Assembly (NCBI GenBank): GCA_944389075.1
Contig: CALXLA010000024.1
Location: forward strand, 1 to 64,000
Source: an uncultured Spirochaetaceae bacterium
GTDB lineage: Bacteria > Spirochaetota > Spirochaetia > Sphaerochaetales > Sphaerochaetaceae
Reading direction: 5' to 3'
DNA: 64,000 nucleotides
Shown: positions 1-64,000 of the stretch, piece after piece
Layout: every line of letters starts with the position of its first letter
Position numbering within the stretch: position 1 is the stretch's first letter
Translations under genes and position numbers: made by a program
The notes under the pieces: model-generated
What the model saw: only the letters and a program-made list of their open reading frames with translations
Databases searched by the model: none
Told to the model about the DNA's origin: nothing

Positions 1-167
1 AGCATTATATCGAGGATGGCAAGGTCTATACCGCCTTTGCCAATGATGGAAAGTGCGTCATTGCCATTGTCTGCCTCAAGCACATCTGCGCCCATTGCCT
101 TCAGGTGGAAGGCAATCAGCATACGTATATCTTTATCATCTTCGACTATGAGGATGCGCATATGCAT
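1..167 (-). CDS. Response regulator receiver domain (partial)
   Basis: This is the N-terminal part of a two-component response regulator reading leftward off the window edge. The first strand and acidic pocket are visible (start MRILIVEDDKDIRMLI, then the phosphoacceptor region LAILDIM at the edge), so it receives a phosphoryl group from a histidine kinase. The output domain lies outside, so the target process is unknown. Two in-frame ATG codons (167 and 161) are possible starts and neither has a strong ribosome-binding site. It is divergent from the glutamyl-tRNA-reductase-like gene, with about 50 bases between them. Confidence 0.85.
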   Translation of the reverse strand, partial: MHMRILIVEDDKDIRMLIAFHLKAMGADVLEADNGNDALSIIGKGGIDLAILDIM

Positions 168-217
168 GATGCTACTATCCAGATGAATTAAAGACAAGAT
201 TGCTGTATCCTTGCGTT

Positions 218-1306
218 ATGGACTTCCATTCTATAGGAATTGATTTCACGAAGAACCCGGAGCTATTCGCAGACCTTCAGAACAAGGATGATGATTTCCT
301 GATGGATATCGATGCGAAGCTCATGAAGGCATTCCGCTTTCCTTTCGTGTTCTTCCTTACATGCGACCGGGCTGAGGTGATTGCAGAAGGAAGTCCGGAG
401 TTCGGTGCGCTTGAGAGGGCGCTTTCCCTCAATCCTGCGGAGACATCGCAGTACCGCTATTCCGTGCAGTATGCAGAAGAGAGACTCTTTCTTCTTTCAT
501 CGGGTATCCTTTCCCCGCTTTTCGGCGAGGACACTATACAGGGACAGCTTCTCAAAGGACTTGAGTGTGCGCGTCTGATGGGTACTGCATCATCAGCTCT
601 CGATAAGCTCTTCCTTATGGCAGTCTCGTTCTCAAAGAGAATCCATACTGAGATGAAGCTCCGCGTGTTCGACAGATGCATCGGTACTGAAATCATGAAA
701 AGGCTTGAAGGCATTAGTTCCGTGCTTATTGTTGGCTCAGGTGAGTGGGCCCGGGAACTTGCCTCGATGCTGTCTGCGCATTTTGATGTGTCGATGACAC
801 TGAGGGATATCGGAAAGACATTCCTTGTCCCTCCAGGAGTCCATGCGGTCTCGTATGATGACAGGCTTGAGGCAGCAGCTTCAGCAGATGCGGTAATATC
901 AGCATCATCAGGTCTGTATCACACATTCGAAGAGGCTGATTACCCTGTCCTTGCTGGCAGGATCCTCATGGATATCGCACAGCCTGAGGATATGCCTTCA
1001 TCTTTCAATGCGGTAAAGCTTCAGGATCTCTGTCCTGTGCTTCCTGAGAGGGAGGTTGTGGAAAAACGGGTAAGGAAGGAAGCCGGAGCCGAAGTCCATG
1101 ATTTCCACGAATGGCTTGCAAAGCGTGATGCATATCCATCTCTGCGCGACAGGGCTGAAAAGATCGCATCATCATCACTCAGAAGGCTTTCATCTCCGAT
1201 TGCGCATCTCACGCTTTCAGCTGATGATGAGAAAGCCTTCCGTATAGCACTCTCAGAGAGCATCAGGAAGGCCGTGATTGAAGAGGGGATGTCTAGAAGA
1301 TCCTGA
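218..1306 (+). CDS. hemA: Glutamyl-tRNA reductase-like protein (HemA family)
   Basis: HemA family enzymes reduce glutamyl-tRNA(Glu) with NADPH to glutamate-1-semialdehyde, the first step of tetrapyrrole synthesis. Visible features: the catalytic-cysteine motif FLTCDRAEV with Cys near residue 49, the substrate-domain stretch SGILSPLFGEDTIQGQL, a nucleotide-binding motif VLIVGSGEWA, and a helical C-terminus. The length of 362 aa is slightly short for the family (about 410-430). ATG at 218 gives the usual N-terminus; a TTG at 200 would extend it by six residues. No other heme or cobalamin gene is nearby. The Asp in TCDR (usually Asn) and loose conservation leave open that the reaction has changed. 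The 3' end overlaps the convergent epimerase gene by 14 bases. Confidence 0.8.
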   Translation: MDFHSIGIDFTKNPELFADLQNKDDDFLMDIDAKLMKAFRFPFVFFLTCDRAEVIAEGSPEFGALERALSLNPAETSQYRYSVQYAEERLFLLSSGILSPLFGEDTIQGQLLKGLECARLMGTASSALDKLFLMAVSFSKRIHTEMKLRVFDRCIGTEIMKRLEGISSVLIVGSGEWARELASMLSAHFDVSMTLRDIGKTFLVPPGVHAVSYDDRLEAAASADAVISASSGLYHTFEEADYPVLAGRILMDIAQPEDMPSSFNAVKLQDLCPVLPEREVVEKRVRKEAGAEVHDFHEWLAKRDAYPSLRDRAEKIASSSLRRLSSPIAHLTLSADDEKAFRIALSESIRKAVIEEGMSRRS

Positions 1307-2153
1307 AGAAATTGCTGTAGCAGGCAGTCTCTCCCTTCTTCAGGGATACAGACTGTGCCATCTTCTCGATCTCAGGGTTTCTTGTCCTGTCTCCGAAAGA
1401 GAGCATCGGCTCAAGACATACATACTGAGCTTTCTTTCCTTCCACTGTCCATATTGTAAGAAGTGGCATATCACCCATGAATGCTGTTACGCCATGCTCT
1501 CCCTCAGATGATGTGAGCGTGACCTCGCGGCTTTTCACTCCTTCGAGGATTATCGCGCCTTTGTCTGTCTCTGCTCTTTTCAGATCAAGGCTGTCACCGC
1601 AGAGGAAGTCCTTCTCAGTAACGAATATGCCATTGGATGCATATTTCCTGTCACACTTCTCATTCTGCTCGAAGGATACAGTATAGGTCTCAAGGTCAGT
1701 TCCCTTCCCGTTGATATCCAGTGAGAATGCAGGATGCCAGCCGAATGTGTACCAGATATCTTCCTTCGCATATATCTCGGCCTTGGCATTATAGCCATCT
1801 TCCTCAACTGTATATGTCACGTCGATCCTGAATCCGAACGGGTAGTACTTTGTCCTTATCTCCTCATTATCCTCAAGACGGAATACAGCTTTATTCCCTT
1901 CAGATGACACAAGCTCCCATTCGACATCGCGTGCAAAGCCATTGTTCGGCATTGTATATTCCTGGCCCTTTGCTATGATCTTTCCACCTTCCGTTGCTCC
2001 GATTGTAGGGAAGAGAAGGGGAGCTCTCCTGAACCAGAATGCCTTATCTCCCTGCCAGATATACTCGATTCCATCCTTTGTGAGGCTCTGAGGCTCTGCT
2101 CCAAGGGTGGAAATGATCATTTTTGTACCATTCTTTTCGATTGAAGTGTTCAA
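1293..2153 (-). CDS. Aldose 1-epimerase family protein
   Basis: This 286-aa protein belongs to the aldose-1-epimerase/LacX-like branch of the galactose mutarotase fold. It is expected to interconvert the anomers of a sugar or sugar phosphate in the cytoplasm. Supporting motifs are the N-terminal LGAEPQSL, the strand WRRAP-like segment RRAPLLFPTIG, and the central catalytic-His region YTFGWHPAFSL. The longest frame begins at TTG 2171, but a good ribosome-binding site (AGGAGA) lies eight bases before a second in-frame TTG at 2153, which also fits family N-termini better. An ATG in this region is out of frame. The substrate cannot be told from sequence, and no sugar operon is adjacent. Confidence 0.8.
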   Translation of the reverse strand: MNTSIEKNGTKMIISTLGAEPQSLTKDGIEYIWQGDKAFWFRRAPLLFPTIGATEGGKIIAKGQEYTMPNNGFARDVEWELVSSEGNKAVFRLEDNEEIRTKYYPFGFRIDVTYTVEEDGYNAKAEIYAKEDIWYTFGWHPAFSLDINGKGTDLETYTVSFEQNEKCDRKYASNGIFVTEKDFLCGDSLDLKRAETDKGAIILEGVKSREVTLTSSEGEHGVTAFMGDMPLLTIWTVEGKKAQYVCLEPMLSFGDRTRNPEIEKMAQSVSLKKGETACYSNFFRIF

Positions 2154-2195
2154 ATTCCATTCTCCTGTCAAAAACTATTATATAATAAAACCACG

Positions 2196-2675
2196 ATGAA
2201 TATAGATTATAGAATATTAAGAGGCAGAGATGCTTCAAGAATTGCGGAATTCCTTCAATCTGTCGGTGGCGATACCGATTTCCTTCCTTTTTCTGCATCA
2301 GATGTCTCTGCCACTGAGGAAATCTACTTCAGCGGGCTCCTTCTCTGTGGTGCGATTGCTGATGGGCAGATCGCAGCTATTGCCGAGGTTCTTGCGCCAT
2401 CTCTTCCAAGGATGCACCATGCCGGAACGCTTTTCCTCGCAGCTGGCAAGAAGTACTGGGGAACAGGAATAGCCCAGCATCTTTTTGAATTCGCTAAGGA
2501 AGAGGCCAGGGAGAAGGGAGTAAGGAAGCTTCAGCTTTCGATTGCCGATGACAATCACAGGGCAAAAGCTTTCATCTTGAGAAATGGATTCACATCAGAA
2601 GGCAGGGATGTGAGGATGCTTGCAGTCGATGGCAAATTCATAGATGGGGAACGTTATTACCTTCTTCTGGACTGA
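2196..2675 (+). CDS. GNAT family N-acetyltransferase
   Basis: A 159-aa single-domain acetyltransferase of the Gcn5-related family, transferring an acetyl group from acetyl-CoA to an unknown amine. The acetyl-CoA pyrophosphate-binding loop is seen as KKYWGTGIAQ (about residues 85-94), followed by the usual helix. The C-terminal motif B is present as NDHRAKAF-like DNHRAKAFILRNGF. It is divergently transcribed from the epimerase-like gene across a 42-base AT-rich spacer. The substrate is not predictable. Confidence 0.8.
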   Translation: MNIDYRILRGRDASRIAEFLQSVGGDTDFLPFSASDVSATEEIYFSGLLLCGAIADGQIAAIAEVLAPSLPRMHHAGTLFLAAGKKYWGTGIAQHLFEFAKEEAREKGVRKLQLSIADDNHRAKAFILRNGFTSEGRDVRMLAVDGKFIDGERYYLLLD

Positions 2676-2676
2676 A

Positions 2677-2703
2677 CAAAAAAAGCAGGCATCAAGCCTG
2701 CTT
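2677..2703 (-). terminator. Intrinsic terminator of tRNA-Arg
   Basis: On the minus strand an 8-bp perfect stem (AAGCAGGC / GCCTGCTT) with a five-base loop is followed by a run of seven T. It lies immediately downstream of the tRNA gene and next to the 3' end of the acetyltransferase gene. There is no T-run on the plus strand, so it mainly serves the tRNA. Confidence 0.8.
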
Positions 2704-2705
2704 AG

Positions 2706-2779
2706 TACGCCCTACAAGATTCGAACTTGTCACCTACTGCTTAGAAGGCAGTTGCTCTATCCAGGTGAGCTAAGGGCGC
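2706..2779 (-). tRNA. tRNA-Arg (anticodon TCT)
   Basis: The minus strand folds as a complete cloverleaf: acceptor GCGCCCT/AGGGCGT (with a G-U closing pair), D-loop TAGCTCACCTGGATAGAGC, anticodon stem CTGC with loop CTTCTAA giving anticodon TCT, and T-arm with loop TTCGAAT. It decodes AGA (and probably AGG) arginine codons. The terminal CCA is not encoded. Confidence 0.92.
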
Positions 2780-2812
2780 ATTTATAACACTTCTTTCACA
2801 AGTGCAGTACCA

Positions 2813-2841
2813 CTTATAGCCTACTTGCTCAAAAAAGTCTA
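2813..2841 (-). promoter_or_regulatory. Candidate promoter for tRNA-Arg
   Basis: On the minus strand a TAGACT box and a TATAAG box are separated by 17 bases, placing transcription start about 27 bases before the mature tRNA 5' end. A closer TATAAA touches the tRNA itself and cannot act as its -10 element. Confidence 0.45.
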
Positions 2842-2914
2842 GTATCTTTCAGCATTATCTGTGAAATAAGCAGATGCAGAAGATTATTATCATGATTTGC
2901 AGTATTGTTAGGCC

Positions 2915-3733
2915 ATGAATATCTACATTGATATAGAAGCAGGGGCGATTATCGGCATAGTCGTTTTCGGCATACTCCTCTTGTATATACTGAGGAAGAT
3001 TTCAGAGTTTAACAGCAGAAAGGAAATCGATATCCAGCATCGATGTATCTATGGACAGTCAAAGCAGGACATGCTGGAAGCTGTCGATAAGTATTATAGG
3101 GATATGGAGGGCAAGGTCGATGGTTATCTTGACAGTTTCTATACATTGGAGACACAGGGTAAGCTGATGTTTGAAAGCATTGCCTCCGTTTTTACTGACA
3201 AAGATCCTGAAAACTCAAAAAAGGAGCTTCTGCAGAAGCTTTATGAGGAAACTCTGATGATTGAGGATCTCGAAGAGCAGATAGAGGAGATAGCGAAGCG
3301 TGCTGATGAGGAGTTCAGGAATGCGGTCTGCAGGATCATCGGAGAATCAGGCATCAGGAGGACAGGCCGCGGTTATGAGAAGAGACTTGCTACCGCTTTG
3401 CAGTATTATGAGAAGTACAGCTTCCCGAAAGTAAAGGCCGGGACAGCCATTACAGGTGGTACTGCTGCTTTCAGTGCCATAGTCGTGTCATCTATTGTGA
3501 GCACTGCTGCGGATATCGTGCTTCCTGCTACTACTGCGGAAGTCATCGGCTCTGTGTTCGGAGTCTTCGTAGGGCTCGCTGCAGCTGGGATAAGCATCAG
3601 CATTTCGGAGAAGCTTTCCAGAGATAAATACAGAAAGGCCATCATGGACAACATCGGGAAGGAGAGGAAAGCTGTCGAGAAGAACATAGAGGCGTACTTC
3701 GAGGAAGAGAGCAGGCAGAAGCTTATAGCCTGA
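2915..3733 (+). CDS. Membrane protein with coiled-coil middle, unknown function
   Basis: I do not recognise this 272-aa protein. It has one N-terminal membrane segment (about residues 10-27). A long charged, probably coiled-coil region follows (about 30-170, rich in Glu/Lys with EEQIEEIAKRADEEF). Two closely spaced hydrophobic, Ala/Gly/Val-rich segments come next (about 176-203 and 207-230), then a basic-acidic tail. The arrangement suggests an inner-membrane protein whose middle domain sits between anchors. It stands alone between tRNA-Arg and a nitroreductase gene. A weak AGG lies six bases before the ATG. Confidence 0.6.
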   Translation: MNIYIDIEAGAIIGIVVFGILLLYILRKISEFNSRKEIDIQHRCIYGQSKQDMLEAVDKYYRDMEGKVDGYLDSFYTLETQGKLMFESIASVFTDKDPENSKKELLQKLYEETLMIEDLEEQIEEIAKRADEEFRNAVCRIIGESGIRRTGRGYEKRLATALQYYEKYSFPKVKAGTAITGGTAAFSAIVVSSIVSTAADIVLPATTAEVIGSVFGVFVGLAAAGISISISEKLSRDKYRKAIMDNIGKERKAVEKNIEAYFEEESRQKLIA

Positions 3734-3869
3734 GTGGTACATCATCCTTTCTTATATTACATGCCAACTACATGAAAATTGTTGTTGACTTGGCAGGAGA
3801 ATGAGTTTTCATGGTGCTATATTGTATTGGGTGCTCCGGTACCATTTCTCATTTCAGTCATGATACAAT

Positions 3870-4448
3870 ATGAACATGGAATTTCATGATATGGCAGCAG
3901 CCTGCAGATCTGTCAGGCGCTTTGATGAAAAGAGGAGGATAACATCCTCGGAACTTGAGAATCTCGTTGATGTAGTACGGCTTGTGCCATCTGCATCGAA
4001 CAGGCAGCCTCTGAAGTATATCGCGATCTCAGATAAGAGTGAGTGCGACAAGGTCTTCCCGCATCTCATGTGGGCAGGCCTTCTGAAAGACTGGCCGGGT
4101 CCTGCGGAAGGAGAGAGGCCGGCTGGCTATATCGTCATGCTTGTCGATAAGGAGATTTCCTTCAATGCGGCAGTCGATACTGGAATCGCAGGATATGCGC
4201 TGATGCTTGCTGCAATGGAGAAGGGACTCGGAAGCTGCATGCTTGCCTCAGTCAGCAGGCCCAAGCTCTACAAGATCCTGGGAATCGATCCTGAGCGCTT
4301 TGATATCGCGATGGTGTTCGCATTTGGCTATCCGAAGGAGAATGTAGTCCTTGAAGAGGCTGTTGATGGTAATGTCGCATACTATCGCACTGAAGATGGC
4401 ACACATCATGTGCCGAAGAGGCCTCTTGATGAGGTTCTCATCAGGTAG
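3870..4448 (+). CDS. Nitroreductase family protein
   Basis: A 192-aa FMN-dependent oxidoreductase of the nitroreductase fold, which reduces nitro-aromatics, quinones or flavins with NAD(P)H; some members have other roles. The flavin-phosphate-binding Arg cluster near the N-terminus is present (CRSVRRFDEKR), then PSASNRQPLKY, which contacts FMN. The later helix GIAGYALMLAAMEKGLGSCML is also typical. The tail HHVPKRPLDEVL matches the family C-terminus. It is slightly short but complete. ATG codons at 3870 and 3876 are both possible. The 3' end overlaps the convergent ABC-F gene by eight bases. Confidence 0.85.
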   Translation: MNMEFHDMAAACRSVRRFDEKRRITSSELENLVDVVRLVPSASNRQPLKYIAISDKSECDKVFPHLMWAGLLKDWPGPAEGERPAGYIVMLVDKEISFNAAVDTGIAGYALMLAAMEKGLGSCMLASVSRPKLYKILGIDPERFDIAMVFAFGYPKENVVLEEAVDGNVAYYRTEDGTHHVPKRPLDEVLIR

Positions 4449-6294
4449 AGGCCTTTTCCTCAAGCTCGAACCAGCGCGCTGTCTTCTCGTCAAGAAGGGC
4501 AGTCTTCTCCTCATATAAGGCTGTCCTTTCCTTCAGTGTGCCAAGCTCTGTCTCCCCGGCATCCGCAAATGATGCTTCAAGCTCTTTTATGAGCTTCTCA
4601 AGGGCAGAGATCTCCTCTTCAAGCGCGCTCTTTTCCTTCTCTTCCTTGTATGTGAGGCCTTTCTTAGGCTCTCGCTCCCTTCGCTCTGGCTTCCTTTCTT
4701 TCTTCTGGACAGGTTCTTCAGCTTCTTTCTCCTTGGCTTCCTTCCAGCTTGAGTAGGAGCCCGGGAACAGCTTTATCTCGCCATCCTCGATCACAAGAAG
4801 CATATCAGCGGCGATATCCAGGAATGTCCTGTCATGTGATGATATGATCACAGTACCTGCAAAGGATGTTATGTACTGCTCAAGATTCTCCATCGTCTCG
4901 ATATCGAGATCATTTGTAGGCTCATCGAGAATCAGGAAGTTCGGATTCTGCACAAGCCTTGTGATCAGATACAGCCTTCTTCTCTCACCGCCAGAAAGCA
5001 GTCCGATCGGAGTCCTCTGCATAGATACGGGGAAGCCGAATATCTCAAGGAACCTCGATACGGACACCTCTTCATTGTCAGAGAGTCTTACGATCTTCCC
5101 GAGTTCCTCAGCATACTCGATCATTGTCTTGTTATCAGGAAGCAGTGCCGCATTCTGGTCATAGTAGCCGAAATAGGTATTCACTCCCTTGTCCACAGAG
5201 CCTGTATCGCTTTCGGTGTTCCCTGTGATTATATTCAGGAAAGTCGATTTGCCTGTTCCGTTATCCCCTATGAGTCCGATATGCTCACCGGCCTTGAAGG
5301 AGTAGGTGAATGGCTTGAAGAGAGTTCTTCCATCATAGGACTTGGAGACTGAATCCAGCTCAAGGATCTTCTTCCCGAGTCGCCTGTAGGATGATGAGAA
5401 TGCTTTCTGCTCATCATCTCTTACTTTGTGGAGCGATGACTCCATCTCTGCGATGCGGTCCTTCCTGTTCTTGTCCTTGCCGGTTCTTGCTTTAGGACCA
5501 TGGAGAAGCCATTCCCTTTCGCGTCTGAGTATGGTCAGGATGCGCTGCATTTCCTTCTCATCCATCCTGTACCGTTCTTCGCGGCGCTCAAGATAGCTTG
5601 TGAAGTTTCCCGGATGCGAATAGATCCTCTTTCTGTCGAGCTCCCATATCGAGGAGCAGCATCTTGTCAGGATATGTCTGTCATGGGTGACTATAATCAC
5701 AGCTGAGGATGAGGATGATATCCAGTCTTCAAGATATTCAATCGATCTGATATCGAGATGGTTCGTAGGCTCATCGAGCAGGAGAAGCTCAGGCCGGAGC
5801 GCCAGAGCCCTTGCAATGGCGGCTTTCTTTGCCTCACCGCCAGAGAGCGATGACATCTTCCTGTCCTGTGAGATATCCGCGCCAAGTGTCTTTAGGTATC
5901 CTGTATAGCTTCTTTCGATTCCCCAGAGATCCTCATGCTGTATTCTCTCAAGAAGATGTGACGCATCCCTTCCTGCGGCGGTTTCCGCCTCATATTCCTT
6001 TATTGTCCTTATGGCATCTGAGTCAGCCTCATACAGGAATGAACGTACTGTGGCACCTTCCTCATATGAGACATTCTGGGCAAGATACACGACATTCAGC
6101 CCATTCTTCATGGATACAGTCCCATCATCTGGCTGAAGGATTCCTGCGATCACCTTCAGAAGCGTGGATTTCCCGGCACCGTTCTTTCCGACGATTCCTG
6201 CTTTCTCGCCTTCATTCAGGCCAAGTGTCGCATTCTCGAAAAGCGGCTCATCTCTCAACGTCTTTGATATGTTCTCGACAGATAGGATATTCAC
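4441..6294 (-). CDS. ABC-F family ATPase, Uup-like
   Basis: A soluble tandem-ATPase ABC-F protein of 617 aa with no membrane segments. Members bind the ribosome E site or act on tolerance to precise excision (Uup). Domain 1 has Walker A GKNGAGKST (36-44) and signature LSGGEAKK; domain 2 has GDNGTGKST and LSGGERRR, and both have the Walker B form LLDEPTN. The linker carries charged KARTGKDKNRKDR. The C-terminus (from about 545) is a charged helical coiled coil such as the DNA/RNA-binding tail of Uup, which is why I favour that branch over EttA. A second ABC-F lies at 58.3-60.2 kb. Confidence 0.88.
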   Translation of the reverse strand: MNILSVENISKTLRDEPLFENATLGLNEGEKAGIVGKNGAGKSTLLKVIAGILQPDDGTVSMKNGLNVVYLAQNVSYEEGATVRSFLYEADSDAIRTIKEYEAETAAGRDASHLLERIQHEDLWGIERSYTGYLKTLGADISQDRKMSSLSGGEAKKAAIARALALRPELLLLDEPTNHLDIRSIEYLEDWISSSSSAVIIVTHDRHILTRCCSSIWELDRKRIYSHPGNFTSYLERREERYRMDEKEMQRILTILRREREWLLHGPKARTGKDKNRKDRIAEMESSLHKVRDDEQKAFSSSYRRLGKKILELDSVSKSYDGRTLFKPFTYSFKAGEHIGLIGDNGTGKSTFLNIITGNTESDTGSVDKGVNTYFGYYDQNAALLPDNKTMIEYAEELGKIVRLSDNEEVSVSRFLEIFGFPVSMQRTPIGLLSGGERRRLYLITRLVQNPNFLILDEPTNDLDIETMENLEQYITSFAGTVIISSHDRTFLDIAADMLLVIEDGEIKLFPGSYSSWKEAKEKEAEEPVQKKERKPERREREPKKGLTYKEEKEKSALEEEISALEKLIKELEASFADAGETELGTLKERTALYEEKTALLDEKTARWFELEEKAST

Positions 6295-6377
6295 AGCGGC
6301 TATTGTATAGGGTTATGTGATTAATTGGAATCATTCCAATTGCATGTTTTCATGCTCGTCTGTACAATCACAGCGTT

Positions 6378-7898
6378 ATGCATAGACTGCTTGAGCTTAC
6401 AATCAATGCCTCAGATCTCTCTGATCCGGATTACATAAGAAAAGCCGCTTCTGCCAAGACCGGAAGCCGGAGTATCACAGATATCGTGATCAGGAAGAAG
6501 AGCATCGATGCTCGCAGGAATACAATCAAGGTCAATCTTTCGCTTGATGTATATATAGGGGAGAGAGCGCCTGAAAGGGATAAGACAGTTTTCCCTGACG
6601 TAAGCCACAGGCCACAGGCTGTTGTCGTCGGGGCAGGGCCTGCAGGTCTTTTCGCAGCACTCACTCTAATAGAGAACAATATCCGTCCGATAGTCCTTGA
6701 AAGAGGGAGGAATGTGCATGACAGGCTCAGGGATACAGCTATGCTCTGCAGGGCAGGAAAGCTTGATCCTGAATCGAATTACGCATTCGGGGAAGGCGGT
6801 GCCGGAGCATTCTCAGATGGAAAGCTCTATACGAGATCCTCGAAGAGAGGCGATGTCCCGAGGATTCTTTCTCTTCTTGTGCAGCATGGAGCGGATCCAT
6901 CAATCCTGTATGAGTCCCATCCCCATATCGGCTCTGACAAGCTTCCCAAGGTCATTGAGAACATCAGGAAGACCATAGAGTCTTCTGGCGGAGAGGTCAG
7001 ATTCGGTACAAAAGTGGTCAGACTTCTGAAGAGCGGCGATGAGACAACAGGCGTCATTACTGAATCAGGGGAGGAGATTCCCGGTCCTGTGATACTTGCC
7101 ACAGGCCATAGCGCGAAGGATGTCTATTCATTTCTCCGTGATGATGGGTACTCAGTTGAGGCTAAAAGCGTTGCCGCAGGTGTCCGTCTTGAGCTCCCTC
7201 AGAGGCTGATTGATTCTATTCAGTACCATACTGACATGAGACCTGAGTATCTTCCTCCTGCATCATATTCATTCACTGCACAGGTTGGAGGAAGGGGAGT
7301 CTATTCCTTCTGCATGTGTCCTGGCGGATTCGTTGTACCTGCCGCTACGGAGGATGGGTATCTTGCTGTGAACGGCATGTCGCCATCTTCAAGAGGCGGA
7401 CGCTTCAGCAATAGCGGCATCGTCACTGAAATCAGGAAGGAAGAGATTGAGGGCGATGATCCTTTCAGGGTCTTGAGATACATCGAATCGATAGAGAGGT
7501 CATCTTTTAATCCCGGTTTCCTTGCTCCAGCTGAGAAGATTACTGACTTTGACGCTGACAGGCCATCAGGTAATCTGATTCCATCCACATACAGGCCAGG
7601 TCTTGTCGCAGCAAGGCTTGATGATGTGCTTCCTGCTTTGATTGTCACATCTCTGCGGAAAGGCCTCAGGGTATTTGACAGGAAGACAGGTGGAAGGCTT
7701 ATCTGTAATGAAGGTCTCCTGATTGCTGCGGAGACGAGGACATCCTCTCCTGTGAGGATCATCAGGGATCAGGACATGAGGCAGGGGAAAGGCCTTTATC
7801 CTGCTGGAGAGGGCGCAGGATATGCCGGAGGAATCGTATCAGCTGCTATAGATGGAAGCGAGGCCGCGAAGCGCCTTGCAGGGGAAATCAATGGTTAA
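6378..7898 (+). CDS. FAD-dependent oxidoreductase (COG2509 family)
   Basis: A 506-aa flavoprotein of the widespread but poorly understood COG2509 group. An N-terminal small domain (about 1-80) precedes the FAD-binding GAGPAGLFAA (85-94) and the ribose-binding Glu in IVLERG. The glycine-rich AFGEGGAGAFSDGKL follows, and the C-terminal FAD motif LYPAGEGAGYAGGI closes it. The physiological substrate is unknown. It overlaps the azlC start by eight bases, so it is probably the first gene of the azlC-azlD-ogt operon, though no functional link is evident. Confidence 0.85.
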   Translation: MHRLLELTINASDLSDPDYIRKAASAKTGSRSITDIVIRKKSIDARRNTIKVNLSLDVYIGERAPERDKTVFPDVSHRPQAVVVGAGPAGLFAALTLIENNIRPIVLERGRNVHDRLRDTAMLCRAGKLDPESNYAFGEGGAGAFSDGKLYTRSSKRGDVPRILSLLVQHGADPSILYESHPHIGSDKLPKVIENIRKTIESSGGEVRFGTKVVRLLKSGDETTGVITESGEEIPGPVILATGHSAKDVYSFLRDDGYSVEAKSVAAGVRLELPQRLIDSIQYHTDMRPEYLPPASYSFTAQVGGRGVYSFCMCPGGFVVPAATEDGYLAVNGMSPSSRGGRFSNSGIVTEIRKEEIEGDDPFRVLRYIESIERSSFNPGFLAPAEKITDFDADRPSGNLIPSTYRPGLVAARLDDVLPALIVTSLRKGLRVFDRKTGGRLICNEGLLIAAETRTSSPVRIIRDQDMRQGKGLYPAGEGAGYAGGIVSAAIDGSEAAKRLAGEING

Positions 7899-8586
7899 TG
7901 ATATAAAGACTGGGATAAAGGACGGGCTTCCTATATTCCTCGGTTATTTCACGACAGCGCTTGCATTCGGTCTTCTTACGCGTACAAGTGGCCTCACATT
8001 CGTGGAAGGCGTGCTTGTGAGCATCACGAATTATGCAGGCTCCGGGCAGTTCCTTATGATGAATCTCTATAATGCAGGGACTTTCCTCCTCGGGATTGCA
8101 TTATCTGTGTTCTTCATAAACAGCCGGTATATATTCATGGCTGCATCGCTTGCGACAAAGCTTGAGAATCCACGTTCTATCCCTGGCAGGATAATGGTAG
8201 GATTCGGAACGACTGACGAGGTCTTCGCAGTCGCATCTTTCAAAGGCGAGAAAGTATCCTATGCCTATATGGCAGGCCTGATTTTCACATCATATGCAGG
8301 ATGGGTAGGAGGAACTGCCTGCGGATACATTGCAGGTTCATTCCTTCCCGACGTGATCCAGAAGTCCGCCGTGATAACGATATATGCCATGTTCGCATCA
8401 CTTCTGGGAGGGGAGGCTTCCAAGCTTGCAAAGGTCCTCCTGATTGCTTTGATATCAGCAGTGATGAACTCATTCCTGATTCTCACTGCTGGTGTCGCGA
8501 CTGGTGAGTCATTCCTGATTTCCCTGCTTGTGTCGACAGTCGCAGGTGCATTCATCTATACAGATAAGGAGGCTGGCCTTGAATAA
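7891..8586 (+). CDS. azlC: AzlC-family branched-chain amino acid exporter, large subunit
   Basis: A 231-aa integral membrane protein of the AzlC family, which with AzlD exports branched-chain amino acids and analogues. Family landmarks are the N-terminal GLPIFLGYFTTALAFG, the segment NYAGSGQFL, the conserved NSRYIFMAASL, and GFGTTDEVFA. About seven hydrophobic segments are visible. ATG 7891 follows AGGGGAAATCA; the longer frame from 7852 only reads back through the previous gene. It overlaps azlD by eight bases, consistent with one two-subunit transporter. Confidence 0.9.
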   Translation: MVNDIKTGIKDGLPIFLGYFTTALAFGLLTRTSGLTFVEGVLVSITNYAGSGQFLMMNLYNAGTFLLGIALSVFFINSRYIFMAASLATKLENPRSIPGRIMVGFGTTDEVFAVASFKGEKVSYAYMAGLIFTSYAGWVGGTACGYIAGSFLPDVIQKSAVITIYAMFASLLGGEASKLAKVLLIALISAVMNSFLILTAGVATGESFLISLLVSTVAGAFIYTDKEAGLE

Positions 8587-8890
8587 CTCAGTCATAACGA
8601 TGATTCTCGTATGCTCAGCGGTGACGCTTCTCCCGCGTATCCTTCCTTATTTCGCATCATCGTATCTTTCACGCCTTCCGAAATTCATCCGCAAGTGCAT
8701 GATGCTCCTTCCTGTCTCAGCCCTTGGTGCCCTTATCTTTCCTCTGGCTCTCACTGATTTTGGCTCAGAGTGGTATGCAGGGCTTCTGGGCGTGGCATCG
8801 GCATTCATCGCATCATATTTCAAGCTTCCGATGATTGTCTCGATATTGATAGCGCTTGCAGTCACTTCCTGTGCGATAATATTCATCTGA
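8579..8890 (+). CDS. azlD: AzlD-family branched-chain amino acid exporter, small subunit
   Basis: A 103-aa membrane protein with about four hydrophobic segments, the small partner of AzlC. The typical TLLPRILPYF and the KCMMLLPVSALGAL segment are present. The start is TTG 8579, supported by GGAGG six bases upstream (8568-8572) inside the azlC 3' end; the longer frame from 8528 adds charged residues foreign to the family. Its stop codon overlaps the ATG of the next gene (TGATG). Confidence 0.88.
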   Translation: MNNSVITMILVCSAVTLLPRILPYFASSYLSRLPKFIRKCMMLLPVSALGALIFPLALTDFGSEWYAGLLGVASAFIASYFKLPMIVSILIALAVTSCAIIFI

Positions 8891-9387
8891 TGGAATATAC
8901 AAGCTATTACGATTCGCCCCTGGGAGTCATTCTCCTGTCCTCTGATGATAATGCCCTGACTGGCCTCTGGTTCGAAGGTCAGCGCTATTATGCGAAATCG
9001 CTTTCCGATGAGCACCAGGAAAGGAAGACTCCTGTCATGGAACTTGCCTCGAAATGGCTCGATATCTACTTCTCTGGCAATGAGCCTGATTTCACAGTTC
9101 CCGTAGCAGTAAATGGGACTCCTTTCCAGAAGGAAGTCTGCCACATCATGCAGACTATCCCTTATGGCAATACCATGACATACGGAGAGATCGCAGACAT
9201 CATCACAGCTGAAAGGAATGGCACAAAGACATCTCCGCGTGCAGTCGGCTCTGCTGTTGGCCATAATCCTGTCTCGATAATAATCCCATGCCATAGAGTA
9301 GTAGGCTCTGATGGAAGCCTTACAGGATATGCAGGAGGCCTTGAGAGAAAGCAGAAGCTTCTCATGCTGGAACATGCTGCTATATAG
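8890..9387 (+). CDS. ogt: Methylated-DNA--protein-cysteine methyltransferase
   Basis: A 165-aa suicide repair enzyme that moves the alkyl group from O6-alkylguanine or O4-alkylthymine in DNA to its own cysteine. The acceptor site is clear as IIPCHRVVGSDG with Cys134, followed by LTGYAGGLERKQ. The helix-turn-helix-like PYGNTMTYGEIA and the Arg-finger region SPRAVGSAVGHNP are in place. The N-terminal domain is of Ogt type without zinc ligands. The start ATG overlaps the azlD stop by one base, implying translational coupling. Confidence 0.92.
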   Translation: MEYTSYYDSPLGVILLSSDDNALTGLWFEGQRYYAKSLSDEHQERKTPVMELASKWLDIYFSGNEPDFTVPVAVNGTPFQKEVCHIMQTIPYGNTMTYGEIADIITAERNGTKTSPRAVGSAVGHNPVSIIIPCHRVVGSDGSLTGYAGGLERKQKLLMLEHAAI

Positions 9388-9630
9388 ATTTCTTTCTCAC
9401 ATAAAATAAAAGAATATGTAAGATAAGCAATGCTTTAAACGTCCTGGAAAAGATGTTGGATTAGATCTAATTCTTTATATTTTAAGATGTTGATAACATA
9501 ACTCAGAAATCGCTGGAAAATATCTGAATTTACATGGATTTAACATAAGCGCTCTTACTACTTAATACCGCTTCATTATCATGACGCCAGTAAACAAGAA
9601 AAGTTGGGATCACCCATTAAGGAGTTTGAT
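9388..9630. promoter_or_regulatory. pst operon leader / regulatory region
   Basis: A 243-base AT-rich spacer before pstS. AAGATGTTG occurs twice, at 9450 and 9484. A short inverted repeat ATGTT-gat-AACAT sits at 9487-9499. Further on, short TTAACA/TCTTAC/TTAATA words recur at about 11-base spacing near 9540-9575. Binding by the PhoB-like regulator encoded downstream is plausible, but I cannot fit a standard Pho box. Confidence 0.35.
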
Positions 9631-10440
9631 ATGAAGAAGGCATTTGCAATCGTTCTTGTAGCTCTTCTTGCTATGACAGCACTGATGGCCAGTGGTGCAT
9701 CTGAAGAGGCTGCAACAGTATCTACAGATGGATCCACATCAATGGAAAAAGTCATTCTCTCGCTCGCAGAGCAGTACATGGCTGACAATCCGGGTGTCAA
9801 TATCACATACAACCCGACAGGAAGCGGAACAGGCATCACTGCAGCTCTTGAGGGCAGATGCGACATCGGTCTTTCCTCTCGTGCTCTCAAGGACAGCGAG
9901 AAGGAATCTGGTCTTACAGAGACTGTAGTTGCATATGATGGAATCGCAATCATCGTAAATGCTGACAATCCTGTCACAGATCTCTCAATCGAGCAGATTG
10001 CAGGTCTTTTCTCTGGCGCAATCACGAACTGGAGCGAAGTCGGCGGAGCTGATGCACCTGTCGTTCCTGTAGGAAGAGAGGCTGGCTCAGGCACAAGAAG
10101 CGGCTTCGAGGAAATCGTCGGTGTAGTTGACAGCTGCAAGTACAGCCAGGAGCTCACATCCACAGGTGCTGTCATCACAGCAGTTTCACAGAACCCAGGC
10201 GCTATCGGATATGCATCCCTTGCTTCCAACCTTGATTCCGTGAAGATGGTCACAGTCGGTGGTATAGAGGCATCTGAGGCTACAGTGAAGTCTGGCGAGT
10301 ATGCAATCCAGAGACCATTCGTCTTCGCAACAAAGACAGATACGGCCCTTTCTGAGGCTGCGCAGAACTTCTTTGACTACTGCGTAAGCCCTGAGGCTGC
10401 TGAAATCATCACAGCTGCTGGCGCTGTATCGATTCACTAA
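9631..10440 (+). CDS. pstS: Phosphate ABC transporter substrate-binding protein
   Basis: A 269-aa periplasmic phosphate-binding protein feeding PstCAB. A hydrophobic signal peptide (about 1-20) ends in ALMASGASEE, with no lipobox cysteine, so signal peptidase I processing is likely. The mature part has the family signature DGSTSMEKVI, then NPTGSGTGITAAL, SSRALKDSE and GREAGSGTRSGF, which line the phosphate site. ATG 9631 follows AAGGAG; the in-frame start at 9604 would bury the signal peptide. First gene of a seven-gene phosphate operon. Confidence 0.93.
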   Translation: MKKAFAIVLVALLAMTALMASGASEEAATVSTDGSTSMEKVILSLAEQYMADNPGVNITYNPTGSGTGITAALEGRCDIGLSSRALKDSEKESGLTETVVAYDGIAIIVNADNPVTDLSIEQIAGLFSGAITNWSEVGGADAPVVPVGREAGSGTRSGFEEIVGVVDSCKYSQELTSTGAVITAVSQNPGAIGYASLASNLDSVKMVTVGGIEASEATVKSGEYAIQRPFVFATKTDTALSEAAQNFFDYCVSPEAAEIITAAGAVSIH

Positions 10441-10461
10441 CTCTCCTGAGGATTGGGAAAA

Positions 10462-11367
10462 ATGGGAATAAAAGAATTCTTGGCCACCAAGGGGTATGCT
10501 TCAAATCCCCGCAGGCTGATGGAAGATCTTATCCACCTTGTATTCCTGATCCTCGGACTCGTAGCAGTCGGATCGGTTCTGGTAATCACGATATATCTGG
10601 TTATCTCCGGTCTGCCTGCAATCGTGGAAATAGGCCCAATAGAGTTCCTCTTCGGAACCCGTTGGGCTTCTACTGCGAGAGAGCCTGAGTTCGGAATACT
10701 TCCATTCATCCTGACAAGCATCTATGGAACTGGTGGTGCGATACTTATCGGAGTACCCATCGGATTCTTCTCGGCTGTCTATCTTGCACGTATGGCACCA
10801 AAGAAGCTGAGGGAGATGATGGAGCTGTGCATCGGAGTGCTTGCCGGTATCCCTTCAGTAGTCTATGGCCTTGTAGGCATGACGATCCTTGTTCCCGGCA
10901 TAAGGGTACTCTTCAATGTGCCTGATGGTGCTAGTCTCCTTGCAGCCATAGTGGTACTTACAGTCATGATTCTTCCATCAGTGATAAATGTGTCATTATC
11001 TGCGCTCGATGCGGTTCCACGCGAATATGAGGAAGCATCGCTTGCGCTTGGCGCTACGAATATCGAGACATATTTCAGGGTCACAGTGCCTGCTGCAAAA
11101 AGCGGCATATTCACTGCTATAGTGCTCGGAATCGGAAGGGCGATCGGTGAGGCTATGGCAATCATGATGGTTGCGGGAAATGTTGCGAACATGCCATCGC
11201 TTTTCTCATCGGTAAGGTTTCTTACGACAGCTATTGCATCGGAGATGAGTTATTCCTCAGGACTTCAGCGTCAGGCTCTTTTCTCTATAGCACTGGTCCT
11301 GTTCCTGTTCATCATGATCATCAATGCAATACTGAATATGCTTAAGAAGGGGAATCAGAAGATATGA
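10462..11367 (+). CDS. pstC: Phosphate ABC transporter permease PstC
   Basis: A 301-aa inner-membrane permease with about six membrane segments; with PstA it forms the phosphate channel. The cytoplasmic coupling-loop motif (EAA loop) is seen as YEEASLALGATNIETYFRVTVP, and GIGRAIGEAMAIMMVAGN follows. ATG 10462 is chosen over TTG 10453 because the GAGG at 10448 would touch the TTG. The gene ends in an ATGA overlap with pstA. Confidence 0.92.
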   Translation: MGIKEFLATKGYASNPRRLMEDLIHLVFLILGLVAVGSVLVITIYLVISGLPAIVEIGPIEFLFGTRWASTAREPEFGILPFILTSIYGTGGAILIGVPIGFFSAVYLARMAPKKLREMMELCIGVLAGIPSVVYGLVGMTILVPGIRVLFNVPDGASLLAAIVVLTVMILPSVINVSLSALDAVPREYEEASLALGATNIETYFRVTVPAAKSGIFTAIVLGIGRAIGEAMAIMMVAGNVANMPSLFSSVRFLTTAIASEMSYSSGLQRQALFSIALVLFLFIMIINAILNMLKKGNQKI

Positions 11368-12224
11368 TCCAGAGTATTTCAGGAAGCAGGAAAAGATATG
11401 GGATTACGATGAAGTTCCTCTGCTATCTTTCTCTTGCAATTGTCGCTTTCCTCACTTTCTTCATGCTTATATATGTGATTGTGCGTGGTTTGCCATATAT
11501 AACGCCGGAGCTTCTGCTCACAAGGCCAAGTACGCTGCGCAATACAATCGGAATATTGCCAAACATCCTCAATACGCTGTATGTGGTGATAGCAACCCTC
11601 ATAATCGTCCTTCCGATAGGCGTAGGCGCTGCCATTTACCTTACGGAGTATGCCAGGAACCAGAAAGTCGTGGAGATGATAGAATTCGCGGCTGAGACAC
11701 TTTCAGGCATCCCATCAATCATTTACGGTCTTGTCGGAATGCTTGTGTTCTGCCAGTTCCTTTCCCTTCAGACATCGCTTCTCGCAGGCTCGCTTACGCT
11801 GGTCATCATGAATCTTCCGACCATCATGCGTACGACACAGGAAAGCCTTAAGACTGTACCGCAGAGCTATAGGGAAGGGGCTTTCGCGCTTGGCGCAGGA
11901 AAGTGGAGGGTCATAAGGACAGTCGTCCTTCCGACATGCATAAACGGAATCATAACAGGCTGCATACTCTCAATCGGAAGGATACTCTCAGAGTCCGCGG
12001 CGCTTCTTTTCACGGCAGGCTTTGCCCACAACCTCAATGGCTTCATCAAGGGAATGGGAAGCGCAGGTGCGACGCTGACTGTAGCGCTGTATGTGTATGC
12101 TAGCGAAAGAGGCGAATTCGATGTGGCATTTGCTATTGCCGCAATACTTATGGTCCTTACAGTGATCATCAATCTGCTGACTATGTATATGGGCCATCTG
12201 ATGAAGAGGAGAAGCGGAGAATGA
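11364..12224 (+). CDS. pstA: Phosphate ABC transporter permease PstA
   Basis: A 286-aa permease paralogous to PstC with about six membrane segments. The coupling loop [22 protein letters not shown] and the following [18 protein letters not shown] are typical. The N-terminal [10 protein letters not shown] region also matches the family. It overlaps pstC and pstB by four bases each (ATGA), so the three are translationally coupled. Confidence 0.92.
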
Positions 12225-12973
12225 CAATCATAGAAACAAAAGACCTGGATCTCTATTATGGAGCTACGCAGGCACTGAAGAAGATAAACCTCGCTGTCGA
12301 GGAGAAGAACATCACTGCGCTCATCGGGCCTTCAGGATGCGGGAAGTCGACATTCCTGAGAACGCTCAACAGGATGAATGATCTCATCCCGAGCGTGAGG
12401 ATAGAAGGACAGGTGCTCTATAACGGAGAGGATATATTCTCGCCTAAGATGGACGTGAATGGACTCAGGCTTGAGGTCGGAATGGTATTCCAGAAGCCTA
12501 ATCCGTTCATGATGAGCATCTATGACAATATCGCATACGGGCCAAGGACACATGGAATCAAGAGCAAGGTGAAGCTTGACGAGATTGTCGAGAAGGCTCT
12601 TGTGGATGCATCGCTTTTCGATGAGGTTAAGGACAGGCTAAAGAAGAGTGCGCTGGGACTGTCAGGCGGTCAGCAGCAGAGGCTGTGCATTGCCAGGGCG
12701 CTTGCCGTGCAGCCAAAAGTGCTCCTTATGGATGAGCCTACATCCGCGCTCGATCCTATTTCGACTGCGAAGATCGAGGAGCTCGCCATGGGACTTGCTG
12801 ACAGATACACTATAATAATAGTGACGCACAACATGCAGCAGGCACTGAGAATTGCCAACAAGACGGCATTCTTCCTGCTTGGCGAGGTTATTGAATATGA
12901 TGATACGGAGAAGATATTCTCCAATCCGTCTGATCCGAGGACAGAGGATTATGTAACAGGAAGGTTTGGTTGA
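12221..12973 (+). CDS. pstB: Phosphate ABC transporter ATP-binding protein
   Basis: A 250-aa cytoplasmic ATPase energising phosphate import. Walker [10 protein letters not shown] (36-44) is followed by RTLNRMNDL, the family-specific helix. Signature [15 protein letters not shown], Walker [14 protein letters not shown] and the H-loop VTHNMQQA are intact. Length and motif spacing match the family, so I consider it functional. Confidence 0.95.
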
Positions 12974-12974
12974 T

Positions 12975-13640
12975 ATGAGAACGAGATTCGATAGTGAGCT
13001 TGAGACTCTGTATGTGAATATGATCAAGATGGGAGCTCTTTCTGAAGATGCCCTCAATTCGCTTCAGACGGTTCTTGCCGGGAATGACAAGACGAAGCTT
13101 GCGGATATCGTGGATCTTTCCCATCAGATTGACAGGATGGAGAGAGATATCGAGTCGCTTTGCCTGCGTCTTCTTCTCAGAAGACAACCTGTGGCAAGGG
13201 ACCTGAGGACGATATCATCTGCCATGAAGATGGTCGGCGATATCGAGAGAATCGGGGACAATGCCGCCGATATCTCTGAGATCATTCCTTTCATATCATC
13301 TGCCGATAAGCCTGCGGCCATCGGTCTTGATGCGATGGTTGCCGATGTCAGCGATATGGTTAGCGAGGCAATTGATGCATTCGTCAGGTCCGATATAAAG
13401 AAGGCGGAGGCCGTCATAAGCAAGGATGATATCGTTGATGCTGCATTCAACAAGGCTAAGGAAGCAATCACCGAGATGATAAGAAGCGGAAGCAAGGAGG
13501 CGACAGAAGCCCCTGATCTCCTGATGATTGCGAAATATCTTGAGCGTATGGGAGACCATGCGGCATCACTTGCTCGCTGGGTCCTCAATGCAGCGGATCC
13601 GAATTCTGACTGGATCAATAATCCTCCGCAGGTAGACTGA
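12975..13640 (+). CDS. phoU: Phosphate signalling protein PhoU
   Basis: A 221-aa protein of two three-helix bundles that links the Pst transporter to the PhoR sensor and represses the regulon when phosphate is ample. The repeated metal-binding motifs are present as AMKMVGDIERIGDNAADI in the first half and AKYLERMGDHAASLARW in the second. ATG 12975 has AGGAAGG upstream. The stop overlaps the next ATG by one base. Confidence 0.92.
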   Translation: MRTRFDSELETLYVNMIKMGALSEDALNSLQTVLAGNDKTKLADIVDLSHQIDRMERDIESLCLRLLLRRQPVARDLRTISSAMKMVGDIERIGDNAADISEIIPFISSADKPAAIGLDAMVADVSDMVSEAIDAFVRSDIKKAEAVISKDDIVDAAFNKAKEAITEMIRSGSKEATEAPDLLMIAKYLERMGDHAASLARWVLNAADPNSDWINNPPQVD

Positions 13641-14317
13641 TGATTTACCTTGTAGAAGACGATCCATCGATCAGGAAGCTTGTCAGCTATGCGCTGTCAA
13701 ACAACGGTTTCGAAGTCCAGTCATTCGAAAACGGCGAGGACATGTTCAAGCTTCTCTCATCGATAAAGCCAGAGCTGTTCCTTCTTGATATCATGCTGCC
13801 AGGCCTTTCCGGACTTGAAATCCTTGCGAAGCTCAAGAGCGAAAGCGCATGGCGCGAGATTCCTGTGATCATGCTCACTGCGAAGAGTACGGAATATGAT
13901 AAGGTGCTTGGCCTTGACAGTGGGGCTGATGATTATATCCCGAAGCCGTTTGGAATGATGGAGCTGCTTTCAAGGATACGTGCTGTCCTCAGGCGCTATG
14001 AGCATCCTAAGGACAAGAATGATGTCAGCTATGGCAGGATTGTCATCTCTCCTTCATCCCATATGGTGAAAGTCGATGGGAAGAAGATAGAGCTGACGCT
14101 GAAGGAATTCAATCTCCTCCTGTATCTTATGGAGAATGAGGGGATTGTCCTCGACCGCGATAGCATACTCAATACAGTCTGGGGCTATTCATTCGATGGC
14201 GAGAACAGGACTGTCGATGTCCATATCCGCCATCTGAGGGAAAAACTCGGGGATGAGGGACAGCGCATAGAGACTGTCAAAGGTGTTGGGTACAGATTCA
14301 GAGGTACAGATGAATAA
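13640..14317 (+). CDS. phoB: PhoB-like response regulator (OmpR/PhoB family)
   Basis: A 225-aa transcription factor: a receiver domain (about 1-120) with acidic pocket VEDD and phosphoacceptor Asp50 in FLLDIMLPG, and the conserved Lys in YIPKPFG. An OmpR-type winged helix follows (about 130-222: LTLKEFNLLLYLMEN, then NRTVDVHIRHLREKL). Its place after phoU and before the kinase supports control of phosphate genes, presumably this operon first. Confidence 0.9.
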   Translation: MIYLVEDDPSIRKLVSYALSNNGFEVQSFENGEDMFKLLSSIKPELFLLDIMLPGLSGLEILAKLKSESAWREIPVIMLTAKSTEYDKVLGLDSGADDYIPKPFGMMELLSRIRAVLRRYEHPKDKNDVSYGRIVISPSSHMVKVDGKKIELTLKEFNLLLYLMENEGIVLDRDSILNTVWGYSFDGENRTVDVHIRHLREKLGDEGQRIETVKGVGYRFRGTDE

Positions 14318-15971
14318 GAAGATATTCCATGCGCTGTTTCTTACAGCGCTTGTGACGATGGTAGCTGCAGCTGCCATATCTGCGACGGTTTTCTATTTCT
14401 CATATTCGGAGCGTGTTATGGATGACCTTGCCGCAGAGCTGAGCTATCTGAAGATTGCGTACGATGATGATCCTGAGAGCATAGCTCATGCGACGATGTC
14501 ATTCGGACGCAGATTGACGGTCATTTCTTCCGACGGCTCTGTCGCTTACGACAGCGTCGCATCCGAGGATGCTATGGAGAATCATCTCGACAGGCCGGAG
14601 GTGAAGGAAGCCATAACTGCAGGATTCGGAACAGACAGGAGGGAGAGCGGAACGCTCCTTACGGCTTATTACTATGCTGCAGAAAGAATGGCTGATGGCA
14701 CGATCCTCAGGCTTTCTGTCTCAGGCGACAACATCTTCTCATTTGTTATGGGGATGATGCTTCCTATGGCGCTTCTGCTTCTTGTCCTGCTTGTGATTCT
14801 CTCCCTGATAGCGGTCAGGATCGCAAAGGGCATCACGGAGCCTATCAACAGCATAGATCTTTCGAATCCTGAAGCTGAGAACAGCTACGAAGAGCTTTCG
14901 CCGCTTCTTTTCAGGATAGCAAAGCAGCAGGCGCTCATAAAGCAGCAGGTTGAGGCTGCTGAGCGCAAGAGCCATGAGTTCGCGATCATAATCGACAATA
15001 TGTCGGAGGGACTCGCAGTCATCGATATGAATGCTAGGATCCTTTCTGTCAACAGAGCTGCCTGGATGCTTTTTGATGCGGCAGAGGTGAAGATCGGGGA
15101 TTCGATCCTTGCCATAAATAGGGAAGAGATATTCTCTTCGATTGTGGATGATGCGCTCTCCGGAAAGAGAAGCGAGGCCATCGAGGAGACAAGGACAAGG
15201 GTTCTTCAGCTCATTGCATCCCCTGTGTTTGAGGATGACAAGGTAAGCGGCGCTGTCGTGATTATGATTGATATCACCGAAAAGAGCGAAAGGGAGAAGC
15301 TGAGACGTGAGTTTACTGCAAATGTCTCTCATGAGCTCAAGACGCCGCTGCAATCGATTTCGGGATATGCGGAACTCCTGAAGAATGGGGGCCTGAGCCC
15401 CGAGACAGCTGCTGATTTCGGCAATGAGATCTACAGCGAGTCACAGCGTCTGATTGCCCTCGTACACGATATCATAAGACTGTCGAAGCTCGATGAGAAT
15501 GATGCAGAGGAAATCAATGAATCCGTTTCCCTCGCTGATATCGCAGAGGATGTTGCTGACAGACTTGCGAAGAAGGCTAAGGCCATGGATGTGAAAATCC
15601 AGGTGATAAGGGATGATGATGGAGTCATCAACGGTGCTGAAGCTCTTCTTGATGAGATGATCTTCAATCTTCTTGATAATGCAGTCATCTATAACAGAAA
15701 AGGAGGCACTGCCATTGTCAGGATCTCCAGGGATGGCAATGATACCGTGCTTTCTGTCAAGGATACTGGCATCGGAATCCCTGACTCAGATCAGGACAGG
15801 GTTTTTGAGCGCTTCTACAGAGTGGATAAGTCACGTTCGAAGGCCACCGGCGGAACGGGTCTAGGCCTTTCGATCGTACGTCATGCAGCGCTCTATCATC
15901 ATGCCACGATATCGCTAGACTCAAAACTCGGCATAGGAACTGAGATCACAATCAGATTCCCTGAGATGTAA
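14310..15971 (+). CDS. phoR: PhoR-like sensor histidine kinase
   Basis: A 553-aa membrane kinase that phosphorylates the adjacent regulator. Membrane segments lie at about 7-31 and 145-170, bounding an extracytoplasmic sensor of about 110 residues. A PAS domain follows (about 222-320). The dimerisation/phosphoacceptor motif FTANVSHELKTPL has His341. The ATPase domain carries NLLDNAVIYN (N box), DTGIGIP (G1) and GGTGLGLSIV (G2). ATG 14310 follows GAGG and overlaps phoB by eight bases. The order Pst-PhoU-PhoB-PhoR in one transcript supports a phosphate role. Confidence 0.9.
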   Translation: MNKKIFHALFLTALVTMVAAAAISATVFYFSYSERVMDDLAAELSYLKIAYDDDPESIAHATMSFGRRLTVISSDGSVAYDSVASEDAMENHLDRPEVKEAITAGFGTDRRESGTLLTAYYYAAERMADGTILRLSVSGDNIFSFVMGMMLPMALLLLVLLVILSLIAVRIAKGITEPINSIDLSNPEAENSYEELSPLLFRIAKQQALIKQQVEAAERKSHEFAIIIDNMSEGLAVIDMNARILSVNRAAWMLFDAAEVKIGDSILAINREEIFSSIVDDALSGKRSEAIEETRTRVLQLIASPVFEDDKVSGAVVIMIDITEKSEREKLRREFTANVSHELKTPLQSISGYAELLKNGGLSPETAADFGNEIYSESQRLIALVHDIIRLSKLDENDAEEINESVSLADIAEDVADRLAKKAKAMDVKIQVIRDDDGVINGAEALLDEMIFNLLDNAVIYNRKGGTAIVRISRDGNDTVLSVKDTGIGIPDSDQDRVFERFYRVDKSRSKATGGTGLGLSIVRHAALYHHATISLDSKLGIGTEITIRFPEM

Positions 15972-15978
15972 GATAAGG

Positions 15979-16012
15979 CTGTCCTGGAGGCCGGACTTCC
16001 GGGACAGTTTTT
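15979..16012 (+). terminator. Intrinsic terminator of the pst-pho operon
   Basis: Stem CTGTCC (plus an extension GGA/TCC across a bulge) pairs with GGACAG and is followed by TTTTT. It sits eight bases after the kinase stop codon and closes the seven-gene operon. Confidence 0.8.
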
Positions 16013-16065
16013 ATTGCAGAACTGTTTCCTGACTTCATGGATTTCCTGTCATTTACCATGACTTG

Positions 16066-16335
16066 TCAGAAAAGCTCACTATGGCTTCCTGTACGTGAAA
16101 GAACCAGTACCAGCTTCTGCTTATTTATCCTGTATATAAGAAGCCAGTCTGGGGCTATATGGCATTCTCTCATTCCTTTGTAGTTTCCTGAGAGAATATG
16201 GTCTCTATATCTTGCTGGAAGGGTTTCTCCATTTCTGAGTATTTCGATGACTTCAAAAAGTGGGGATGTGTCTTTTGCCTTTTTTACTTTCTTGTAGTCT
16301 TTCTTGAATTGTGTTGTCAGGAATATATCAAGCAT
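16066..16335 (-). CDS. yafQ: YafQ-family mRNA interferase toxin (RelE superfamily)
   Basis: An 89-aa type II toxin expected to cleave mRNA on the ribosome. The family pattern is clear: FLTTQFKKDYKKVKK at the start, LPARYRDHILSGNYKGMRECHIAPDWLLIYRI in the middle (with the conserved His-Asp and Arg region), and the C-terminal SRTGSHSELF with the catalytic His. ATG 16335 overlaps the antitoxin stop codon; a TTG at 16338 adds one residue. All key residues appear intact. Confidence 0.88.
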   Translation of the reverse strand: MLDIFLTTQFKKDYKKVKKAKDTSPLFEVIEILRNGETLPARYRDHILSGNYKGMRECHIAPDWLLIYRINKQKLVLVLSRTGSHSELF

Positions 16336-16588
16336 CAAGGGTTGCCTTCAGGTCTTCCATGGTCTTGTACGGACCTTCAAGATTTCTCTCTTTCATAGCA
16401 TCTGCAATGGCCCTGCGGGTTTCCTTATTCGGCGTTCTAGATACGGAGAAAGGAATACCATCCACTGCCACAGCTTTTTTCAGGAACATGGTGCATGCTG
16501 TTGTCATATCCATTCCGAGATCATTGAAAAGCTCTGAAGCTTTCTCTTTAAGTTCGCCATCGATTCTTATTGTGATTGTACTCATCAT
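16328..16588 (-). CDS. dinJ: DinJ/RelB-family antitoxin
   Basis: An 86-aa antitoxin with a ribbon-helix-helix N-terminus (STITIRIDGELKEKASELF) that binds DNA and a C-terminal tail that wraps the toxin. DLGMDMTTACTMFLKKAV is the family's second helix. It is translated first and overlaps the toxin gene by eight bases, the usual order for this module. A perfect 12-bp palindrome lies just upstream and is the likely autoregulatory operator. Confidence 0.88.
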   Translation of the reverse strand: MMSTITIRIDGELKEKASELFNDLGMDMTTACTMFLKKAVAVDGIPFSVSRTPNKETRRAIADAMKERNLEGPYKTMEDLKATLDA

Positions 16589-16604
16589 TCTGATACCTCT
16601 GTAT

Positions 16605-16616
16605 TTGTAATTACAA
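16605..16616. promoter_or_regulatory. Palindromic operator of the toxin-antitoxin operon
   Basis: The sequence TTGTAATTACAA is a perfect 12-bp palindrome centred 22 bases upstream of the antitoxin ATG. DinJ/RelB proteins bind palindromes at such positions to repress their own operon, so this is the best operator candidate. Confidence 0.6.
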
Positions 16617-16743
16617 CATTAATACACTGTCAGTATAAATGCAAGGAATTGTATTTTTGTTTTGCAAAGAATCCAATATCTATTACACGTATCTGTTAAG
16701 GAAAACTTCTTATATGATACACTTCTTCTATAATGGAGGAGAG

Positions 16744-17282
16744 ATGAAGAGATTAACGGTTTCTGTCATATTGCTTTTCATCTTTGTGCTTGCATTGCCT
16801 GCTGCATCAATGGGGGGGGTAATGTAGGGGCAGATGTAAGCTATTTCAGACATTACAATCGCTCGCTTAGCAACGTAGAATCACAGGAAGTAGTCATTGG
16901 TATAAGCAATGACAATTATTTTGACTCTGAAGGCATTTTCGGCTTAGGCCTTGATGTAGGCTATGGCTTCGCATTCGGACAACTGAGAGGCTTTGATGCC
17001 ATACACCTTGGAGCTGATGCGCTTTTCCGTATCCCGATGAATGATTTCATGGCATTCATCTTCTCCGTAGGTATCAGGGACAGTATCTATATCTTTAATA
17101 ACATTGACACAAATGAATTCGGCTGGGGTTGTGGTATGTCTCTTGCATTCAAGCCTGCTGATTTCATACAGCTTGAGGCCTCTCTTGGCTATACAATGCC
17201 GATAGTCTCTTCATATGAAGGTGTGATTGCACCTAATTCCCATATTGTGTCGTGCAGCATTGTCGCGTCATATCTGTATTAA
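16744..17282 (+). pseudogene. Outer-membrane beta-barrel-like protein, split by a run of eight G
   Basis: A start ATG with a strong GGAGGAG site begins a clean signal peptide (MKRLTVSVILLFIFVLALP). After 27 codons the frame hits TAG, two codons past a run of eight G (16812-16819). In the next frame the reading continues without a stop from 16818 to TAA 17282. That part is about 154 residues rich in Gly/aromatic alternating strands (GLGLDVGYGFAFG, GCGMSLAFKPADF), ending in a hydrophobic strand IVASYLY, as in small outer-membrane barrels. Nine or six G would join the parts into about 179 aa. It may therefore be a phase-variable gene in the off state, or an assembly slip. It precedes the lipoprotein gene by 12 bases. 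Confidence 0.75.
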
Positions 17283-17294
17283 GGAGGTAACGGA

Positions 17295-18923
17295 ATGAAA
17301 CGTATTGTCTTTCTGATCATATCAGTGCTTGCCGTACTTGCTTCCTGCAATGCTCCTTCTCCGAATACAGGGAATACAGTTGATACCGTAAATGGAAGTA
17401 TTACAATCGACGTTCCTGCAGAATATGCTGATAAGAATATCGACAAGGTCTCCGTTGAGGCATTCCTTGTCAACGATGCAAATCTCCGTATAAAGAGATA
17501 CTACGAAGAGCATACAATTCAGAATCCTACAGAAGTTGTATTCTCTCCTGATACATATGGTTATTTCGATATCTGGGTGAATCTATATTTTGAAGGCAGT
17601 CTTGTAGGGACTCTTATGACTGAAGCTGCGCTGACTGCCGATGAGTACAACATCGCACTGCTGTCTGCGACTGTGCCTGTGACATATACAAGCCTGTATC
17701 TTGCAGACGAGGATCTTTCCGGCAGTCCGCTCATAAGCTCAGCACATCCGACAATCATTGCGCTTGAGCGCTCAGATGCATTTGACTGGTCATCGCTTGG
17801 AAAAGGAATGATGCCGTGCCCATTCTTTGAGGATGGCGCTTATCAGAGCGGAATCCGCAACAATGTTGAATGGAGTGCCATGATAGATGGATTATCAAGA
17901 TATGTGGGATATCTTCACAAGCTGAATTCGTCTTCAAAGTTCAATTTCATATTCAATGATTTCGATTCATATCTTCTTCTTCCGCTTGCTTTCGATAATG
18001 GCCTGACAACAAGCAATCAGTTCTCAGTCACTCTCATAAGCGATGGCACAGGAACATATGGGACGTTCCGCGAGACATTCGGCACTGGCGGCGAGACAGA
18101 TGATTCCATTGCAAAATTCGAAGAGCTTTCTGCGAAGTGGAATGAGATAAGAAGAAAATCATTCATCGGCGACAAGGATGGCTATGATTCTGTAGCAATC
18201 GGTCATAGGCCTATTGCCCATATTCAGCGTCATCTGGTCGAGTTCGCTCCTATACTTGCCTGCGATGATTCTCTTGATATCACATGGATTGTCAACAGGA
18301 ATAATGCGGATACATTCGGGAATTCTCAGGCATATAATACATATATCAAGGATAATGTGAACATCGATGTTATCAATATGTATAATATTATGGCAGAGCT
18401 CAATGCTGATGAGCGTGAATCTTTCCGCAATCTCTATAGCTTGCAGCTGGATGAATTCGAACAGGCAGAAAGAGAGGGGAAGAGAGCAATGATATTCCTT
18501 GGTACCAGTGCTGAATTTGAGAATAGTCTGGAAGAGTTTTTGACTATCATGAAGAATCTATATCCTGAAGATCAATGGGCATACCTTTACAAGGCGCATC
18601 CAGGGAATGCATATCAGAGCAGTAGGTCAGCAATGCTGGATAGAATGGGAGTCTCTGAAATAGATCCATCTGTTCCGGCTGAGATCTATTGCTTCTTTGA
18701 ATCTGATGCTGTTACCTGTGGTTACGGAACAAGCACATATGACAATATTGAAAACGAAGTAGCTTTCGTATGTGCTGTTGCTGACTCGATACCGGGAAAT
18801 GCTTCCGGAAAGCGGCAATATGCAGTTCTGTACAAAGATGGGGAATATCAGATTACAGATGAAAAGAAAGATAAGTTCTGCATCTGGGATCCATCACAGC
18901 CTGATGTGTTTAACTGGCAATGA
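17295..18923 (+). CDS. Large lipoprotein, unknown function, with KxHP-type C-terminal motif
   Basis: A 542-aa protein with a lipoprotein signal (LAVLASC, lipid-carrying Cys18), so it is anchored outside the cytoplasm. I do not recognise the family firmly. Residues 30-150 look like a beta-rich domain. The C-terminal third contains AYLYKAHPGN (about 430-438), then VPAEIYCFFESDAVTCGYGTSTY (PAE about 461, GYG about 476). That order, KxHP then a P-x-E-I/L segment and a G-x-S/T loop, resembles sialyl- and polysialyltransferase-type GT-B enzymes, but such enzymes are normally cytoplasmic, so this is only a hint. The ATG has TAAGGAGG and follows the split barrel gene closely. Confidence 0.6.
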   Translation: MKRIVFLIISVLAVLASCNAPSPNTGNTVDTVNGSITIDVPAEYADKNIDKVSVEAFLVNDANLRIKRYYEEHTIQNPTEVVFSPDTYGYFDIWVNLYFEGSLVGTLMTEAALTADEYNIALLSATVPVTYTSLYLADEDLSGSPLISSAHPTIIALERSDAFDWSSLGKGMMPCPFFEDGAYQSGIRNNVEWSAMIDGLSRYVGYLHKLNSSSKFNFIFNDFDSYLLLPLAFDNGLTTSNQFSVTLISDGTGTYGTFRETFGTGGETDDSIAKFEELSAKWNEIRRKSFIGDKDGYDSVAIGHRPIAHIQRHLVEFAPILACDDSLDITWIVNRNNADTFGNSQAYNTYIKDNVNIDVINMYNIMAELNADERESFRNLYSLQLDEFEQAEREGKRAMIFLGTSAEFENSLEEFLTIMKNLYPEDQWAYLYKAHPGNAYQSSRSAMLDRMGVSEIDPSVPAEIYCFFESDAVTCGYGTSTYDNIENEVAFVCAVADSIPGNASGKRQYAVLYKDGEYQITDEKKDKFCIWDPSQPDVFNWQ

Positions 18924-18998
18924 AATAGTAAAGTTTAGCTATCCTTTAGTTGATAATTATGATTGAGATTCTCATGCAATCTGTGCTACTCAGGTTGC

Positions 18999-20717
18999 AT
19001 GAAAACAATCGGTTACTTTGATTCCACATCATTCCTTGATCAGTTCAGAGGCACTGAGTTCTCAGGCAGATGGCCTGATCTCAGGCAGTTCTTCCATATT
19101 TCTGTCATACGTTATCCAGACAATCGCTGCTTCCAGGCATTCTCTCCGGAGGAAGAGGCCTTCACATATAAGGAAGCAGAAGCCAGAATAGAAGCGGTTG
19201 CCCGCTGTCTTGTCTCTCAGGGCATCGGAAAAGGAGACAATGTAGGAGTTTGCGGCAAAAACAGTCCTGAGTGGGCTATCGCATACTTCGCTGTCCTCTA
19301 TGCAGGAGCGACAGTAGTTCCTCTTGATTACGCGCTTAAGGACAATGAGATGGAAAAGCTCATCGAGTTCGGTGATGTGAAGCATCTTTTCATTGATGAG
19401 GAGAGGATTGATGCTATTGATAAGGACGGCCATCTGGGTATCGTGAAATATTCTCTGGAGAAATCTGAGGAGCATAAGTTTGTCCTGGATATGGATGGTC
19501 CTGAGTTTACGTACACACCAGCAGATGGAAGCGATGTTGCTGCCATTCTCTTCACATCAGGGACAACTGGGACACCTAAAGGCGTAATGCTCACCCATGA
19601 TAATCTCATATCCGATGTCTATCTTGCACAGAGCAACATGCGGATCTATCCGATGGATGTGTTCTATGCAATCCTGCCTATTCATCATGCATATACTATG
19701 CTTGCTGTTCTCCTTGAAGCTGTAAGTGTCGGTGCTGCTGTCGTATTCGGCAAGAAGCTCGTTGTCTCCCAGATCCTAAAGGAGCTGAAGATGGGTAAGG
19801 TCACGATGTTCCTTGCAGTCCCGATGCTTTTCAACAAGATGATCGCAGCATTGATGAAGGGTGTCAGGGATAAGGGAATCGTTGTCTATGGCATTATAAG
19901 GATGATGATGGGCATTTCCGGATTCGTGAAGAAGACAACAGGCAGGAATATAGGCAAGAAGATGTTCGGTTTTCTTCTTTCGAAGCTGTCACTTGATGGA
20001 AACAGGATATGCATCTGCGGAGGCGGTCCTCTTCCGCAATCGACGTTCAAGATGTTCAATGAGCTTGGAATTGACTTCGTTCAGGGCTATGGCCTGACAG
20101 AGACAAGTCCGATAACGCATCTCAATCCTGTGGAAGCGTATAGGGAATCATCAGTCGGGAAGCTTTTCCCTGAGGAAGAAGTGAAGATCGTGGATCCTGA
20201 CAGTGATGGCAACGGTCTAATATATATCAAGGGACCAATGGTCATGAAGGGGTATTATAAGAACCAGGAAGCGACAGATGAGGTACTTGACAGCTCAGGC
20301 TGGCTCAATACCGGAGACGTGGGGCATCAGGATAAGGACGGATATCTCTATCTTACAGGCAGAGCTAAGAATGTCATCGTCACAGAAGGAGGCAAGAATG
20401 TATTCCCTGAGGAAATCGAGGACTGCTTCCAGCTTTATGATGATATTGAGACGATATGCATCATCGGCTACATCCTGGATGAAGATACAAAGAGCGAAGG
20501 CATCAGGGCGATTGTCCATCCATCCGAGTCCTGCCGCAAGAAGTGTAATGGCGATAAGGCGCTCATTGAGGAGCAGATAAACAAGGATGTAACGGAAGTC
20601 AACAGAACACTCCAGTCTTATAAGAAAATCACAAAAGTCACGATTTCAGAGAATCCTCTGCCGATGACAAGCACAAGAAAAGTGAAGAGATTCGAGGTCA
20701 GAAAGCTTTTCGGCTGA
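18999..20717 (+). CDS. AMP-binding acyl-CoA synthetase-like enzyme (copy 1)
   Basis: A 572-aa adenylate-forming ligase that activates a carboxylic acid as the acyl-AMP and usually transfers it to CoA. The P-loop FTSGTTGTPKGVMLTH is at about 184-199. GYGLTETSPITHLNP (A5), LNTGDVGHQDKDGYLYLTGR (A7/A8) and the near-C-terminal catalytic Lys region MTSTRKVKRFE are present. The chain length of the substrate is not predictable. The ATG 18999 has only a weak AGG upstream. A close paralogue follows 67 bases downstream. Confidence 0.85.
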   Translation: MKTIGYFDSTSFLDQFRGTEFSGRWPDLRQFFHISVIRYPDNRCFQAFSPEEEAFTYKEAEARIEAVARCLVSQGIGKGDNVGVCGKNSPEWAIAYFAVLYAGATVVPLDYALKDNEMEKLIEFGDVKHLFIDEERIDAIDKDGHLGIVKYSLEKSEEHKFVLDMDGPEFTYTPADGSDVAAILFTSGTTGTPKGVMLTHDNLISDVYLAQSNMRIYPMDVFYAILPIHHAYTMLAVLLEAVSVGAAVVFGKKLVVSQILKELKMGKVTMFLAVPMLFNKMIAALMKGVRDKGIVVYGIIRMMMGISGFVKKTTGRNIGKKMFGFLLSKLSLDGNRICICGGGPLPQSTFKMFNELGIDFVQGYGLTETSPITHLNPVEAYRESSVGKLFPEEEVKIVDPDSDGNGLIYIKGPMVMKGYYKNQEATDEVLDSSGWLNTGDVGHQDKDGYLYLTGRAKNVIVTEGGKNVFPEEIEDCFQLYDDIETICIIGYILDEDTKSEGIRAIVHPSESCRKKCNGDKALIEEQINKDVTEVNRTLQSYKKITKVTISENPLPMTSTRKVKRFEVRKLFG

Positions 20718-20784
20718 AGGCACTGCCAAAACAACTGAAGATATGGTAGTATTCGTAGTTGTGATTTTATAGGAAGAGAAGAAA

Positions 20785-22503
20785 TTGAAGAATGTAGAAT
20801 ATAAGAATGCATGGGCATTCCTTGATGAATACAGGGGAAAGGAGTTCATCGGGGAATGGCCGAGGGTGAATGAGCTTTTTCATATCAGCGTGCTGAGATT
20901 CGGCGGCAATCCGGCTTTCAGGGCTTTCGATCCCGATGAATGCTACACATATGCGGAGTCCGAGGAGATCATAAAGAACATCGCAGGATATCTTCAGGCA
21001 AACGGATTCAAGGCAGGCGACAGGATCGGAGTTGCTGGTAAGAACAGTCCGGAATGGGTATTTGCATATTTCGCTGTATTGTATCTCGGAGGCATAATCT
21101 ATCCTCTGGACAACAATCTCAGGAATGAGGAGATGCTTCATTTCATCGAGTTCGGCAATGTGAAGGCGCTCTTCTCTGATAAGGAAAGGGCAGATTCCAT
21201 CGACAGCGATGGCAGCCATAACCTTATTAAGTTTTCTCTTGAGAAAGGCGCCCAGTGCCCATGGATAATGGATATGAAAGGGGAGTACTCTGATCCAGGG
21301 CTGAGGGACGCGAAGGATGTGGCTTCCGTTCTCTTCACATCTGGTACAACAGGTATACCGAAAGGCGTTGTCCTTACCCATGAGAACCTTTCATCTGATG
21401 GACTTCTCACTCAGTCCAATCTTACATTCTATGAGTCTGACAGAAGCTATGCGGTCCTTCCTCTGAGCCATTCATATACAATGGAGGCCGTAGTATATCT
21501 CACATTCACAAGCGGTGGCTGTGTCGTATTCGGAAAGAAGCTTGCGATGTCCAGAATAATGAAAGAACTCAGAGAGGCGGAGATTACTATCTTCATGGGA
21601 GTCCCGATGCTCTACAACAAGATGATTGCAGGACTGATGGCAGGCGTGAAGAAGAAAGGTATCATCATATATGGAGCGGTCCGCTTCATGATGGGAATTT
21701 CCGGGATACTGAAGAATGCATTCGGCATCAATATCGGGAAAAAGCTCTTCTCATCACTTCTCGACAAGCTTTCGCTCAGAACGCTCCGCACATGTATATC
21801 AGGCGGAGGGCCTCTTCCTGTCTCGACTGTGAAGATGTTCCAGGAGCTAGGTATCGACTTTGTTCAGGGCTATGGTCTTACTGAGGCGTCGCCGATCACG
21901 CATGTCAATCCTGTCGAGGCTTTCAGGATGTCATCAGTCGGGAAGAAGCTTGCTCAGATTGATGTGAAGATCGTGAATCCAGACAGCGATGGCAATGGGC
22001 TTATCTATATCAAGGGACCAATGGTGATGAAGGAATACTACAACAATCCAGAAGCCACTGCTGAAGTCCTTCATGATGGCTGGCTGAATACAGGAGATGT
22101 AGGCCACCAGGATAGCGATGGATATCTTTACATCACAGGACGCGAGAAGAACGTCATCGTCACGGAAGGTGGAAAGAACGTCTTCCCTGAGGAGATTGAG
22201 GATAAGTTCCAGCTTTACCATGAGCTTTCACAGGTCATGATCATGGGCTACATCGTGGATGAGAAACTCAAGAAGGAAGCCATACAGCTTGTCGTCCATT
22301 TCACAGATGAGTACATGGAATCCATCCATGGTGATATGGATGCCGCATATAAGCATATCTCATCGATTGTCGATGATGTGAACAGGACGCTTCTGACTTA
22401 TAAGAAGATCTCTAAGATCGTAATCTCTGAAAAGCCGCTTCCGATGACATCTTCCAGCAAGGTGAAGAGGAGCGAGGCAAAACTTCTATTCAAGGATAAA
22501 TGA
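20785..22503 (+). CDS. AMP-binding acyl-CoA synthetase-like enzyme (copy 2)
   Basis: A second 572-aa adenylate-forming ligase, aligned along its whole length with the previous gene (for example FTSGTTGIPKGVVLTH, GYGLTEASPITHVNP, MTSSSKVKRSE). The two come from tandem duplication followed by clear divergence, so distinct substrates are likely. The start is TTG 20785 preceded by AGGAAGAG. It overlaps the yhbY-like start by four bases. Confidence 0.85.
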   Translation: MKNVEYKNAWAFLDEYRGKEFIGEWPRVNELFHISVLRFGGNPAFRAFDPDECYTYAESEEIIKNIAGYLQANGFKAGDRIGVAGKNSPEWVFAYFAVLYLGGIIYPLDNNLRNEEMLHFIEFGNVKALFSDKERADSIDSDGSHNLIKFSLEKGAQCPWIMDMKGEYSDPGLRDAKDVASVLFTSGTTGIPKGVVLTHENLSSDGLLTQSNLTFYESDRSYAVLPLSHSYTMEAVVYLTFTSGGCVVFGKKLAMSRIMKELREAEITIFMGVPMLYNKMIAGLMAGVKKKGIIIYGAVRFMMGISGILKNAFGINIGKKLFSSLLDKLSLRTLRTCISGGGPLPVSTVKMFQELGIDFVQGYGLTEASPITHVNPVEAFRMSSVGKKLAQIDVKIVNPDSDGNGLIYIKGPMVMKEYYNNPEATAEVLHDGWLNTGDVGHQDSDGYLYITGREKNVIVTEGGKNVFPEEIEDKFQLYHELSQVMIMGYIVDEKLKKEAIQLVVHFTDEYMESIHGDMDAAYKHISSIVDDVNRTLLTYKKISKIVISEKPLPMTSSSKVKRSEAKLLFKDK

Positions 22504-22790
22504 TGAACAGCAAAGAAAGAGCATATCTAAGATCATGCGCACAGACACTGGATCCGATTGTGTATGTAGGCAAGGAAGGGCTTACTGATGGTGTAGTAAA
22601 CGCACTCAGCCAGGCTATCGAAGCCCATGAGCTTGTGAAGATCCGCTTCCAGAGCTCAAAGGATGAGGTTCGCGAAATCTCCGAGGAGCTTGCTTCAAGG
22701 ACAGGTTCGGCGCTTGTCTCTATAACAGGATTCACTTCTGTCGTATACAAGGCAAAGGAAAATCCTCTGGAAAGGATGTACAGAGTCTGA
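22500..22790 (+). CDS. yhbY: YhbY/CRM-domain RNA-binding protein
   Basis: A 96-aa CRM-domain protein of the YhbY family, which associates with pre-50S ribosomal particles. The N-terminal LRSCAQTLDPIVYVGKEGLTDGV contains the GxxG-type loop typical of the fold, then LVKIRF and the end GSALVSITGFTSVVYK. ATG 22500 overlaps the preceding stop codon; a second ATG at 22503 is equally possible. Confidence 0.9.
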   Translation: MMNSKERAYLRSCAQTLDPIVYVGKEGLTDGVVNALSQAIEAHELVKIRFQSSKDEVREISEELASRTGSALVSITGFTSVVYKAKENPLERMYRV

Positions 22791-22795
22791 ATGGC

Positions 22796-22818
22796 GAGGG
22801 GTAGCTTGGCTATCCCTC
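22796..22818 (+). terminator. Possible terminator hairpin after yhbY
   Basis: GAGGGGTAGC pairs over ten positions (one G-U) with GCTATCCCTC around a three-base loop. It is followed only by TTCTC, so termination would be weak without a T-run. Confidence 0.4.
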
Positions 22819-22903
22819 TTCTCATCTGGAGCTGGCTATCCATATTTTCCCTGAAATACATCTGGTTTGTATTTCCAGAGTTCATCGCTAAATGAAAATA
22901 GGT

Positions 22904-24244
22904 CTATAGCAGTTCTGACATATACAGTGGAAGATGGATAATCCCATCTTTGATCATGACATCCTTGGTATAGAGCATATAAGAGTTCCCGATGACGGAA
23001 GAGAAACGCTTCCTGAATTTATCCAGGGATGAATGCGAGCAGTAATTGCTGGATTTGACTTCAACAGGGGCTATCTTCTTTCCTTCGGTAATCAGGAAAT
23101 CAATCTCCATATTGTTTTCCCTGTTCAGATTATCAGAACGGGAATAGAAATACAGGCGGGACCTGTGGATGCGGAGCATCTGGGCAACGATGTTTTCCAT
23201 CAGCATTCCTTCATTGATATTGAGTTTATCGAAGAGAATTGCCCGGTAAAGCTCGTTGTCCGTGTACTTCTTATCCTGAAAGGTGTGAGTAACGAGCAGG
23301 CCTGTGTCTGCCATGTAGCATTTCTGTGTGGCATTGTCAGCACTCAGCGCAAGTCCTATATGGGGATCTGTTGCATTGAAGCAGGTATTCACTATCATTG
23401 CCTCGTTCAGCCATACAAATGAATCTTCGTATGTCCTGAAGCGGGCTTGTTTCCCAAGAGAAGAAAGCCTGTACTTCTTTTCTTTCTTTGAAAGCTGTCC
23501 CGGGATGCCATCAAATATAGCAAATACCTTGTCTTCGTAACCTTCCGCGAATTTAGCTACATCCTCACGATAAAGGCTGAGAATCCGGCGTTTGGCAATA
23601 TTGGAAGCTTCAAAGTCCTTTCCGTTCAGATAAGCTAGAACAGCCTGTGGCATGCCGCCTACAAGAATATACTGCCTGAAGTCATTCATGATTTTCCTGT
23701 GGAGTGCAGCCCCTAGTGGTTTCTTTGTTTCAAAGCAATGTCTGATCAGCGGATATGTCGCTTCGTCTCCTATAGCCCAGAGGAACTCTTCGAAATCCAG
23801 CGGAAACATCTCAATGTGGTCTTCCTCGGATGGAATTATGATATCCTGTACATTCTTTTTCAGCCGGATCAGCGAACCAGTCTCCAGGTAATCATACCGG
23901 CCATCTGCCACGAGGTATTTTATAAGCTGGCGTGCTCTCGGATATTGCTGTACCTCATCGAATATTATCAGTGATTCACGCCTATAGAGCGGTGTAGAGT
24001 AGAAAGCCGCCAGTTTTGCAAAGAAAAGATCCAGATCCGCGCTGTCATTGATGAATAAGTCAAGCACATCTTTCGGAGCCTGCCCGAAGTCAATAATGAT
24101 ATGGCTTCTGTACTCTGCCTTTGCGAATTCTTCTGCAATGAAGCTCTTGCCGACACGGCGGGCCCCATCTATCATCAGGGCTGTTGCGCCATTGCTGTGT
24201 CTTTTCCATGCAACGAGGTCATCGTAGATTTTTCTTTTCAGCAT
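22904..24244 (-). CDS. AAA ATPase with DUF4143 domain
   Basis: A 446-aa protein of the large AAA_14/DUF4143 group, common in host-associated anaerobes and of unknown function. The N-terminal ATPase has Walker A GARRVGKS (27-34), Walker B SLIIFDEVQQYP (about 93-104) and the sensor-like YLETGSLI. The C-terminal DUF4143 half ends with the PD-(D/E)xK-like EIDFLITEGKKIAPVEVKSS (Asp, then E-x-K), so nuclease-like chemistry is possible. Three 33-bp-periodic repeats lie 60-140 bases upstream. Often one of many scattered copies in a genome; here it stands alone. Confidence 0.85.
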   Translation of the reverse strand: MLKRKIYDDLVAWKRHSNGATALMIDGARRVGKSFIAEEFAKAEYRSHIIIDFGQAPKDVLDLFINDSADLDLFFAKLAAFYSTPLYRRESLIIFDEVQQYPRARQLIKYLVADGRYDYLETGSLIRLKKNVQDIIIPSEEDHIEMFPLDFEEFLWAIGDEATYPLIRHCFETKKPLGAALHRKIMNDFRQYILVGGMPQAVLAYLNGKDFEASNIAKRRILSLYREDVAKFAEGYEDKVFAIFDGIPGQLSKKEKKYRLSSLGKQARFRTYEDSFVWLNEAMIVNTCFNATDPHIGLALSADNATQKCYMADTGLLVTHTFQDKKYTDNELYRAILFDKLNINEGMLMENIVAQMLRIHRSRLYFYSRSDNLNRENNMEIDFLITEGKKIAPVEVKSSNYCSHSSLDKFRKRFSSVIGNSYMLYTKDVMIKDGIIHLPLYMSELL

Positions 24245-24300
24245 GTTATCAAGCTCCTTAAAAAGGTTATCTTATAGTAGCAGTATAATCTGATTTTGCT

Positions 24301-24399
24301 TCTGAATCACGAAAAAGCAAGTCCAAACTTTCAGATTTTGCACGAAAAAGCAAATTTAGAATATGATATTCTGCACGAAAAAGCAGATATTGTCATGAA
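24301..24399. repeat. Three direct repeats, CACGAAAAAGCA, period exactly 33 bp
   Basis: The 12-mer CACGAAAAAGCA occurs at 24308, 24341 and 24374, so the spacing is 33 bases both times (about three helical turns). In copies 2 and 3 each core is also the centre of a small inverted repeat (TTTGC..GCAAA and TCTGC..GCAGA). The stretches between cores are not conserved. They lie between the DUF4143 ATPase start and the broken ATPase gene, most likely as binding sites for a protein. Confidence 0.85.
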
Positions 24400-24429
24400 G
24401 ATTGAATCATTCGTACGGCAAACAAATCA

Positions 24430-24458
24430 TTTTCAGCGTGCCTGAACAAAACTAGAAT
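24430..24458 (+). promoter_or_regulatory. Candidate promoter of the amber-interrupted ATPase gene
   Basis: TTTTCA (24430-24435) and TAGAAT (24453-24458) are separated by 17 bases. The predicted start is about 17 bases upstream of the ATG, which has a GAGG ribosome-binding site. Confidence 0.4.
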
Positions 24459-24481
24459 ATTTAAGTATTGTGAGGAAAAAT

Positions 24482-25036
24482 ATGCAGAATAGCAAATTCT
24501 TCATCTTCACAGGTGGTCCTGGCGCTGGAAAGACAACAACTTTAGCCTTGCTGCAGAGTGAAGGTATGAATGTATGCGATGAATCCGGGCGCAAGATCAT
24601 CAGGTAGCAGATGAATACTGGCGGGTGTGCAGTTCCATGGAAGGATAAGGCCAGATATGCCCAGCTGATGGCTCAGGATTCAATAGAAGCATATAAAGCA
24701 GCTATGGATTATCCCAGGATTGTCTTGTTTGATAGGGGAATACCAGATACTCTTGGTTACTGCCGGCTGGAGAATATACAGGTTCCTGAAGGATTGGATA
24801 AGGCCTGCCATGAATACAGATATAATGAAAATGTATTCCTTTTCCCTTTCTGGAGCGAAATCTATTCTAATGACAATGAACGCAAGCAGGACAAGGAGCT
24901 TGCTGAAGCAACTGCCGATATGATGGAGAGGATATATTCAGAACTGGGCTATAGGATAATCAGGGTTCCGCTTGTTTCTCCTGAAGAAAGGGCAGAATGG
25001 ATAAAGGAAACGATAAGCAATCTTGATATGAGCTAA
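24482..25036 (+). pseudogene. AAA_28-type ATPase/kinase gene interrupted by an amber codon
   Basis: From ATG 24482 (GAGG upstream) the frame encodes a P-loop ATPase start with Walker A GGPGAGKTT (11-19). It stops at TAG (24605-24607, codon 42), then continues in the same frame to a natural stop at 25036, for 184 codons in total. The downstream part keeps family motifs such as CAVPWKDKARYAQLM and IVLFDRGIPDTLGY. Relatives carry Gln-like residues at this spot, so a single C-to-T change in CAG explains the stop. Promoter, ribosome-binding site and both halves look undamaged, so inactivation is recent or the stop is a sequencing error. Restart at ATG 24611 would lack the P-loop. Confidence 0.8.
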
Positions 25037-25050
25037 TGCCATATATCCTG

Positions 25051-25085
25051 AAAAAATAAGGAGCGGCCCTTTTGATTGCCGCTCC
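25051..25085 (-). terminator. Intrinsic terminator of tRNA-Val
   Basis: A perfect 8-bp stem GGAGCGGC/GCCGCTCC (25060-25067 and 25078-25085) is followed on the minus strand by TTATTTTTT. It closes the tRNA-Val transcript and may also stop readthrough from the broken ATPase gene. Confidence 0.8.
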
Positions 25086-25093
25086 ATTTATCA

Positions 25094-25165
25094 TGGACGC
25101 AACTGGGATTGAACCAGCGACCCCTACCGTGTGAAGGTAATGCTCTCCCGCTGAGCTATGCGTCC
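25094..25165 (-). tRNA. tRNA-Val (anticodon CAC)
   Basis: Complete cloverleaf on the minus strand: acceptor GGACGCA/TGCGTCC, D-arm TAGCTCAGCGGGAGAGC, anticodon stem TTACC/GGTAG with loop TTCACAC giving anticodon CAC, and T-loop TTCAATC. It reads GUG valine codons. The discriminator base is A and CCA is not encoded. Confidence 0.92.
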
Positions 25166-25178
25166 GTACGCTTTAAGC

Positions 25179-25207
25179 ATTATGCCTGCAAAAAGCGTTA
25201 ATGTAAA
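25179..25207 (-). promoter_or_regulatory. Promoter of tRNA-Val
   Basis: On the minus strand TTTACA and CATAAT are separated by 17 bases, each one mismatch from the housekeeping consensus. The start would fall a few bases before the mature tRNA 5' end. It lies in the 47-base gap after the peroxiredoxin gene. Confidence 0.65.
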
Positions 25208-25212
25208 GCGTT

Positions 25213-25677
25213 TCAGCCAAGTTCCGCAAGCGCTTTCCTGACATCCTCTCCATGAGTCGCGGTATTGACTTTGCGGTAGATCTTCAGCACTTTGCCATCC
25301 TTCCCGATAATGTAGGTTGTACGGATGACTCCTATGGTCTTCTTACCATACATCATCTTCTCGCCGTAGGCACCATATGTTTCCATAACCTTGTGTTCTG
25401 GATCCGAGAGCAGATGGAATGGAAGACTGTATTTTACGATGAACTTCTGATGTGATTCTGCCTTATCAGGGCTGATTCCTATGACAGTCGCATCGAGATT
25501 CTTCAGGTCTTCAATTGAATCCCTGAGTGAACATGCCTCCTTTGTGCAGCCTGGCGTGTTGTCCTTAGGGTAGAAGTAGAGCACTACGACTTTGCCTCTC
25601 TCATCAGAGAGCTTCCTCATCTCTCCGTTCTCATCCGGAAGCGTGAAATCCGGAGCCATATCATTAAGTTCTATCAT
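25213..25677 (-). CDS. bcp: Thiol peroxidase of the Bcp/PrxQ family
   Basis: A 154-aa cytoplasmic peroxiredoxin that reduces hydrogen peroxide and organic hydroperoxides. The active-site block FYPKDNTPGCTKEAC has the peroxidatic Cys44 and the resolving Cys49 five residues later, the PrxQ arrangement. The Arg in IRTTYIIGKDG stabilises the active site. ATG 25677 is chosen because AAAGGAG lies six bases upstream; the ATG at 25683 is too close to it. It overlaps the end of the riboflavin kinase gene by 14 bases. Confidence 0.92.
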   Translation of the reverse strand: MIELNDMAPDFTLPDENGEMRKLSDERGKVVVLYFYPKDNTPGCTKEACSLRDSIEDLKNLDATVIGISPDKAESHQKFIVKYSLPFHLLSDPEHKVMETYGAYGEKMMYGKKTIGVIRTTYIIGKDGKVLKIYRKVNTATHGEDVRKALAELG

Positions 25678-26068
25678 TACCATCTCCTTTGAGAAGCGTC
25701 GATGCTTCCTTCTTATCCTTATCGACCTGATCCCTGACCTCCTGAAGGGATCCCATCTTCCTTACAGGACGGAGGAATGCTTCGATTGAAAGCATCATGT
25801 TCTCACCATATATATCATCATCGAAGTCTATTATATTTGTTTCTACAGTTGCATTAGGGCTTCTGTCCACAGTCGGTCTCGGTCCTATGTTCGTCACTCC
25901 GATATATTCCCTGTTTCTTATATATACCTTCGACGCATAGACACCTTCTGCAGGAATCTCAGAACCTGGAACAGCTTCCAGATTCGCAGTCGGCATTCCC
26001 ACAGTCTTTCCAAGACCTTTGCCGTGTACGATTCTGCCCCTTATTACAGCTATTGGTTCTTCTGTCAT
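25664..26068 (-). CDS. ribF: Stand-alone riboflavin kinase domain
   Basis: A 134-aa protein equivalent to the C-terminal flavokinase half of RibF, which phosphorylates riboflavin to FMN. The nucleotide-binding segment GKGLGKTVGMPTANL, with the PTAN motif, is intact, as are GVTNIGPRPT and the catalytic Glu region ATVETNIIDF. The N-terminal FAD-synthetase (nucleotidyltransferase) domain of bifunctional RibF is absent and there is no trace of it upstream. The ORF can extend to 26095, but the chosen ATG matches family starts. Transcribed with the peroxiredoxin. Confidence 0.85.
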   Translation of the reverse strand: MTEEPIAVIRGRIVHGKGLGKTVGMPTANLEAVPGSEIPAEGVYASKVYIRNREYIGVTNIGPRPTVDRSPNATVETNIIDFDDDIYGENMMLSIEAFLRPVRKMGSLQEVRDQVDKDKKEASTLLKGDGNDRT

Positions 26069-26106
26069 GGCTAAATTGAATGAAAAAGAATGCATTTATG
26101 CAATAG

Positions 26107-26784
26107 CTACAGGAAAAGCAACAGCAGGTTTGAATGGCGCTTCAGACTCTCACGTCCGCTTTGTATGGCTTCCCATGTCTTCTGATAGCTGCCTTCCGGC
26201 GTTATGCCTTCATCCTCAAGATATCCTGCGAATGCCTTGCAGTCCTTTCCGAATCTGTCTGAGAATCTGTACGCAAGAGTTGTCTTCCTTCCATCATTCA
26301 CATGTCCGGATATTCCGTAGATGGCGTGTTCAAGATTGCGCGAGAAATAATAGATGGAATAGGGAATACCGCCCTTCAGCGATGATGAGGATATCAGGAA
26401 ATCGAGATTGATGCGCCGTTTCATATTCCTTTCCTCGATTGATTCCTTGAACATCGTGCGTATCTCGTCATCTGAGTAATCTATGTGCTTCGCGCTGTCG
26501 TCCTGTATTATGAATTCATCAGGTATGAAGCATCCATCAGTATCTGTCAGTTCTGCGACAAGCCGGATGTCACTGCGCTTGAGTGCATATCGCTTCATCA
26601 CCCTTTTCACTATGGATTCTATTTCCTTCATCGGAGTGTTTCCAGCATAGCTTTTCACGGTAAGGTCTCCATGATAGATATAGAAAATCACCTCATCAGG
26701 ATAGAAGAAGCTCTTCATGACAGGGTAGAGCGCGTTTTCCTCGCTCTGTCCCTCGACTATGAATATGACAAGCTTATTCCTCAT
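26107..26784 (-). CDS. TOPRIM-like protein, putative effector nuclease of an ATPase pair
   Basis: A 225-aa protein with a TOPRIM-like pattern: hydrophobic strand and catalytic-type Glu in VIFIVEGQSEENAL (Glu11), and a later acidic motif LVAELTDTDGCF (Asp81/Asp83). TOPRIM nucleases use these to hold metal ions. I cannot name the family; it recalls DUF4435/RloB-type partners of AAA ATPases. ATG 26784 is preferred because AGG lies six bases upstream; ATG 26790 is also possible. Both overlap the end of the ATPase gene, so the pair is translationally coupled. Confidence 0.6.
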   Translation of the reverse strand: MRNKLVIFIVEGQSEENALYPVMKSFFYPDEVIFYIYHGDLTVKSYAGNTPMKEIESIVKRVMKRYALKRSDIRLVAELTDTDGCFIPDEFIIQDDSAKHIDYSDDEIRTMFKESIEERNMKRRINLDFLISSSSLKGGIPYSIYYFSRNLEHAIYGISGHVNDGRKTTLAYRFSDRFGKDCKAFAGYLEDEGITPEGSYQKTWEAIQSGRESLKRHSNLLLLFL

Positions 26785-28135
26785 CGGCATCCTGCCATGC
26801 CAGCCTGAAAGCCCTTGAGATATCATGGGAATCCGCAGTTCCTGATATGCTTTCAGCCTTATTCAGGAGAAGTGCCCTTATATATTCGTCCCTGAGGTTG
26901 CTGTCCTTTCCTGCACGGATTCTTGTGAACCTGTTGTTCGGATCCGATGTGCTGAACACAATGCTTTCCTTTCCGACCATCTCAAGTACACGGAGATTAT
27001 GTGATGTGAATATGAGCTGGCCCTTTGCCCCATCCCTGAATATCGAGATGAGCTCTCCAAGAAGGTACTCGAATATGGATGAATCAAACTCATCAATGAC
27101 AAGGCATACAGAAGGGGAATTGTAGACACCCATCAGCACGGACAGCATCGATATTATCTTGATTATGCCGACAGATTCGAATCTCAGAGGTATAGGCGTT
27201 CCGTTCTTGAATGAGACAAGCTCTGCCTCAACTCCTTTCTCTCCCTTTTCGGTTATCGCATCTCCTTTGATGAAGAGACCTATCCTCAGCCTCGGGACTA
27301 TCTGGTCCAGGACAGTATTCATGCCCTCTATGAGCTTTGAGAGGAAGTCAGCATCAGCTGTTGATATCGTGAATGCATGAGAGATATCCAGAAGCATGCT
27401 GCCTGTCAGTACCTCATCGTTTTTCCTCACCTGATATGTAATCGGGAGCTTCTTGTCCGCATGCAGTGTCGAATCGTCTGTAGACAGGACTATGAATGAT
27501 GTTTCTGCATATTCCCTGAGAGTCTTTATGTAATGGGCGAGTATCCTGTTCTGTTCGCTTTCAAGCGAAGAGAAGACATCAAATCCTCCATCATCGCTGA
27601 AGAATACAGAGACATCTTCCTTCTCTGACATCTTCATCGCGACAAGCAGATCTATTCTCTTATCCCTGCTGTTGCAGGTTATCGCTTTCATCATCTTCAT
27701 AGGTCTGAGTACCTTGTCTCCTCGCTCGAATGATGCGAGAAGATGTTCGCGTTCTCCATCTTCCCTTATGAAGAGGCTTTCCTTGCTGATCGCTGCCTCG
27801 CCGTTCCTGTCACCGATTTCGACCAGATACCTGACCTCATGACAGCTTTCTTCGCTTTCAATGCGGAATGAGATAGAGACAGAGGCCTTCATGCTGTCTA
27901 TGTTGATGTACTCACGGCTTTCCCCGGGAAGACTTTCCCCTGAGATCAGCTTCCTCATAACGCTCAGCGCTTCGATTGCGGCGGTCTTGCCTGAACCGTT
28001 CTGTCCATATATACCGAGGATATCAGGGGCTGATGAGTCCTTGGATATCGCGGAAGGCATCCTGAAAGATCCATTGAGTACGTTCCTGAAAGATGATAGC
28101 CTGAGCTCTGCGATTCTGATGATGTTTTTCTTCAC
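26774..28135 (-). CDS. AAA_15/ABC-type ATPase paired with a TOPRIM-like protein
   Basis: A 453-aa ATPase related to SMC/OLD/RecF-type ABC ATPases. It opens with RIAELRLSSFRNV, the usual first strand, then Walker A GQNGSGKT (44-51). Walker B is CLVIDEFDSS (347-351) and the switch His is in IFTSHN (about 377-380). The middle is a helical insertion. Such ATPases, followed directly by a TOPRIM-type nuclease, form phage-defence systems (PARIS, AbiL, Gabija-like, OLD). Assignment to one of them needs a profile search. The promoter faces away from the RNA methyltransferase. Confidence 0.75.
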   Translation of the reverse strand: MKKNIIRIAELRLSSFRNVLNGSFRMPSAISKDSSAPDILGIYGQNGSGKTAAIEALSVMRKLISGESLPGESREYINIDSMKASVSISFRIESEESCHEVRYLVEIGDRNGEAAISKESLFIREDGEREHLLASFERGDKVLRPMKMMKAITCNSRDKRIDLLVAMKMSEKEDVSVFFSDDGGFDVFSSLESEQNRILAHYIKTLREYAETSFIVLSTDDSTLHADKKLPITYQVRKNDEVLTGSMLLDISHAFTISTADADFLSKLIEGMNTVLDQIVPRLRIGLFIKGDAITEKGEKGVEAELVSFKNGTPIPLRFESVGIIKIISMLSVLMGVYNSPSVCLVIDEFDSSIFEYLLGELISIFRDGAKGQLIFTSHNLRVLEMVGKESIVFSTSDPNNRFTRIRAGKDSNLRDEYIRALLLNKAESISGTADSHDISRAFRLAWQDADEE

Positions 28136-28265
28136 ATGAAAATTATAGCACTTTACTGTATGAATTTACGAAGATTTCATATTGTCTTGATATAGACTCA
28201 ATAAAGCATAGGTAGCATACAGTCATAAGGAAATGGCCTCCAATGGATCAAGGCCTTAACGCAGA

Positions 28266-28293
28266 GAGGAACAGCAGGTTGTTCCTCCTTTTC
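28266..28293 (+). terminator. Terminator-like hairpin in the leader of the RNA methyltransferase gene
   Basis: GAGGAACA and TGTTCCTC form a perfect 8-bp stem with a six-base loop, followed by CTTTTC. It lies only 22 bases before the start codon. GGCCTc and AGGCC further upstream (about 28235-28257) could form an alternative stem. This may be an attenuator or the end of a short leader RNA. Confidence 0.5.
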
Positions 28294-28314
28294 ATTTTAT
28301 ATAAACTCATCGTG

Positions 28315-29478
28315 ATGGAAAGAAAGAGATATTGCCAGCTTTCAGGCAGATGCGGCGGCTGCAGTTATGTGAATATCGATTATCGTGATGAGCTTCTGAC
28401 GAAATACATTCTTGAGGAAAAGTTTCTCAAGAGGTTCGGCAAGGTCTCTCCGATTATCCCTTCAGATCCATATACAGGATACAGATGCAAGGTTCAGGCT
28501 GTATGCAGGAGTGAAGGCAATTCGCTGGTTACAGGCATATACAGGAAGGGTAGCCATAAGCTCATTCCTGTGAAACGGTGTCCTCTTGAGGATCCAAGAG
28601 CTTCGGAGATTCTTTCATCCATACGTACGCTTTCAAGACGCTTCGGGATACAGGGATATGATGAGGACCTTGATTCAGGTCTTCTCCGCCATGTGCTGAT
28701 CCGTATCGGAGCAAGGACAGGGGAGGTTCTTGTCGCTCTTGTCGTATCCGATGAGAATTTCAGTTCTTCAAAAGATTTCGCCGCAGCTCTCCATCAGCGC
28801 CATCCGAATATAAAGACAGTTGTCGCAGTGAGAAACAGGGAAAAGACAAGCATGGTAATCCCTGAAGATGCTCCTGAGAAGATACTCTATGGCAAGGGCT
28901 ATATCATCGATGAGATCTGCGGGCTCAGGTTCAGGATATCAGCGAAGTCTTTCTATCAGGTGAATCCGTACCAGGCGGAGCTTCTGTATCAGATTGCGAT
29001 GAATATGGCAGAGCTCCGTGAGGATGATGTCGTAATCGATGCGTATTCAGGAACAGGTACGATATCGCTGATTGCGGCATCAATGAATGTCGCTAAGGTG
29101 ATAGGCATTGAATCCAATCATCAGGCAGTGCTTGATGCAAGGGAGAATGCAAGACTGAATGGCATATCGAATGCTGAGTTCATAGAGGCAGATGCATCGA
29201 AGAAGCTCAAGGAACTTGCCGCTGCTTCTGCCAGATGTGATGTGCTATTCCTTGATCCTCCGCGCTCAGGTGCCACAGAGGAATTCCTGGCATCGGCTTC
29301 AAGGCTCGGGCCTTCTGTAATAGTCTATGTCTCATGCAATCCTGAGACACTTGGCAGAGATCTCAGATACATAAGCAGATTCATGAAGGACTATCGTGTC
29401 CGTGGCATACAGCCTGTTGATATGTTCCCGGGTTCTGAGCATGTGGAGACAGTGGTTCTTCTATCCAGAATGAGATGA
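28315..29478 (+). CDS. RlmD/RumA-type RNA (uracil-5-)-methyltransferase
   Basis: A 387-aa SAM-dependent RNA methyltransferase of the TrmA/RlmC/RlmD family. The N-terminal Fe-S ligands are seen as YCQLSGRCGGC (Cys7, 13, 16) plus a later RCPLED. FYQVNPYQAELLY precedes the SAM site VIDAYSGTGTISL. DVLFLDPPRSG and the nucleophile motif YVSCNPETLGRD complete it, with the general-base Glu in SEHVETVVLL. The length fits. ATG 28315 is used because upstream codons are hydrophobic and lie over the leader hairpin. Confidence 0.88.
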   Translation: MERKRYCQLSGRCGGCSYVNIDYRDELLTKYILEEKFLKRFGKVSPIIPSDPYTGYRCKVQAVCRSEGNSLVTGIYRKGSHKLIPVKRCPLEDPRASEILSSIRTLSRRFGIQGYDEDLDSGLLRHVLIRIGARTGEVLVALVVSDENFSSSKDFAAALHQRHPNIKTVVAVRNREKTSMVIPEDAPEKILYGKGYIIDEICGLRFRISAKSFYQVNPYQAELLYQIAMNMAELREDDVVIDAYSGTGTISLIAASMNVAKVIGIESNHQAVLDARENARLNGISNAEFIEADASKKLKELAAASARCDVLFLDPPRSGATEEFLASASRLGPSVIVYVSCNPETLGRDLRYISRFMKDYRVRGIQPVDMFPGSEHVETVVLLSRMR

Positions 29479-30153
29479 TCAGTTCTTCTCCGGCAGGAGC
29501 AGTGTGAATCTGCTTTTATCGAAGCGGAGAAGTCCTTCATTCCTCATCCTGCAGAGCTCATTCGACATCGCGCTCCTGTCAACTGACAGAAAATCCGCAA
29601 GTTGCTGACGGTTAAATGGAATTGTGAAATCAGAACTGTTCTGGCGTCTGGATTCTGCTGAAAGATAGGAAATCAGCTTTTCCCTGGTAGTGCGCTTTGA
29701 TATATGCCCGAGCTTCATCACAAGCTTCCTGTTCTTCTCTGATATCGCGAAGAATAGATTCTGCACGACTATTGAGTGGAAACGGCAGGCTGAGGAGCAT
29801 ACAGTCATGATCTTCTTCGCATCGAGAAATATGACAGTGCTATCTTCAACTGCAACGACATCATTGAGAAGCGCACCGCTTTCAGGTGCTATATATGCTT
29901 CACCGAACATATCCCCGGCTGAGATATGACTGATAATCGACCTGTTTCCCCAGTAATCATCCTGCTGGATATGGAGCTCGCCATCCACAAGCATCATAAT
30001 CGTGCTTATATATTCACCCTGGCGGAAGACGTATTCACCTTTCCTGTATTCCCTCAGATGTGCATCGAGGCAAGACAGCATCAGACTGATCTCATCCTCT
30101 GCGATTCCTGAAAACAGCTTTGTTCCTTTTAGTATTCTTATGTAATCTTCCAT
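29479..30153 (-). CDS. Crp/Fnr-family transcription regulator
   Basis: A 224-aa regulator with an N-terminal cyclic-nucleotide-binding fold (about 8-130: GEYVFRQGEYISTIMMLVDGEL, GDMFGEAY) and a C-terminal helix-turn-helix (LADFLSVDRSAMSNELCRM). There is no N-terminal Cys cluster of FNR type, so the effector is unknown. It ends where the convergent methyltransferase gene ends and is divergent from the ferredoxin operon, its likely target. ATG 30153 has AAAGG five bases upstream. Confidence 0.88.
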   Translation of the reverse strand: MEDYIRILKGTKLFSGIAEDEISLMLSCLDAHLREYRKGEYVFRQGEYISTIMMLVDGELHIQQDDYWGNRSIISHISAGDMFGEAYIAPESGALLNDVVAVEDSTVIFLDAKKIMTVCSSACRFHSIVVQNLFFAISEKNRKLVMKLGHISKRTTREKLISYLSAESRRQNSSDFTIPFNRQQLADFLSVDRSAMSNELCRMRNEGLLRFDKSRFTLLLPEKN

Positions 30154-30164
30154 AAATACCTTTT

Positions 30165-30178
30165 GTTGTAAAAACAAC
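30165..30178. promoter_or_regulatory. Palindrome between Crp/Fnr gene and ferredoxin operon
   Basis: GTTGT-AAAA-ACAAC is a perfect inverted repeat directly upstream of the regulator start and about 100 bases before the ferredoxin gene. Its size and place suit a Crp/Fnr dimer, probably for self-regulation; it differs from the E. coli Crp and Fnr half-sites. Confidence 0.5.
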
Positions 30179-30271
30179 TGATATGTTTGTTATATTACCA
30201 TATCATCTACATAAGATTAAGTGAGGCCAGATTGAAAGACAACAGGCCTCAGAATTGAGAAGGAGCATACT

Positions 30272-30964
30272 ATGATCAGGAAGATAATCAGGATAGACAG
30301 GGAGAAATGCAATGGATGCGGTGCCTGTGCCGCAGCCTGTCATGAAGGCGCTATTGATATGGTAGACGGAAAGGCTATGCTGATCCGTGAGGATTACTGC
30401 GATGGGCTTGGCGATTGCCTTCCTGTTTGCCCTGTGGATGCTATTTCCTTTGAGGAAAGGGAAGCCTCTGCTTATGATGAGGCTGCGGTTCTCGCCGCAA
30501 AGGAGAAGAAGGCATCAGAACCTCTTCAGTGCGGCTGTCCGGGGACTCAGTCAAAGTCAATCTGCAGGGAAAATCATTCTGTTCCTACAGTCCCAGTCAG
30601 CAGCCAGCTTTCGCAGTGGCCTGTGCAGATCAAGCTGGTACCTCTGAATGCGCCATATTTCGCAGACTCAGATCTTCTTGTAGCAGCTGACTGCACAGCT
30701 TATGCATATGGGAACTTCCATAATGATTTCATCCGCGATCGCATAACGCTTATCGGCTGTCCTAAGCTTGACAGCATAGATTACTCGGTGAAACTGGCTG
30801 AAATCTTTTCCAATAATGATGTCAGGAGTGTGACTGTCGTACGTATGGAAGTGCCTTGCTGCGGCGGTATCGAATATGCTGTAAGAAAAGCCCTGCAGGA
30901 AAGTGGCAAAAGCATCCCTTATCATATTGTAACTGTTTCCACGGATGGCAGGCTTCTGGACTGA
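30272..30964 (+). CDS. 4Fe-4S dicluster ferredoxin-like protein
   Basis: A 230-aa protein with an N-terminal two-cluster ferredoxin domain (Cys13, 16, 19, 23 and Cys43, 49, 53, then PVDAI). The C-terminal domain has further cysteines (LQCGCPG, ADCTAYA, IGCPKLD and PCCGG), which may bind another cluster. It likely passes electrons in the cytoplasm. Divergent from a Crp/Fnr gene and 50 bases upstream of a flavin reductase gene, so the two probably form a redox operon under that regulator. Confidence 0.8.
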   Translation: MIRKIIRIDREKCNGCGACAAACHEGAIDMVDGKAMLIREDYCDGLGDCLPVCPVDAISFEEREASAYDEAAVLAAKEKKASEPLQCGCPGTQSKSICRENHSVPTVPVSSQLSQWPVQIKLVPLNAPYFADSDLLVAADCTAYAYGNFHNDFIRDRITLIGCPKLDSIDYSVKLAEIFSNNDVRSVTVVRMEVPCCGGIEYAVRKALQESGKSIPYHIVTVSTDGRLLD

Positions 30965-31014
30965 TTGTTTCCGATTTGCTTTTTCGTAGCTATATTCTGC
31001 GATGGAGGATAGCT

Positions 31015-31575
31015 ATGAGAAAGAATTTCGGATGCAGGACATGGATCTTCCCTGAGCCTGTACTGATTGTAGGTACTTATGACAAGGATGGGAATGCGAA
31101 TGCTATGAATGCCGCTTGGGGCGGAATGTACGATGATGATAAGATCATCCTCTGTCTCAGCAAGGATCATAAGACAACTGAGAACATAAGGGAGAAGGGC
31201 GCTTTCACAGTTGCTTTCGCTACTGAAGATACTATGGTGCCCTGTGATTATGTGGGAATAGTCAGCGCGAACAAGGTCCCTGATAAGCTCTCAAAGGCAG
31301 GCTTCACTGTCACTCCATCGGAATTCGTCGATGCGCCTGTCATCAATGAACTTCCTATGGCTATGGAATGCAGGCTTGTCAGGATTGATGACGATGAGCA
31401 TGTCATCGGAGAGATTGTCAATGTGAACGCTGATGAGTCAGTTCTTGGAGACAATGGCAAGCCAGACTGGAGAAAGCTCAAGCCGATCGCATATGACCCA
31501 GTCAATTTCGACTATATTGCATTCTCCAGAAAAGCAGGTACAGCATTCAAGGAAGGAAAGGCCCTCCTCAGCTGA
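31015..31575 (+). CDS. Flavin reductase-like FMN-binding protein
   Basis: A 186-aa protein of the flavin-reductase-like domain family (flavoredoxin type), with FMN-binding strands (PVLIVGTYDKDGNANAMNAAW) and the KTTENIREKGAFTVAFA segment. These proteins reduce flavin or carry electrons between Fe-S and flavin partners. ATG 31015 has GGAGG six bases upstream; the longer frame is spurious. The 3' end overlaps trkA by eight bases. Confidence 0.85.
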   Translation: MRKNFGCRTWIFPEPVLIVGTYDKDGNANAMNAAWGGMYDDDKIILCLSKDHKTTENIREKGAFTVAFATEDTMVPCDYVGIVSANKVPDKLSKAGFTVTPSEFVDAPVINELPMAMECRLVRIDDDEHVIGEIVNVNADESVLGDNGKPDWRKLKPIAYDPVNFDYIAFSRKAGTAFKEGKALLS

Positions 31576-32233
31576 AGGCCTGCTGGAATTTTCCGAGGAG
31601 CCTGTTGCTTCCGGAAAGCACCATTATCTCATCAGAGGAAAGGATGGTATCAGGGCCGATGCTTCCATTGGCCTTGCCATCCCTTATCGTGGCAATCAGG
31701 GAGACTCCCCAGTGCTTTCTGAGCTCAATGCCCTGTACGGTCTTTCCATCTAACGCATCTGGTGTCCTCATCTGGAGGATCGAGAATTCATCGGAGAGAG
31801 GGAGGACATCTTCCGCCAGCGTCTCGCAGAGCCTCAGTCCTATGCGCTTTCCGATTTCCACTTCAGGGAATATGACCTCGACACCGAGTTTCTGAAGAAT
31901 CTTCGCATGATCAGGGCTTACTACCTTCGCGATGATTTTCGTTATACCGAATTCCTGGATATTCAGTGTTGCCAGTATCGAGCTCTCGATGTCCTTTCCG
32001 ATTCCGATGACAACGGCATCAGCTTCCTGTATGCCAGTCTCCTCAAGGGATTCCTTTGACATATCAGCAGAGACGAATATATCCGCATCGAGCCTGCTCA
32101 GGGGCCTCAGCCTTGCAGGATCCTTGTCTATGGCAATGACATGCTTGCCGCGTGCGATGATTTCCTCTGCGACCGCCAGACCAAAACGTCCGGTACCGAT
32201 TACGCCGATTATGCTGTTTCCTTTTCTTTTCAT
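31568..32233 (-). CDS. trkA: Trk/Ktr potassium uptake regulatory subunit
   Basis: A 221-aa cytoplasmic gating subunit. The N-terminal RCK domain has the NAD/ATP-binding motif GVIGTGRFGLAVAEEI and acidic VIAIDKD; the C-terminal TrkA-C domain is at about 140-215. Single RCK plus TrkA-C is the KtrA-like form. ATG 32233 begins one base after the trkH stop, so the two are cotranslated. Confidence 0.9.
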   Translation of the reverse strand: MKRKGNSIIGVIGTGRFGLAVAEEIIARGKHVIAIDKDPARLRPLSRLDADIFVSADMSKESLEETGIQEADAVVIGIGKDIESSILATLNIQEFGITKIIAKVVSPDHAKILQKLGVEVIFPEVEIGKRIGLRLCETLAEDVLPLSDEFSILQMRTPDALDGKTVQGIELRKHWGVSLIATIRDGKANGSIGPDTILSSDEIMVLSGSNRLLGKFQQAFS

Positions 32234-32234
32234 A

Positions 32235-33527
32235 TTATCCAATGACTATCTTCTCACCGAGGTAATTCACATTGCCTGATGAGGACCGAGCGAAAGAGGC
32301 GAGGATCGTGATGAGCCCGACTCTACCTACGAACATGGCTATTATCAGTATGATTTTCGATATTGATGACAGCTGCGGGGTGATGCCCATTGTCAGTCCG
32401 ACTGTTGCAAATGCACTGATTGTCTCATAGAGTATCGCATCGAATGGGATATCAGGCTCTGCCATCGTCAGCATAAGCGTGGTGAGCATGATGAAGAGCA
32501 TTGCGAGCGTTATCATGAAGAATGCCTTCATTATGCTTTCTGATTCGATTTCGCGCCTGAATACGACAGGCTTCCTTCCCAGGATTGAAGAGAACGATGT
32601 CATGAATGCTGTGAATATGCTTGTCGTCTTGACGCCGCCACCTGTTGAGCCTGGGCTTGCTCCTATGAACATGAGGACTATCGTCAGCAGATATGCTGAT
32701 GCAGGAAGCGATGACTGATCTATGCTGAAATAGCCAGCGGTCCTTGTAGTGACAGACTGGAAGAACGCGTTCAACCATGAAATGCCATCGATTGTCATAT
32801 GGAATAAGAGCATTCCGGCTATTACGAGGACGGCTGTCGTCAATAGTACTATCTTGGTATGCACGGTAAGCATCTTCTTCCTGATATTTGACAGTATATC
32901 CGCATAGATCATGAATCCAAGGCCCCCGAAGATGATAAGGAATGCAATCGTCAATACTACGATAGGATTGTCATTCCATCCCATGAGGCTTGTTGAGAAA
33001 AGATCGAAACCCGCATTATTGAATGCGGAGACGGAGTGGAACAGGGCAAGATAGAGCGCTTCAGGGATTGTATGTCCTTCGGAGAAAGGGATCATGAGAA
33101 GAGCAGCTCCTGCAAGCTCAAAGAATGCCGTGCATCCGAATACGACTGCTATGAGGGATCGTATGCTTGTCCTGTTGTCTGCACCGAAAGAGTCCTTTAT
33201 CAGATTGCTCGTCATCATGTGCATCTTTCCTGATGTCATCATTATCAGGAATACCGCGACTATGGCATAGCCGACGCCGCCGAGCTGCACTAGCATCATC
33301 AGCACAGTAGAGCCGAATAGACTAAGTGTCTGAGAAATATCGACAGGTGTCAGACCTGTCACGCATACTGCCGAAGTCGATACGAAGAATGCATCAATCA
33401 GCGACAGATCCACGCCTTCCTTGTGAGAGACAGGGAGTGCCAGAAGCAATGTCCCTGTCAGTATAATGACCAGAAACTCCATAGCGAGCATCAGCCCTGG
33501 GCGGAGCTTCCTTCGTTTTTCAGCCAT
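32235..33527 (-). CDS. trkH: Trk/Ktr potassium uptake channel subunit
   Basis: A 430-aa membrane protein with four pore-like repeats of the Trk/Ktr family that imports K+. Selectivity-filter Gly segments are seen at TSAVCVTGLTPVD, SAFNNAGFDL, TTRTAGYFSID and FATVGLTMG, and GASPGSTGGGVKTTS matches the gate loop. ATG 33527 follows AGGTAAC; the longer frame adds an unrelated Cys-rich leader. Upstream gene of the trkH-trkA operon. Confidence 0.9.
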   Translation of the reverse strand: MAEKRRKLRPGLMLAMEFLVIILTGTLLLALPVSHKEGVDLSLIDAFFVSTSAVCVTGLTPVDISQTLSLFGSTVLMMLVQLGGVGYAIVAVFLIMMTSGKMHMMTSNLIKDSFGADNRTSIRSLIAVVFGCTAFFELAGAALLMIPFSEGHTIPEALYLALFHSVSAFNNAGFDLFSTSLMGWNDNPIVVLTIAFLIIFGGLGFMIYADILSNIRKKMLTVHTKIVLLTTAVLVIAGMLLFHMTIDGISWLNAFFQSVTTRTAGYFSIDQSSLPASAYLLTIVLMFIGASPGSTGGGVKTTSIFTAFMTSFSSILGRKPVVFRREIESESIMKAFFMITLAMLFIMLTTLMLTMAEPDIPFDAILYETISAFATVGLTMGITPQLSSISKIILIIAMFVGRVGLITILASFARSSSGNVNYLGEKIVIG

Positions 33528-33588
33528 GTTACCTATAGTACATGATATGCATGTCATATGGAATATATCACCAGTATCTGATGGTCCA

Positions 33589-33597
33589 TGGTATAAT
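33589..33597 (+). promoter_or_regulatory. Extended -10 promoter of the glycerol operon
   Basis: TGGTATAAT (33589-33597) is an extended -10 element with a perfect TATAAT, 21 bases before the glpK ATG. The -35 position (CACCAG) is poor, so an activator may help. A partly symmetrical ACATGATATGCATGTCAT lies about 40 bases upstream and could bind a regulator. Confidence 0.55.
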
Positions 33598-33617
33598 TTC
33601 CAAAAAAAGGAGCATAC

Positions 33618-35117
33618 ATGTATCTTGGAGCCATAGATCAGGGAACAACAAGCACAAGGTTCATTCTCTTCACTGAAAAAGGCGTGCCTTATGCAAGCCA
33701 TCAGATAGAACATAAGCAGTATTATCCAAGGCCAGGCTGGGTTGAGCATGATATTTCGCAGATCTGGGATAACACCGCAGAGACAATCAGTGAGACTTTA
33801 CGAAAGGCTTCCGTTCTGCCGTCGCAGATCAAGGCTCTTGGAATCACGAACCAGAGAGAGACTGTAATTGCATGGAACAGGCAGACAGGAAAGCCTTATT
33901 ACAATGCGATCGTATGGCAGGATCTCAGAGGTACGGAGCTCATCAATGCGCTGAAGGAAAAGGGCATTGAAAGCTGGATACAGCAGAAGACTGGTCTTAT
34001 CCTGAATCCGTATTTCGCTGCATCTAAGATTTCATGGCTTCTCGATAATGTGCCTGGACTCAGGGAAGATGCTGAGAATGGCGTTGCGGTATTCGGCACG
34101 GTAGATGCTTATCTTGTCTGGAAGCTTACAGGCGGCAGGGTGTTCATAACAGATGCTACCAATGCATCAAGATATCTTCTGATGGATCTGAAGACGCTCT
34201 CATGGGACGATGAGCTCCTTTCCCTTTTCCGTATACCGAGGATATCTCTTCCGGAGATTGTCCCTTCAATCGGAAGAGTCTATGGCGTTACGGAAAGCGA
34301 TGGGCCATTCGCCGCAGAGATTCCTGTATGCGGTATACTCGGAGACCAGCAGGCAGCTCTTTTCGGTCAGGCCTGCTTCACGCCTGGAATGGGCAAGTGC
34401 ACTTACGGCACAGGATGCTTCCTTCTTGTGAATCTTGGCGGAACTCCATGTATTTCCCAGAATGGCCTTCTCACGACAGTTGCTTACCAGATTGAAGGCA
34501 TGGAACCTGAATACGCATTCGAAGGCTCTGTCGCTGTGGCAGGTTCCCTTGTTCAGTGGGCCAGGGATAATCTCCAGATCATAAAGACACCTCAGGAACT
34601 TGATCAGCTTGCATCTGAAGTCGAAGACTGCGGTGGAGTGTATGTGGTTCCTGCTTTCAGCGGACTTTTCGCACCATACTGGAGAAGCGACGCGCGTGGC
34701 GTTATTGCAGGCCTTACCGGTTATACAAACAAGAAGCATATCTGCCGCGCGATACTCGAGGCGACGGCATTCCAGCTCTATGACATAGTGAAGGTGCTTG
34801 AGATGGATTCAGGTATAAGGATCAACTGCCTGAAGGCTGATGGAGGACTTTCGAACAGCACCCCTCTCATGGAATTCCAGGCTGATATTCTCGGTGTCCC
34901 GATAATCAGGCCAAGCGTGATTGAGACTACAGCTTTGGGAGCTGCATATGCCGCTGGCATTTCGGCAGGAGTCTATGGCAGTCTTGATGAGCTCTCATCC
35001 TTATGGAAGGAAAAGAAGCGATATGAGTGCGTGATGACAGATGACGAAAGGACAGTCAAGGTCAATTTCTGGCATAAGGCCGTATCGAGGACGCTGGGGT
35101 GGACGGAACAGAAGTGA
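33618..35117 (+). CDS. glpK: Glycerol kinase
   Basis: A 499-aa FGGY-family kinase that converts glycerol to sn-glycerol-3-phosphate with ATP, at the usual length. Family markers are GAIDQGTTSTRFILF (phosphate-binding loop), ITNQRET, the glycerol-binding WQDLRG region, YGTGCF, and KADGGLSNS near the C-terminus. RBS AAAAAGGAG. It heads a four-gene unit with two flavoproteins and DUF1667, which oxidises the product. Confidence 0.94.
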   Translation: MYLGAIDQGTTSTRFILFTEKGVPYASHQIEHKQYYPRPGWVEHDISQIWDNTAETISETLRKASVLPSQIKALGITNQRETVIAWNRQTGKPYYNAIVWQDLRGTELINALKEKGIESWIQQKTGLILNPYFAASKISWLLDNVPGLREDAENGVAVFGTVDAYLVWKLTGGRVFITDATNASRYLLMDLKTLSWDDELLSLFRIPRISLPEIVPSIGRVYGVTESDGPFAAEIPVCGILGDQQAALFGQACFTPGMGKCTYGTGCFLLVNLGGTPCISQNGLLTTVAYQIEGMEPEYAFEGSVAVAGSLVQWARDNLQIIKTPQELDQLASEVEDCGGVYVVPAFSGLFAPYWRSDARGVIAGLTGYTNKKHICRAILEATAFQLYDIVKVLEMDSGIRINCLKADGGLSNSTPLMEFQADILGVPIIRPSVIETTALGAAYAAGISAGVYGSLDELSSLWKEKKRYECVMTDDERTVKVNFWHKAVSRTLGWTEQK

Positions 35118-36532
35118 AATACGATGTGCTGATCATAGGCGGTGGAGTAACTGGTTCTGCAATCGCATGGGCCTTGTCGCGCTATGATCTGTCCATATGC
35201 CTGATTGATAAGGAAAGCGATTTATGCGAAGGAACATCGAAAGCCAATAGCGGAATCATCCATGCAGGCTATGACCCGGTTCCCGGAACACTTAAAGCCT
35301 TGCTGAATGTCATGGGAAATAAGATCATTCATGACATTGCGGACCAGCTATCGATAGATTTCATCGGAAACGGAGCTCTTGTCGCTGCATTCTCTGATAG
35401 TGAAGCCAGAGGGCTGGAAACCCTTCTTCAGCGCGGAAAGGATAATGGAGTTCCTTCTCCTGTGATATTGTCACGTGATGAGGTGCTTGCAAAGGAAAGG
35501 AATATAGGCAGCGATGTCAAAGCGGCGCTGTATCTTCCTTCAAGCGGCATAGTATGCCCGTTCTCTCTCACGTACGCGCTGGCTGAGAACGCCGTCTCGA
35601 ATGGTGTCGCCATACGGCTTGCTGAAAAGGTCATTGGGATGACTGAACATGATGGGATATTCCATATCGCCACTGATAAGAACATGATTGAGGCGAGATG
35701 CGTGATAAATGCAGCAGGTGTATATGCTGACAGCATACACAATATGGTATGTGATGAATCCTTCTCAATCATGCCAAGACGTGGAGAGTATGTCCTTCTT
35801 GATAAAGTATGCAGCAGCATTGTCTCTTCCACTATATTCCAGATGCCGACCGCCCGGGGAAAGGGTGTTCTGGTGACTCCGACTGCACATGGGAATATCC
35901 TATGCGGTCCTGACAGCACGGAAATCAGGGACAGGGAAGATACTTCAACCGATAGCGGGACGCTTGCCTATGTGATGGAGAGCGCGCTGAAATCTGTGCC
36001 TTCCATTGATTTCAGGAAGATAATAACAAGTTTTGCAGGTCTCAGGGCTCATCCTTCTTCTGATGATTTCATCATAGGGATGGCAAGACCCGGATTCATA
36101 GATGTAGCCGGAATCGAATCTCCCGGGCTTTCTTCTGCCCCTGCTATCGGGAAGATGGTATCTGAAATCGCTGTGGATTATCTGAAGGCCAGGAGAAAGA
36201 GTCATGTCATAGAAGAGCGGAAAGCAATACCGAAATTGAGGGATTTATCCTATGAAGAGCGTGACAGGCTTATCTCTGCTGATCCGCGATATGGGAACAT
36301 AATATGCAGATGCGAGGAAATCTCGGAAGGGGAAATCGTTGATGCAATCAGAAGAGGCGCAACAACGCTTGATGGCGTGAAGCGGCGTGTCAGGGCAGGA
36401 ATGGGAAGATGCCAGGGAGGTTTCTGCACTCCGCGTGTGATGGCGATAATATCCAGGGAAACCGGTATCGGAATGGACGCAGTCTGCAAGAACGGAAAGG
36501 GTTCTGAGGTGCTCTCATGCGAGATGTCGTGA
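35114..36532 (+). CDS. Glycerol-3-phosphate dehydrogenase-like FAD oxidoreductase with BFD [2Fe-2S] domain
   Basis: A 472-aa flavoprotein. The FAD site VLIIGGGVTGSAIAW starts the DAO-type domain, and the substrate-binding SGIIHAGYD motif is typical of the GlpA/LhgO family. A C-terminal BFD-like domain follows with ligands IICRCEEISEGEI and GRCQGGFC (four Cys). In this cluster it most probably oxidises glycerol-3-phosphate to dihydroxyacetone phosphate. GTG 35114 overlaps the glpK stop (GTGA) and has GGA six bases upstream; GTG 35099 is an alternative. It overlaps the next gene by 16 bases. Confidence 0.85.
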   Translation: MKYDVLIIGGGVTGSAIAWALSRYDLSICLIDKESDLCEGTSKANSGIIHAGYDPVPGTLKALLNVMGNKIIHDIADQLSIDFIGNGALVAAFSDSEARGLETLLQRGKDNGVPSPVILSRDEVLAKERNIGSDVKAALYLPSSGIVCPFSLTYALAENAVSNGVAIRLAEKVIGMTEHDGIFHIATDKNMIEARCVINAAGVYADSIHNMVCDESFSIMPRRGEYVLLDKVCSSIVSSTIFQMPTARGKGVLVTPTAHGNILCGPDSTEIRDREDTSTDSGTLAYVMESALKSVPSIDFRKIITSFAGLRAHPSSDDFIIGMARPGFIDVAGIESPGLSSAPAIGKMVSEIAVDYLKARRKSHVIEERKAIPKLRDLSYEERDRLISADPRYGNIICRCEEISEGEIVDAIRRGATTLDGVKRRVRAGMGRCQGGFCTPRVMAIISRETGIGMDAVCKNGKGSEVLSCEMS

Positions 36533-37752
36533 TTATAGGCGGTGGTGTCGCAGGTCTTTCTGCTGCAGTGTCATGCTATGACAGCGGAGCTAGGGATATC
36601 CTTATAATCGAGAGGGACAGCTCTCTTGGTGGTATTCTCAGGCAGTGCATCCATAATGGTTTCGGACTTCATACATTCAGCCAGGAACTTACTGGTCCGG
36701 AATTCGCGGAACGTTTCATAACAGAAGTCAGCAAGAGATCCATCGATTATGTCCTTGATAGCATGGTGATTGATATCAGTCCCCATCGTGTTGTCTATGT
36801 AAATGGCAAAGAAGGTGTGATCACTGTTGATTCACAGGCGATAATACTGGCAATGGGATGCCGGGAAAGGCCAAGGGGTGCTCTGAACATTCCGGGATAC
36901 AGGCCTGCAGGGATTTTCAGTGCGGGAACTGCCCAGCGTCTGATGAATATAGATGGCTATAGTGTCGGAAAGGATGTCGTCATATTAGGCTCCGGGGATA
37001 TTGGCCTGATTATGGCAAGGCGTCTTACGCTTGAAGGAGCGAAAGTACATGCGGTTGCTGAGATCCTGCCATATTCAGGAGGGCTGAAGCGGAATATAGT
37101 CCAATGCCTTGACGACTATGGCATCCCTCTGTATCTCTCACACACTGTCGTTGATATTGCAGGGAAAAGAAGGGTTGAGGGCGTGACGATAGCCAGGGTC
37201 GATGAGAACAGGAAGCCAATCAAAGGTACAGAGATTCATTTCTGCTGTGATACGCTTCTCCTTTCCGTTGGCCTTCTTCCTGAGAATGAGCTTTCATCAA
37301 AGGCAGGTATCGTTCTTTCTTCTGCTACAGGAGGCCCGGCTGTCGATGACAGGTTGTCCACATCTGCCGATGGCATCTTCGCTGCGGGCAATGTGCTTCA
37401 TGTCCATGATCTTGCGGATTATGTTGTGGAAGAGGCGGCGGAAGCAGGCAGGAATGCAGCTGATTATATTTCAGGATGTCATGGGGAGATTAAGAAAGCC
37501 AGAATCAAGGCAGGCTATGGAGTAAGGTACACAGTTCCACAGCTTATCAGGTGCGACAGGACATCGCCAGTGACAATTCGTTTCAGGGTTTCTTCTGTTT
37601 TCCATAATGCTTCAATTGTCGTCTTGTCGGATGGAAAGGAGATTCAGAGAAAGCGTAAGCGGATTATGGCGCCTGGTGAGATGGAAAGCCTGAAGTTTGA
37701 TGGCATCAGCTTGTCATCGGAATTGGAAATCAGGATCGAGGTGGAACAATGA
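36517..37752 (+). CDS. NAD(P)/FAD-dependent oxidoreductase of the glycerol cluster
   Basis: A 411-aa pyridine-nucleotide-disulfide-oxidoreductase-type flavoprotein. The FAD motif VVIIGGGVAGLSAAV is at 4-18 and NAD-type VVILGSGDIGLIMAR at about 150. FAAGNVLHVHDLADYV is the final FAD motif. An RQCIHNGFGLH segment near residue 45 is typical of this subfamily. It probably passes electrons from the GlpA-like subunit to NAD or another acceptor. ATG 36517 follows GAGG and it ends in ATGA with the next gene. Confidence 0.88.
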   Translation: MRDVVIIGGGVAGLSAAVSCYDSGARDILIIERDSSLGGILRQCIHNGFGLHTFSQELTGPEFAERFITEVSKRSIDYVLDSMVIDISPHRVVYVNGKEGVITVDSQAIILAMGCRERPRGALNIPGYRPAGIFSAGTAQRLMNIDGYSVGKDVVILGSGDIGLIMARRLTLEGAKVHAVAEILPYSGGLKRNIVQCLDDYGIPLYLSHTVVDIAGKRRVEGVTIARVDENRKPIKGTEIHFCCDTLLLSVGLLPENELSSKAGIVLSSATGGPAVDDRLSTSADGIFAAGNVLHVHDLADYVVEEAAEAGRNAADYISGCHGEIKKARIKAGYGVRYTVPQLIRCDRTSPVTIRFRVSSVFHNASIVVLSDGKEIQRKRKRIMAPGEMESLKFDGISLSSELEIRIEVEQ

Positions 37753-38108
37753 TAAGGGAGCTTACATGCATCAGCTGTCCTCTTGGATGTCAGATTTCAG
37801 TCTGCATCGATAATGGGAATGTTGCATCCGTGACAGGTAATTCATGCATCAGAGGCGAGAGATATGCCAGACAGGAGATTCTGGACCCGAGGAGAACTGT
37901 TACATCGACTGTCAAGACTGAGAAGAGCATGTCGCATCGTCTTCCTGTCAAGACTGTCCCAGAGGTACCTAAGGATATGATAGCTGCGGTCATGTCTGAA
38001 ATCCATAAGATCAGGGTTGCGCCGCCTGTACACATCAATGATGTGATTGCAAGGAATATCGCAGGTACCGGTTCAGATCTGGTGGCTACGGATAATCTTC
38101 TCCGCTGA
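37749..38108 (+). CDS. DUF1667 protein, probable Fe-S subunit
   Basis: A 119-aa DUF1667 protein. Cys7, Cys10, Cys14 and Cys33 (CISCPLGC then NSCIRG) have the CxxCxxxC...C spacing of a [4Fe-4S] site like the N-terminus of molybdopterin oxidoreductases. DUF1667 genes regularly follow this pair of flavoproteins, so it is probably the third subunit of an anaerobic glycerol-3-phosphate dehydrogenase complex. The role is inferred from context. Confidence 0.85.
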   Translation: MIRELTCISCPLGCQISVCIDNGNVASVTGNSCIRGERYARQEILDPRRTVTSTVKTEKSMSHRLPVKTVPEVPKDMIAAVMSEIHKIRVAPPVHINDVIARNIAGTGSDLVATDNLLR

Positions 38109-38118
38109 TTCAACTTTT

Positions 38119-38148
38119 TTGCATTTTTCGCCTCCATTGGTTTAAAAT
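38119..38148 (+). promoter_or_regulatory. Promoter of the cytidylate-kinase-like gene
   Basis: TTGCAT and TAAAAT are separated by 18 bases; the start would be about 16 bases before the ATG at 38172, with AAAGGAGG in between. Confidence 0.5.
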
Positions 38149-38171
38149 ACAATCAAAGGAGGAGTTAAGGA

Positions 38172-38783
38172 ATGGTTATAACTATAGGAAGGGAATTCGG
38201 CAGCGGAGGCAGGGAGCTGGGACGTCGTCTTGCAGATTATCTGCAGATTGCATACTACGACAAGGAAATCATTTCAGAGATTGCAAAGAGGACAGCGCTT
38301 TCTGAGGAATATGTCCATAATGTAGTAGAGAATCATCCATATCCTCTCTTTCCGATTACGATAGGCAGAAGCTTCAATCCAATGGGAAATCCCATGTTCC
38401 AGATTACGCAGAATGTATATGCTGAGCAGACGCAGATAATAAAGGAGATGGCTGAGAAGTCTGATTGCGTTATCGTCGGGCGTTGTGCGGACTATATCCT
38501 CAGGGATATAAAGCCGTGGAGGATTTTTGTTTTCGCGGATATCGAAGCAAGAATCGAGCGTTGCCACAGGAGAGCACCTCAGGGAGAGGTACTTTCCGAT
38601 AAGGAAATGAAGCAGAAGATCAATTCCATTGATAAGGGCAGAGCCCGGTATTATGAATTCTTCACAGGGAATAAGTGGGGGGATAGAAGAAACTACGATT
38701 ATCTTATCAATACGGCAAATATAAAGATAAAGGACTTTGTACCTCATTTTGCACATCTTTTCGAAGGAGAGCTTTCCCATTGA
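38172..38783 (+). CDS. Cytidylate kinase-like family protein
   Basis: A 203-aa P-loop protein of the cytidylate kinase-like family (Cmk relative). It begins VITIGREFGSGGRELGRRLA, the nucleotide-binding loop, then YYDKEII. Later VIVGRCADYILR and the Arg-rich lid RIERCHRRA are visible. These are often found as extra copies in Firmicutes and spirochaetes; the true substrate is not established, so I do not call it Cmk. Confidence 0.85.
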   Translation: MVITIGREFGSGGRELGRRLADYLQIAYYDKEIISEIAKRTALSEEYVHNVVENHPYPLFPITIGRSFNPMGNPMFQITQNVYAEQTQIIKEMAEKSDCVIVGRCADYILRDIKPWRIFVFADIEARIERCHRRAPQGEVLSDKEMKQKINSIDKGRARYYEFFTGNKWGDRRNYDYLINTANIKIKDFVPHFAHLFEGELSH

Positions 38784-38784
38784 T

Positions 38785-38816
38785 CCAGTAGGCTGAATTG
38801 CTGTGTAAACTACTGG
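38785..38816 (+). terminator. Weak terminator-like hairpin
   Basis: CCAGTAG and CTACTGG form a seven-base stem with an 18-base loop, followed by TTTA. It begins two bases after the kinase-like gene; the poor T-run makes it uncertain. Confidence 0.35.
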
Positions 38817-38902
38817 TTTACCCTCCTGAACTACGTGTCGGTTGAGTCTATGAGCAGAAAAGCGTAGATTTTTTCTGAAATCGCATGAGGGAGGGATTTC
38901 TT

Positions 38903-39301
38903 ATGAATAATAATGCGTTCGGCGAGATGGTTTCTCATCTGAGGAAGGAAAGGGGGATGACTCAGCTTGAGCTTGCAGAGAAGATGGGAGTGACTGACAA
39001 AGCTGTATCAAAATGGGAACGAGGCATTTCATATCCTGATGTCAGCTCGATGCCACGGCTTGCTGAAATACTGGGAGTCTCTGTGGATGAGCTGATGCAG
39101 AACAACAGTGGTAAAGAGAACGGCAAGACCGCAGCTGCAAATCTGCTGCCGCTCATCTTCAAGGCAGTTGCTCTAGCTATGGGTGTGGCTGCTGCTGTGC
39201 TGTCCGTGATGGATGAAATTGATTCCAGGACAGGTATTTTGATGCTTGGCATCGGGCTTTCATGCATAGCTGTCAATATGTTTTCCGAGAAAAAAGACTG
39301 A
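38903..39301 (+). CDS. XRE-family regulator with C-terminal membrane segments
   Basis: A 132-aa protein with an N-terminal Cro/C1-type helix-turn-helix (about 8-62: LRKERGMTQLELAEKMGVTDKAVSKWERG). A linker follows, then two hydrophobic segments (about 80-100 and 112-126), which would tether it to the membrane. Such proteins may sense membrane stress; the target is unknown. ATG 38903 is chosen because GAGGGAGGG lies upstream. Confidence 0.82.
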   Translation: MNNNAFGEMVSHLRKERGMTQLELAEKMGVTDKAVSKWERGISYPDVSSMPRLAEILGVSVDELMQNNSGKENGKTAAANLLPLIFKAVALAMGVAAAVLSVMDEIDSRTGILMLGIGLSCIAVNMFSEKKD

Positions 39302-39311
39302 GCCTGGTATT

Positions 39312-39524
39312 TCATTTCCTTGCTGATTTTCTGATCAGCTCATGATAGAAATAATTGACAATAACCGGTGGAGCGTCAAATGGCCGTACCATGCTGTCAT
39401 CGTTTGTCACATATTCAAGTCCTGTTTCATAGGCATATATTTTCATCTCTGAATCAAGCTGCTGCCAATAGTTGTTGCGCCCTCTTTGGTAAATGTCTTG
39501 ATAAATCGTAAGCAGTTCCGGACC
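39312..39524 (-). pseudogene. C-terminal remnant of an unrecognised gene
   Basis: On the minus strand 70 codons are open up to TGA 39312-39314 and read like real protein: NNYWQQLDSEMKIYAYETGLEYV and PPVIVNYFYHELIRK. The frame is cut on its 5' side by two stops (at 39525-39530) and there is no normal start; an internal ATG 39446 would give only 44 residues. It looks like the tail of a decayed gene. I do not recognise the family. Confidence 0.5.
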
Positions 39525-39582
39525 TTATCATATGGAATTATCGCTTATCGCTCTGCAGGATGCTTGTGTCTCAGACATCCGC

Positions 39583-40026
39583 TCATATTTCCTTCCGGAG
39601 ATAAACCATATCCATCAGCTGGACACCACCTTCATAAATGGGATGATCATAGTTGTCTACAAAGAAATTCTTTATACGATGAGAGTAGGCGAATCCGCAC
39701 TTTTCGTAAAAAGGAATGGTCAATGGACTATCTCCTGTACCGACTTGCAATATTGAATGCGTGGCTTTATATTTCATGGCAACAAAGTCGATCAGCGCCT
39801 TTCCGTAGCCTTTTTTCTGATATTCAGGCTTTGTCGCGATATTCTTGATTTCGAGAACACCATTCCCTTCATCGGTTACCACGCACTCGCATTTGACTCC
39901 GTCATCGTCGAGTATGTACATTGTCCCTTTATCGATATATCTGTCTATCATGCTCTCCTGCTCGTCGGCCAGAAGCAGCAATGAAAGGAATTCTTTCTTA
40001 TTCTCCTTGATTTCCATGATTTTCAT
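39583..40026 (-). CDS. GNAT family N-acetyltransferase
   Basis: A 147-aa acetyltransferase. The acetyl-CoA-binding motif A is ATKPEYQKKGYGKALIDFV (about 68-86); motif B follows in TGDSPLTIPFYEKCGF. The substrate is unknown. The ATG is ambiguous: 40026 (MKIMEIKEN) is used, but 40041 and 40017 are possible and no strong ribosome-binding site decides. The decayed remnant lies just downstream, so this is a region of gene loss. Confidence 0.8.
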   Translation of the reverse strand: MKIMEIKENKKEFLSLLLLADEQESMIDRYIDKGTMYILDDDGVKCECVVTDEGNGVLEIKNIATKPEYQKKGYGKALIDFVAMKYKATHSILQVGTGDSPLTIPFYEKCGFAYSHRIKNFFVDNYDHPIYEGGVQLMDMVYLRKEI

Positions 40027-40228
40027 ATCAGCATGCCACATGATTCCACATTCATTAATTCAACCATAATTCATGAAGTATTGGAATGGTTCATCCTGAT
40101 GCAAGATGCTCCGGAACGGTAGAAGGAATGCCCAAGGTCTGATATATGCATGAAAGAAATGCTGCGGCTGACTGCTTTTTCCTGGATTCTATACTAGAAT
40201 TATAGCTGATATTCTTTTGGAGGTTTCT

Positions 40229-41002
40229 ATGGATATTGTTATAGAAAGGAATGGGAAGGCAGTAGCTTCTGCCTCTGGTGCTGATGAGCTTTATCTTGTG
40301 TTCAGGGAAGAGTACCAGGAAGGCGACAGGATCATATTCTCCCCAGGAGAGACTGGCTTCTATACTGTCCAGTTCGATGCGGTTCTCGGACGTGCCACGC
40401 TCTTCTCGAATGGAAAGGATTACATTCTTCCTGTGCCGTTTGGGCAGAAGCATGACTGTTATCAGGAGAGTACATTCAAGGGCAGCCTGCATTTCCTCTG
40501 GGCAAGGAAGGCCTACAGCTGGGAGACAGGATACCGCAATCTTTCTCTGAATCCGTATGATGCACATGAGAATGAGTCCTTATTCGCTCATGCATCTGCC
40601 AATATCGAGACGAGAGGTGAGTCTGTTTTTGCGGCACGCAATGCTATAGATGGCATAGTCGCGTCAAATGATCATGGGAGATGGCCCTGGTCAAGCTGGG
40701 GAATCAACAGGGATCCGAAAGCTGCGCTTACACTCGATTTCGGCAGGAATGTGGTAATTGACAGGATCATTTTCTATACAAGGGCTGATTTCCCTCATGA
40801 TGCATGGTGGGATAAGGGAACCATTGCATTCAGCGACGGAAGCGAGATGGAATTCGGTTTGGCAAAGAAAGACGGGCCCCAGGAATTCACTTTCTCCGAG
40901 AAGATGATCTCGTCTCTTGTGCTGGATCGCCTGATAAAGAGTGATGATCCATCTCCATTCCCGGCTCTTATCCAGCTTGAAGTGTACGGCAGGGAAGCTT
41001 AG
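40229..41002 (+). CDS. Protein with a galactose-binding-like (F5/8 type C-like) C-terminal domain
   Basis: A 257-aa cytoplasmic-looking protein with no signal peptide. An N-terminal beta-rich half is followed by a C-terminal region (about 125-257) with HASANIETRGESVFAARNAIDG and WPWSSWGINRDPKAALTLDFG, then VVIDRIIFYTRADF, the pattern of a discoidin-like carbohydrate-binding fold. It may act on or bind sugars; I do not know the family's reaction. ATG 40229 follows TTGGAGG. Confidence 0.65.
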   Translation: MDIVIERNGKAVASASGADELYLVFREEYQEGDRIIFSPGETGFYTVQFDAVLGRATLFSNGKDYILPVPFGQKHDCYQESTFKGSLHFLWARKAYSWETGYRNLSLNPYDAHENESLFAHASANIETRGESVFAARNAIDGIVASNDHGRWPWSSWGINRDPKAALTLDFGRNVVIDRIIFYTRADFPHDAWWDKGTIAFSDGSEMEFGLAKKDGPQEFTFSEKMISSLVLDRLIKSDDPSPFPALIQLEVYGREA

Positions 41003-41008
41003 GGCTTC

Positions 41009-41422
41009 TCACTTCCTTCTGGCCCTTGCGTTCGTATCGATAGTCTTTCTGAACACGATGAATCTGTCGTAAAGATATTCGAGTACGAAGTTTGAGAGCA
41101 TATTGCAGATAGTCACAAGATATTCATTCACATGCCTGTATTCAGCCAGATAGTTCCCTATGATGGTTGATGCAGGTGTGAATATAAGATAGAAAAGTGC
41201 AACGAGAGCCATTGCTTTCGGAATATTGTTCGAACTCTGGAATGTATATTGCCTGTTCAGCGTGAAATTCCAGATGACGGATAGTACAAGCGCTATGAGA
41301 TAGCTTACCCAGTAATCGGCCTGTACAAGCTCATTTAGCAATGTGAATGAGATGATCTGCACTATGCCTGCAGATATTGAGAAAAGCAGGAATTTGACGC
41401 TTCTGAGTATTTCCTTATTCAT
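41009..41422 (-). CDS. GtrA-family membrane protein
   Basis: A 137-aa protein with four membrane segments of the GtrA family, which are thought to move lipid-linked glucose or similar sugars in cell-surface glycosylation. The signature LSVIWNFTLNRQYTF and the final FVLEYLYDRFIVF are present. The minus-strand ATG 41422 follows GGGGGATTAC. It is convergent with the previous gene, with six bases between stops. Confidence 0.88.
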   Translation of the reverse strand: MNKEILRSVKFLLFSISAGIVQIISFTLLNELVQADYWVSYLIALVLSVIWNFTLNRQYTFQSSNNIPKAMALVALFYLIFTPASTIIGNYLAEYRHVNEYLVTICNMLSNFVLEYLYDRFIVFRKTIDTNARARRK

Positions 41423-41520
41423 GTAATCCCCCAATCCAGTTTTCATGCAGTTTATCATTATCTCTGATCAAATCACAGATGATTCTTCCATATCATTGTC
41501 TTTGATGGCATTATGTAGCT

Positions 41521-42054
41521 ATGGAAAAGAACAAGACTCTTATAGCGTTTTTCTCCAGACGTGGAGAAAACTTCAATGTCGGGAGCATTTCACGTGGCAA
41601 TGGCGAGATCATCTCTTCGATGCTTGCCTCTCTTACTGGCTTCAGGGAATATGAAATCTGCACAGCCGATGGCTATCCTGCAGATCTTGCAGAATGCAAT
41701 AAGATCGCAAAGAAAGAACTGGAGGAACGCGCAAGGCCGGAGCTTAGGAATGCACTCCCTGATATGAGTGGGGTTGGCAGTCTTCTTCTTGTATATCCTA
41801 ACTGGTGGGGCAATCTTCCTATGCCTGTCTATTCGTTTCTGGATGCAATTGATACAGATGGGCTTGATATCTATCCGATCTGCACGCATGAGGATAATGG
41901 ACTTGCGATGACGGAAAGGATCCTCATGCAGGCCTATCCGAAGGCTTCTGTGAAGAAGGGAATCGCTATCCGTGGATCTGTTGTCCAGAGTGAACCTGCG
42001 AAGGCAGAGGAATCCCTTAAGGTATATCTTGAGCAATCAGGGCTCTTGGCCTGA
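41521..42054 (+). CDS. Flavodoxin
   Basis: A 177-aa flavodoxin-like protein of the variant class whose first loop is ALIAFFSRRGENFNVG. The later LLLVYPNWWGNLPMPVYSFL is the usual FMN-isoalloxazine region, and ICTHEDNGLAM the last loop. It transfers single electrons. A start with a good ribosome-binding site is not evident (upstream ATTATGTAGCT), so the ATG at 41521 is by family match. Confidence 0.85.
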   Translation: MEKNKTLIAFFSRRGENFNVGSISRGNGEIISSMLASLTGFREYEICTADGYPADLAECNKIAKKELEERARPELRNALPDMSGVGSLLLVYPNWWGNLPMPVYSFLDAIDTDGLDIYPICTHEDNGLAMTERILMQAYPKASVKKGIAIRGSVVQSEPAKAEESLKVYLEQSGLLA

Positions 42055-42059
42055 TATGG

Positions 42060-42079
42060 AGGGCTGGATATCCAGCCCT
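42060..42079. terminator. Perfect palindromic hairpin between flavodoxin and exoA
   Basis: AGGGCTGGATATCCAGCCCT forms a 10-bp perfect palindrome, followed on the plus strand by GTCTATTTT and preceded on the minus side by AAAATAGAC. It sits between convergent stops and may end both transcripts. Confidence 0.6.
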
Positions 42080-42081
42080 GT

Positions 42082-42837
42082 CTATTTTGCTATGTCGATG
42101 AATATTGGCGCGTGATCTGATCCTGTGACATCTCCCATTATCCCGGCATCTTCAAGAAATGGCAGCATGTTTTCGGATATGAGGAAGTAATCGATTCTCC
42201 AGCCGATGTTCTTCTCCCTTGCACGGAATCTGTATGACCACCAGGAGTATGCGTCGGTCTTATCTGGGTAGAGGTGCCTGAATGTATCGACAAGGCCTAA
42301 GGAAAGCAGCTTCTCAAAGCTTTCCCTTTCCTGGGCGGAATAGCCTGCATGTCCCTCGTTTGCATCAGGATTCCTGAGGTCTATAGGTTTCCTTGCGACA
42401 TTCAGGTCTCCCGTGACTATGACTCCCTTTGTTTTCATCAGTGCTGCGATGTGCTTGCGGAATGCAGCATCAAAGCCAAGCCTGAAATCTATTCTCTTCA
42501 GCTCTTCCTGCGCATTAGGCACATATGCTGTTATGAAATAGAAATCCGGATACTCAAGTGTTATAACCCTTCCTTCGTGGTTGAATTCATCGTCCTCAAG
42601 TCCGATTATCGTACGGAGTGGCTCCTCCTTATAGAAAATGCCTGTTCCGCTATAACCCCTTCGTTCTGCGAAGCTGTAGATGCTTCTGTAGCCGTCTATC
42701 TGTATATCGATGTTGTCAGCAGAACCCTTCACTTCCTGGACTGCGATGATATCAGCACCGCTTTTTCCTGCCCATTCCACAAAGCCTTTGGAAACACAGG
42801 CCCTCAGTCCATTCACATTCCAGCTAATCAGTTTCAT
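42082..42837 (-). CDS. exoA: Exodeoxyribonuclease III / AP endonuclease
   Basis: A 251-aa base-excision repair enzyme that cuts abasic sites and removes 3' blocks. Motifs: ISWNVNGLRA, AVQEVKG with the metal-binding Glu, TAYVPNAQ, the catalytic GDLNVARKP (Asp/Asn), and the final GSDHAPIFIDI with the His/Asp pair. Length and motif order are normal for ExoA. Confidence 0.94.
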   Translation of the reverse strand: MKLISWNVNGLRACVSKGFVEWAGKSGADIIAVQEVKGSADNIDIQIDGYRSIYSFAERRGYSGTGIFYKEEPLRTIIGLEDDEFNHEGRVITLEYPDFYFITAYVPNAQEELKRIDFRLGFDAAFRKHIAALMKTKGVIVTGDLNVARKPIDLRNPDANEGHAGYSAQERESFEKLLSLGLVDTFRHLYPDKTDAYSWWSYRFRAREKNIGWRIDYFLISENMLPFLEDAGIMGDVTGSDHAPIFIDIAK

Positions 42838-42962
42838 GAATCAATTCTAAGCATTAAACGTTATATTGTCATCAGCTGATTAATCAATCCGATTTTGGAA
42901 ATATTAATATGATATAATAAATTCGGCCAGCAAATGGTCATGGCTAAATCAGATTTATATAT

Positions 42963-43021
42963 AACGATATCGTTTAAATACAATATTGAATATTAAATAA
43001 TACAGTTATGATTTTACTGTA
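42963..43021. repeat. Palindrome cluster upstream of the ParA-type gene
   Basis: Three symmetric elements lie in an AT-rich 270-base gap: the perfect 12-bp AACGATATCGTT (42963-42974), AATATTgAATATT (42982-42994) and TACAGT..ACTGTA arms (43001-43021). They precede parA by 85-140 bases and are candidate partition or autoregulatory sites. Confidence 0.55.
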
Positions 43022-43105
43022 ATGAAATTTCTTTCTAAACTGCTATTTTCATGATTGAGGTTTGGAAAGTTCTGGCATATAATCGCAATTAGCTTTGGAG
43101 GATCG

Positions 43106-43870
43106 ATGGCTAAGACTATTGCATTTCATCTGCAGAAGGGCGGGGTGGGAAAGACTACTATTTCCGGTACTCTTGCATGCCAGTCTGCTATAAATGGGCA
43201 TAATACTCTTGTCATAGATTGTGATCCCCAGGGTAACCTGTCCTCATGGTTCCTCACGCAGCCGCCGAAGTATGAGCTTTCGGATGTGCTGCAGGGTAAG
43301 TGCTTTGTAGAAGAAGCAATCATAAAGGCCCCTGAATTAGGTAATCTCAGCATACTTCCGACCTTTGGAATAGGGGGTACCCTCAAGAATTACAGCGAGA
43401 CAAAGCTGGCAGAGGAACCATTTGTGATCCAGGATCTTGTCAAAGACGTTTCCGAGAACTTTGAGCATATCATTCTGGACCTGTCTCCGGGTCTTGGCAG
43501 ATTGGAACGTTCTGCGCTTATTGCTTCGGATGAGATAATCACGCCGATGACGCCAGAAGTGTTCAGTCTTGATGGACTGGAGATATTCATAGATGAGCTG
43601 GGTAAGCTGAAGAAGAACATGAGATCTAGCGTCAAGCATAACAAGATCATCATAAATTCCTTCGATGAGAGAATCAGGCAGCATAGGGATATTTTCAGGG
43701 CTGCCGAGGAATCTGGCAGATTCGCTGTCTACAAGATCCCCGTCGATCCTCTCTTCAGAAAGGCACAGGAAGCTTCCAAGGCGCCTCAGCAATTCAAGGT
43801 CAGGGGACGTGGCCTGAAGACTAAGACCATTCAGGCAATTGCAGATCTGGATAACAGCATTTGGAGATAG
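43106..43870 (+). CDS. parA: ParA/Soj-type ATPase
   Basis: A 254-aa deviant-Walker ATPase. KGGVGKTTISG (11-21) includes the signature Lys; DCDPQGNLSSW (Walker A') and DLSPGLGRLERSAL follow. Members segregate chromosomes, plasmids or protein clusters. No replication gene is present, so this is not a complete plasmid. ATG 43106 has GGAG upstream. The small gene 12 bases downstream replaces the usual parB. Confidence 0.88.
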   Translation: MAKTIAFHLQKGGVGKTTISGTLACQSAINGHNTLVIDCDPQGNLSSWFLTQPPKYELSDVLQGKCFVEEAIIKAPELGNLSILPTFGIGGTLKNYSETKLAEEPFVIQDLVKDVSENFEHIILDLSPGLGRLERSALIASDEIITPMTPEVFSLDGLEIFIDELGKLKKNMRSSVKHNKIIINSFDERIRQHRDIFRAAEESGRFAVYKIPVDPLFRKAQEASKAPQQFKVRGRGLKTKTIQAIADLDNSIWR

Positions 43871-43882
43871 GGGTATTTTAAG

Positions 43883-44104
43883 ATGGCATTAAGAAAAACA
43901 GATGAAAGCGTCAACGAGAGCCTGAGCGGGATGAAGGCTAAGCAGGTTTTTTCCGGTAAGGAGAAAAAGGTCCTGACCACATTCTCAATCGAACCGAGTT
44001 TCAAGGCTGAGTTGGAAGAGCTTTTCTCGGATATGGGCCTTGGATGGGCTGCAGGTGTCAGGTTCGCTTTGAGGGAATTCTATAGAAAATATACTGCAAA
44101 GTAG
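43883..44104 (+). CDS. Small partner of the ParA-type ATPase
   Basis: A 73-aa basic protein, 12 bases after parA. SIEPSFKAELEELFSDMGLGWAAG in its second half reads like a ribbon-helix-helix-like DNA-binding end (a strand TTFSIEPSFK followed by two helices). It is much shorter than ParB but similar in size to small CBPs of type Ib plasmid partition pairs. The DNA target may be one of the palindromes flanking the pair. I do not recognise a named family. Confidence 0.6.
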   Translation: MALRKTDESVNESLSGMKAKQVFSGKEKKVLTTFSIEPSFKAELEELFSDMGLGWAAGVRFALREFYRKYTAK

Positions 44105-44143
44105 TTTCTGTTATGCATTGCAGTATATCTGAATTGAAATAAT

Positions 44144-44182
44144 ATAGATATCGGATGAGCTGTGTTTTCATGTGATATCTAT
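44144..44182. repeat. 9-bp inverted repeat downstream of the ParA pair
   Basis: ATAGATATC (44144-44152) and GATATCTAT (44174-44182) are perfect inverted arms around 21 bases. GATATC also centres the palindrome upstream of parA. It may be a terminator-like hairpin or a binding site; the flank is TGTTTATTGATT. Confidence 0.5.
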
Positions 44183-44224
44183 TGTTTATTGATTATAAAG
44201 CTGTCGTTTTTCTGTATAAGATCG

Positions 44225-46207
44225 CTATAGCTTTCTTTCTGCAAGGAAGGCTTTAAGCATTTCAGCCTGAGATCTTCTCTTTTCCTCTTCTGACATCTCT
44301 TCGCTCTTGAGAAGCTCCTGTGGGATTTCATCTATGAAAGGAGAAGGGAGGACATGCGTTTCCGTTCCATCCTGAGTGGTGATGTTTTCAGGATAATTTA
44401 TCACAAGTTTCTCCCTGGCTCTTGTTATTGCCACATAGAAGAGCCTTCTTTCCTCATCTATGTTGTCCTCACACTCCCTGATCGATCTTGGGGAAGGTAT
44501 TACTGCAGCACTGATTCCGGCAAGGTATACGATGCGGAATTCAAGGCCTTTTGATGCATGCATCGTCATTAGATTGACTTTGTTTTCATCATCTTCGCTC
44601 TCATCGCCCGCAATCGCTGCCGCATTCACATATGTAAGGAGTGATGCTTTCTGGTTTTCCTTGATGAATCTTGCGATGCGCGATGAAAGTATCTCGATTC
44701 CCTTCATTTTGTAGTCAACCTGCTTCGGGTTGTCCGGGAATTCCTCTGCAAGCATCCCTGCATATCCTGTATCTTCGACAATATGCCTGAGGACATCTTC
44801 AGGATGCTTCTCCGCAATGGCTGTCCATTCATTGATTTTCCTGACAAATGCCTTGAGATTCTCCTTTGTCTTCTCCTGAAGTACAGAGTTTTCGCCAGTC
44901 ATCCTGCTTATTGCATCATAAAGGGATATGACTTCATCATCGGCTTTTCTTCTGAGTCTTTCGACAGTCGTGCGTCCGATTCCTCTTCTTGGCGTATTGA
45001 TGATCCTGAGAAGGGATGTGTCATCGCTCTTGTTCAGCAGGACCTTCAGATAGCAGAGCATGTCGCGGATCTCCCTTCTGTCGAAGAAGCTCTTGCCTCC
45101 GGATATCCTGACAGGGATGCTCATTTCGGTGAATGTGTTCTCAAGTTCCGTGATCAATGCATTTGTCCTGACAAGTACTCCGATATCCCCATATTTCATC
45201 CCAGGCTTCTTCATATCTTCCTTGATATGCCCTGCAATCCATGAGCTTTCCTCGAAAGCATCCTCATGGCGCATTATCGAGATAGCTGCTCCTGTACCTT
45301 CCTCTGTCCAGAGCTTTTTTTCCTTTCTCTCTGTATTATGGGCAATCAGGGCATTTGCGGCCTTGAGTATGTTTCCAGTCGATCTGTAATTTCTCTCAAG
45401 CTTGAACTCCTCGCGTTCCGGGAAATCACGCTCGAACATCATGATATTCTCGTAGTTCGCCCCTCGCCAGGAATAAATTGACTGGTCATCATCACCTACA
45501 ACTGCTATATTCCTGTACTTCTTTGCAATCATCGATACGAACTTATACTGCATCAGCGATGTATCCTGGAACTCATCGACCATTATGTAGCGATAGCGGT
45601 CCTGGACTGCTTCAAGAATCCATGGCTTTTCCTCGAACAGCTTTATCGGAAGGATGATTAGATCATCGAAATCAACGACATTGTAGGCTTTCTGGGTCAG
45701 AAGCCATTCCTTATATATCTCGTTTATGGTACTCCCGTCAGAAGGAAGTTCCGTTCTCTTCATCTTCAGGTTGCTGAAGAGTGTGATAAGTGACCTGACA
45801 TTGTAATCCGGTATCTGATAGCCGCAGCTTATTATGCAGTTCTTTATAAGGGCTTCGTTATCATTTGTGTCATACAGTGTGAAGTCGTTATGGTAACCGA
45901 GATGGTGTATGTACTGCTTGAGTATTCCAAGTCCAAAGGAATGGAATGTTGTCGCTGTCAGTTCCTTCAGCGGCTTGCCAACCTGCTGCCTGATCCTGTC
46001 GCTCATTTCCTTCGCGGCTTTGTTCGTGAACGTGAGGGCAAGGATATTCCTTTCATCTATGCCTTCCTCAAGCATGTGAAGGATCCTGTATGTGATCATC
46101 CTTGTCTTGCCGGAACCTGCTCCTGCTATGATCAGAAGGGGACCATCAATTTTTGATGCTGCTTTTGCCTGTTCGGAATTGAGGAGCGTAGTGAGATCAG
46201 TTTTCAT
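44225..46207 (-). CDS. UvrD/Rep-type DNA helicase
   Basis: A 660-aa superfamily 1A 3'-5' helicase. Motifs in order: GAGSGKT (I), TFTNKAAKEM (Ia), VDEFQDTS (II), GDDDQSIYSWRGA (III), LERNYRS (IV), TMHASKGLEF (V) and YVAITRARE (VI). Length fits PcrA/Rep; the choice between Rep and UvrD roles is not possible from sequence. ATG 46207 is used; a TTG at 46228 would add seven residues. Confidence 0.9.
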   Translation of the reverse strand: MKTDLTTLLNSEQAKAASKIDGPLLIIAGAGSGKTRMITYRILHMLEEGIDERNILALTFTNKAAKEMSDRIRQQVGKPLKELTATTFHSFGLGILKQYIHHLGYHNDFTLYDTNDNEALIKNCIISCGYQIPDYNVRSLITLFSNLKMKRTELPSDGSTINEIYKEWLLTQKAYNVVDFDDLIILPIKLFEEKPWILEAVQDRYRYIMVDEFQDTSLMQYKFVSMIAKKYRNIAVVGDDDQSIYSWRGANYENIMMFERDFPEREEFKLERNYRSTGNILKAANALIAHNTERKEKKLWTEEGTGAAISIMRHEDAFEESSWIAGHIKEDMKKPGMKYGDIGVLVRTNALITELENTFTEMSIPVRISGGKSFFDRREIRDMLCYLKVLLNKSDDTSLLRIINTPRRGIGRTTVERLRRKADDEVISLYDAISRMTGENSVLQEKTKENLKAFVRKINEWTAIAEKHPEDVLRHIVEDTGYAGMLAEEFPDNPKQVDYKMKGIEILSSRIARFIKENQKASLLTYVNAAAIAGDESEDDENKVNLMTMHASKGLEFRIVYLAGISAAVIPSPRSIRECEDNIDEERRLFYVAITRAREKLVINYPENITTQDGTETHVLPSPFIDEIPQELLKSEEMSEEEKRRSQAEMLKAFLAERKL

Positions 46208-46392
46208 ACCTGCAAGAAGTTGCCACAAGAATCAATCATAGTCAATTGTGCAGAAGCTATGCAGTAATTATAGTTTTATAATTGATAAACCATATAAAAA
46301 TAGTATTTATTAAATATAAATAAAATAAACTATAGTATAGTTCTGATATTAAATAGCCGATTTATTGGTATTTAATTTGAATCATAACACAT

Positions 46393-46569
46393 ATGAAGTA
46401 TATCGCAGTAGTGTATATTGGATTAATCAAGTTTATTTCTAATGATGAAGTAAACCAGATTGCACCAAGAAGGGCAGATAGAAGCATTTAAGAATATTCT
46501 GCAAAGAAGCTGGCGGCACCTTTTGATTCAGATGAGGATATTATAAGCAAAGAAATATCCTGCCTATAG
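46393..46569 (+). pseudogene. Possible decayed small gene
   Basis: ATG 46393 opens 32 codons (start MKYIAVVYIGLIKF) to TAA 46489-46491. The same frame then runs 25 more codons (including LAAPFDSDEDIISKEIS) to a TAG. The composition looks coding, but no ribosome-binding site or family is seen, so chance cannot be excluded. Confidence 0.25.
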
Positions 46570-46604
46570 TCGGCTGATCTCACGAATCAATTAAGCTATA
46601 GTAC

Positions 46605-46706
46605 CGTTCTTGATTGCTGCAGCTTTAGCTGTGCTTCTTCTGATGATTTTCTGATCCGTATATGAGAATCAGCATGTCCTGTAAATCATGTACAGGTTTT
46701 ATTTTT
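46605..46706 (+). ncRNA. Possible small RNA ending in an intrinsic terminator
   Basis: Short hairpins CAGC-ttta-GCTG and CTGAT..ATCAG are followed by a 6-bp stem CCTGTA/TACAGG (46678-46696) and TTTTATTTTT, a convincing plus-strand terminator. No plus-strand gene lies upstream within the gap, so it would end a short untranslated RNA. The 5' end is unknown. Confidence 0.35.
46678..46706 (+). terminator. Intrinsic terminator with no upstream gene
   Basis: Stem CCTGTA/TACAGG with a seven-base loop, followed by TTTTATTTTT. It faces away from the DUF362 gene, which converges on it. Confidence 0.6.
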
Positions 46707-46725
46707 ATAATTCATTGTATTTAGG

Positions 46726-47799
46726 CTATTTAACCTTGATTGCATCAAATGGGCACATTTCGTGGCAACAATAACAGCGTATGCATTTATTCTTGTCAAT
46801 CGTGACTTTGTCATTGCTGAGAGTGAGAGCCTTTGCAGGGCATACGTTTATGCATTTCCTGCATTTTCTGCATATATCATGCTGGAATTCAGGATAGTGC
46901 CTCCTGTCTTTTCCAAAGCCAATTTTCGAGATGAGGTTTGATATGAACAGTGATTTTACTGTAATGCCGCTCTCGATTTTCTTGAAATCCCTGATTGTAA
47001 GATCCTCCGGCTTTAGAAACGGGAATTCTGTCGCAGTACAGCCAGGCATCAATTCCTCTGCCTTCCTTATTATAGGAACTGTGTCGTATCCCATGATTGT
47101 CGCTTCTGCTTTATCTATTGCATATGGATTAGCACCACCGATCAGCAGACCTATGTTCCTGGGCCTTCCATTGCTTGGGCCCGGACCTTCCATTCCGATT
47201 ATGGAATCAAGCAGCGCATAGTCTACATGAGCTTCATGGAATATAGAGAGGATGAGCGTTGCGAATTCTTCGGGTTTACGTGCCTTCAGATGAAGAGGGC
47301 TTTTGTTCAAGCCTGGAACCGTACCGAATAAGTTTTTTATGACTCCGGTTGAATACATCAGCTGATGGGTCTTGAATTTCGCTGCGGATATGACAACATC
47401 TGCATCATCAAGAACTGCTGTCATAGGTATCCTTAGCTTTCCTATCTGATGGATTCTCGTGCTGGTCATGAAATCAGCAAGCTCTGCGCCTGTTCTCTTG
47501 ACGACATCCGCAATACCCGATGCTTTTGGATTAAGGTGTCCTGTCTGCATTCCGGGAGAATCGCCTACGAGTATCCTTGAAGCTTTCCTTTCTTTGAGAA
47601 TCATCACAAGAGCCTCTATTACCGCAGGATGAGTTGTAATAGCTTTTTCCGGAGATGAATCCGACAGGATATTGGGTTTTACAAGAACCGACTTCCCTTC
47701 TACATCGGGAAATTCAGTATTTGCGATGATTTCCTCAAGCGTGCTTTTCACGATATCGAGATCATAGCTGGCGCATTTCAGTATTGCTGTCCTGTTCAT
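46726..47799 (-). CDS. DUF362 protein with C-terminal 4Fe-4S domain
   Basis: A 357-aa protein. The DUF362 part (about 20-280) has KPNILSDSSPEKAITTHP and VGDSPGMQTGH, and a later GANPYAIDKAEATIMGYD. The C-terminal ferredoxin domain (about 305-357) has two Cx2Cx2Cx3CP-type sets (CRKCRKCINVCP and CIRCYCCHEMCP). Function is unknown; the clusters suggest electron transfer. It overlaps the preceding methyltransferase gene by four bases. Confidence 0.88.
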   Translation of the reverse strand: MNRTAILKCASYDLDIVKSTLEEIIANTEFPDVEGKSVLVKPNILSDSSPEKAITTHPAVIEALVMILKERKASRILVGDSPGMQTGHLNPKASGIADVVKRTGAELADFMTSTRIHQIGKLRIPMTAVLDDADVVISAAKFKTHQLMYSTGVIKNLFGTVPGLNKSPLHLKARKPEEFATLILSIFHEAHVDYALLDSIIGMEGPGPSNGRPRNIGLLIGGANPYAIDKAEATIMGYDTVPIIRKAEELMPGCTATEFPFLKPEDLTIRDFKKIESGITVKSLFISNLISKIGFGKDRRHYPEFQHDICRKCRKCINVCPAKALTLSNDKVTIDKNKCIRCYCCHEMCPFDAIKVK

Positions 47800-48554
47800 A
47801 ACTTCTCAAGAAGCGCTGCATACATAGGGCCTCTTCCATCCGCATTATCGGGAAGCACTATCATGCCATAGCTTCTTTTCTCTCCATATTCAAGATGTAT
47901 ATCTATATGCCTTGCGATGCCTTCTTTTCTGCTCATCAGCCTCTCGATGATGCCTTCGTCTTCAGCCGGATTTATCGAACATGTGGAGTAGAGCACACGT
48001 CCGCCAGGCTTCAGCGCAATCAATGCGGATGAAAGCATCGAGTACTGCAGGGCTGCAAGTCTCTTCGGCCTTGATGGGGACCATTCCGAAAGATGATCTT
48101 TGCTTTGTATCACATGTCTCTCTGATGAGCATGGCGCATCAAGGAGGATTCTGTCATATCTCTCTTTCTCGTATAATCCCCATTTTGATGCATCATGACC
48201 TGTTACCGTGATGATTGATCTGAATGATTCAGGAAGGGAAGATGTAAAAGCGCGTTTCATACGTTCCCTCCTGTCGGAGGATCTGTCATTCGACACAAGT
48301 TCGCCGGATCCTGAAAGGGCCAAGGCCAGGACAATGCTTTTGCCTCCAGGGGCTGCGCACATATCCAGGACTGTGTCTCCTGGCTGCACATCAAGAAGCA
48401 TTGCCGTCTCTATGCTTGTCCTGTCCATGTAATATGGCTCTACGACTCCTTCAGGGGATATCTTATCCTCCTTATTAGAGAGCATGGCCTTCTTCAGATC
48501 TTCCCAGCGTTCTCCATAGCAGCTGGCATAGAATTCGTCGAATGTAGCTTTCAT
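47796..48554 (-). CDS. RsmB/RsmF-type RNA (cytosine-5-)-methyltransferase
   Basis: A 252-aa SAM-dependent RNA m5C methyltransferase of the NOL1/NOP2/Sun family. VLDMCAAPGGKS binds SAM; LLDAPCSSE and YSTCSINPAE hold the catalytic and helper cysteines, both present. It lacks the extra N- and C-terminal domains of RsmB and is a minimal version. Start ATG 48554 matches family; it overlaps the PAP2-like gene by four bases. Confidence 0.87.
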   Translation of the reverse strand: MKATFDEFYASCYGERWEDLKKAMLSNKEDKISPEGVVEPYYMDRTSIETAMLLDVQPGDTVLDMCAAPGGKSIVLALALSGSGELVSNDRSSDRRERMKRAFTSSLPESFRSIITVTGHDASKWGLYEKERYDRILLDAPCSSERHVIQSKDHLSEWSPSRPKRLAALQYSMLSSALIALKPGGRVLYSTCSINPAEDEGIIERLMSRKEGIARHIDIHLEYGEKRSYGMIVLPDNADGRGPMYAALLEKL

Positions 48555-49006
48555 TTCAGTGTCATTGTAACAGCAAATCCTATGATAAGTCCCCATATGA
48601 ATCCCGCAAATACCTGCAGAGATGAGTGACCTATCATTGTTTTAAGATTCTGTTCAGAGAATGGGCCGTTGTGGAAGATTTCCGCAAGGTATTCAGACCA
48701 TTCGTTTATTATTTTCGCCTGCTTGCCTGTTTCAAGCCTCACATTTGTCGCATCATTCATGATCACTAATGATAAAACTGCACAGATCGCAAAAGCAGTG
48801 CTCCCAAGACCTTCGATAATAGCAGTTGAGACCGTCAGTGCGATAGTCGTGGCTGTATGGGATGACGGCATGCCGCCTGTTGTATATGAACGACGCCAGT
48901 CCCATTTCCTTTCCACTGCATAGTACAGAATCGGCTTCACAGCCTGAGCCGTTACAAGAGCAATGACAGCAGACCATAAAGGTATATTCGCAAGAAGATT
49001 CCGCAT
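48551..49006 (-). CDS. Divergent PAP2 (DUF212) membrane protein
   Basis: A 151-aa membrane protein of the divergent PAP2/DUF212 family (YuiD-like). The phosphatase-like motif GGMPSSHTATTIAL and later IGHSSLQVFAGFIWG are intact; four hydrophobic segments are visible. It may act on a lipid phosphate, but family biochemistry is not established. First gene of a three-gene minus operon with the methyltransferase and DUF362. Confidence 0.9.
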   Translation of the reverse strand: MRNLLANIPLWSAVIALVTAQAVKPILYYAVERKWDWRRSYTTGGMPSSHTATTIALTVSTAIIEGLGSTAFAICAVLSLVIMNDATNVRLETGKQAKIINEWSEYLAEIFHNGPFSEQNLKTMIGHSSLQVFAGFIWGLIIGFAVTMTLK

Positions 49007-49071
49007 GCTTTGAGGTTACGACATCTTCAATTGCATGTAAAGAATGAATATAATCCACTCAGGAGTTATTT

Positions 49072-50991
49072 ATGGCAGAAAACATGTGTACCAAGATCCT
49101 GTCGGCTCATCTTCTCGATGGTGTTCTCAAGGCAGGGGAAAGCATCAAGATAAGGATAGACCAGACTCTTACTCAGGATGCAACGGGGACAATGGCATAT
49201 CTTGAGTTTGAATCGATGGGCATCGACAGGGTTCGGAATGAACTCGCTGTCAGCTATGTTGATCATAATACCGTCCAGGTCGGTTCTGAGAATTTCGACG
49301 ATCATGAATACCTCAGGACTGTTGCGGATAGAATCGGAGTCATCTATTCACGTGCAGGCAATGGAATCTGCCATCAGGTGCATCTTGAGAGATTCGCAAC
49401 TCCCGGAAAGACAATCATAGGCTCTGATTCGCATACCCCCACATCAGGAGGTATTGGGGCTTTTGCCTTAGGCGCAGGTGGTCTCGATGTCGCACTTGCC
49501 ATGGCTGGGGTAGGATTCTCCATGATTGCTCCTAAAGTGATAGCGATAAGGCTGTCAGGACGCCTTAGGCCAGGTGTTTCTGCAAAAGATGTCATCCTTC
49601 ATGTTCTCAGCCATTTTGGCGTGAAGGGGAATGTCAATACTGTTTTCGAGTATATAGGAGATGGTGTAAGGACCCTTTCCGTCCCTGAGCGCGCGACAAT
49701 CGCGAATATGGGGGCTGAATGCGGAGTGACCACATCGCTTTTCCCCTCTGATGAGAATACGAAGGCCTTTCTGAGAGCCGAGGGAAGGGAAAAGGATTTC
49801 ATAGCGCTGGCTGCAGATGAAGGAGCCTCCTATGATGATTGTTTAGATATAGATCTCTCAGCTCTCGAACCGCTTGCTGCATGTCCTCATAGTCCGGGGA
49901 ATATAAAGAGCATCATGGAGCTTGAAGGAATGCCTGTGAATCAGATTCTCATAGGCTCATGCACGAACTCAAGCCTGATGGATCTCCAGAAGGCTGCCGC
50001 CATACTCAAAGGCCATACGATTCCGCCATCTGTATCTCTGGGCGTGGCCCCGGGGTCAAGACAGGTCCTGCTTGAAATCACGGAGGATGGCACGCTTGAG
50101 ACTTTGATAAAATCCGGAGCACGCATCCTTGAATCCGCATGCGGATTCTGCATCGGCAATCATCAGAGCCCCGGAACGAATGGCATTTCGCTGAGGACAA
50201 GCAACAGGAATTTCTATGCCCGTTCAGGAACTCCATCTGCAGAGCTTTATCTTGTATCGCCTGAAACAGCCGCAGCTTCCGCGATCAATGGATTCATAAG
50301 CAATCCTATGGATGCTGCAGGACGGATCGGGGAAATAAGGATGAAGGACAGCTTCATCATCGATGATTCGATGTTCATATATCCGACATTCTCCCAGACT
50401 GTGAAAAGAGGGCCGAATATAGGGGAGCCTCCATCGAATGTCCCTATTGCCGACTCACTTGAGGGAAGCGCTGTGATAAAGGTCGGCGATAAGATCACGA
50501 CAGACCACATAATGCCAGCAGGCGCAAGGCTCAAGTACCGCTCGAATATACCTCGCTACTCAGAATTCGTATTCGAAAGCGTTGATCCGTCTTTCCCTGC
50601 ACGGGCTAAGGCACTGAAGGAAAATGGTAAAGCCGGATTCATCATAGCCGGATGGTCATATGGGCAGGGGTCATCCAGGGAACATGCGGCCATATGTCCG
50701 ATGTATCTTGGCATCAAGGCTGTTCTTGCGCTCTCAATTGAGAGGATCCATCAGGCGAATCTCTGCAACTTTGGCATACTTCCGCTTATCTTCAGATCAG
50801 AGGATGACTATGCGAAGATAGGACAGGACGATGAGCTTGAAATCCATGATGTCCTTTCATCGATTGATAATGGAATCTTCAGAATCCTTGACAAGACAAC
50901 AGGTGAGGAGATTGAGCTGGATCTTTTTGCTTCTGATGAGCAGAAGAGAATGCTGAAAGCCGGAGGACGGCTTAATGAGGTTGAGTTATGA
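49072..50991 (+). CDS. acn: Aconitate hydratase
   Basis: A 639-aa aconitase converting citrate to isocitrate. Cluster cysteines are visible at GSCTNSS and [34 protein letters not shown] is the conserved first motif. The C-terminal swivel domain has [14 protein letters not shown] and [14 protein letters not shown]. The short length is that of the bacterial/mitochondrial-like form. RBS CAGGAG; it overlaps icd by four bases. Confidence 0.94.
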
Positions 50992-52193
50992 GAATCGTAT
51001 CTGAATCCGGAAAGCTTGCGGTTCCTTCAGAACCAGATATCGTATGCATTGATGGCGATGGTGTAGGAATCGAGATCTCACCTCTTATGAGGGCTGTGGT
51101 GGATAGCGCCGTTGCTTCAGCATATGGAAACAGGAGAATCAACTGGATAAGCGCCCTCGCTGGCGGTAAGGCGATGGAAGAATGCGGCAGCAATCTTCCT
51201 GATGAGACTCTCAGGCTGATTTCATCATCGCTTGTAGCGATAAAGGGTCCGATTATGACTCCTGTTGGGAAAGGCATGAGATCTGTGAATGTTGCCCTCA
51301 GACAGGCCCTTGACCTCTATGTATGCCTCAGGCCCGTTGAATATTTCGATGAGACTCCAGCTCCGGTTCGCCATCCCGAGCTTGTTGACATGGTTGTATT
51401 CCGCGAGAATACGGAAGATATCTACGCCGGAATCGAATGGGCTGCCGGAACGGAAGAAGTGAAGAAGGTTATCTCATTTCTTTCTGATGAGATGTCCGTA
51501 AGCAGGATAAGGTTCCCGTCATCAAGTGCAATTGGCATAAAACCGGTATCAAGGGAAGGTTCGGAGCGTCTTATCAGGGCTGCGATAAGATATGCAATGG
51601 AGAATAAGCGCCGGTCTGTCACATTTGTACACAAAGGCAATATCATGAAATTCACTGAAGGAGGCTTCAGGAGCTGGGGCTATGAGCTTGCTGAGCGTGA
51701 GTTCGGAGCGGTCAGGAGAGATGGAAAGCTGTTCATCGGTGATATCGAGATAAAGGACTGCATCACCGATGCATTCCTTCAGAACATACTGCTCAGACCT
51801 GAGGACTATGATGTCATTGCCACCACAAATCTGAATGGCGATTACGTATCGGATGCCTTGGCTGCGCAAGTCGGTGGCATTGGGATATCCCCAGGGGCCA
51901 ATCTGAATTACGAGACGGGCATTGCCGTTTTTGAAGCTACTCATGGTACAGCGCCAGATATTGCGGGACAGGATATAGTCAATCCGCTTTCGATGATTCT
52001 TTCTGCCGCGATGATGCTTTCATACATCGGCTGGAATGAGGCCGCAGAGATTATCCGCAGGAGCGTCAGGCAGCAGATCGCATCTCACCGCGTGACACGT
52101 GATTTCGCATATCTGATGGCAAAGGAAGGAAAGAGTTGCACGGAACTTGGCACATCTGAATTCGTATCAGAGCTTATAGAAGGATGCTGCTGA
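50988..52193 (+). CDS. icd: Isocitrate dehydrogenase (probably NADP-dependent)
   Basis: A 401-aa IDH converting isocitrate to 2-oxoglutarate and CO2. The substrate-site Ser is in [22 protein letters not shown] (the Ser-Asn motif), with Arg in the same segment; [14 protein letters not shown] and the metal-binding Asp in [14 protein letters not shown] follow. [10 protein letters not shown] completes the nucleotide site. The NADP preference is by closeness to the bacterial Icd form. The stop overlaps the convergent HAD gene by 20 bases. Confidence 0.92.
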
Positions 52194-52830
52194 AGGATCC
52201 AATCTCCACGATTCCGTTTATGTCAATGGTCGAGATGCCTTCTCCGATTATCCTCACGATGGTTCCAGCTCCGGCATCAAGCGCGCTCAGCACTCCGGAT
52301 CTGGAATCTTCGAATACGATGGAATCGCTTCCTGCCGTTCCAAGAGATGAGAACGCAAGACGATATATCGCACCATCCGGCTTTGATTTTATGTCAGTTC
52401 GTCCGGCTATGATCAGGTCTCTGCTGAAGTATCTGTCCAGGCCGAAGCAGGGTATATACCAGTCCATGTTGCATTTCGGAGCTGATGATGCGATTGCCAT
52501 CTTCCTGCCTTCATGCTTCAGCTTTTCAAGCAAGGGAATGCTTCCTGGTGATAGTTCAGGACTTCCGCTCATGCAGATGTCCTTATAGAGCCTTTCCTTT
52601 TCCATCGACCAGAAGAAGATTGTCCTGCTGTCTGCATCCGGGATAAGGTATCTTACCGTTTCTTCATCTGTCCTGCCATTTAGCGATGAGAATTCTTCAT
52701 CTGAAAGATACGATCCACGTATCCTGAAAGCTGTCTCATCCCAGGCTTCCCTGTTCTGGCTTTCATCCCAGAACAGAGTGCCATTGAAGTCGAATACATA
52801 TGCCTCAGCGTTCGGCAATCGGTATGACAT
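52174..52830 (-). CDS. HAD-family phosphatase
   Basis: A 218-aa haloacid-dehalogenase hydrolase of the beta-PGM-like subfamily. Motif I is [11 protein letters not shown] (nucleophile Asp; Asn where most have a second Asp), motif [11 protein letters not shown] and motif [12 protein letters not shown] with Lys, then [10 protein letters not shown]. The Asn is seen in other family members. Substrate unknown. ATG 52830 has a perfect GGAGG six bases upstream and overlaps the end of the citrate synthase gene by 26 bases. Confidence 0.85.
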
Positions 52831-54103
52831 CGCGTTCCTCCGGCCCAGCATAAATCTGCCTTGGACGTCCGATCTTCAGGTATGGATCGTGCTTCCATTC
52901 AAGATAATGCGCGATCCATCCCGGTAGTCTTCCCATTGCGAACAGGACAGTGAACATCGACACGGGGATTCCCATCGCATGGAAGATTATGCCTGTATAG
53001 AAATCTACATTTGGGTAGAGATGCCGCTCTATGAAGTATGGATCTGAAGATGCTTTCTCTTCAAGCTCGACCGCGATTTCAAGAAGGGGATCTGAGCCAT
53101 TCGTGGTGTCAAGAACTTCCTTGCAGAGTTTCTTTGCGATTTTCGCACGTGGATCGAATGTCTTGTACACTCTGTGGCCAAATCCATATAGACGGAAAGG
53201 ATCGTCCTTTGACTTCGCTTTCTCTATTACACTGTCGATGCTCAGGCCTTCTGTATGGATTTTCGTAAGCATATCCATGACAGCCTGATTTGCACCTCCA
53301 TGTCTTGATCCCCATAATGCACAGCAGCCAGCAGCTACGGATGCATAGAGATTCGCCTCAGAAGAACCTACGAGGCGCACTGCGCTCGTTGAGCAGTTCT
53401 GCTCATGATCCGCATGGAGGATCAGGAGCTGGTTGAGGGCTTTGATGTGCACAGGACTGGGGGAGTAGTTGTTGACAGGTGTGTAGAACATCATGTTGAG
53501 GAAGTTCGCACAGTATGAATAGTTGTATTTCGGATCTACGAAATCGAGGCCATTCATCATCCTGTACGTGAATGCGGCAATAGTCCTCATCTTAGAGAGA
53601 AGGCGCGTGACAGTCAGATCGAGATTGTCCTCCGGGTCCTTGTCCTGCATCTCGGGATAGAATGCCGAAAGGGATGCTACCATTGCCGATAGAATCCCCA
53701 TAGGGTGGCCATCATTCGGGTATGCCCTGAAGAAATCCCTCATGTTCACATGGAGAAGTGAGTTCATGTTCAGGAGATTCTGATAGTTGATTCTTTCCTT
53801 CACAGTAGGGAGCATGCCTTTTATCAGAAGGTAGGCAACCTCGATGAAGTCACATTTCTCCACAAGGTCTTCGATATCATAGCCACGATAGCGGAGTATG
53901 CCTTTCTCACCATTTATGTAGCATATTGACGACATGCACGACCCTGTGTTCACGAATCCGGGGTCATATGTTATATATCCGGTCTCGGCTCTCAGTTTTG
54001 TTATATCGATGGATTTGTCGCCTGCATTGTCCGTGATTATATCGCAGAGGAATTCCCTGCCGTCGGATAAGACTATCTTTGCTCCGTTCCTGTTTCTGTA
54101 CAT
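52805..54103 (-). CDS. gltA: Citrate synthase
   Basis: A 432-aa type II citrate synthase joining oxaloacetate and acetyl-CoA. GILRYRGYDIEDL is at the N-terminal domain. LHADHEQNCSTSAVRLVGS and the catalytic His in GFGHRVYKTFDPRA are intact, as is YPNVDFYTGI with the catalytic Asp. It sits between a hydroxyacid dehydrogenase and HAD gene in one operon, opposite acn-icd. Confidence 0.94.
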   Translation of the reverse strand: MYRNRNGAKIVLSDGREFLCDIITDNAGDKSIDITKLRAETGYITYDPGFVNTGSCMSSICYINGEKGILRYRGYDIEDLVEKCDFIEVAYLLIKGMLPTVKERINYQNLLNMNSLLHVNMRDFFRAYPNDGHPMGILSAMVASLSAFYPEMQDKDPEDNLDLTVTRLLSKMRTIAAFTYRMMNGLDFVDPKYNYSYCANFLNMMFYTPVNNYSPSPVHIKALNQLLILHADHEQNCSTSAVRLVGSSEANLYASVAAGCCALWGSRHGGANQAVMDMLTKIHTEGLSIDSVIEKAKSKDDPFRLYGFGHRVYKTFDPRAKIAKKLCKEVLDTTNGSDPLLEIAVELEEKASSDPYFIERHLYPNVDFYTGIIFHAMGIPVSMFTVLFAMGRLPGWIAHYLEWKHDPYLKIGRPRQIYAGPEERDVIPIAER

Positions 54104-54990
54104 TAGAAGTCTTCACCTCCTGAAAGCGATTCAAGCGCCTTTACAAGCACCTGCGTGCCATCCTTTCCGTGGCCCTGTGCCTTTACAGCTTTGTAAAGCT
54201 CCCTTGTGAGCGCAAGCGATGGCAATGAAAGTCCCATTGCATCAGCTTCCTCTACGGCGATTGTCATATCCTTGATGAAATGGTCAACCATGAACCCCGG
54301 AGCATAGTCGCCTCTGAGGACGCGTGGTGCAAGATTGTCTAGGGTCCAGCATCCTGCAGCTCCCTTAGAGATGGTCGATACCATCTTGACGAGATCCAGC
54401 CCAGCCCTTGCTCCGTATACAAGAGCTTCTGAGACACCTGCCATCGTTCCTGCTATCACAATCTGGTTCGCCATCTTGGTGTGCTGTCCGGAACCGACTG
54501 GACCAAGGTGCGTGATATTCTTTCCCATTACGCTGAAATAGGGAAGAAGAACAGGAAAGATATCATCATCGCATCCGACCATGATTGAAAGGGTGCCTTC
54601 CCTTGCTCCTTTATCCCCGCCGGAGACAGGAGCATCGGCGAAGCGTGCTTTTCTGGAGGAAAGCGCTTTCTCTATCTTCTTCTCAAGTGATGGCTTTGTC
54701 GTCGTCATATCAACGAAGATGCTTTTTTCAGATGCGCCTTCCACAAGGCCGTTATCCCCAAGATAGACTTCCTCAACATCAGAAGGGAACCCAACTATGG
54801 TGAAAACCACATGCGTATTCTCAGCCACTTCTCTGGGAGTGCCGCACCAGTGTGCGCCTCTCTCTATCAGCGTGTTGGCTTTTGATTTCGTCCTGTTGTA
54901 GACAAAGAGATCATATCCTGCATCGATGAGCCTTGAAGCCATCGAGATACCCATGACACCGAGACCTATGAAACCAGCTTTTTTTTCCAT
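54103..54990 (-). CDS. 2-hydroxy-3-oxopropionate reductase / 3-hydroxyisobutyrate dehydrogenase-like
   Basis: A 295-aa beta-hydroxyacid dehydrogenase. The NAD-binding FIGLGVMGISMASRL (8-22), substrate-site DAPVSGGDKGAREGTLSIMVG, catalytic Lys in GSGQHTKMANQ and the C-terminal KDMTIAVEEA match the family. Whether it reduces tartronate semialdehyde or another acid is not clear. Its stop codon overlaps the citrate synthase ATG (TAATG). Confidence 0.87.
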   Translation of the reverse strand: MEKKAGFIGLGVMGISMASRLIDAGYDLFVYNRTKSKANTLIERGAHWCGTPREVAENTHVVFTIVGFPSDVEEVYLGDNGLVEGASEKSIFVDMTTTKPSLEKKIEKALSSRKARFADAPVSGGDKGAREGTLSIMVGCDDDIFPVLLPYFSVMGKNITHLGPVGSGQHTKMANQIVIAGTMAGVSEALVYGARAGLDLVKMVSTISKGAAGCWTLDNLAPRVLRGDYAPGFMVDHFIKDMTIAVEEADAMGLSLPSLALTRELYKAVKAQGHGKDGTQVLVKALESLSGGEDF

Positions 54991-55020
54991 GTGCTGATTT
55001 TAGCACTATTGGGGAGCAGA

Positions 55021-55052
55021 TAAAAGAAGAAGCCGCATCTTCATGCAGCTTC
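55021..55052 (-). terminator. Intrinsic terminator of the RND protein gene
   Basis: On the minus strand GAAGCTGCAT and ATGCGGCTTC pair over ten positions (one G-U) with loop GAAG, followed by TTCTTTTA. It begins nine bases after the RND stop and separates it from the citrate operon. Confidence 0.8.
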
Positions 55053-55060
55053 CGTAACTT

Positions 55061-57472
55061 TTATTCCTGTGGCTTCATCAGCCTTCTGCTGGAGATACCA
55101 TGTCCGATCTTGTCCAGGACAATGGCCACCGGCGGCATGAAGATCAGCGTGGATACCATGCAGCTCACGAGGCTGATGCTCATCAGCATTCCGAAGTATC
55201 TTATCGGTGTGTAGCTTGCGAAAGTAAGCATCATCATGCCAGCTACGATAGATGCTGTGGAAAGGAATATTGGCCTTCCTGTCTCTATGAGTGTCTTCTC
55301 GATCAGAGGACGCATCATGAGCTCATTATGCTTGAGCATGTTTCTTCTCAGTCGGAGCATGTAATGTATTGCATAGTCACATCCTGTGCCTATTACCGCT
55401 GAAGAGAAGCACACCGTGACGATATCGAATGGGATATCGAGGATGTACATGAATATGTAATTGATCATGATTCCGCTCATTACCGGAATGAGTATGAGTA
55501 TCGTGCTTCTGAGCGAGCGGAATGTGATCAGTCCGATGATGAACACGATGGCAAAGGAGAGTACCGTGCTTATATTCATGTCGTTCATCAGACGCTCAGA
55601 GAACTTGATGCTGATTATAGGATAGCCATGGACAGCAACCTCTGTTCCTTCAGGAAGAAGCCCGAGCTTTTCGACGATCTTCTCATATACGCGTTCACCA
55701 CTTGCGATGGTCATGAGATCCTTATCCACTGAATCCCAGTTCTGGATTGTGAGAGTGATCGAATTGCCATCATCGCTGATGAGTCTTGATGCCAGATCTC
55801 CAACTACGTCCCTCATCATCATCACATAGCGCGAAAGAAGGTTCAGAAGACCATTTGAGGCAGGTATTCCTTCTTCTCCAGTCATTGTCCTGTTAGCGAA
55901 TGAGACATAGGAAGGGAATGAGATTATCTGTGTTATATCAGGGCTTTCCTTGATTGCCTCCTCGAACTGCCAGACCTTCGTCAGGTTCTCTGATTTGAGG
56001 AAATATCCATCAGGAGAGCCTTCTGGTGCCGTTATCGTGACCTCGAATGGGTTACTGCTCTGCATCTTTGATGACAGGTACATTGAATCGTTCCAGAATG
56101 GGTCATCCTCAGGGAAGTAAGACATGTAGTTCGAGTTGATTGGGATATCGTCTCTGATGAATGCGAATGCGATGACCACCGCGATTAGCACGATTATGAA
56201 TACTGGCCAGAACTTCGATACGGTTCTTGCGAGCGCTCCTATGAACTTGCCGAAGAAGTTGTCCTTATATGCCTGGACTTTCGATTTCTTCGGTTCTGGA
56301 AGAAGGATCATAAGGGCAGGAAGATAGGTGCATGCAAGGATTGCGCAGTATGTCACGCCTATAGAGACTGAGATGCCGAATTCTACAAGTCCCTGAGTAT
56401 CTGAGATGCAGAGACAGAGAAAGCCACCGATATCCGTGATACATGCAAGCACGATTGTCTTGGAAATTCTCTTCGTGGATTCGATCGGATCGACATGCCC
56501 GTATTCAGCCAGACCTGCGAAATATTCATTCAGGACGTGGATGGAGTAGGCTGAGCCGAGCGTGATGACCATGCATGGTGTTATGATGTTGAGAAGGTTT
56601 ATGTCCATACCCAGCAGCACCATCGTACCGAATGTCCAGATGAGGCTTATTATGGAAAGCGACATCGGAATGAGAACCGAACGCTTTGTCCTGAAGCAGA
56701 GGAAGAAGACTATGAGTATTACTATAAGACAGAGAATTACAAGCCTTACAAGGTCTAGCTGGAGATAGTCAAATACCCTCTGGTTCAGTACTGCACCACC
56801 ATGGATAACAACTTTGAGACCTGCATCGCGGAGAGGCTGTACCATCTGGCCGAATTCTTCTAGCCTTTCTTTGGAGACATGTGTCATCGGGAAAGAGAAA
56901 ACCAGTCCATGCTTATCAATGCTTACGAGGAATGATGGCATGATAGGGTCATTCATGATCCTGTCGTGAAGTATCTGGGCTTCTTCCTCGGTCCATACAC
57001 CATCGGTATCTGGAGATACAGGGACTGTTCCCAGCCTTGATCCTATCTTCTCAAATGTGATGAAATCAAGAGCAGAACTTGATTCGCGCATTTCATCAGT
57101 TTCTTCCAGCGTTTTTATTACACTGGAAATCAGATTGAGCTTCTCTACAGTGTAGATGTCCTCACCCTCTACATATACAGTATATGAATCTGTAGCTGCG
57201 GGTTCAGCATCCGCATCTTGAGGAGTTTCCTCGGCAGGGGCAGGTTCTGCTTTTTCTGCAGAATCATTTCCGCTGCTTCTTGAGAGCGTCACGGACTGGC
57301 CTGAAACACCTCCCTGATAGTAATCGGTATCATCACCCCATGGGAGGAATTCGTTGTAATCTGCATTCAGTACGATTCTGGAAGCAAGCCCAAGCATGAT
57401 CAATGTCAGAACAGCGACAACAACAATCACGCCCTTTGCATGCCGCCCGATGAAATTGAGAAATCTATTCAC
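55061..57472 (-). CDS. RND/MMPL-family membrane protein
   Basis: An 803-aa RND-superfamily protein of the MMPL/HpnN type. It has an N-terminal membrane segment (about 14-34), a large extracytoplasmic domain starting near NADYNEF with a low-complexity acidic stretch rich in Ala/Pro/Glu (about 65-95), and a five-segment cluster. A second half repeats this, ending in GTGCDYAIHYMLRL. It probably exports or moves lipids or hydrophobic compounds. GTG 57472 has AAGGGAG five bases upstream, better than ATG 57493. Confidence 0.85.
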   Translation of the reverse strand: MNRFLNFIGRHAKGVIVVVAVLTLIMLGLASRIVLNADYNEFLPWGDDTDYYQGGVSGQSVTLSRSSGNDSAEKAEPAPAEETPQDADAEPAATDSYTVYVEGEDIYTVEKLNLISSVIKTLEETDEMRESSSALDFITFEKIGSRLGTVPVSPDTDGVWTEEEAQILHDRIMNDPIMPSFLVSIDKHGLVFSFPMTHVSKERLEEFGQMVQPLRDAGLKVVIHGGAVLNQRVFDYLQLDLVRLVILCLIVILIVFFLCFRTKRSVLIPMSLSIISLIWTFGTMVLLGMDINLLNIITPCMVITLGSAYSIHVLNEYFAGLAEYGHVDPIESTKRISKTIVLACITDIGGFLCLCISDTQGLVEFGISVSIGVTYCAILACTYLPALMILLPEPKKSKVQAYKDNFFGKFIGALARTVSKFWPVFIIVLIAVVIAFAFIRDDIPINSNYMSYFPEDDPFWNDSMYLSSKMQSSNPFEVTITAPEGSPDGYFLKSENLTKVWQFEEAIKESPDITQIISFPSYVSFANRTMTGEEGIPASNGLLNLLSRYVMMMRDVVGDLASRLISDDGNSITLTIQNWDSVDKDLMTIASGERVYEKIVEKLGLLPEGTEVAVHGYPIISIKFSERLMNDMNISTVLSFAIVFIIGLITFRSLRSTILILIPVMSGIMINYIFMYILDIPFDIVTVCFSSAVIGTGCDYAIHYMLRLRRNMLKHNELMMRPLIEKTLIETGRPIFLSTASIVAGMMMLTFASYTPIRYFGMLMSISLVSCMVSTLIFMPPVAIVLDKIGHGISSRRLMKPQE

Positions 57473-57511
57473 TAAGTCTCCCTTGAAAATCAATAATCCA
57501 ATCTAACTTAT

Positions 57512-57528
57512 ATACCATATGATGGTAT
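57512..57528. promoter_or_regulatory. Palindrome upstream of the RND gene
   Basis: ATACCAT-ATG-ATGGTAT has perfect seven-base arms and lies 40 bases upstream of the GTG start, where a TetR- or MarR-like repressor would sit. No such regulator gene is adjacent. Confidence 0.4.
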
Positions 57529-57720
57529 TTCACAATAGATGGAAAAATGTACTTTTCATGTACTCTGGTTTCTATATCATCAATGGTCCAAACCTATATT
57601 TGCTAAACAGATGACGATGCCAGAAGTTACGTTTGCCGCATGTCTACAACAAAACTACATTTTTCTTATTTGATTTTATCAATTATGATATATTATCAAT
57701 ATAATTATTATATCTATTAA

Positions 57721-58335
57721 CTATGATTCCGATGCGAAACTGATGATGGATTTTAAGGGAAGGCCCACGACAGTTGTCCAGTCGCCATAGATTCTATCGA
57801 CAAGAGTGTATCCCGTCTTCTGCAGCCGATAGCCTCCAGCGGCACCTTCCCATTCTCCAGTGGCGATATATGCCATGATTTCAGCATCGCTGAGTGTGCG
57901 GAAGACGACATCGGCAGTGTCGACGATTACAGCAGCGTCCTTACCGGGAAGCTTTATGCCGGCCGCACTGATGACACGCTGCCTTCTGCCTGAGAGATTT
58001 CCAAGCATGGCATATGCATCTGCTTCATCTGAAGGCTTTCCGAGAAGCTCTTCATCGATAAGCACAAGAGTGTCTGCCGCTATAGCTGGAATGTCATCCC
58101 TGTATTCATTGGATGATAGATAGGCCTCCATCTTTCTTCTGGCAATGCTCCTTACAATCTCCTCAGGAGTATCTCCTATACGGGATTCATCTGCTTCCGG
58201 TATGAAAACGGAGACATCGACACCGGCATCCTCAAGAAGCTTTTTCCTGTTGGGGGAGGATGATGCGAGGATGACTTTGCTGAAAAGCGATGAGAATTCC
58301 AGCTGTATGCGGTCAGGTTCAGCTATTCTCTGCAT
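57721..58335 (-). CDS. maf: Maf-like nucleoside triphosphate pyrophosphatase
   Basis: A 204-aa house-cleaning pyrophosphatase that hydrolyses modified or excess dTTP/UTP. ILASSSPNRKKLLEDAGV binds the phosphates; AADTLVLIDEELLGKP, SGRRQRVISAA and GGYRLQKTGYTLVDRI follow. ATG 58335 has GGAGG upstream and overlaps the end of the ABC-F gene; the longer frame belongs to that gene's shadow. Confidence 0.92.
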   Translation of the reverse strand: MQRIAEPDRIQLEFSSLFSKVILASSSPNRKKLLEDAGVDVSVFIPEADESRIGDTPEEIVRSIARRKMEAYLSSNEYRDDIPAIAADTLVLIDEELLGKPSDEADAYAMLGNLSGRRQRVISAAGIKLPGKDAAVIVDTADVVFRTLSDAEIMAYIATGEWEGAAGGYRLQKTGYTLVDRIYGDWTTVVGLPLKSIISFASES

Positions 58336-60238
58336 TGAGTGCCTCCAGCTCTTCGGATATAGCAAGCCAGTTTTCCTCGATGCCGTTCTTCTCATCGTCA
58401 AGCTTCTGCTTTCTCTCAAGAAGCGAGTTTATCTTCGTTGCATCTGAATAGTTCTCCGGCTTTTCTATTTCTTCATTTAATTTGCTTATTTCTGCCGAAA
58501 GCCTTTCTATCGCATCAAGTGCTTCTTCTGATTGCCTTTCAAGGCTTCTGATCCTGTTGCGCCTTGTCTTGTTCTCCTGATGAGCAGCAGCTTTCTGCGG
58601 TTCTGAGGCTTTCTTTTCGGGTTTTTTTATCTGGAACTGCGCTTCCTTTTCAGCAATCTTATATTCAAAGTAATCATAGTCGCCATCGAAGAACTCAGGA
58701 CCATCTTCCGTGAGATAGAGTATCCTTGTCGCAAGATTCTTTATGAAATGCCTGTCATGGCTTACGAATATGACTGTGCCTCCATATTTCCTTATGGCTT
58801 CAAGGAGCATTTCCTTTGCATTGATATCAAGATGATTTGTAGGTTCATCGAGCAAGAGGAGGTTCGATGGATGGAGAAGGATCTTAAGCAGTGCAAGACG
58901 TGATTTCTCTCCACCTGAAAGCACTGATACCTTCTTGAATACATCATCATCCGAGAACAGAAATGAGCCCAGAAGGTTCCTGATGCCGGGGATATCCTTT
59001 GTATCTGCGTTTTCCTCAGCTTCCTCAAGGACCGTATTCTCTGGATTGAGCGTATTCTCGGTATCCTGGGCAAAATATGCCTTCTTCACACCCGCACCAT
59101 CGATGATAGATCCTGAGAAGTCAGTGTCGGCTCCGGCTAGCATCCTCAGAAGCGTTGATTTCCCGGATCCGTTCCGTCCTGTTATCGCAAGGCGCTCTCC
59201 TTTCGATACGAGAAATGAGAAATCGCTGTAAATCACATTGCTTCCATATGCTTTCGTGACATTCACAGCCTTCAGGACATCATTGCCGCTATGAGGGGAT
59301 GGAGGGAATGTGAAAGAAAGCTTCCTGAGATGAGCAGGTATCTCTATAAGTTCCATTTTATCAAGAGCCTTGATTCTTGATTGCACCTGCTTTGACTTCG
59401 TTGCCTTATAACGGAAACGTTCTATGAATACTTCAGTCCTTTCTATCTCTTCCTGCTGTTTCCTCGCACGTTTCTCAAGTTCCTTTATTTCCTCTTCGCG
59501 TTTTATCGTATAGGTTGTGTAGTTCCCTGAATAGCGTGTCAGATGGCCATTGAAAAGCTCATATACCTCGCTTACTAGATCATCAAGGAAGTTCTGGTCA
59601 TGAGAGACGACCATCAGACCACCTTCGAATGCTTTCAGGTATTCCTCAAGCCAGACAAGAGCCTCGATATCAAGATAGTTCGTAGGCTCATCGAGAAACA
59701 GGAAGTCGGGATTCTCTGCAAGGATCCTTGCGAGCGCTATCCTCATCTGATAGCCACCGCTGAATGTGGATGCCTTCCTGTCCATATCCGTCATAGAGAA
59801 TCCAAGACCTAGAAGTATCGACTCGATACGGCTTTTCCTTTCGTAGTAACCTGAATCTATGAGCAGATCGTGGCATTCAGCAAGACGCTCTGCTGCCTGA
59901 AGAGAGCCTTTCTCTGTTTCAGATTCCAATGCTGCAATCTCGTCGAGAATCGCATCAAAGCGCTTGAAACCCTCTTCCGCCGCCTCATATACAGTCAGGT
60001 CAGGGAGTACGATATCGGACTGGGGCAGATATGATATACGGCAGCCTTTAGTGATTGAGAAAGATGCGGAATCCGCCTTTGTGTCGCCGGAGATGACCTT
60101 GAGCAGAGTTGATTTTCCAGAACCATTTGCTCCGGCAAGAGCTGCCCGCGTCTTTTCATTCATATTGAATCCGATATCTTTCAGTATCTCACGTTCCCCG
60201 AAAGAGAGGGAGATTCCCTGTATCTGAAGCGTTTTCAT
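58319..60238 (-). CDS. ABC-F family ATPase
   Basis: A 639-aa tandem-ATPase ABC-F protein. Domain 1 has Walker A GANGSGKST and signature FSGGYQMRIALARIL; domain 2 GRNGSGKST and LSGGEKSRLALLKIL; both have LLDEPTN/FLDEPTN. The linker coiled coil is KRARKQQEEIE-like, and the C-terminus is a charged helical coil. It is likely a ribosome-associated translation factor. Paralogous to the ABC-F at 4.4-6.3 kb. ATG 60238 is chosen by family start; the longer frame adds unrelated residues. Confidence 0.88.
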   Translation of the reverse strand: MKTLQIQGISLSFGEREILKDIGFNMNEKTRAALAGANGSGKSTLLKVISGDTKADSASFSITKGCRISYLPQSDIVLPDLTVYEAAEEGFKRFDAILDEIAALESETEKGSLQAAERLAECHDLLIDSGYYERKSRIESILLGLGFSMTDMDRKASTFSGGYQMRIALARILAENPDFLFLDEPTNYLDIEALVWLEEYLKAFEGGLMVVSHDQNFLDDLVSEVYELFNGHLTRYSGNYTTYTIKREEEIKELEKRARKQQEEIERTEVFIERFRYKATKSKQVQSRIKALDKMELIEIPAHLRKLSFTFPPSPHSGNDVLKAVNVTKAYGSNVIYSDFSFLVSKGERLAITGRNGSGKSTLLRMLAGADTDFSGSIIDGAGVKKAYFAQDTENTLNPENTVLEEAEENADTKDIPGIRNLLGSFLFSDDDVFKKVSVLSGGEKSRLALLKILLHPSNLLLLDEPTNHLDINAKEMLLEAIRKYGGTVIFVSHDRHFIKNLATRILYLTEDGPEFFDGDYDYFEYKIAEKEAQFQIKKPEKKASEPQKAAAHQENKTRRNRIRSLERQSEEALDAIERLSAEISKLNEEIEKPENYSDATKINSLLERKQKLDDEKNGIEENWLAISEELEALNAENS

Positions 60239-60367
60239 ATCCGAGCGACATATTAAGTGAAAAGCTATGATAAAGACAACCGATGATTGCATTGAATGAC
60301 TGTGATGAATATAATCATGATGATATTTTGTGAATAACAATAGTATATTTATGCAAGGAGCCTTAAT

Positions 60368-61819
60368 TTGATTTGTCTTACGCTATCATCAAAGACGCTT
60401 GCTGGATGCTGCGATGAGATCCGCCGCAACAGGGACTATATAGATATCGCTGAACTTCGTCTTGATTTGCTTGATGAGAAGGAAGCTCTGGATGCAAAGC
60501 AGTTTCCTACGATGACTGATGTTCCTGTCATCCTCACATTCAGGCGTGTGTCTGATGGAGGGAAATGCAGTCTTTCCGAGCGTGCGCGCAAGCAGATTCT
60601 CCTTTCAGCCCTTGATGGCGATTTCGCTTATGTCGATATCGAAGAGGATGTGAAGAAGAACGAGGTCGAGGCGAAGGCAAGAGAGCGGGGCATCAGGATA
60701 ATCAGGTCCTTCCATGACTTTGACGGAGTTCCTGAAGATATTTACTCAAGGATCCACAAGCTCATTGAACGAGGAGATGTCGCAAAGGCGGCTGTCACTC
60801 CGCATTCAATTCAGGATGTGCTTACTCTTTTCAGAATTGCCGATGAGCTGAAGGGTATCCCCAAGATCATCGTAGGAATGGGAGAGTGGGGAATCCCTCT
60901 GAGGATTCTTTATGCACGTGCGGGTTCTTTGCTGACATTTGCCTGCGATGGAGAGCCGATTGCGCCAGGCCAGATATCTGCCAGGGAGCTGAAGCTGCTC
61001 TACAGAGCAGATAAGGTCGATGACAGGACCGCTATATATGGAATCATAGGAAATCCCGTTCTCCATACATCATCTCCAGCGATACATAATCCAGGATTCC
61101 ATGCAATCAACTATAATGCCATCTATCTTCCTTTCCTTGTCGATAATATCAGGCATTTCTTCACACTTGCCGAGTATCTGAGGATGAGGGGATTCTCCGT
61201 CACGATTCCATTCAAGAAGGACGTGCTGATGTATCTTGGGAATATAACAAGGGAAGTCAAGCAGATAGGATCATGCAATACCGTCATCAGAGTCCCCGGT
61301 ATGTGGAAAGGGATGAATACGGATTACTATGGATTCCTTCATCCGATACTGAAGGACATAGAGTCTGGCAGGATAAGCACTGCTCTTGTCATAGGTGCAG
61401 GAGGTGCATCACAGGCCATTGTCTGGGCACTCAGGAACAGGGGGGTGAAGGTGACTATCCTGAACAGGACGCTTTCCCGTGCAGAGAGTCTCGCGACGCT
61501 TAATCTCTGTGAGTACGACACGTTGGAGAATGCACGCAAATATGAGGGACAGGTAGATCTGATTGTCCAGACAACATCTGTAGGACTCTATCCTGATTTC
61601 GATGCGAACCCGATAGAAGGTTTTGTGTTCAGCGGAAAGGAGATTGTCTATGACATCATCTACAAACCCAGGATGACGAAGCTTCTGAGGGTCGCGGAGG
61701 CTGCGGGCTGCACACTCCATTATGGCGAGGAGATGCTTCTGGAGCAGGGTAAGCTCCAGTTCGAGCTATTTACCGGATATCATTATCCTAATGATGCTGA
61801 TTACTCAGCTTTCGCCTGA
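60368..61819 (+). CDS. aroDE: Fused 3-dehydroquinate dehydratase (type I) - shikimate dehydrogenase
   Basis: A 483-aa bifunctional shikimate-pathway enzyme. Residues 1-215 are type I dehydroquinase: AELRLDLLD, IIRSFHDFDG with the catalytic His, and VAKAAVTPHS with the Schiff-base Lys. Residues 225-483 are shikimate dehydrogenase: GIIGNPVLHTSSPAIHN, catalytic Lys in VTIPFKKDV, GMNTDYYGF and NADP-binding LVIGAGGASQAI. The start is TTG 60368, with AGGAG seven bases upstream. The 3' end overlaps the convergent gene by 15 bases. Confidence 0.92.
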   Translation: MICLTLSSKTLAGCCDEIRRNRDYIDIAELRLDLLDEKEALDAKQFPTMTDVPVILTFRRVSDGGKCSLSERARKQILLSALDGDFAYVDIEEDVKKNEVEAKARERGIRIIRSFHDFDGVPEDIYSRIHKLIERGDVAKAAVTPHSIQDVLTLFRIADELKGIPKIIVGMGEWGIPLRILYARAGSLLTFACDGEPIAPGQISARELKLLYRADKVDDRTAIYGIIGNPVLHTSSPAIHNPGFHAINYNAIYLPFLVDNIRHFFTLAEYLRMRGFSVTIPFKKDVLMYLGNITREVKQIGSCNTVIRVPGMWKGMNTDYYGFLHPILKDIESGRISTALVIGAGGASQAIVWALRNRGVKVTILNRTLSRAESLATLNLCEYDTLENARKYEGQVDLIVQTTSVGLYPDFDANPIEGFVFSGKEIVYDIIYKPRMTKLLRVAEAAGCTLHYGEEMLLEQGKLQFELFTGYHYPNDADYSAFA

Positions 61820-63481
61820 TATACTTCCGGATCTGATAGCAGGATCTGCTGTGCTCGCTTTCCAGATTTTCGATACAGGGAACCTGCACAGCTCTTCGAT
61901 GGAGACGTAGGTATCATCATCTTCAATGGTTTTCACAGGGTGGCCAAGGAAGGCATCTCCATTGAGCATTTCGATAAGGATCTTATCGCCTTTTGAGGCT
62001 GCTGAGCTTATCAGCGATAGTTTCTCCTGATAATACAGCCCATTTGCGGACGGCACATCTGGTGTTGGGATATCATCCCGGTATATCAGACCTGAGCGTA
62101 TCATGAATGTTCTCAGGGGAGAATCAGACTTTGATTCAAGATCAGCGACAAGCTCCTGACTGTATGGTATTTCCCTTTCTTCTGGAATGCTGATGGTGAC
62201 GTCTGCCTTCTCGAAATGACGGATTTCCTCGCTTTCATCGACGAATCTCGGCCCCTTTGTACGCGGGAGCATATCAAAGCCCTCATTCGACAGTATTCTC
62301 CGCCAGAGCCTCTCCGTCGCTGGATTCATGAGGTATATGTTTCCGCCGAGCTTGCCGATTATATGCATCTGCAGCGTTGATAGCACATCGATTATTCTTG
62401 TATTACGCTCATCAGCAGCAAGGATCACTCCGCGTGCGACCTTCAGCGAGTTGAATGACTCATACCATGACTGGATGCGCATGAAGACCGTATCAGAGAC
62501 TGGGTATGTCGCGGAATCCCTTATCATCTGAACTATATCGTCATATGTATAGCCAAGGGAGAATGCCGTCTTCACAGACTGCTTTGATATCTGCCATTGC
62601 GATATATGCTCTCCGAGGCTAAGCGGCTCTGCATAAAGATATATTCTGTCATTTCTTCCTGACAGCGCTATTGTCAGATCCGATGAGAGCGAGAAGGCTG
62701 GCTTATCAGATGCAGTATCATAGGCATAGATCCTGTCATTCCTCACCTCGATGAGGAGGAGGGCGGAAAGCGCATCGATGTCTGATGATATGTCATAATC
62801 TGTGGCATCATTTATGAATCCGAGTATTCTCTCCTTATTGCCGCCTCTGGAAAGAGAGAGAATGGAAATCGCTTTTACAAGCTGTCTGCGCCTGCTGTCG
62901 AAGTATTCAGGGTGGAGAAGATAGCCGATTGCATCGATAAGGGGAAGTGACGCGAATTCCTTCGATGAGTCCTGTGAAAGATACAGCATGCCATCTGAGT
63001 CCTTCTCAGCGACTCCCAGTGTGAGAAGCGATGAGATCATCAGCATTGCAGCCCTTGAGGCCTTTGCCTCATCAATTGCTGGGAATCTGGATGTGAATAG
63101 AGCAGAGGAAAGATACTTCTCCGCAGATGACTCTTTCTCAGGGATTGACCCGGAACCTATCATGGAAAGAATCGCAGGGATCAGCGACTCAGGATAGCGG
63201 CCCGCATATTGTTCCCTTCCTGTTATATCTGCGTAGGATACAGCCTTCATTCCATATGCAGAGACTGAGGCTGCTCCGGTCTTGTCCTCATCCGCGAGGC
63301 CCCTGCCGAGAAGGGAGCGCTTCTGTTCTTGCGGGAGTTTTTCCCATGCTTCCGGTGATGCGGCAAGAAGCGTGAGGAGATATGAGTCATCATCGCAGAC
63401 TGTCCGCAGCATATCCTGATGGTTCTTCTCAAGATAATCCTTTCTGCTGCAGCCTCTGGCATCAGGGAATAGAAGATTCAT
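61805..63481 (-). CDS. XPB-helicase partner protein (Helicase_C_3-like domain)
   Basis: A 558-aa protein that lies directly downstream of the XPB-type helicase gene. The middle is a helical domain including LLTLGVAEKDSDGMLYL winged-helix-like motifs. The segment WQISKQSVKTAFSLGYTYDDIVQMI (about 310-335) is characteristic of the Helicase_C_3/helicase-associated domain. The rest is not recognised. ATG 63481 is the first canonical start after a strong GGAGG, but its spacing of 14 bases is long, so the real start could be a rare codon upstream. Confidence 0.7.
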   Translation of the reverse strand: MNLLFPDARGCSRKDYLEKNHQDMLRTVCDDDSYLLTLLAASPEAWEKLPQEQKRSLLGRGLADEDKTGAASVSAYGMKAVSYADITGREQYAGRYPESLIPAILSMIGSGSIPEKESSAEKYLSSALFTSRFPAIDEAKASRAAMLMISSLLTLGVAEKDSDGMLYLSQDSSKEFASLPLIDAIGYLLHPEYFDSRRRQLVKAISILSLSRGGNKERILGFINDATDYDISSDIDALSALLLIEVRNDRIYAYDTASDKPAFSLSSDLTIALSGRNDRIYLYAEPLSLGEHISQWQISKQSVKTAFSLGYTYDDIVQMIRDSATYPVSDTVFMRIQSWYESFNSLKVARGVILAADERNTRIIDVLSTLQMHIIGKLGGNIYLMNPATERLWRRILSNEGFDMLPRTKGPRFVDESEEIRHFEKADVTISIPEEREIPYSQELVADLESKSDSPLRTFMIRSGLIYRDDIPTPDVPSANGLYYQEKLSLISSAASKGDKILIEMLNGDAFLGHPVKTIEDDDTYVSIEELCRFPVSKIWKASTADPAIRSGSISGES

Positions 63482-63509
63482 AATGCTGCGGAATACCTCC
63501 TCTTTTTTC

Positions 63510-64000
63510 TTACCATCTGTCGATTGTATAGGAATAACCCTGTTCTGCAAGGAACTTCTGCCTGTTCAGGGCATAAGTCTCCTCAACTGTGTATTCCGTG
63601 ATCAGCGAGTAGAAATGGCTGTCCCTGTCCTTTGGCCTGAGTATCCTCCCGAGTCTCTGGGCCTCCTCCTGCCTTGATCCGAATGTTCCGGAAATCTGTA
63701 TTGCAACTGATGCATCAGGAAGATCCACAGCATAGTTCGCGACCTTTGATACGATGAGAACGCGTATCTTCTTCTCCCTGAACGCCTGATAAAGCTCTTC
63801 GCGTTTCGCATTGCTTGTGCTTCCTGTGATGATAGGATAGCCGAAGCTGTCATGAAAGTATCTCAGCTGTTCTATGTACTGTCCGATTATCAAGGTAGGA
63901 TCATCCGGATGCTCTGCGATGATTCTTGCCGCAGCCTCAAGCTTCTTTGGATTTGTCGATGCGATGATATGCTTCTGATGGGATGTCGCCACAGCATACT
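63510..64000 (-). CDS. XPB/ERCC3-type DNA helicase (C-terminal part)
   Basis: The C-terminal helicase domain of an XPB/Ssl2-like superfamily 2 helicase, entering from the right edge. NPKKLEAAARIIAEH, LIIGQYIEQLRYF (motif IV region), ITGSTSNAKREELYQAF, VLIVSKVANYAVDLPDA (motif V) and QRLGRILRPKDRDS (motif VI) are present. Bacterial XPB occurs in actinobacteria and spirochaetes, probably acting in DNA repair. The ATP-binding domain lies outside the window. Confidence 0.88.
   Translation of the reverse strand, partial: YAVATSHQKHIIASTNPKKLEAAARIIAEHPDDPTLIIGQYIEQLRYFHDSFGYPIITGSTSNAKREELYQAFREKKIRVLIVSKVANYAVDLPDASVAIQISGTFGSRQEEAQRLGRILRPKDRDSHFYSLITEYTVEETYALNRQKFLAEQGYSYTIDRW

Follow-up and report, generated by a model that had tools for sequence, protein, structure and literature searches.

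The opa genes of Neisseria carry CTCTT repeats within the codons of the leader peptide. In the 5' region of the Helicobacter pylori outer-membrane protein gene oipA, a CT repeat acts as a translational switch (PMC10564699). In Helicobacter canadensis, homopolymeric tracts are found in promoters, at 5' ends and at 3' ends, and all 29 of them varied in read data (PMC2823697). Among spirochaetes, Treponema pallidum controls outer-membrane protein genes through the length of poly-G tracts in their promoters, the loci being TP0126, tprE/G/J and tprL; for TP0126, an OmpW homologue, the tract lies between -35 and -10 and has an optimum of 17 (PMC7864442). Length variation was also seen in 76% of 17 further T. 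pallidum poly-G tracts of at least eight, several of them inside ORFs, for example in tp0969 at +56 (PMC7864442).

The locus studied here lies in a window of 64 kb, the whole stretch of DNA that was analysed, and resembles the T. pallidum system in belonging to a spirochaete with poly-G tracts of at least eight on outer-membrane protein genes, some of them near the ORF start. The promoter tracts of its genus resemble that of TP0126 in lying between -35 and -10. Unlike in T. pallidum, the control in the window would be translational, with the tract at the signal-peptide junction, and the lineage is an uncultured spirochaete genus in which lipoproteins dominate the tract set. With oipA and opa the locus would share frame-dependent ON/OFF expression through a slippage repeat that lies close to the 5' end of a gene for an outer-membrane barrel, but those repeats are dinucleotides and pentanucleotides, whereas ours is a mononucleotide run, and the proteins are unrelated. 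The H. canadensis phasome is similar in being genome-wide and consisting mainly of poly-G contingency tracts in promoters and 5' ends, and differs in belonging to an epsilonproteobacterium with a different gene set.

Table 1. Features of the barrel–lipoprotein locus in window coordinates.
Feature	Position	Strand	Remarks
YafQ/RelE-family toxin gene	16066–16338	-	Partner of the antitoxin; PF15738, E 7.6e-34
RelB/DinJ-family antitoxin gene	16328–16588	-	Between sensor kinase and barrel; TIGR02384, E 6.5e-21
Shine-Dalgarno-like GGAGG	16735–16739	+	Ahead of the signal-peptide ATG; read directly from the sequence
Signal-peptide ORF, 27 aa	16744–16827	+	MKRLTVSVILLFIFVLALPAAS, then Met-Gly-Gly and an early stop; predicted OFF product; translation
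G8 tract, proposed slippage site	16812–16819	+	Between signal peptide and barrel; G7 in the orthologue from another genus
Barrel half, 154 codons and stop	16818–17282	+	Out of frame with the signal peptide; AF2, Foldseek, codon-position comparison
Lipoprotein, 542 aa	17295–18923	+	Lipobox LASC; intact; conserved partner gene of the barrel

An earlier note on this DNA had placed the signal peptide and the barrel in different frames joined exactly across the G8 tract, with G9 or G6 restoring a single frame of about 179 aa, and a lipoprotein gene 12 bases on. Direct reading and translation of the sequence bore out its coordinates, frame arithmetic and product length, and the lipoprotein ORF indeed starts 12 bases past the barrel stop (Table 1). 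The frame starting with the ATG at 16744 reads MKRLTVSVILLFIFVLALPAASMGGVM and ends at the stop codon 16825–16827. The barrel frame is open from upstream of the tract to its stop at 17280–17282 and has no start codon upstream of G8. The two frames, one apart, meet at the tract, which occupies codons 23–25 of the gene of about 179 codons and whose length thus sets the frame early in the ORF; in the intact orthologues the signal peptide is joined directly to the barrel. Apart from this G8, the window has no run of G or C exceeding 6, and the G8 falls exactly at the frame change. No other long ORF in the window looks broken (53 ORFs of at least 150 aa give 89% coverage), and genes that contain an A7, T7 or T8 run keep their frames intact. 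Upstream, a YafQ/RelB-type toxin–antitoxin pair (16066–16588) sits between a PhoR-like kinase gene and the barrel. It looks like a lineage-specific insertion, because in the related genome G040 the barrel comes immediately after the end of the kinase gene, with no antitoxin at that place.

With four sequences as input, AF2 predicted eight strands for the barrel half (154 aa; mean pLDDT 85, pTM 0.78), and the G8 tract sits right at the boundary of the signal peptide and strand 1. A Foldseek search of solved structures ranked NspA first (1p4t, E 6.7e-7), followed by Ail, OmpX and OmpA; the eight-stranded barrels NspA, OmpX and OmpA have their fold in common with the window barrel, at 8–15% identity in these matches. 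The signal peptide, the eight predicted strands and the C-terminal aromatic residue (...SYLY) together characterize the product as a predicted eight-stranded outer-membrane beta-barrel, in agreement with the earlier description of the gene as outer-membrane-like. The barrel matched no Pfam or NCBIfam model up to E 1. Membership of the OmpW family, as for TP0126, was considered and rejected: OmpW appeared only as a lower-ranked fold match in Foldseek, and no curated OmpW/OMP_b-brl model matched up to E 1. For the lipoprotein, a sequence search of solved structures found nothing, and the AF2 model (pLDDT 54) was too poor for interpretation.

The half of the gene beyond the tract appears to be under purifying selection. 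In a comparison with G040, 27% of first, 23% of second and 71% of third codon positions of the barrel half differ, a pattern that is even along the whole barrel, and its 154 codons contain no stop. The test covers the barrel half, the 27-codon leader being too short for it, and synonymous sites are saturated against G040, so that a dN/dS ratio is not quotable. Protein identity to G040 is 62% for the barrel and 53% for the intact lipoprotein, and the barrel is, as judged by this comparison, at least as conserved as its intact neighbour. These observations bear on the idea of a fixed frameshift, under which the gene is inactivated and en route to decay, the G-run being merely the site of the mutation. 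While the signal peptide and the barrel are out of frame in the sole available sequence, as such decay would have it, the 154 codons without a stop, a conservation equal to that of the intact neighbour with third-position changes along the whole length, and a break of the same site at a G-run in an unrelated lineage (see below) make a fixed frameshift highly improbable. The codon-position test is compatible with a very recent inactivation of the barrel gene.

We found an intact in-frame barrel in five of the 47 other genomes of the genus (G001, G009, G016, G040 and G044), none of which has a G-run at the junction of signal peptide and barrel. Widening the search to 139 genomes of the family yielded one further confident orthologue, G245, which belongs to another genus (barrel E 3.4e-21, with the lipoprotein gene after it); the same lipoprotein gene follows the barrel at every confident orthologous locus. 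In G245, a G7 run lies exactly at the junction, and the signal peptide (VKKVIISIFLFVMVASVSFAFSGTV) and the barrel are in different frames. Of the seven orthologues, two thus have a G-run, and these and no others are out of frame. The two are not sister genes: the trees group the window gene with G040 (support 99/99 for the barrel and 100/100 for the lipoprotein) and not with G245, whose branch is long and whose exact placement is uncertain. We estimate from this genome's rate that the chance of a run of G7 or longer in a given 60-base junction is ~3 in 10,000. The earlier note held that homologues lacking a G-run at the site would refute a switch. This applies in part: the five intact orthologues do lack one, but G245, the only confident orthologue from outside the genus, has its G7 there and its two halves in different frames. 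Lineage specificity is common among contingency tracts. A protein scan of a genome-contig collection with the barrel gave no relative, a scan with the lipoprotein alignment gave three loci that are by sequence the already known G016, G009 and G044 copies, and an exact flank search found no same-species copies in viral contigs.

The orthologues also bear on recoding, in which some barrel would constantly be made from the G8 gene, either by a ribosomal frameshift of -1 on G GGG GGG or by slippage during transcription. The needed shift is indeed -1, the heptamer G GGG GGG stands in the signal-peptide frame, and some leakage is plausible. However, the downstream stimulatory structure is not unusually stable (z -0.86), five orthologues need no recoding and G245 would need the opposite shift, leaving recoding only the slightest of chances as the explanation of the locus.

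To place the tract in its genomic context, we counted G/C runs on both strands of the genome (2.23 Mb, 60 contigs) by pattern searches. Exact run counts were 36 for G6, 4 for G7, 3 for G8 and 15 for G9–12, while geometric decay from six to seven predicts well under one run of nine or longer. As runs are expected to become rarer with length and instead grow commoner after eight, the long tracts are retained and not accidental. The genome has 18 tracts of at least G8, eight of which are flanked by a perfect TTGACA and, 17–22 bases on, a TAnnnT box; each of these eight promoters, with G8–10 in the spacer, precedes a lipoprotein gene, and the signal peptides encoded by most of these genes resemble one another (MKKL...MLFAFTAC). 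A GT2 glycosyltransferase has an internal G9 in frame, and another glycosyltransferase has a tract just upstream. The mixture of in-frame and out-of-frame tracts is the expectation for a set of switches. The genome has MutS, and we therefore see no sign of a repair-deficient background. An HsdS gene (G000:C4:26699-26707, L015:2501-2509) carries a G9 in frame between two Methylase_S domains and is a candidate phase-variable type I specificity subunit, which, if phase-variable, would switch genome-wide methylation. A type ISP restriction-modification gene (Mrr_cat_2, ResIII, ISP_coupler; G000:C27:17292-17301, L018:2501-2510) is broken out of frame at a G10.

The census speaks to the alternative offered in the earlier note, an assembly or base-calling error, in which case the tract in the cells would be in frame and the gene simply ON. 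Homopolymers are the usual site of such errors, and the genome is in 60 contigs. Errors of this kind would not account for the bimodal tract lengths, the preference of the tracts for promoters and N-termini of surface genes, the intact frames at the other homopolymers in window genes or the orthologue G245, likewise out of frame at its own G-run, and we regard an error as very unlikely; even with a wrong count, the tract would stay a likely switch.

We extended the comparison to 48 genomes of the genus, one per species, with tracts of G9 or longer surveyed in a sample of 40; all 40 had them. The pattern TTGACA...G8-12 TAnnnT occurs on lipoprotein genes in 33 of the 48 genomes and not at all (0) in the reversed control. 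In sister species, tracts lie in or just past the signal peptides of many lipoproteins, and G006 has a second barrel gene that is out of frame at a G8 behind its signal peptide (MKKAIIFLSLLLSAGMVFA) and has no sequence relationship to the window barrel. Of 15 pairs of near-identical paralogous poly-G promoters, each pair from a single genome, 10 have tracts of unequal length. Examples are G9 against G10 in contigs C1 and C10 of G048 (flank identity 116/120) and, in pairs that include copies near contig ends, G8 against G9 in C68 and C90 of G059 (118/120) and G9 against G10 in G043 (102/102). With flanks so nearly identical, the differing tract lengths imply that tract length changes faster than the flanks.

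The spacers of the poly-G promoters in the genus are mostly 18–19 long, not 17 (e.g., L017, L019-L025, L036-L065). In G059:C59, adjacent tail-fibre/baseplate-like genes, one of which matches Gp10_C, each have a G9 after ~25 codons (L113:2003 and L113:2682) and are possible phase-variable prophage fibres, as judged from their sequence. In G012, G018, G043 and G059, many contigs end ~70–160 bases from a poly-G promoter, a pattern that would arise if the promoter and signal-peptide regions of the lipoproteins were repeats that break assemblies.

TA directly follows 16 of the 18 tracts of at least G8 in this genome. For tracts without TTGACA the figure is 8 of 10, with roughly 10% expected from base composition, and a hand tally over 11 genomes gave about 49 of 80, some of these being promoters with an imperfect -35. 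Against a reversed control, G8-TA is severalfold more frequent across the genus, which is not so in most other families of the class. In promoter tracts the TA is the start of the -10 box; coding tracts with TA, the window G8 included, have no such -10 reason for it. The genus could have a dedicated poly-G switch architecture in which promoter and coding tracts alike abut TA, a conjecture we hold to be unlikely. If it is true, the tracts would not have arisen independently from chance G-runs, and those abutting TA could stem from sequence-specific copying or seeding, or coding tracts could double as -10 elements. A hidden promoter on the tract within the barrel gene itself (TTGCCT - 19 - TAATGT) was rejected: the match is weak, and a promoter scan gave no more sites than chance.

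The frame break in the barrel gene is very probably a reversible on/off switch, because the genus has many G-runs, mostly on surface-protein genes, and we accordingly favour with good confidence a translational contingency (phase-variation) switch for the locus. The proposal of the earlier note that the G-run is a slippage site for phase variation gains support from the tract distribution, the tract placement and the out-of-frame G7 of G245. Neither assembly error nor a fixed frameshift nor recoding accounts for both the recurrence in G245 and the distribution of tracts over the genome (ALTERNATIVES). Points against a switch are the five orthologues in frame without a G-run, the shortness of G8 among the tracts of this genome and the presence of MutS.

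In the proposed mechanism of phase variation, a gene for an eight-stranded outer-membrane barrel, the first of a conserved barrel–lipoprotein pair, would carry poly-G between the codons of the signal peptide and of the first strand, and slipped-strand mispairing would alter the length of the tract. At the assembled length, G8, the ribosome would leave the signal peptide and stop after 27 codons, with no barrel made; compatible lengths would give one protein of ~179 aa with extra glycines at a tolerant place. In the OFF state, which we infer for the cells from the assembled sequence, the ~455 untranslated bases before the lipoprotein could reduce its expression by polarity. Tract length would vary within the species at this locus, at a slippage rate that may be low, because eight is near the lower limit of tract lengths in this genome. 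The locus would belong to a poly-G switch set of the genome and genus whose members mainly concern lipoproteins, restriction-modification genes and glycosyltransferases, and its purpose would presumably be surface variation toward host, phage or competitors.

We found no reports on this lineage in an open-access library; the slippage mechanism is already known, and what appears to be new here is the gene, the genus and the extent, the gene set being apparently undescribed. With this locus, a spirochaete genus known here from metagenome-assembled genomes alone gains a likely translational ON/OFF switch acting on an outer-membrane barrel. The larger finding is the genus-wide set, in which hundreds of poly-G tracts lie in the promoters and the N-terminal codons of genes for surface lipoproteins and others on restriction-modification genes and glycosyltransferases, and surface variation in these uncultured spirochaetes is therefore directly measurable from existing metagenomic reads.
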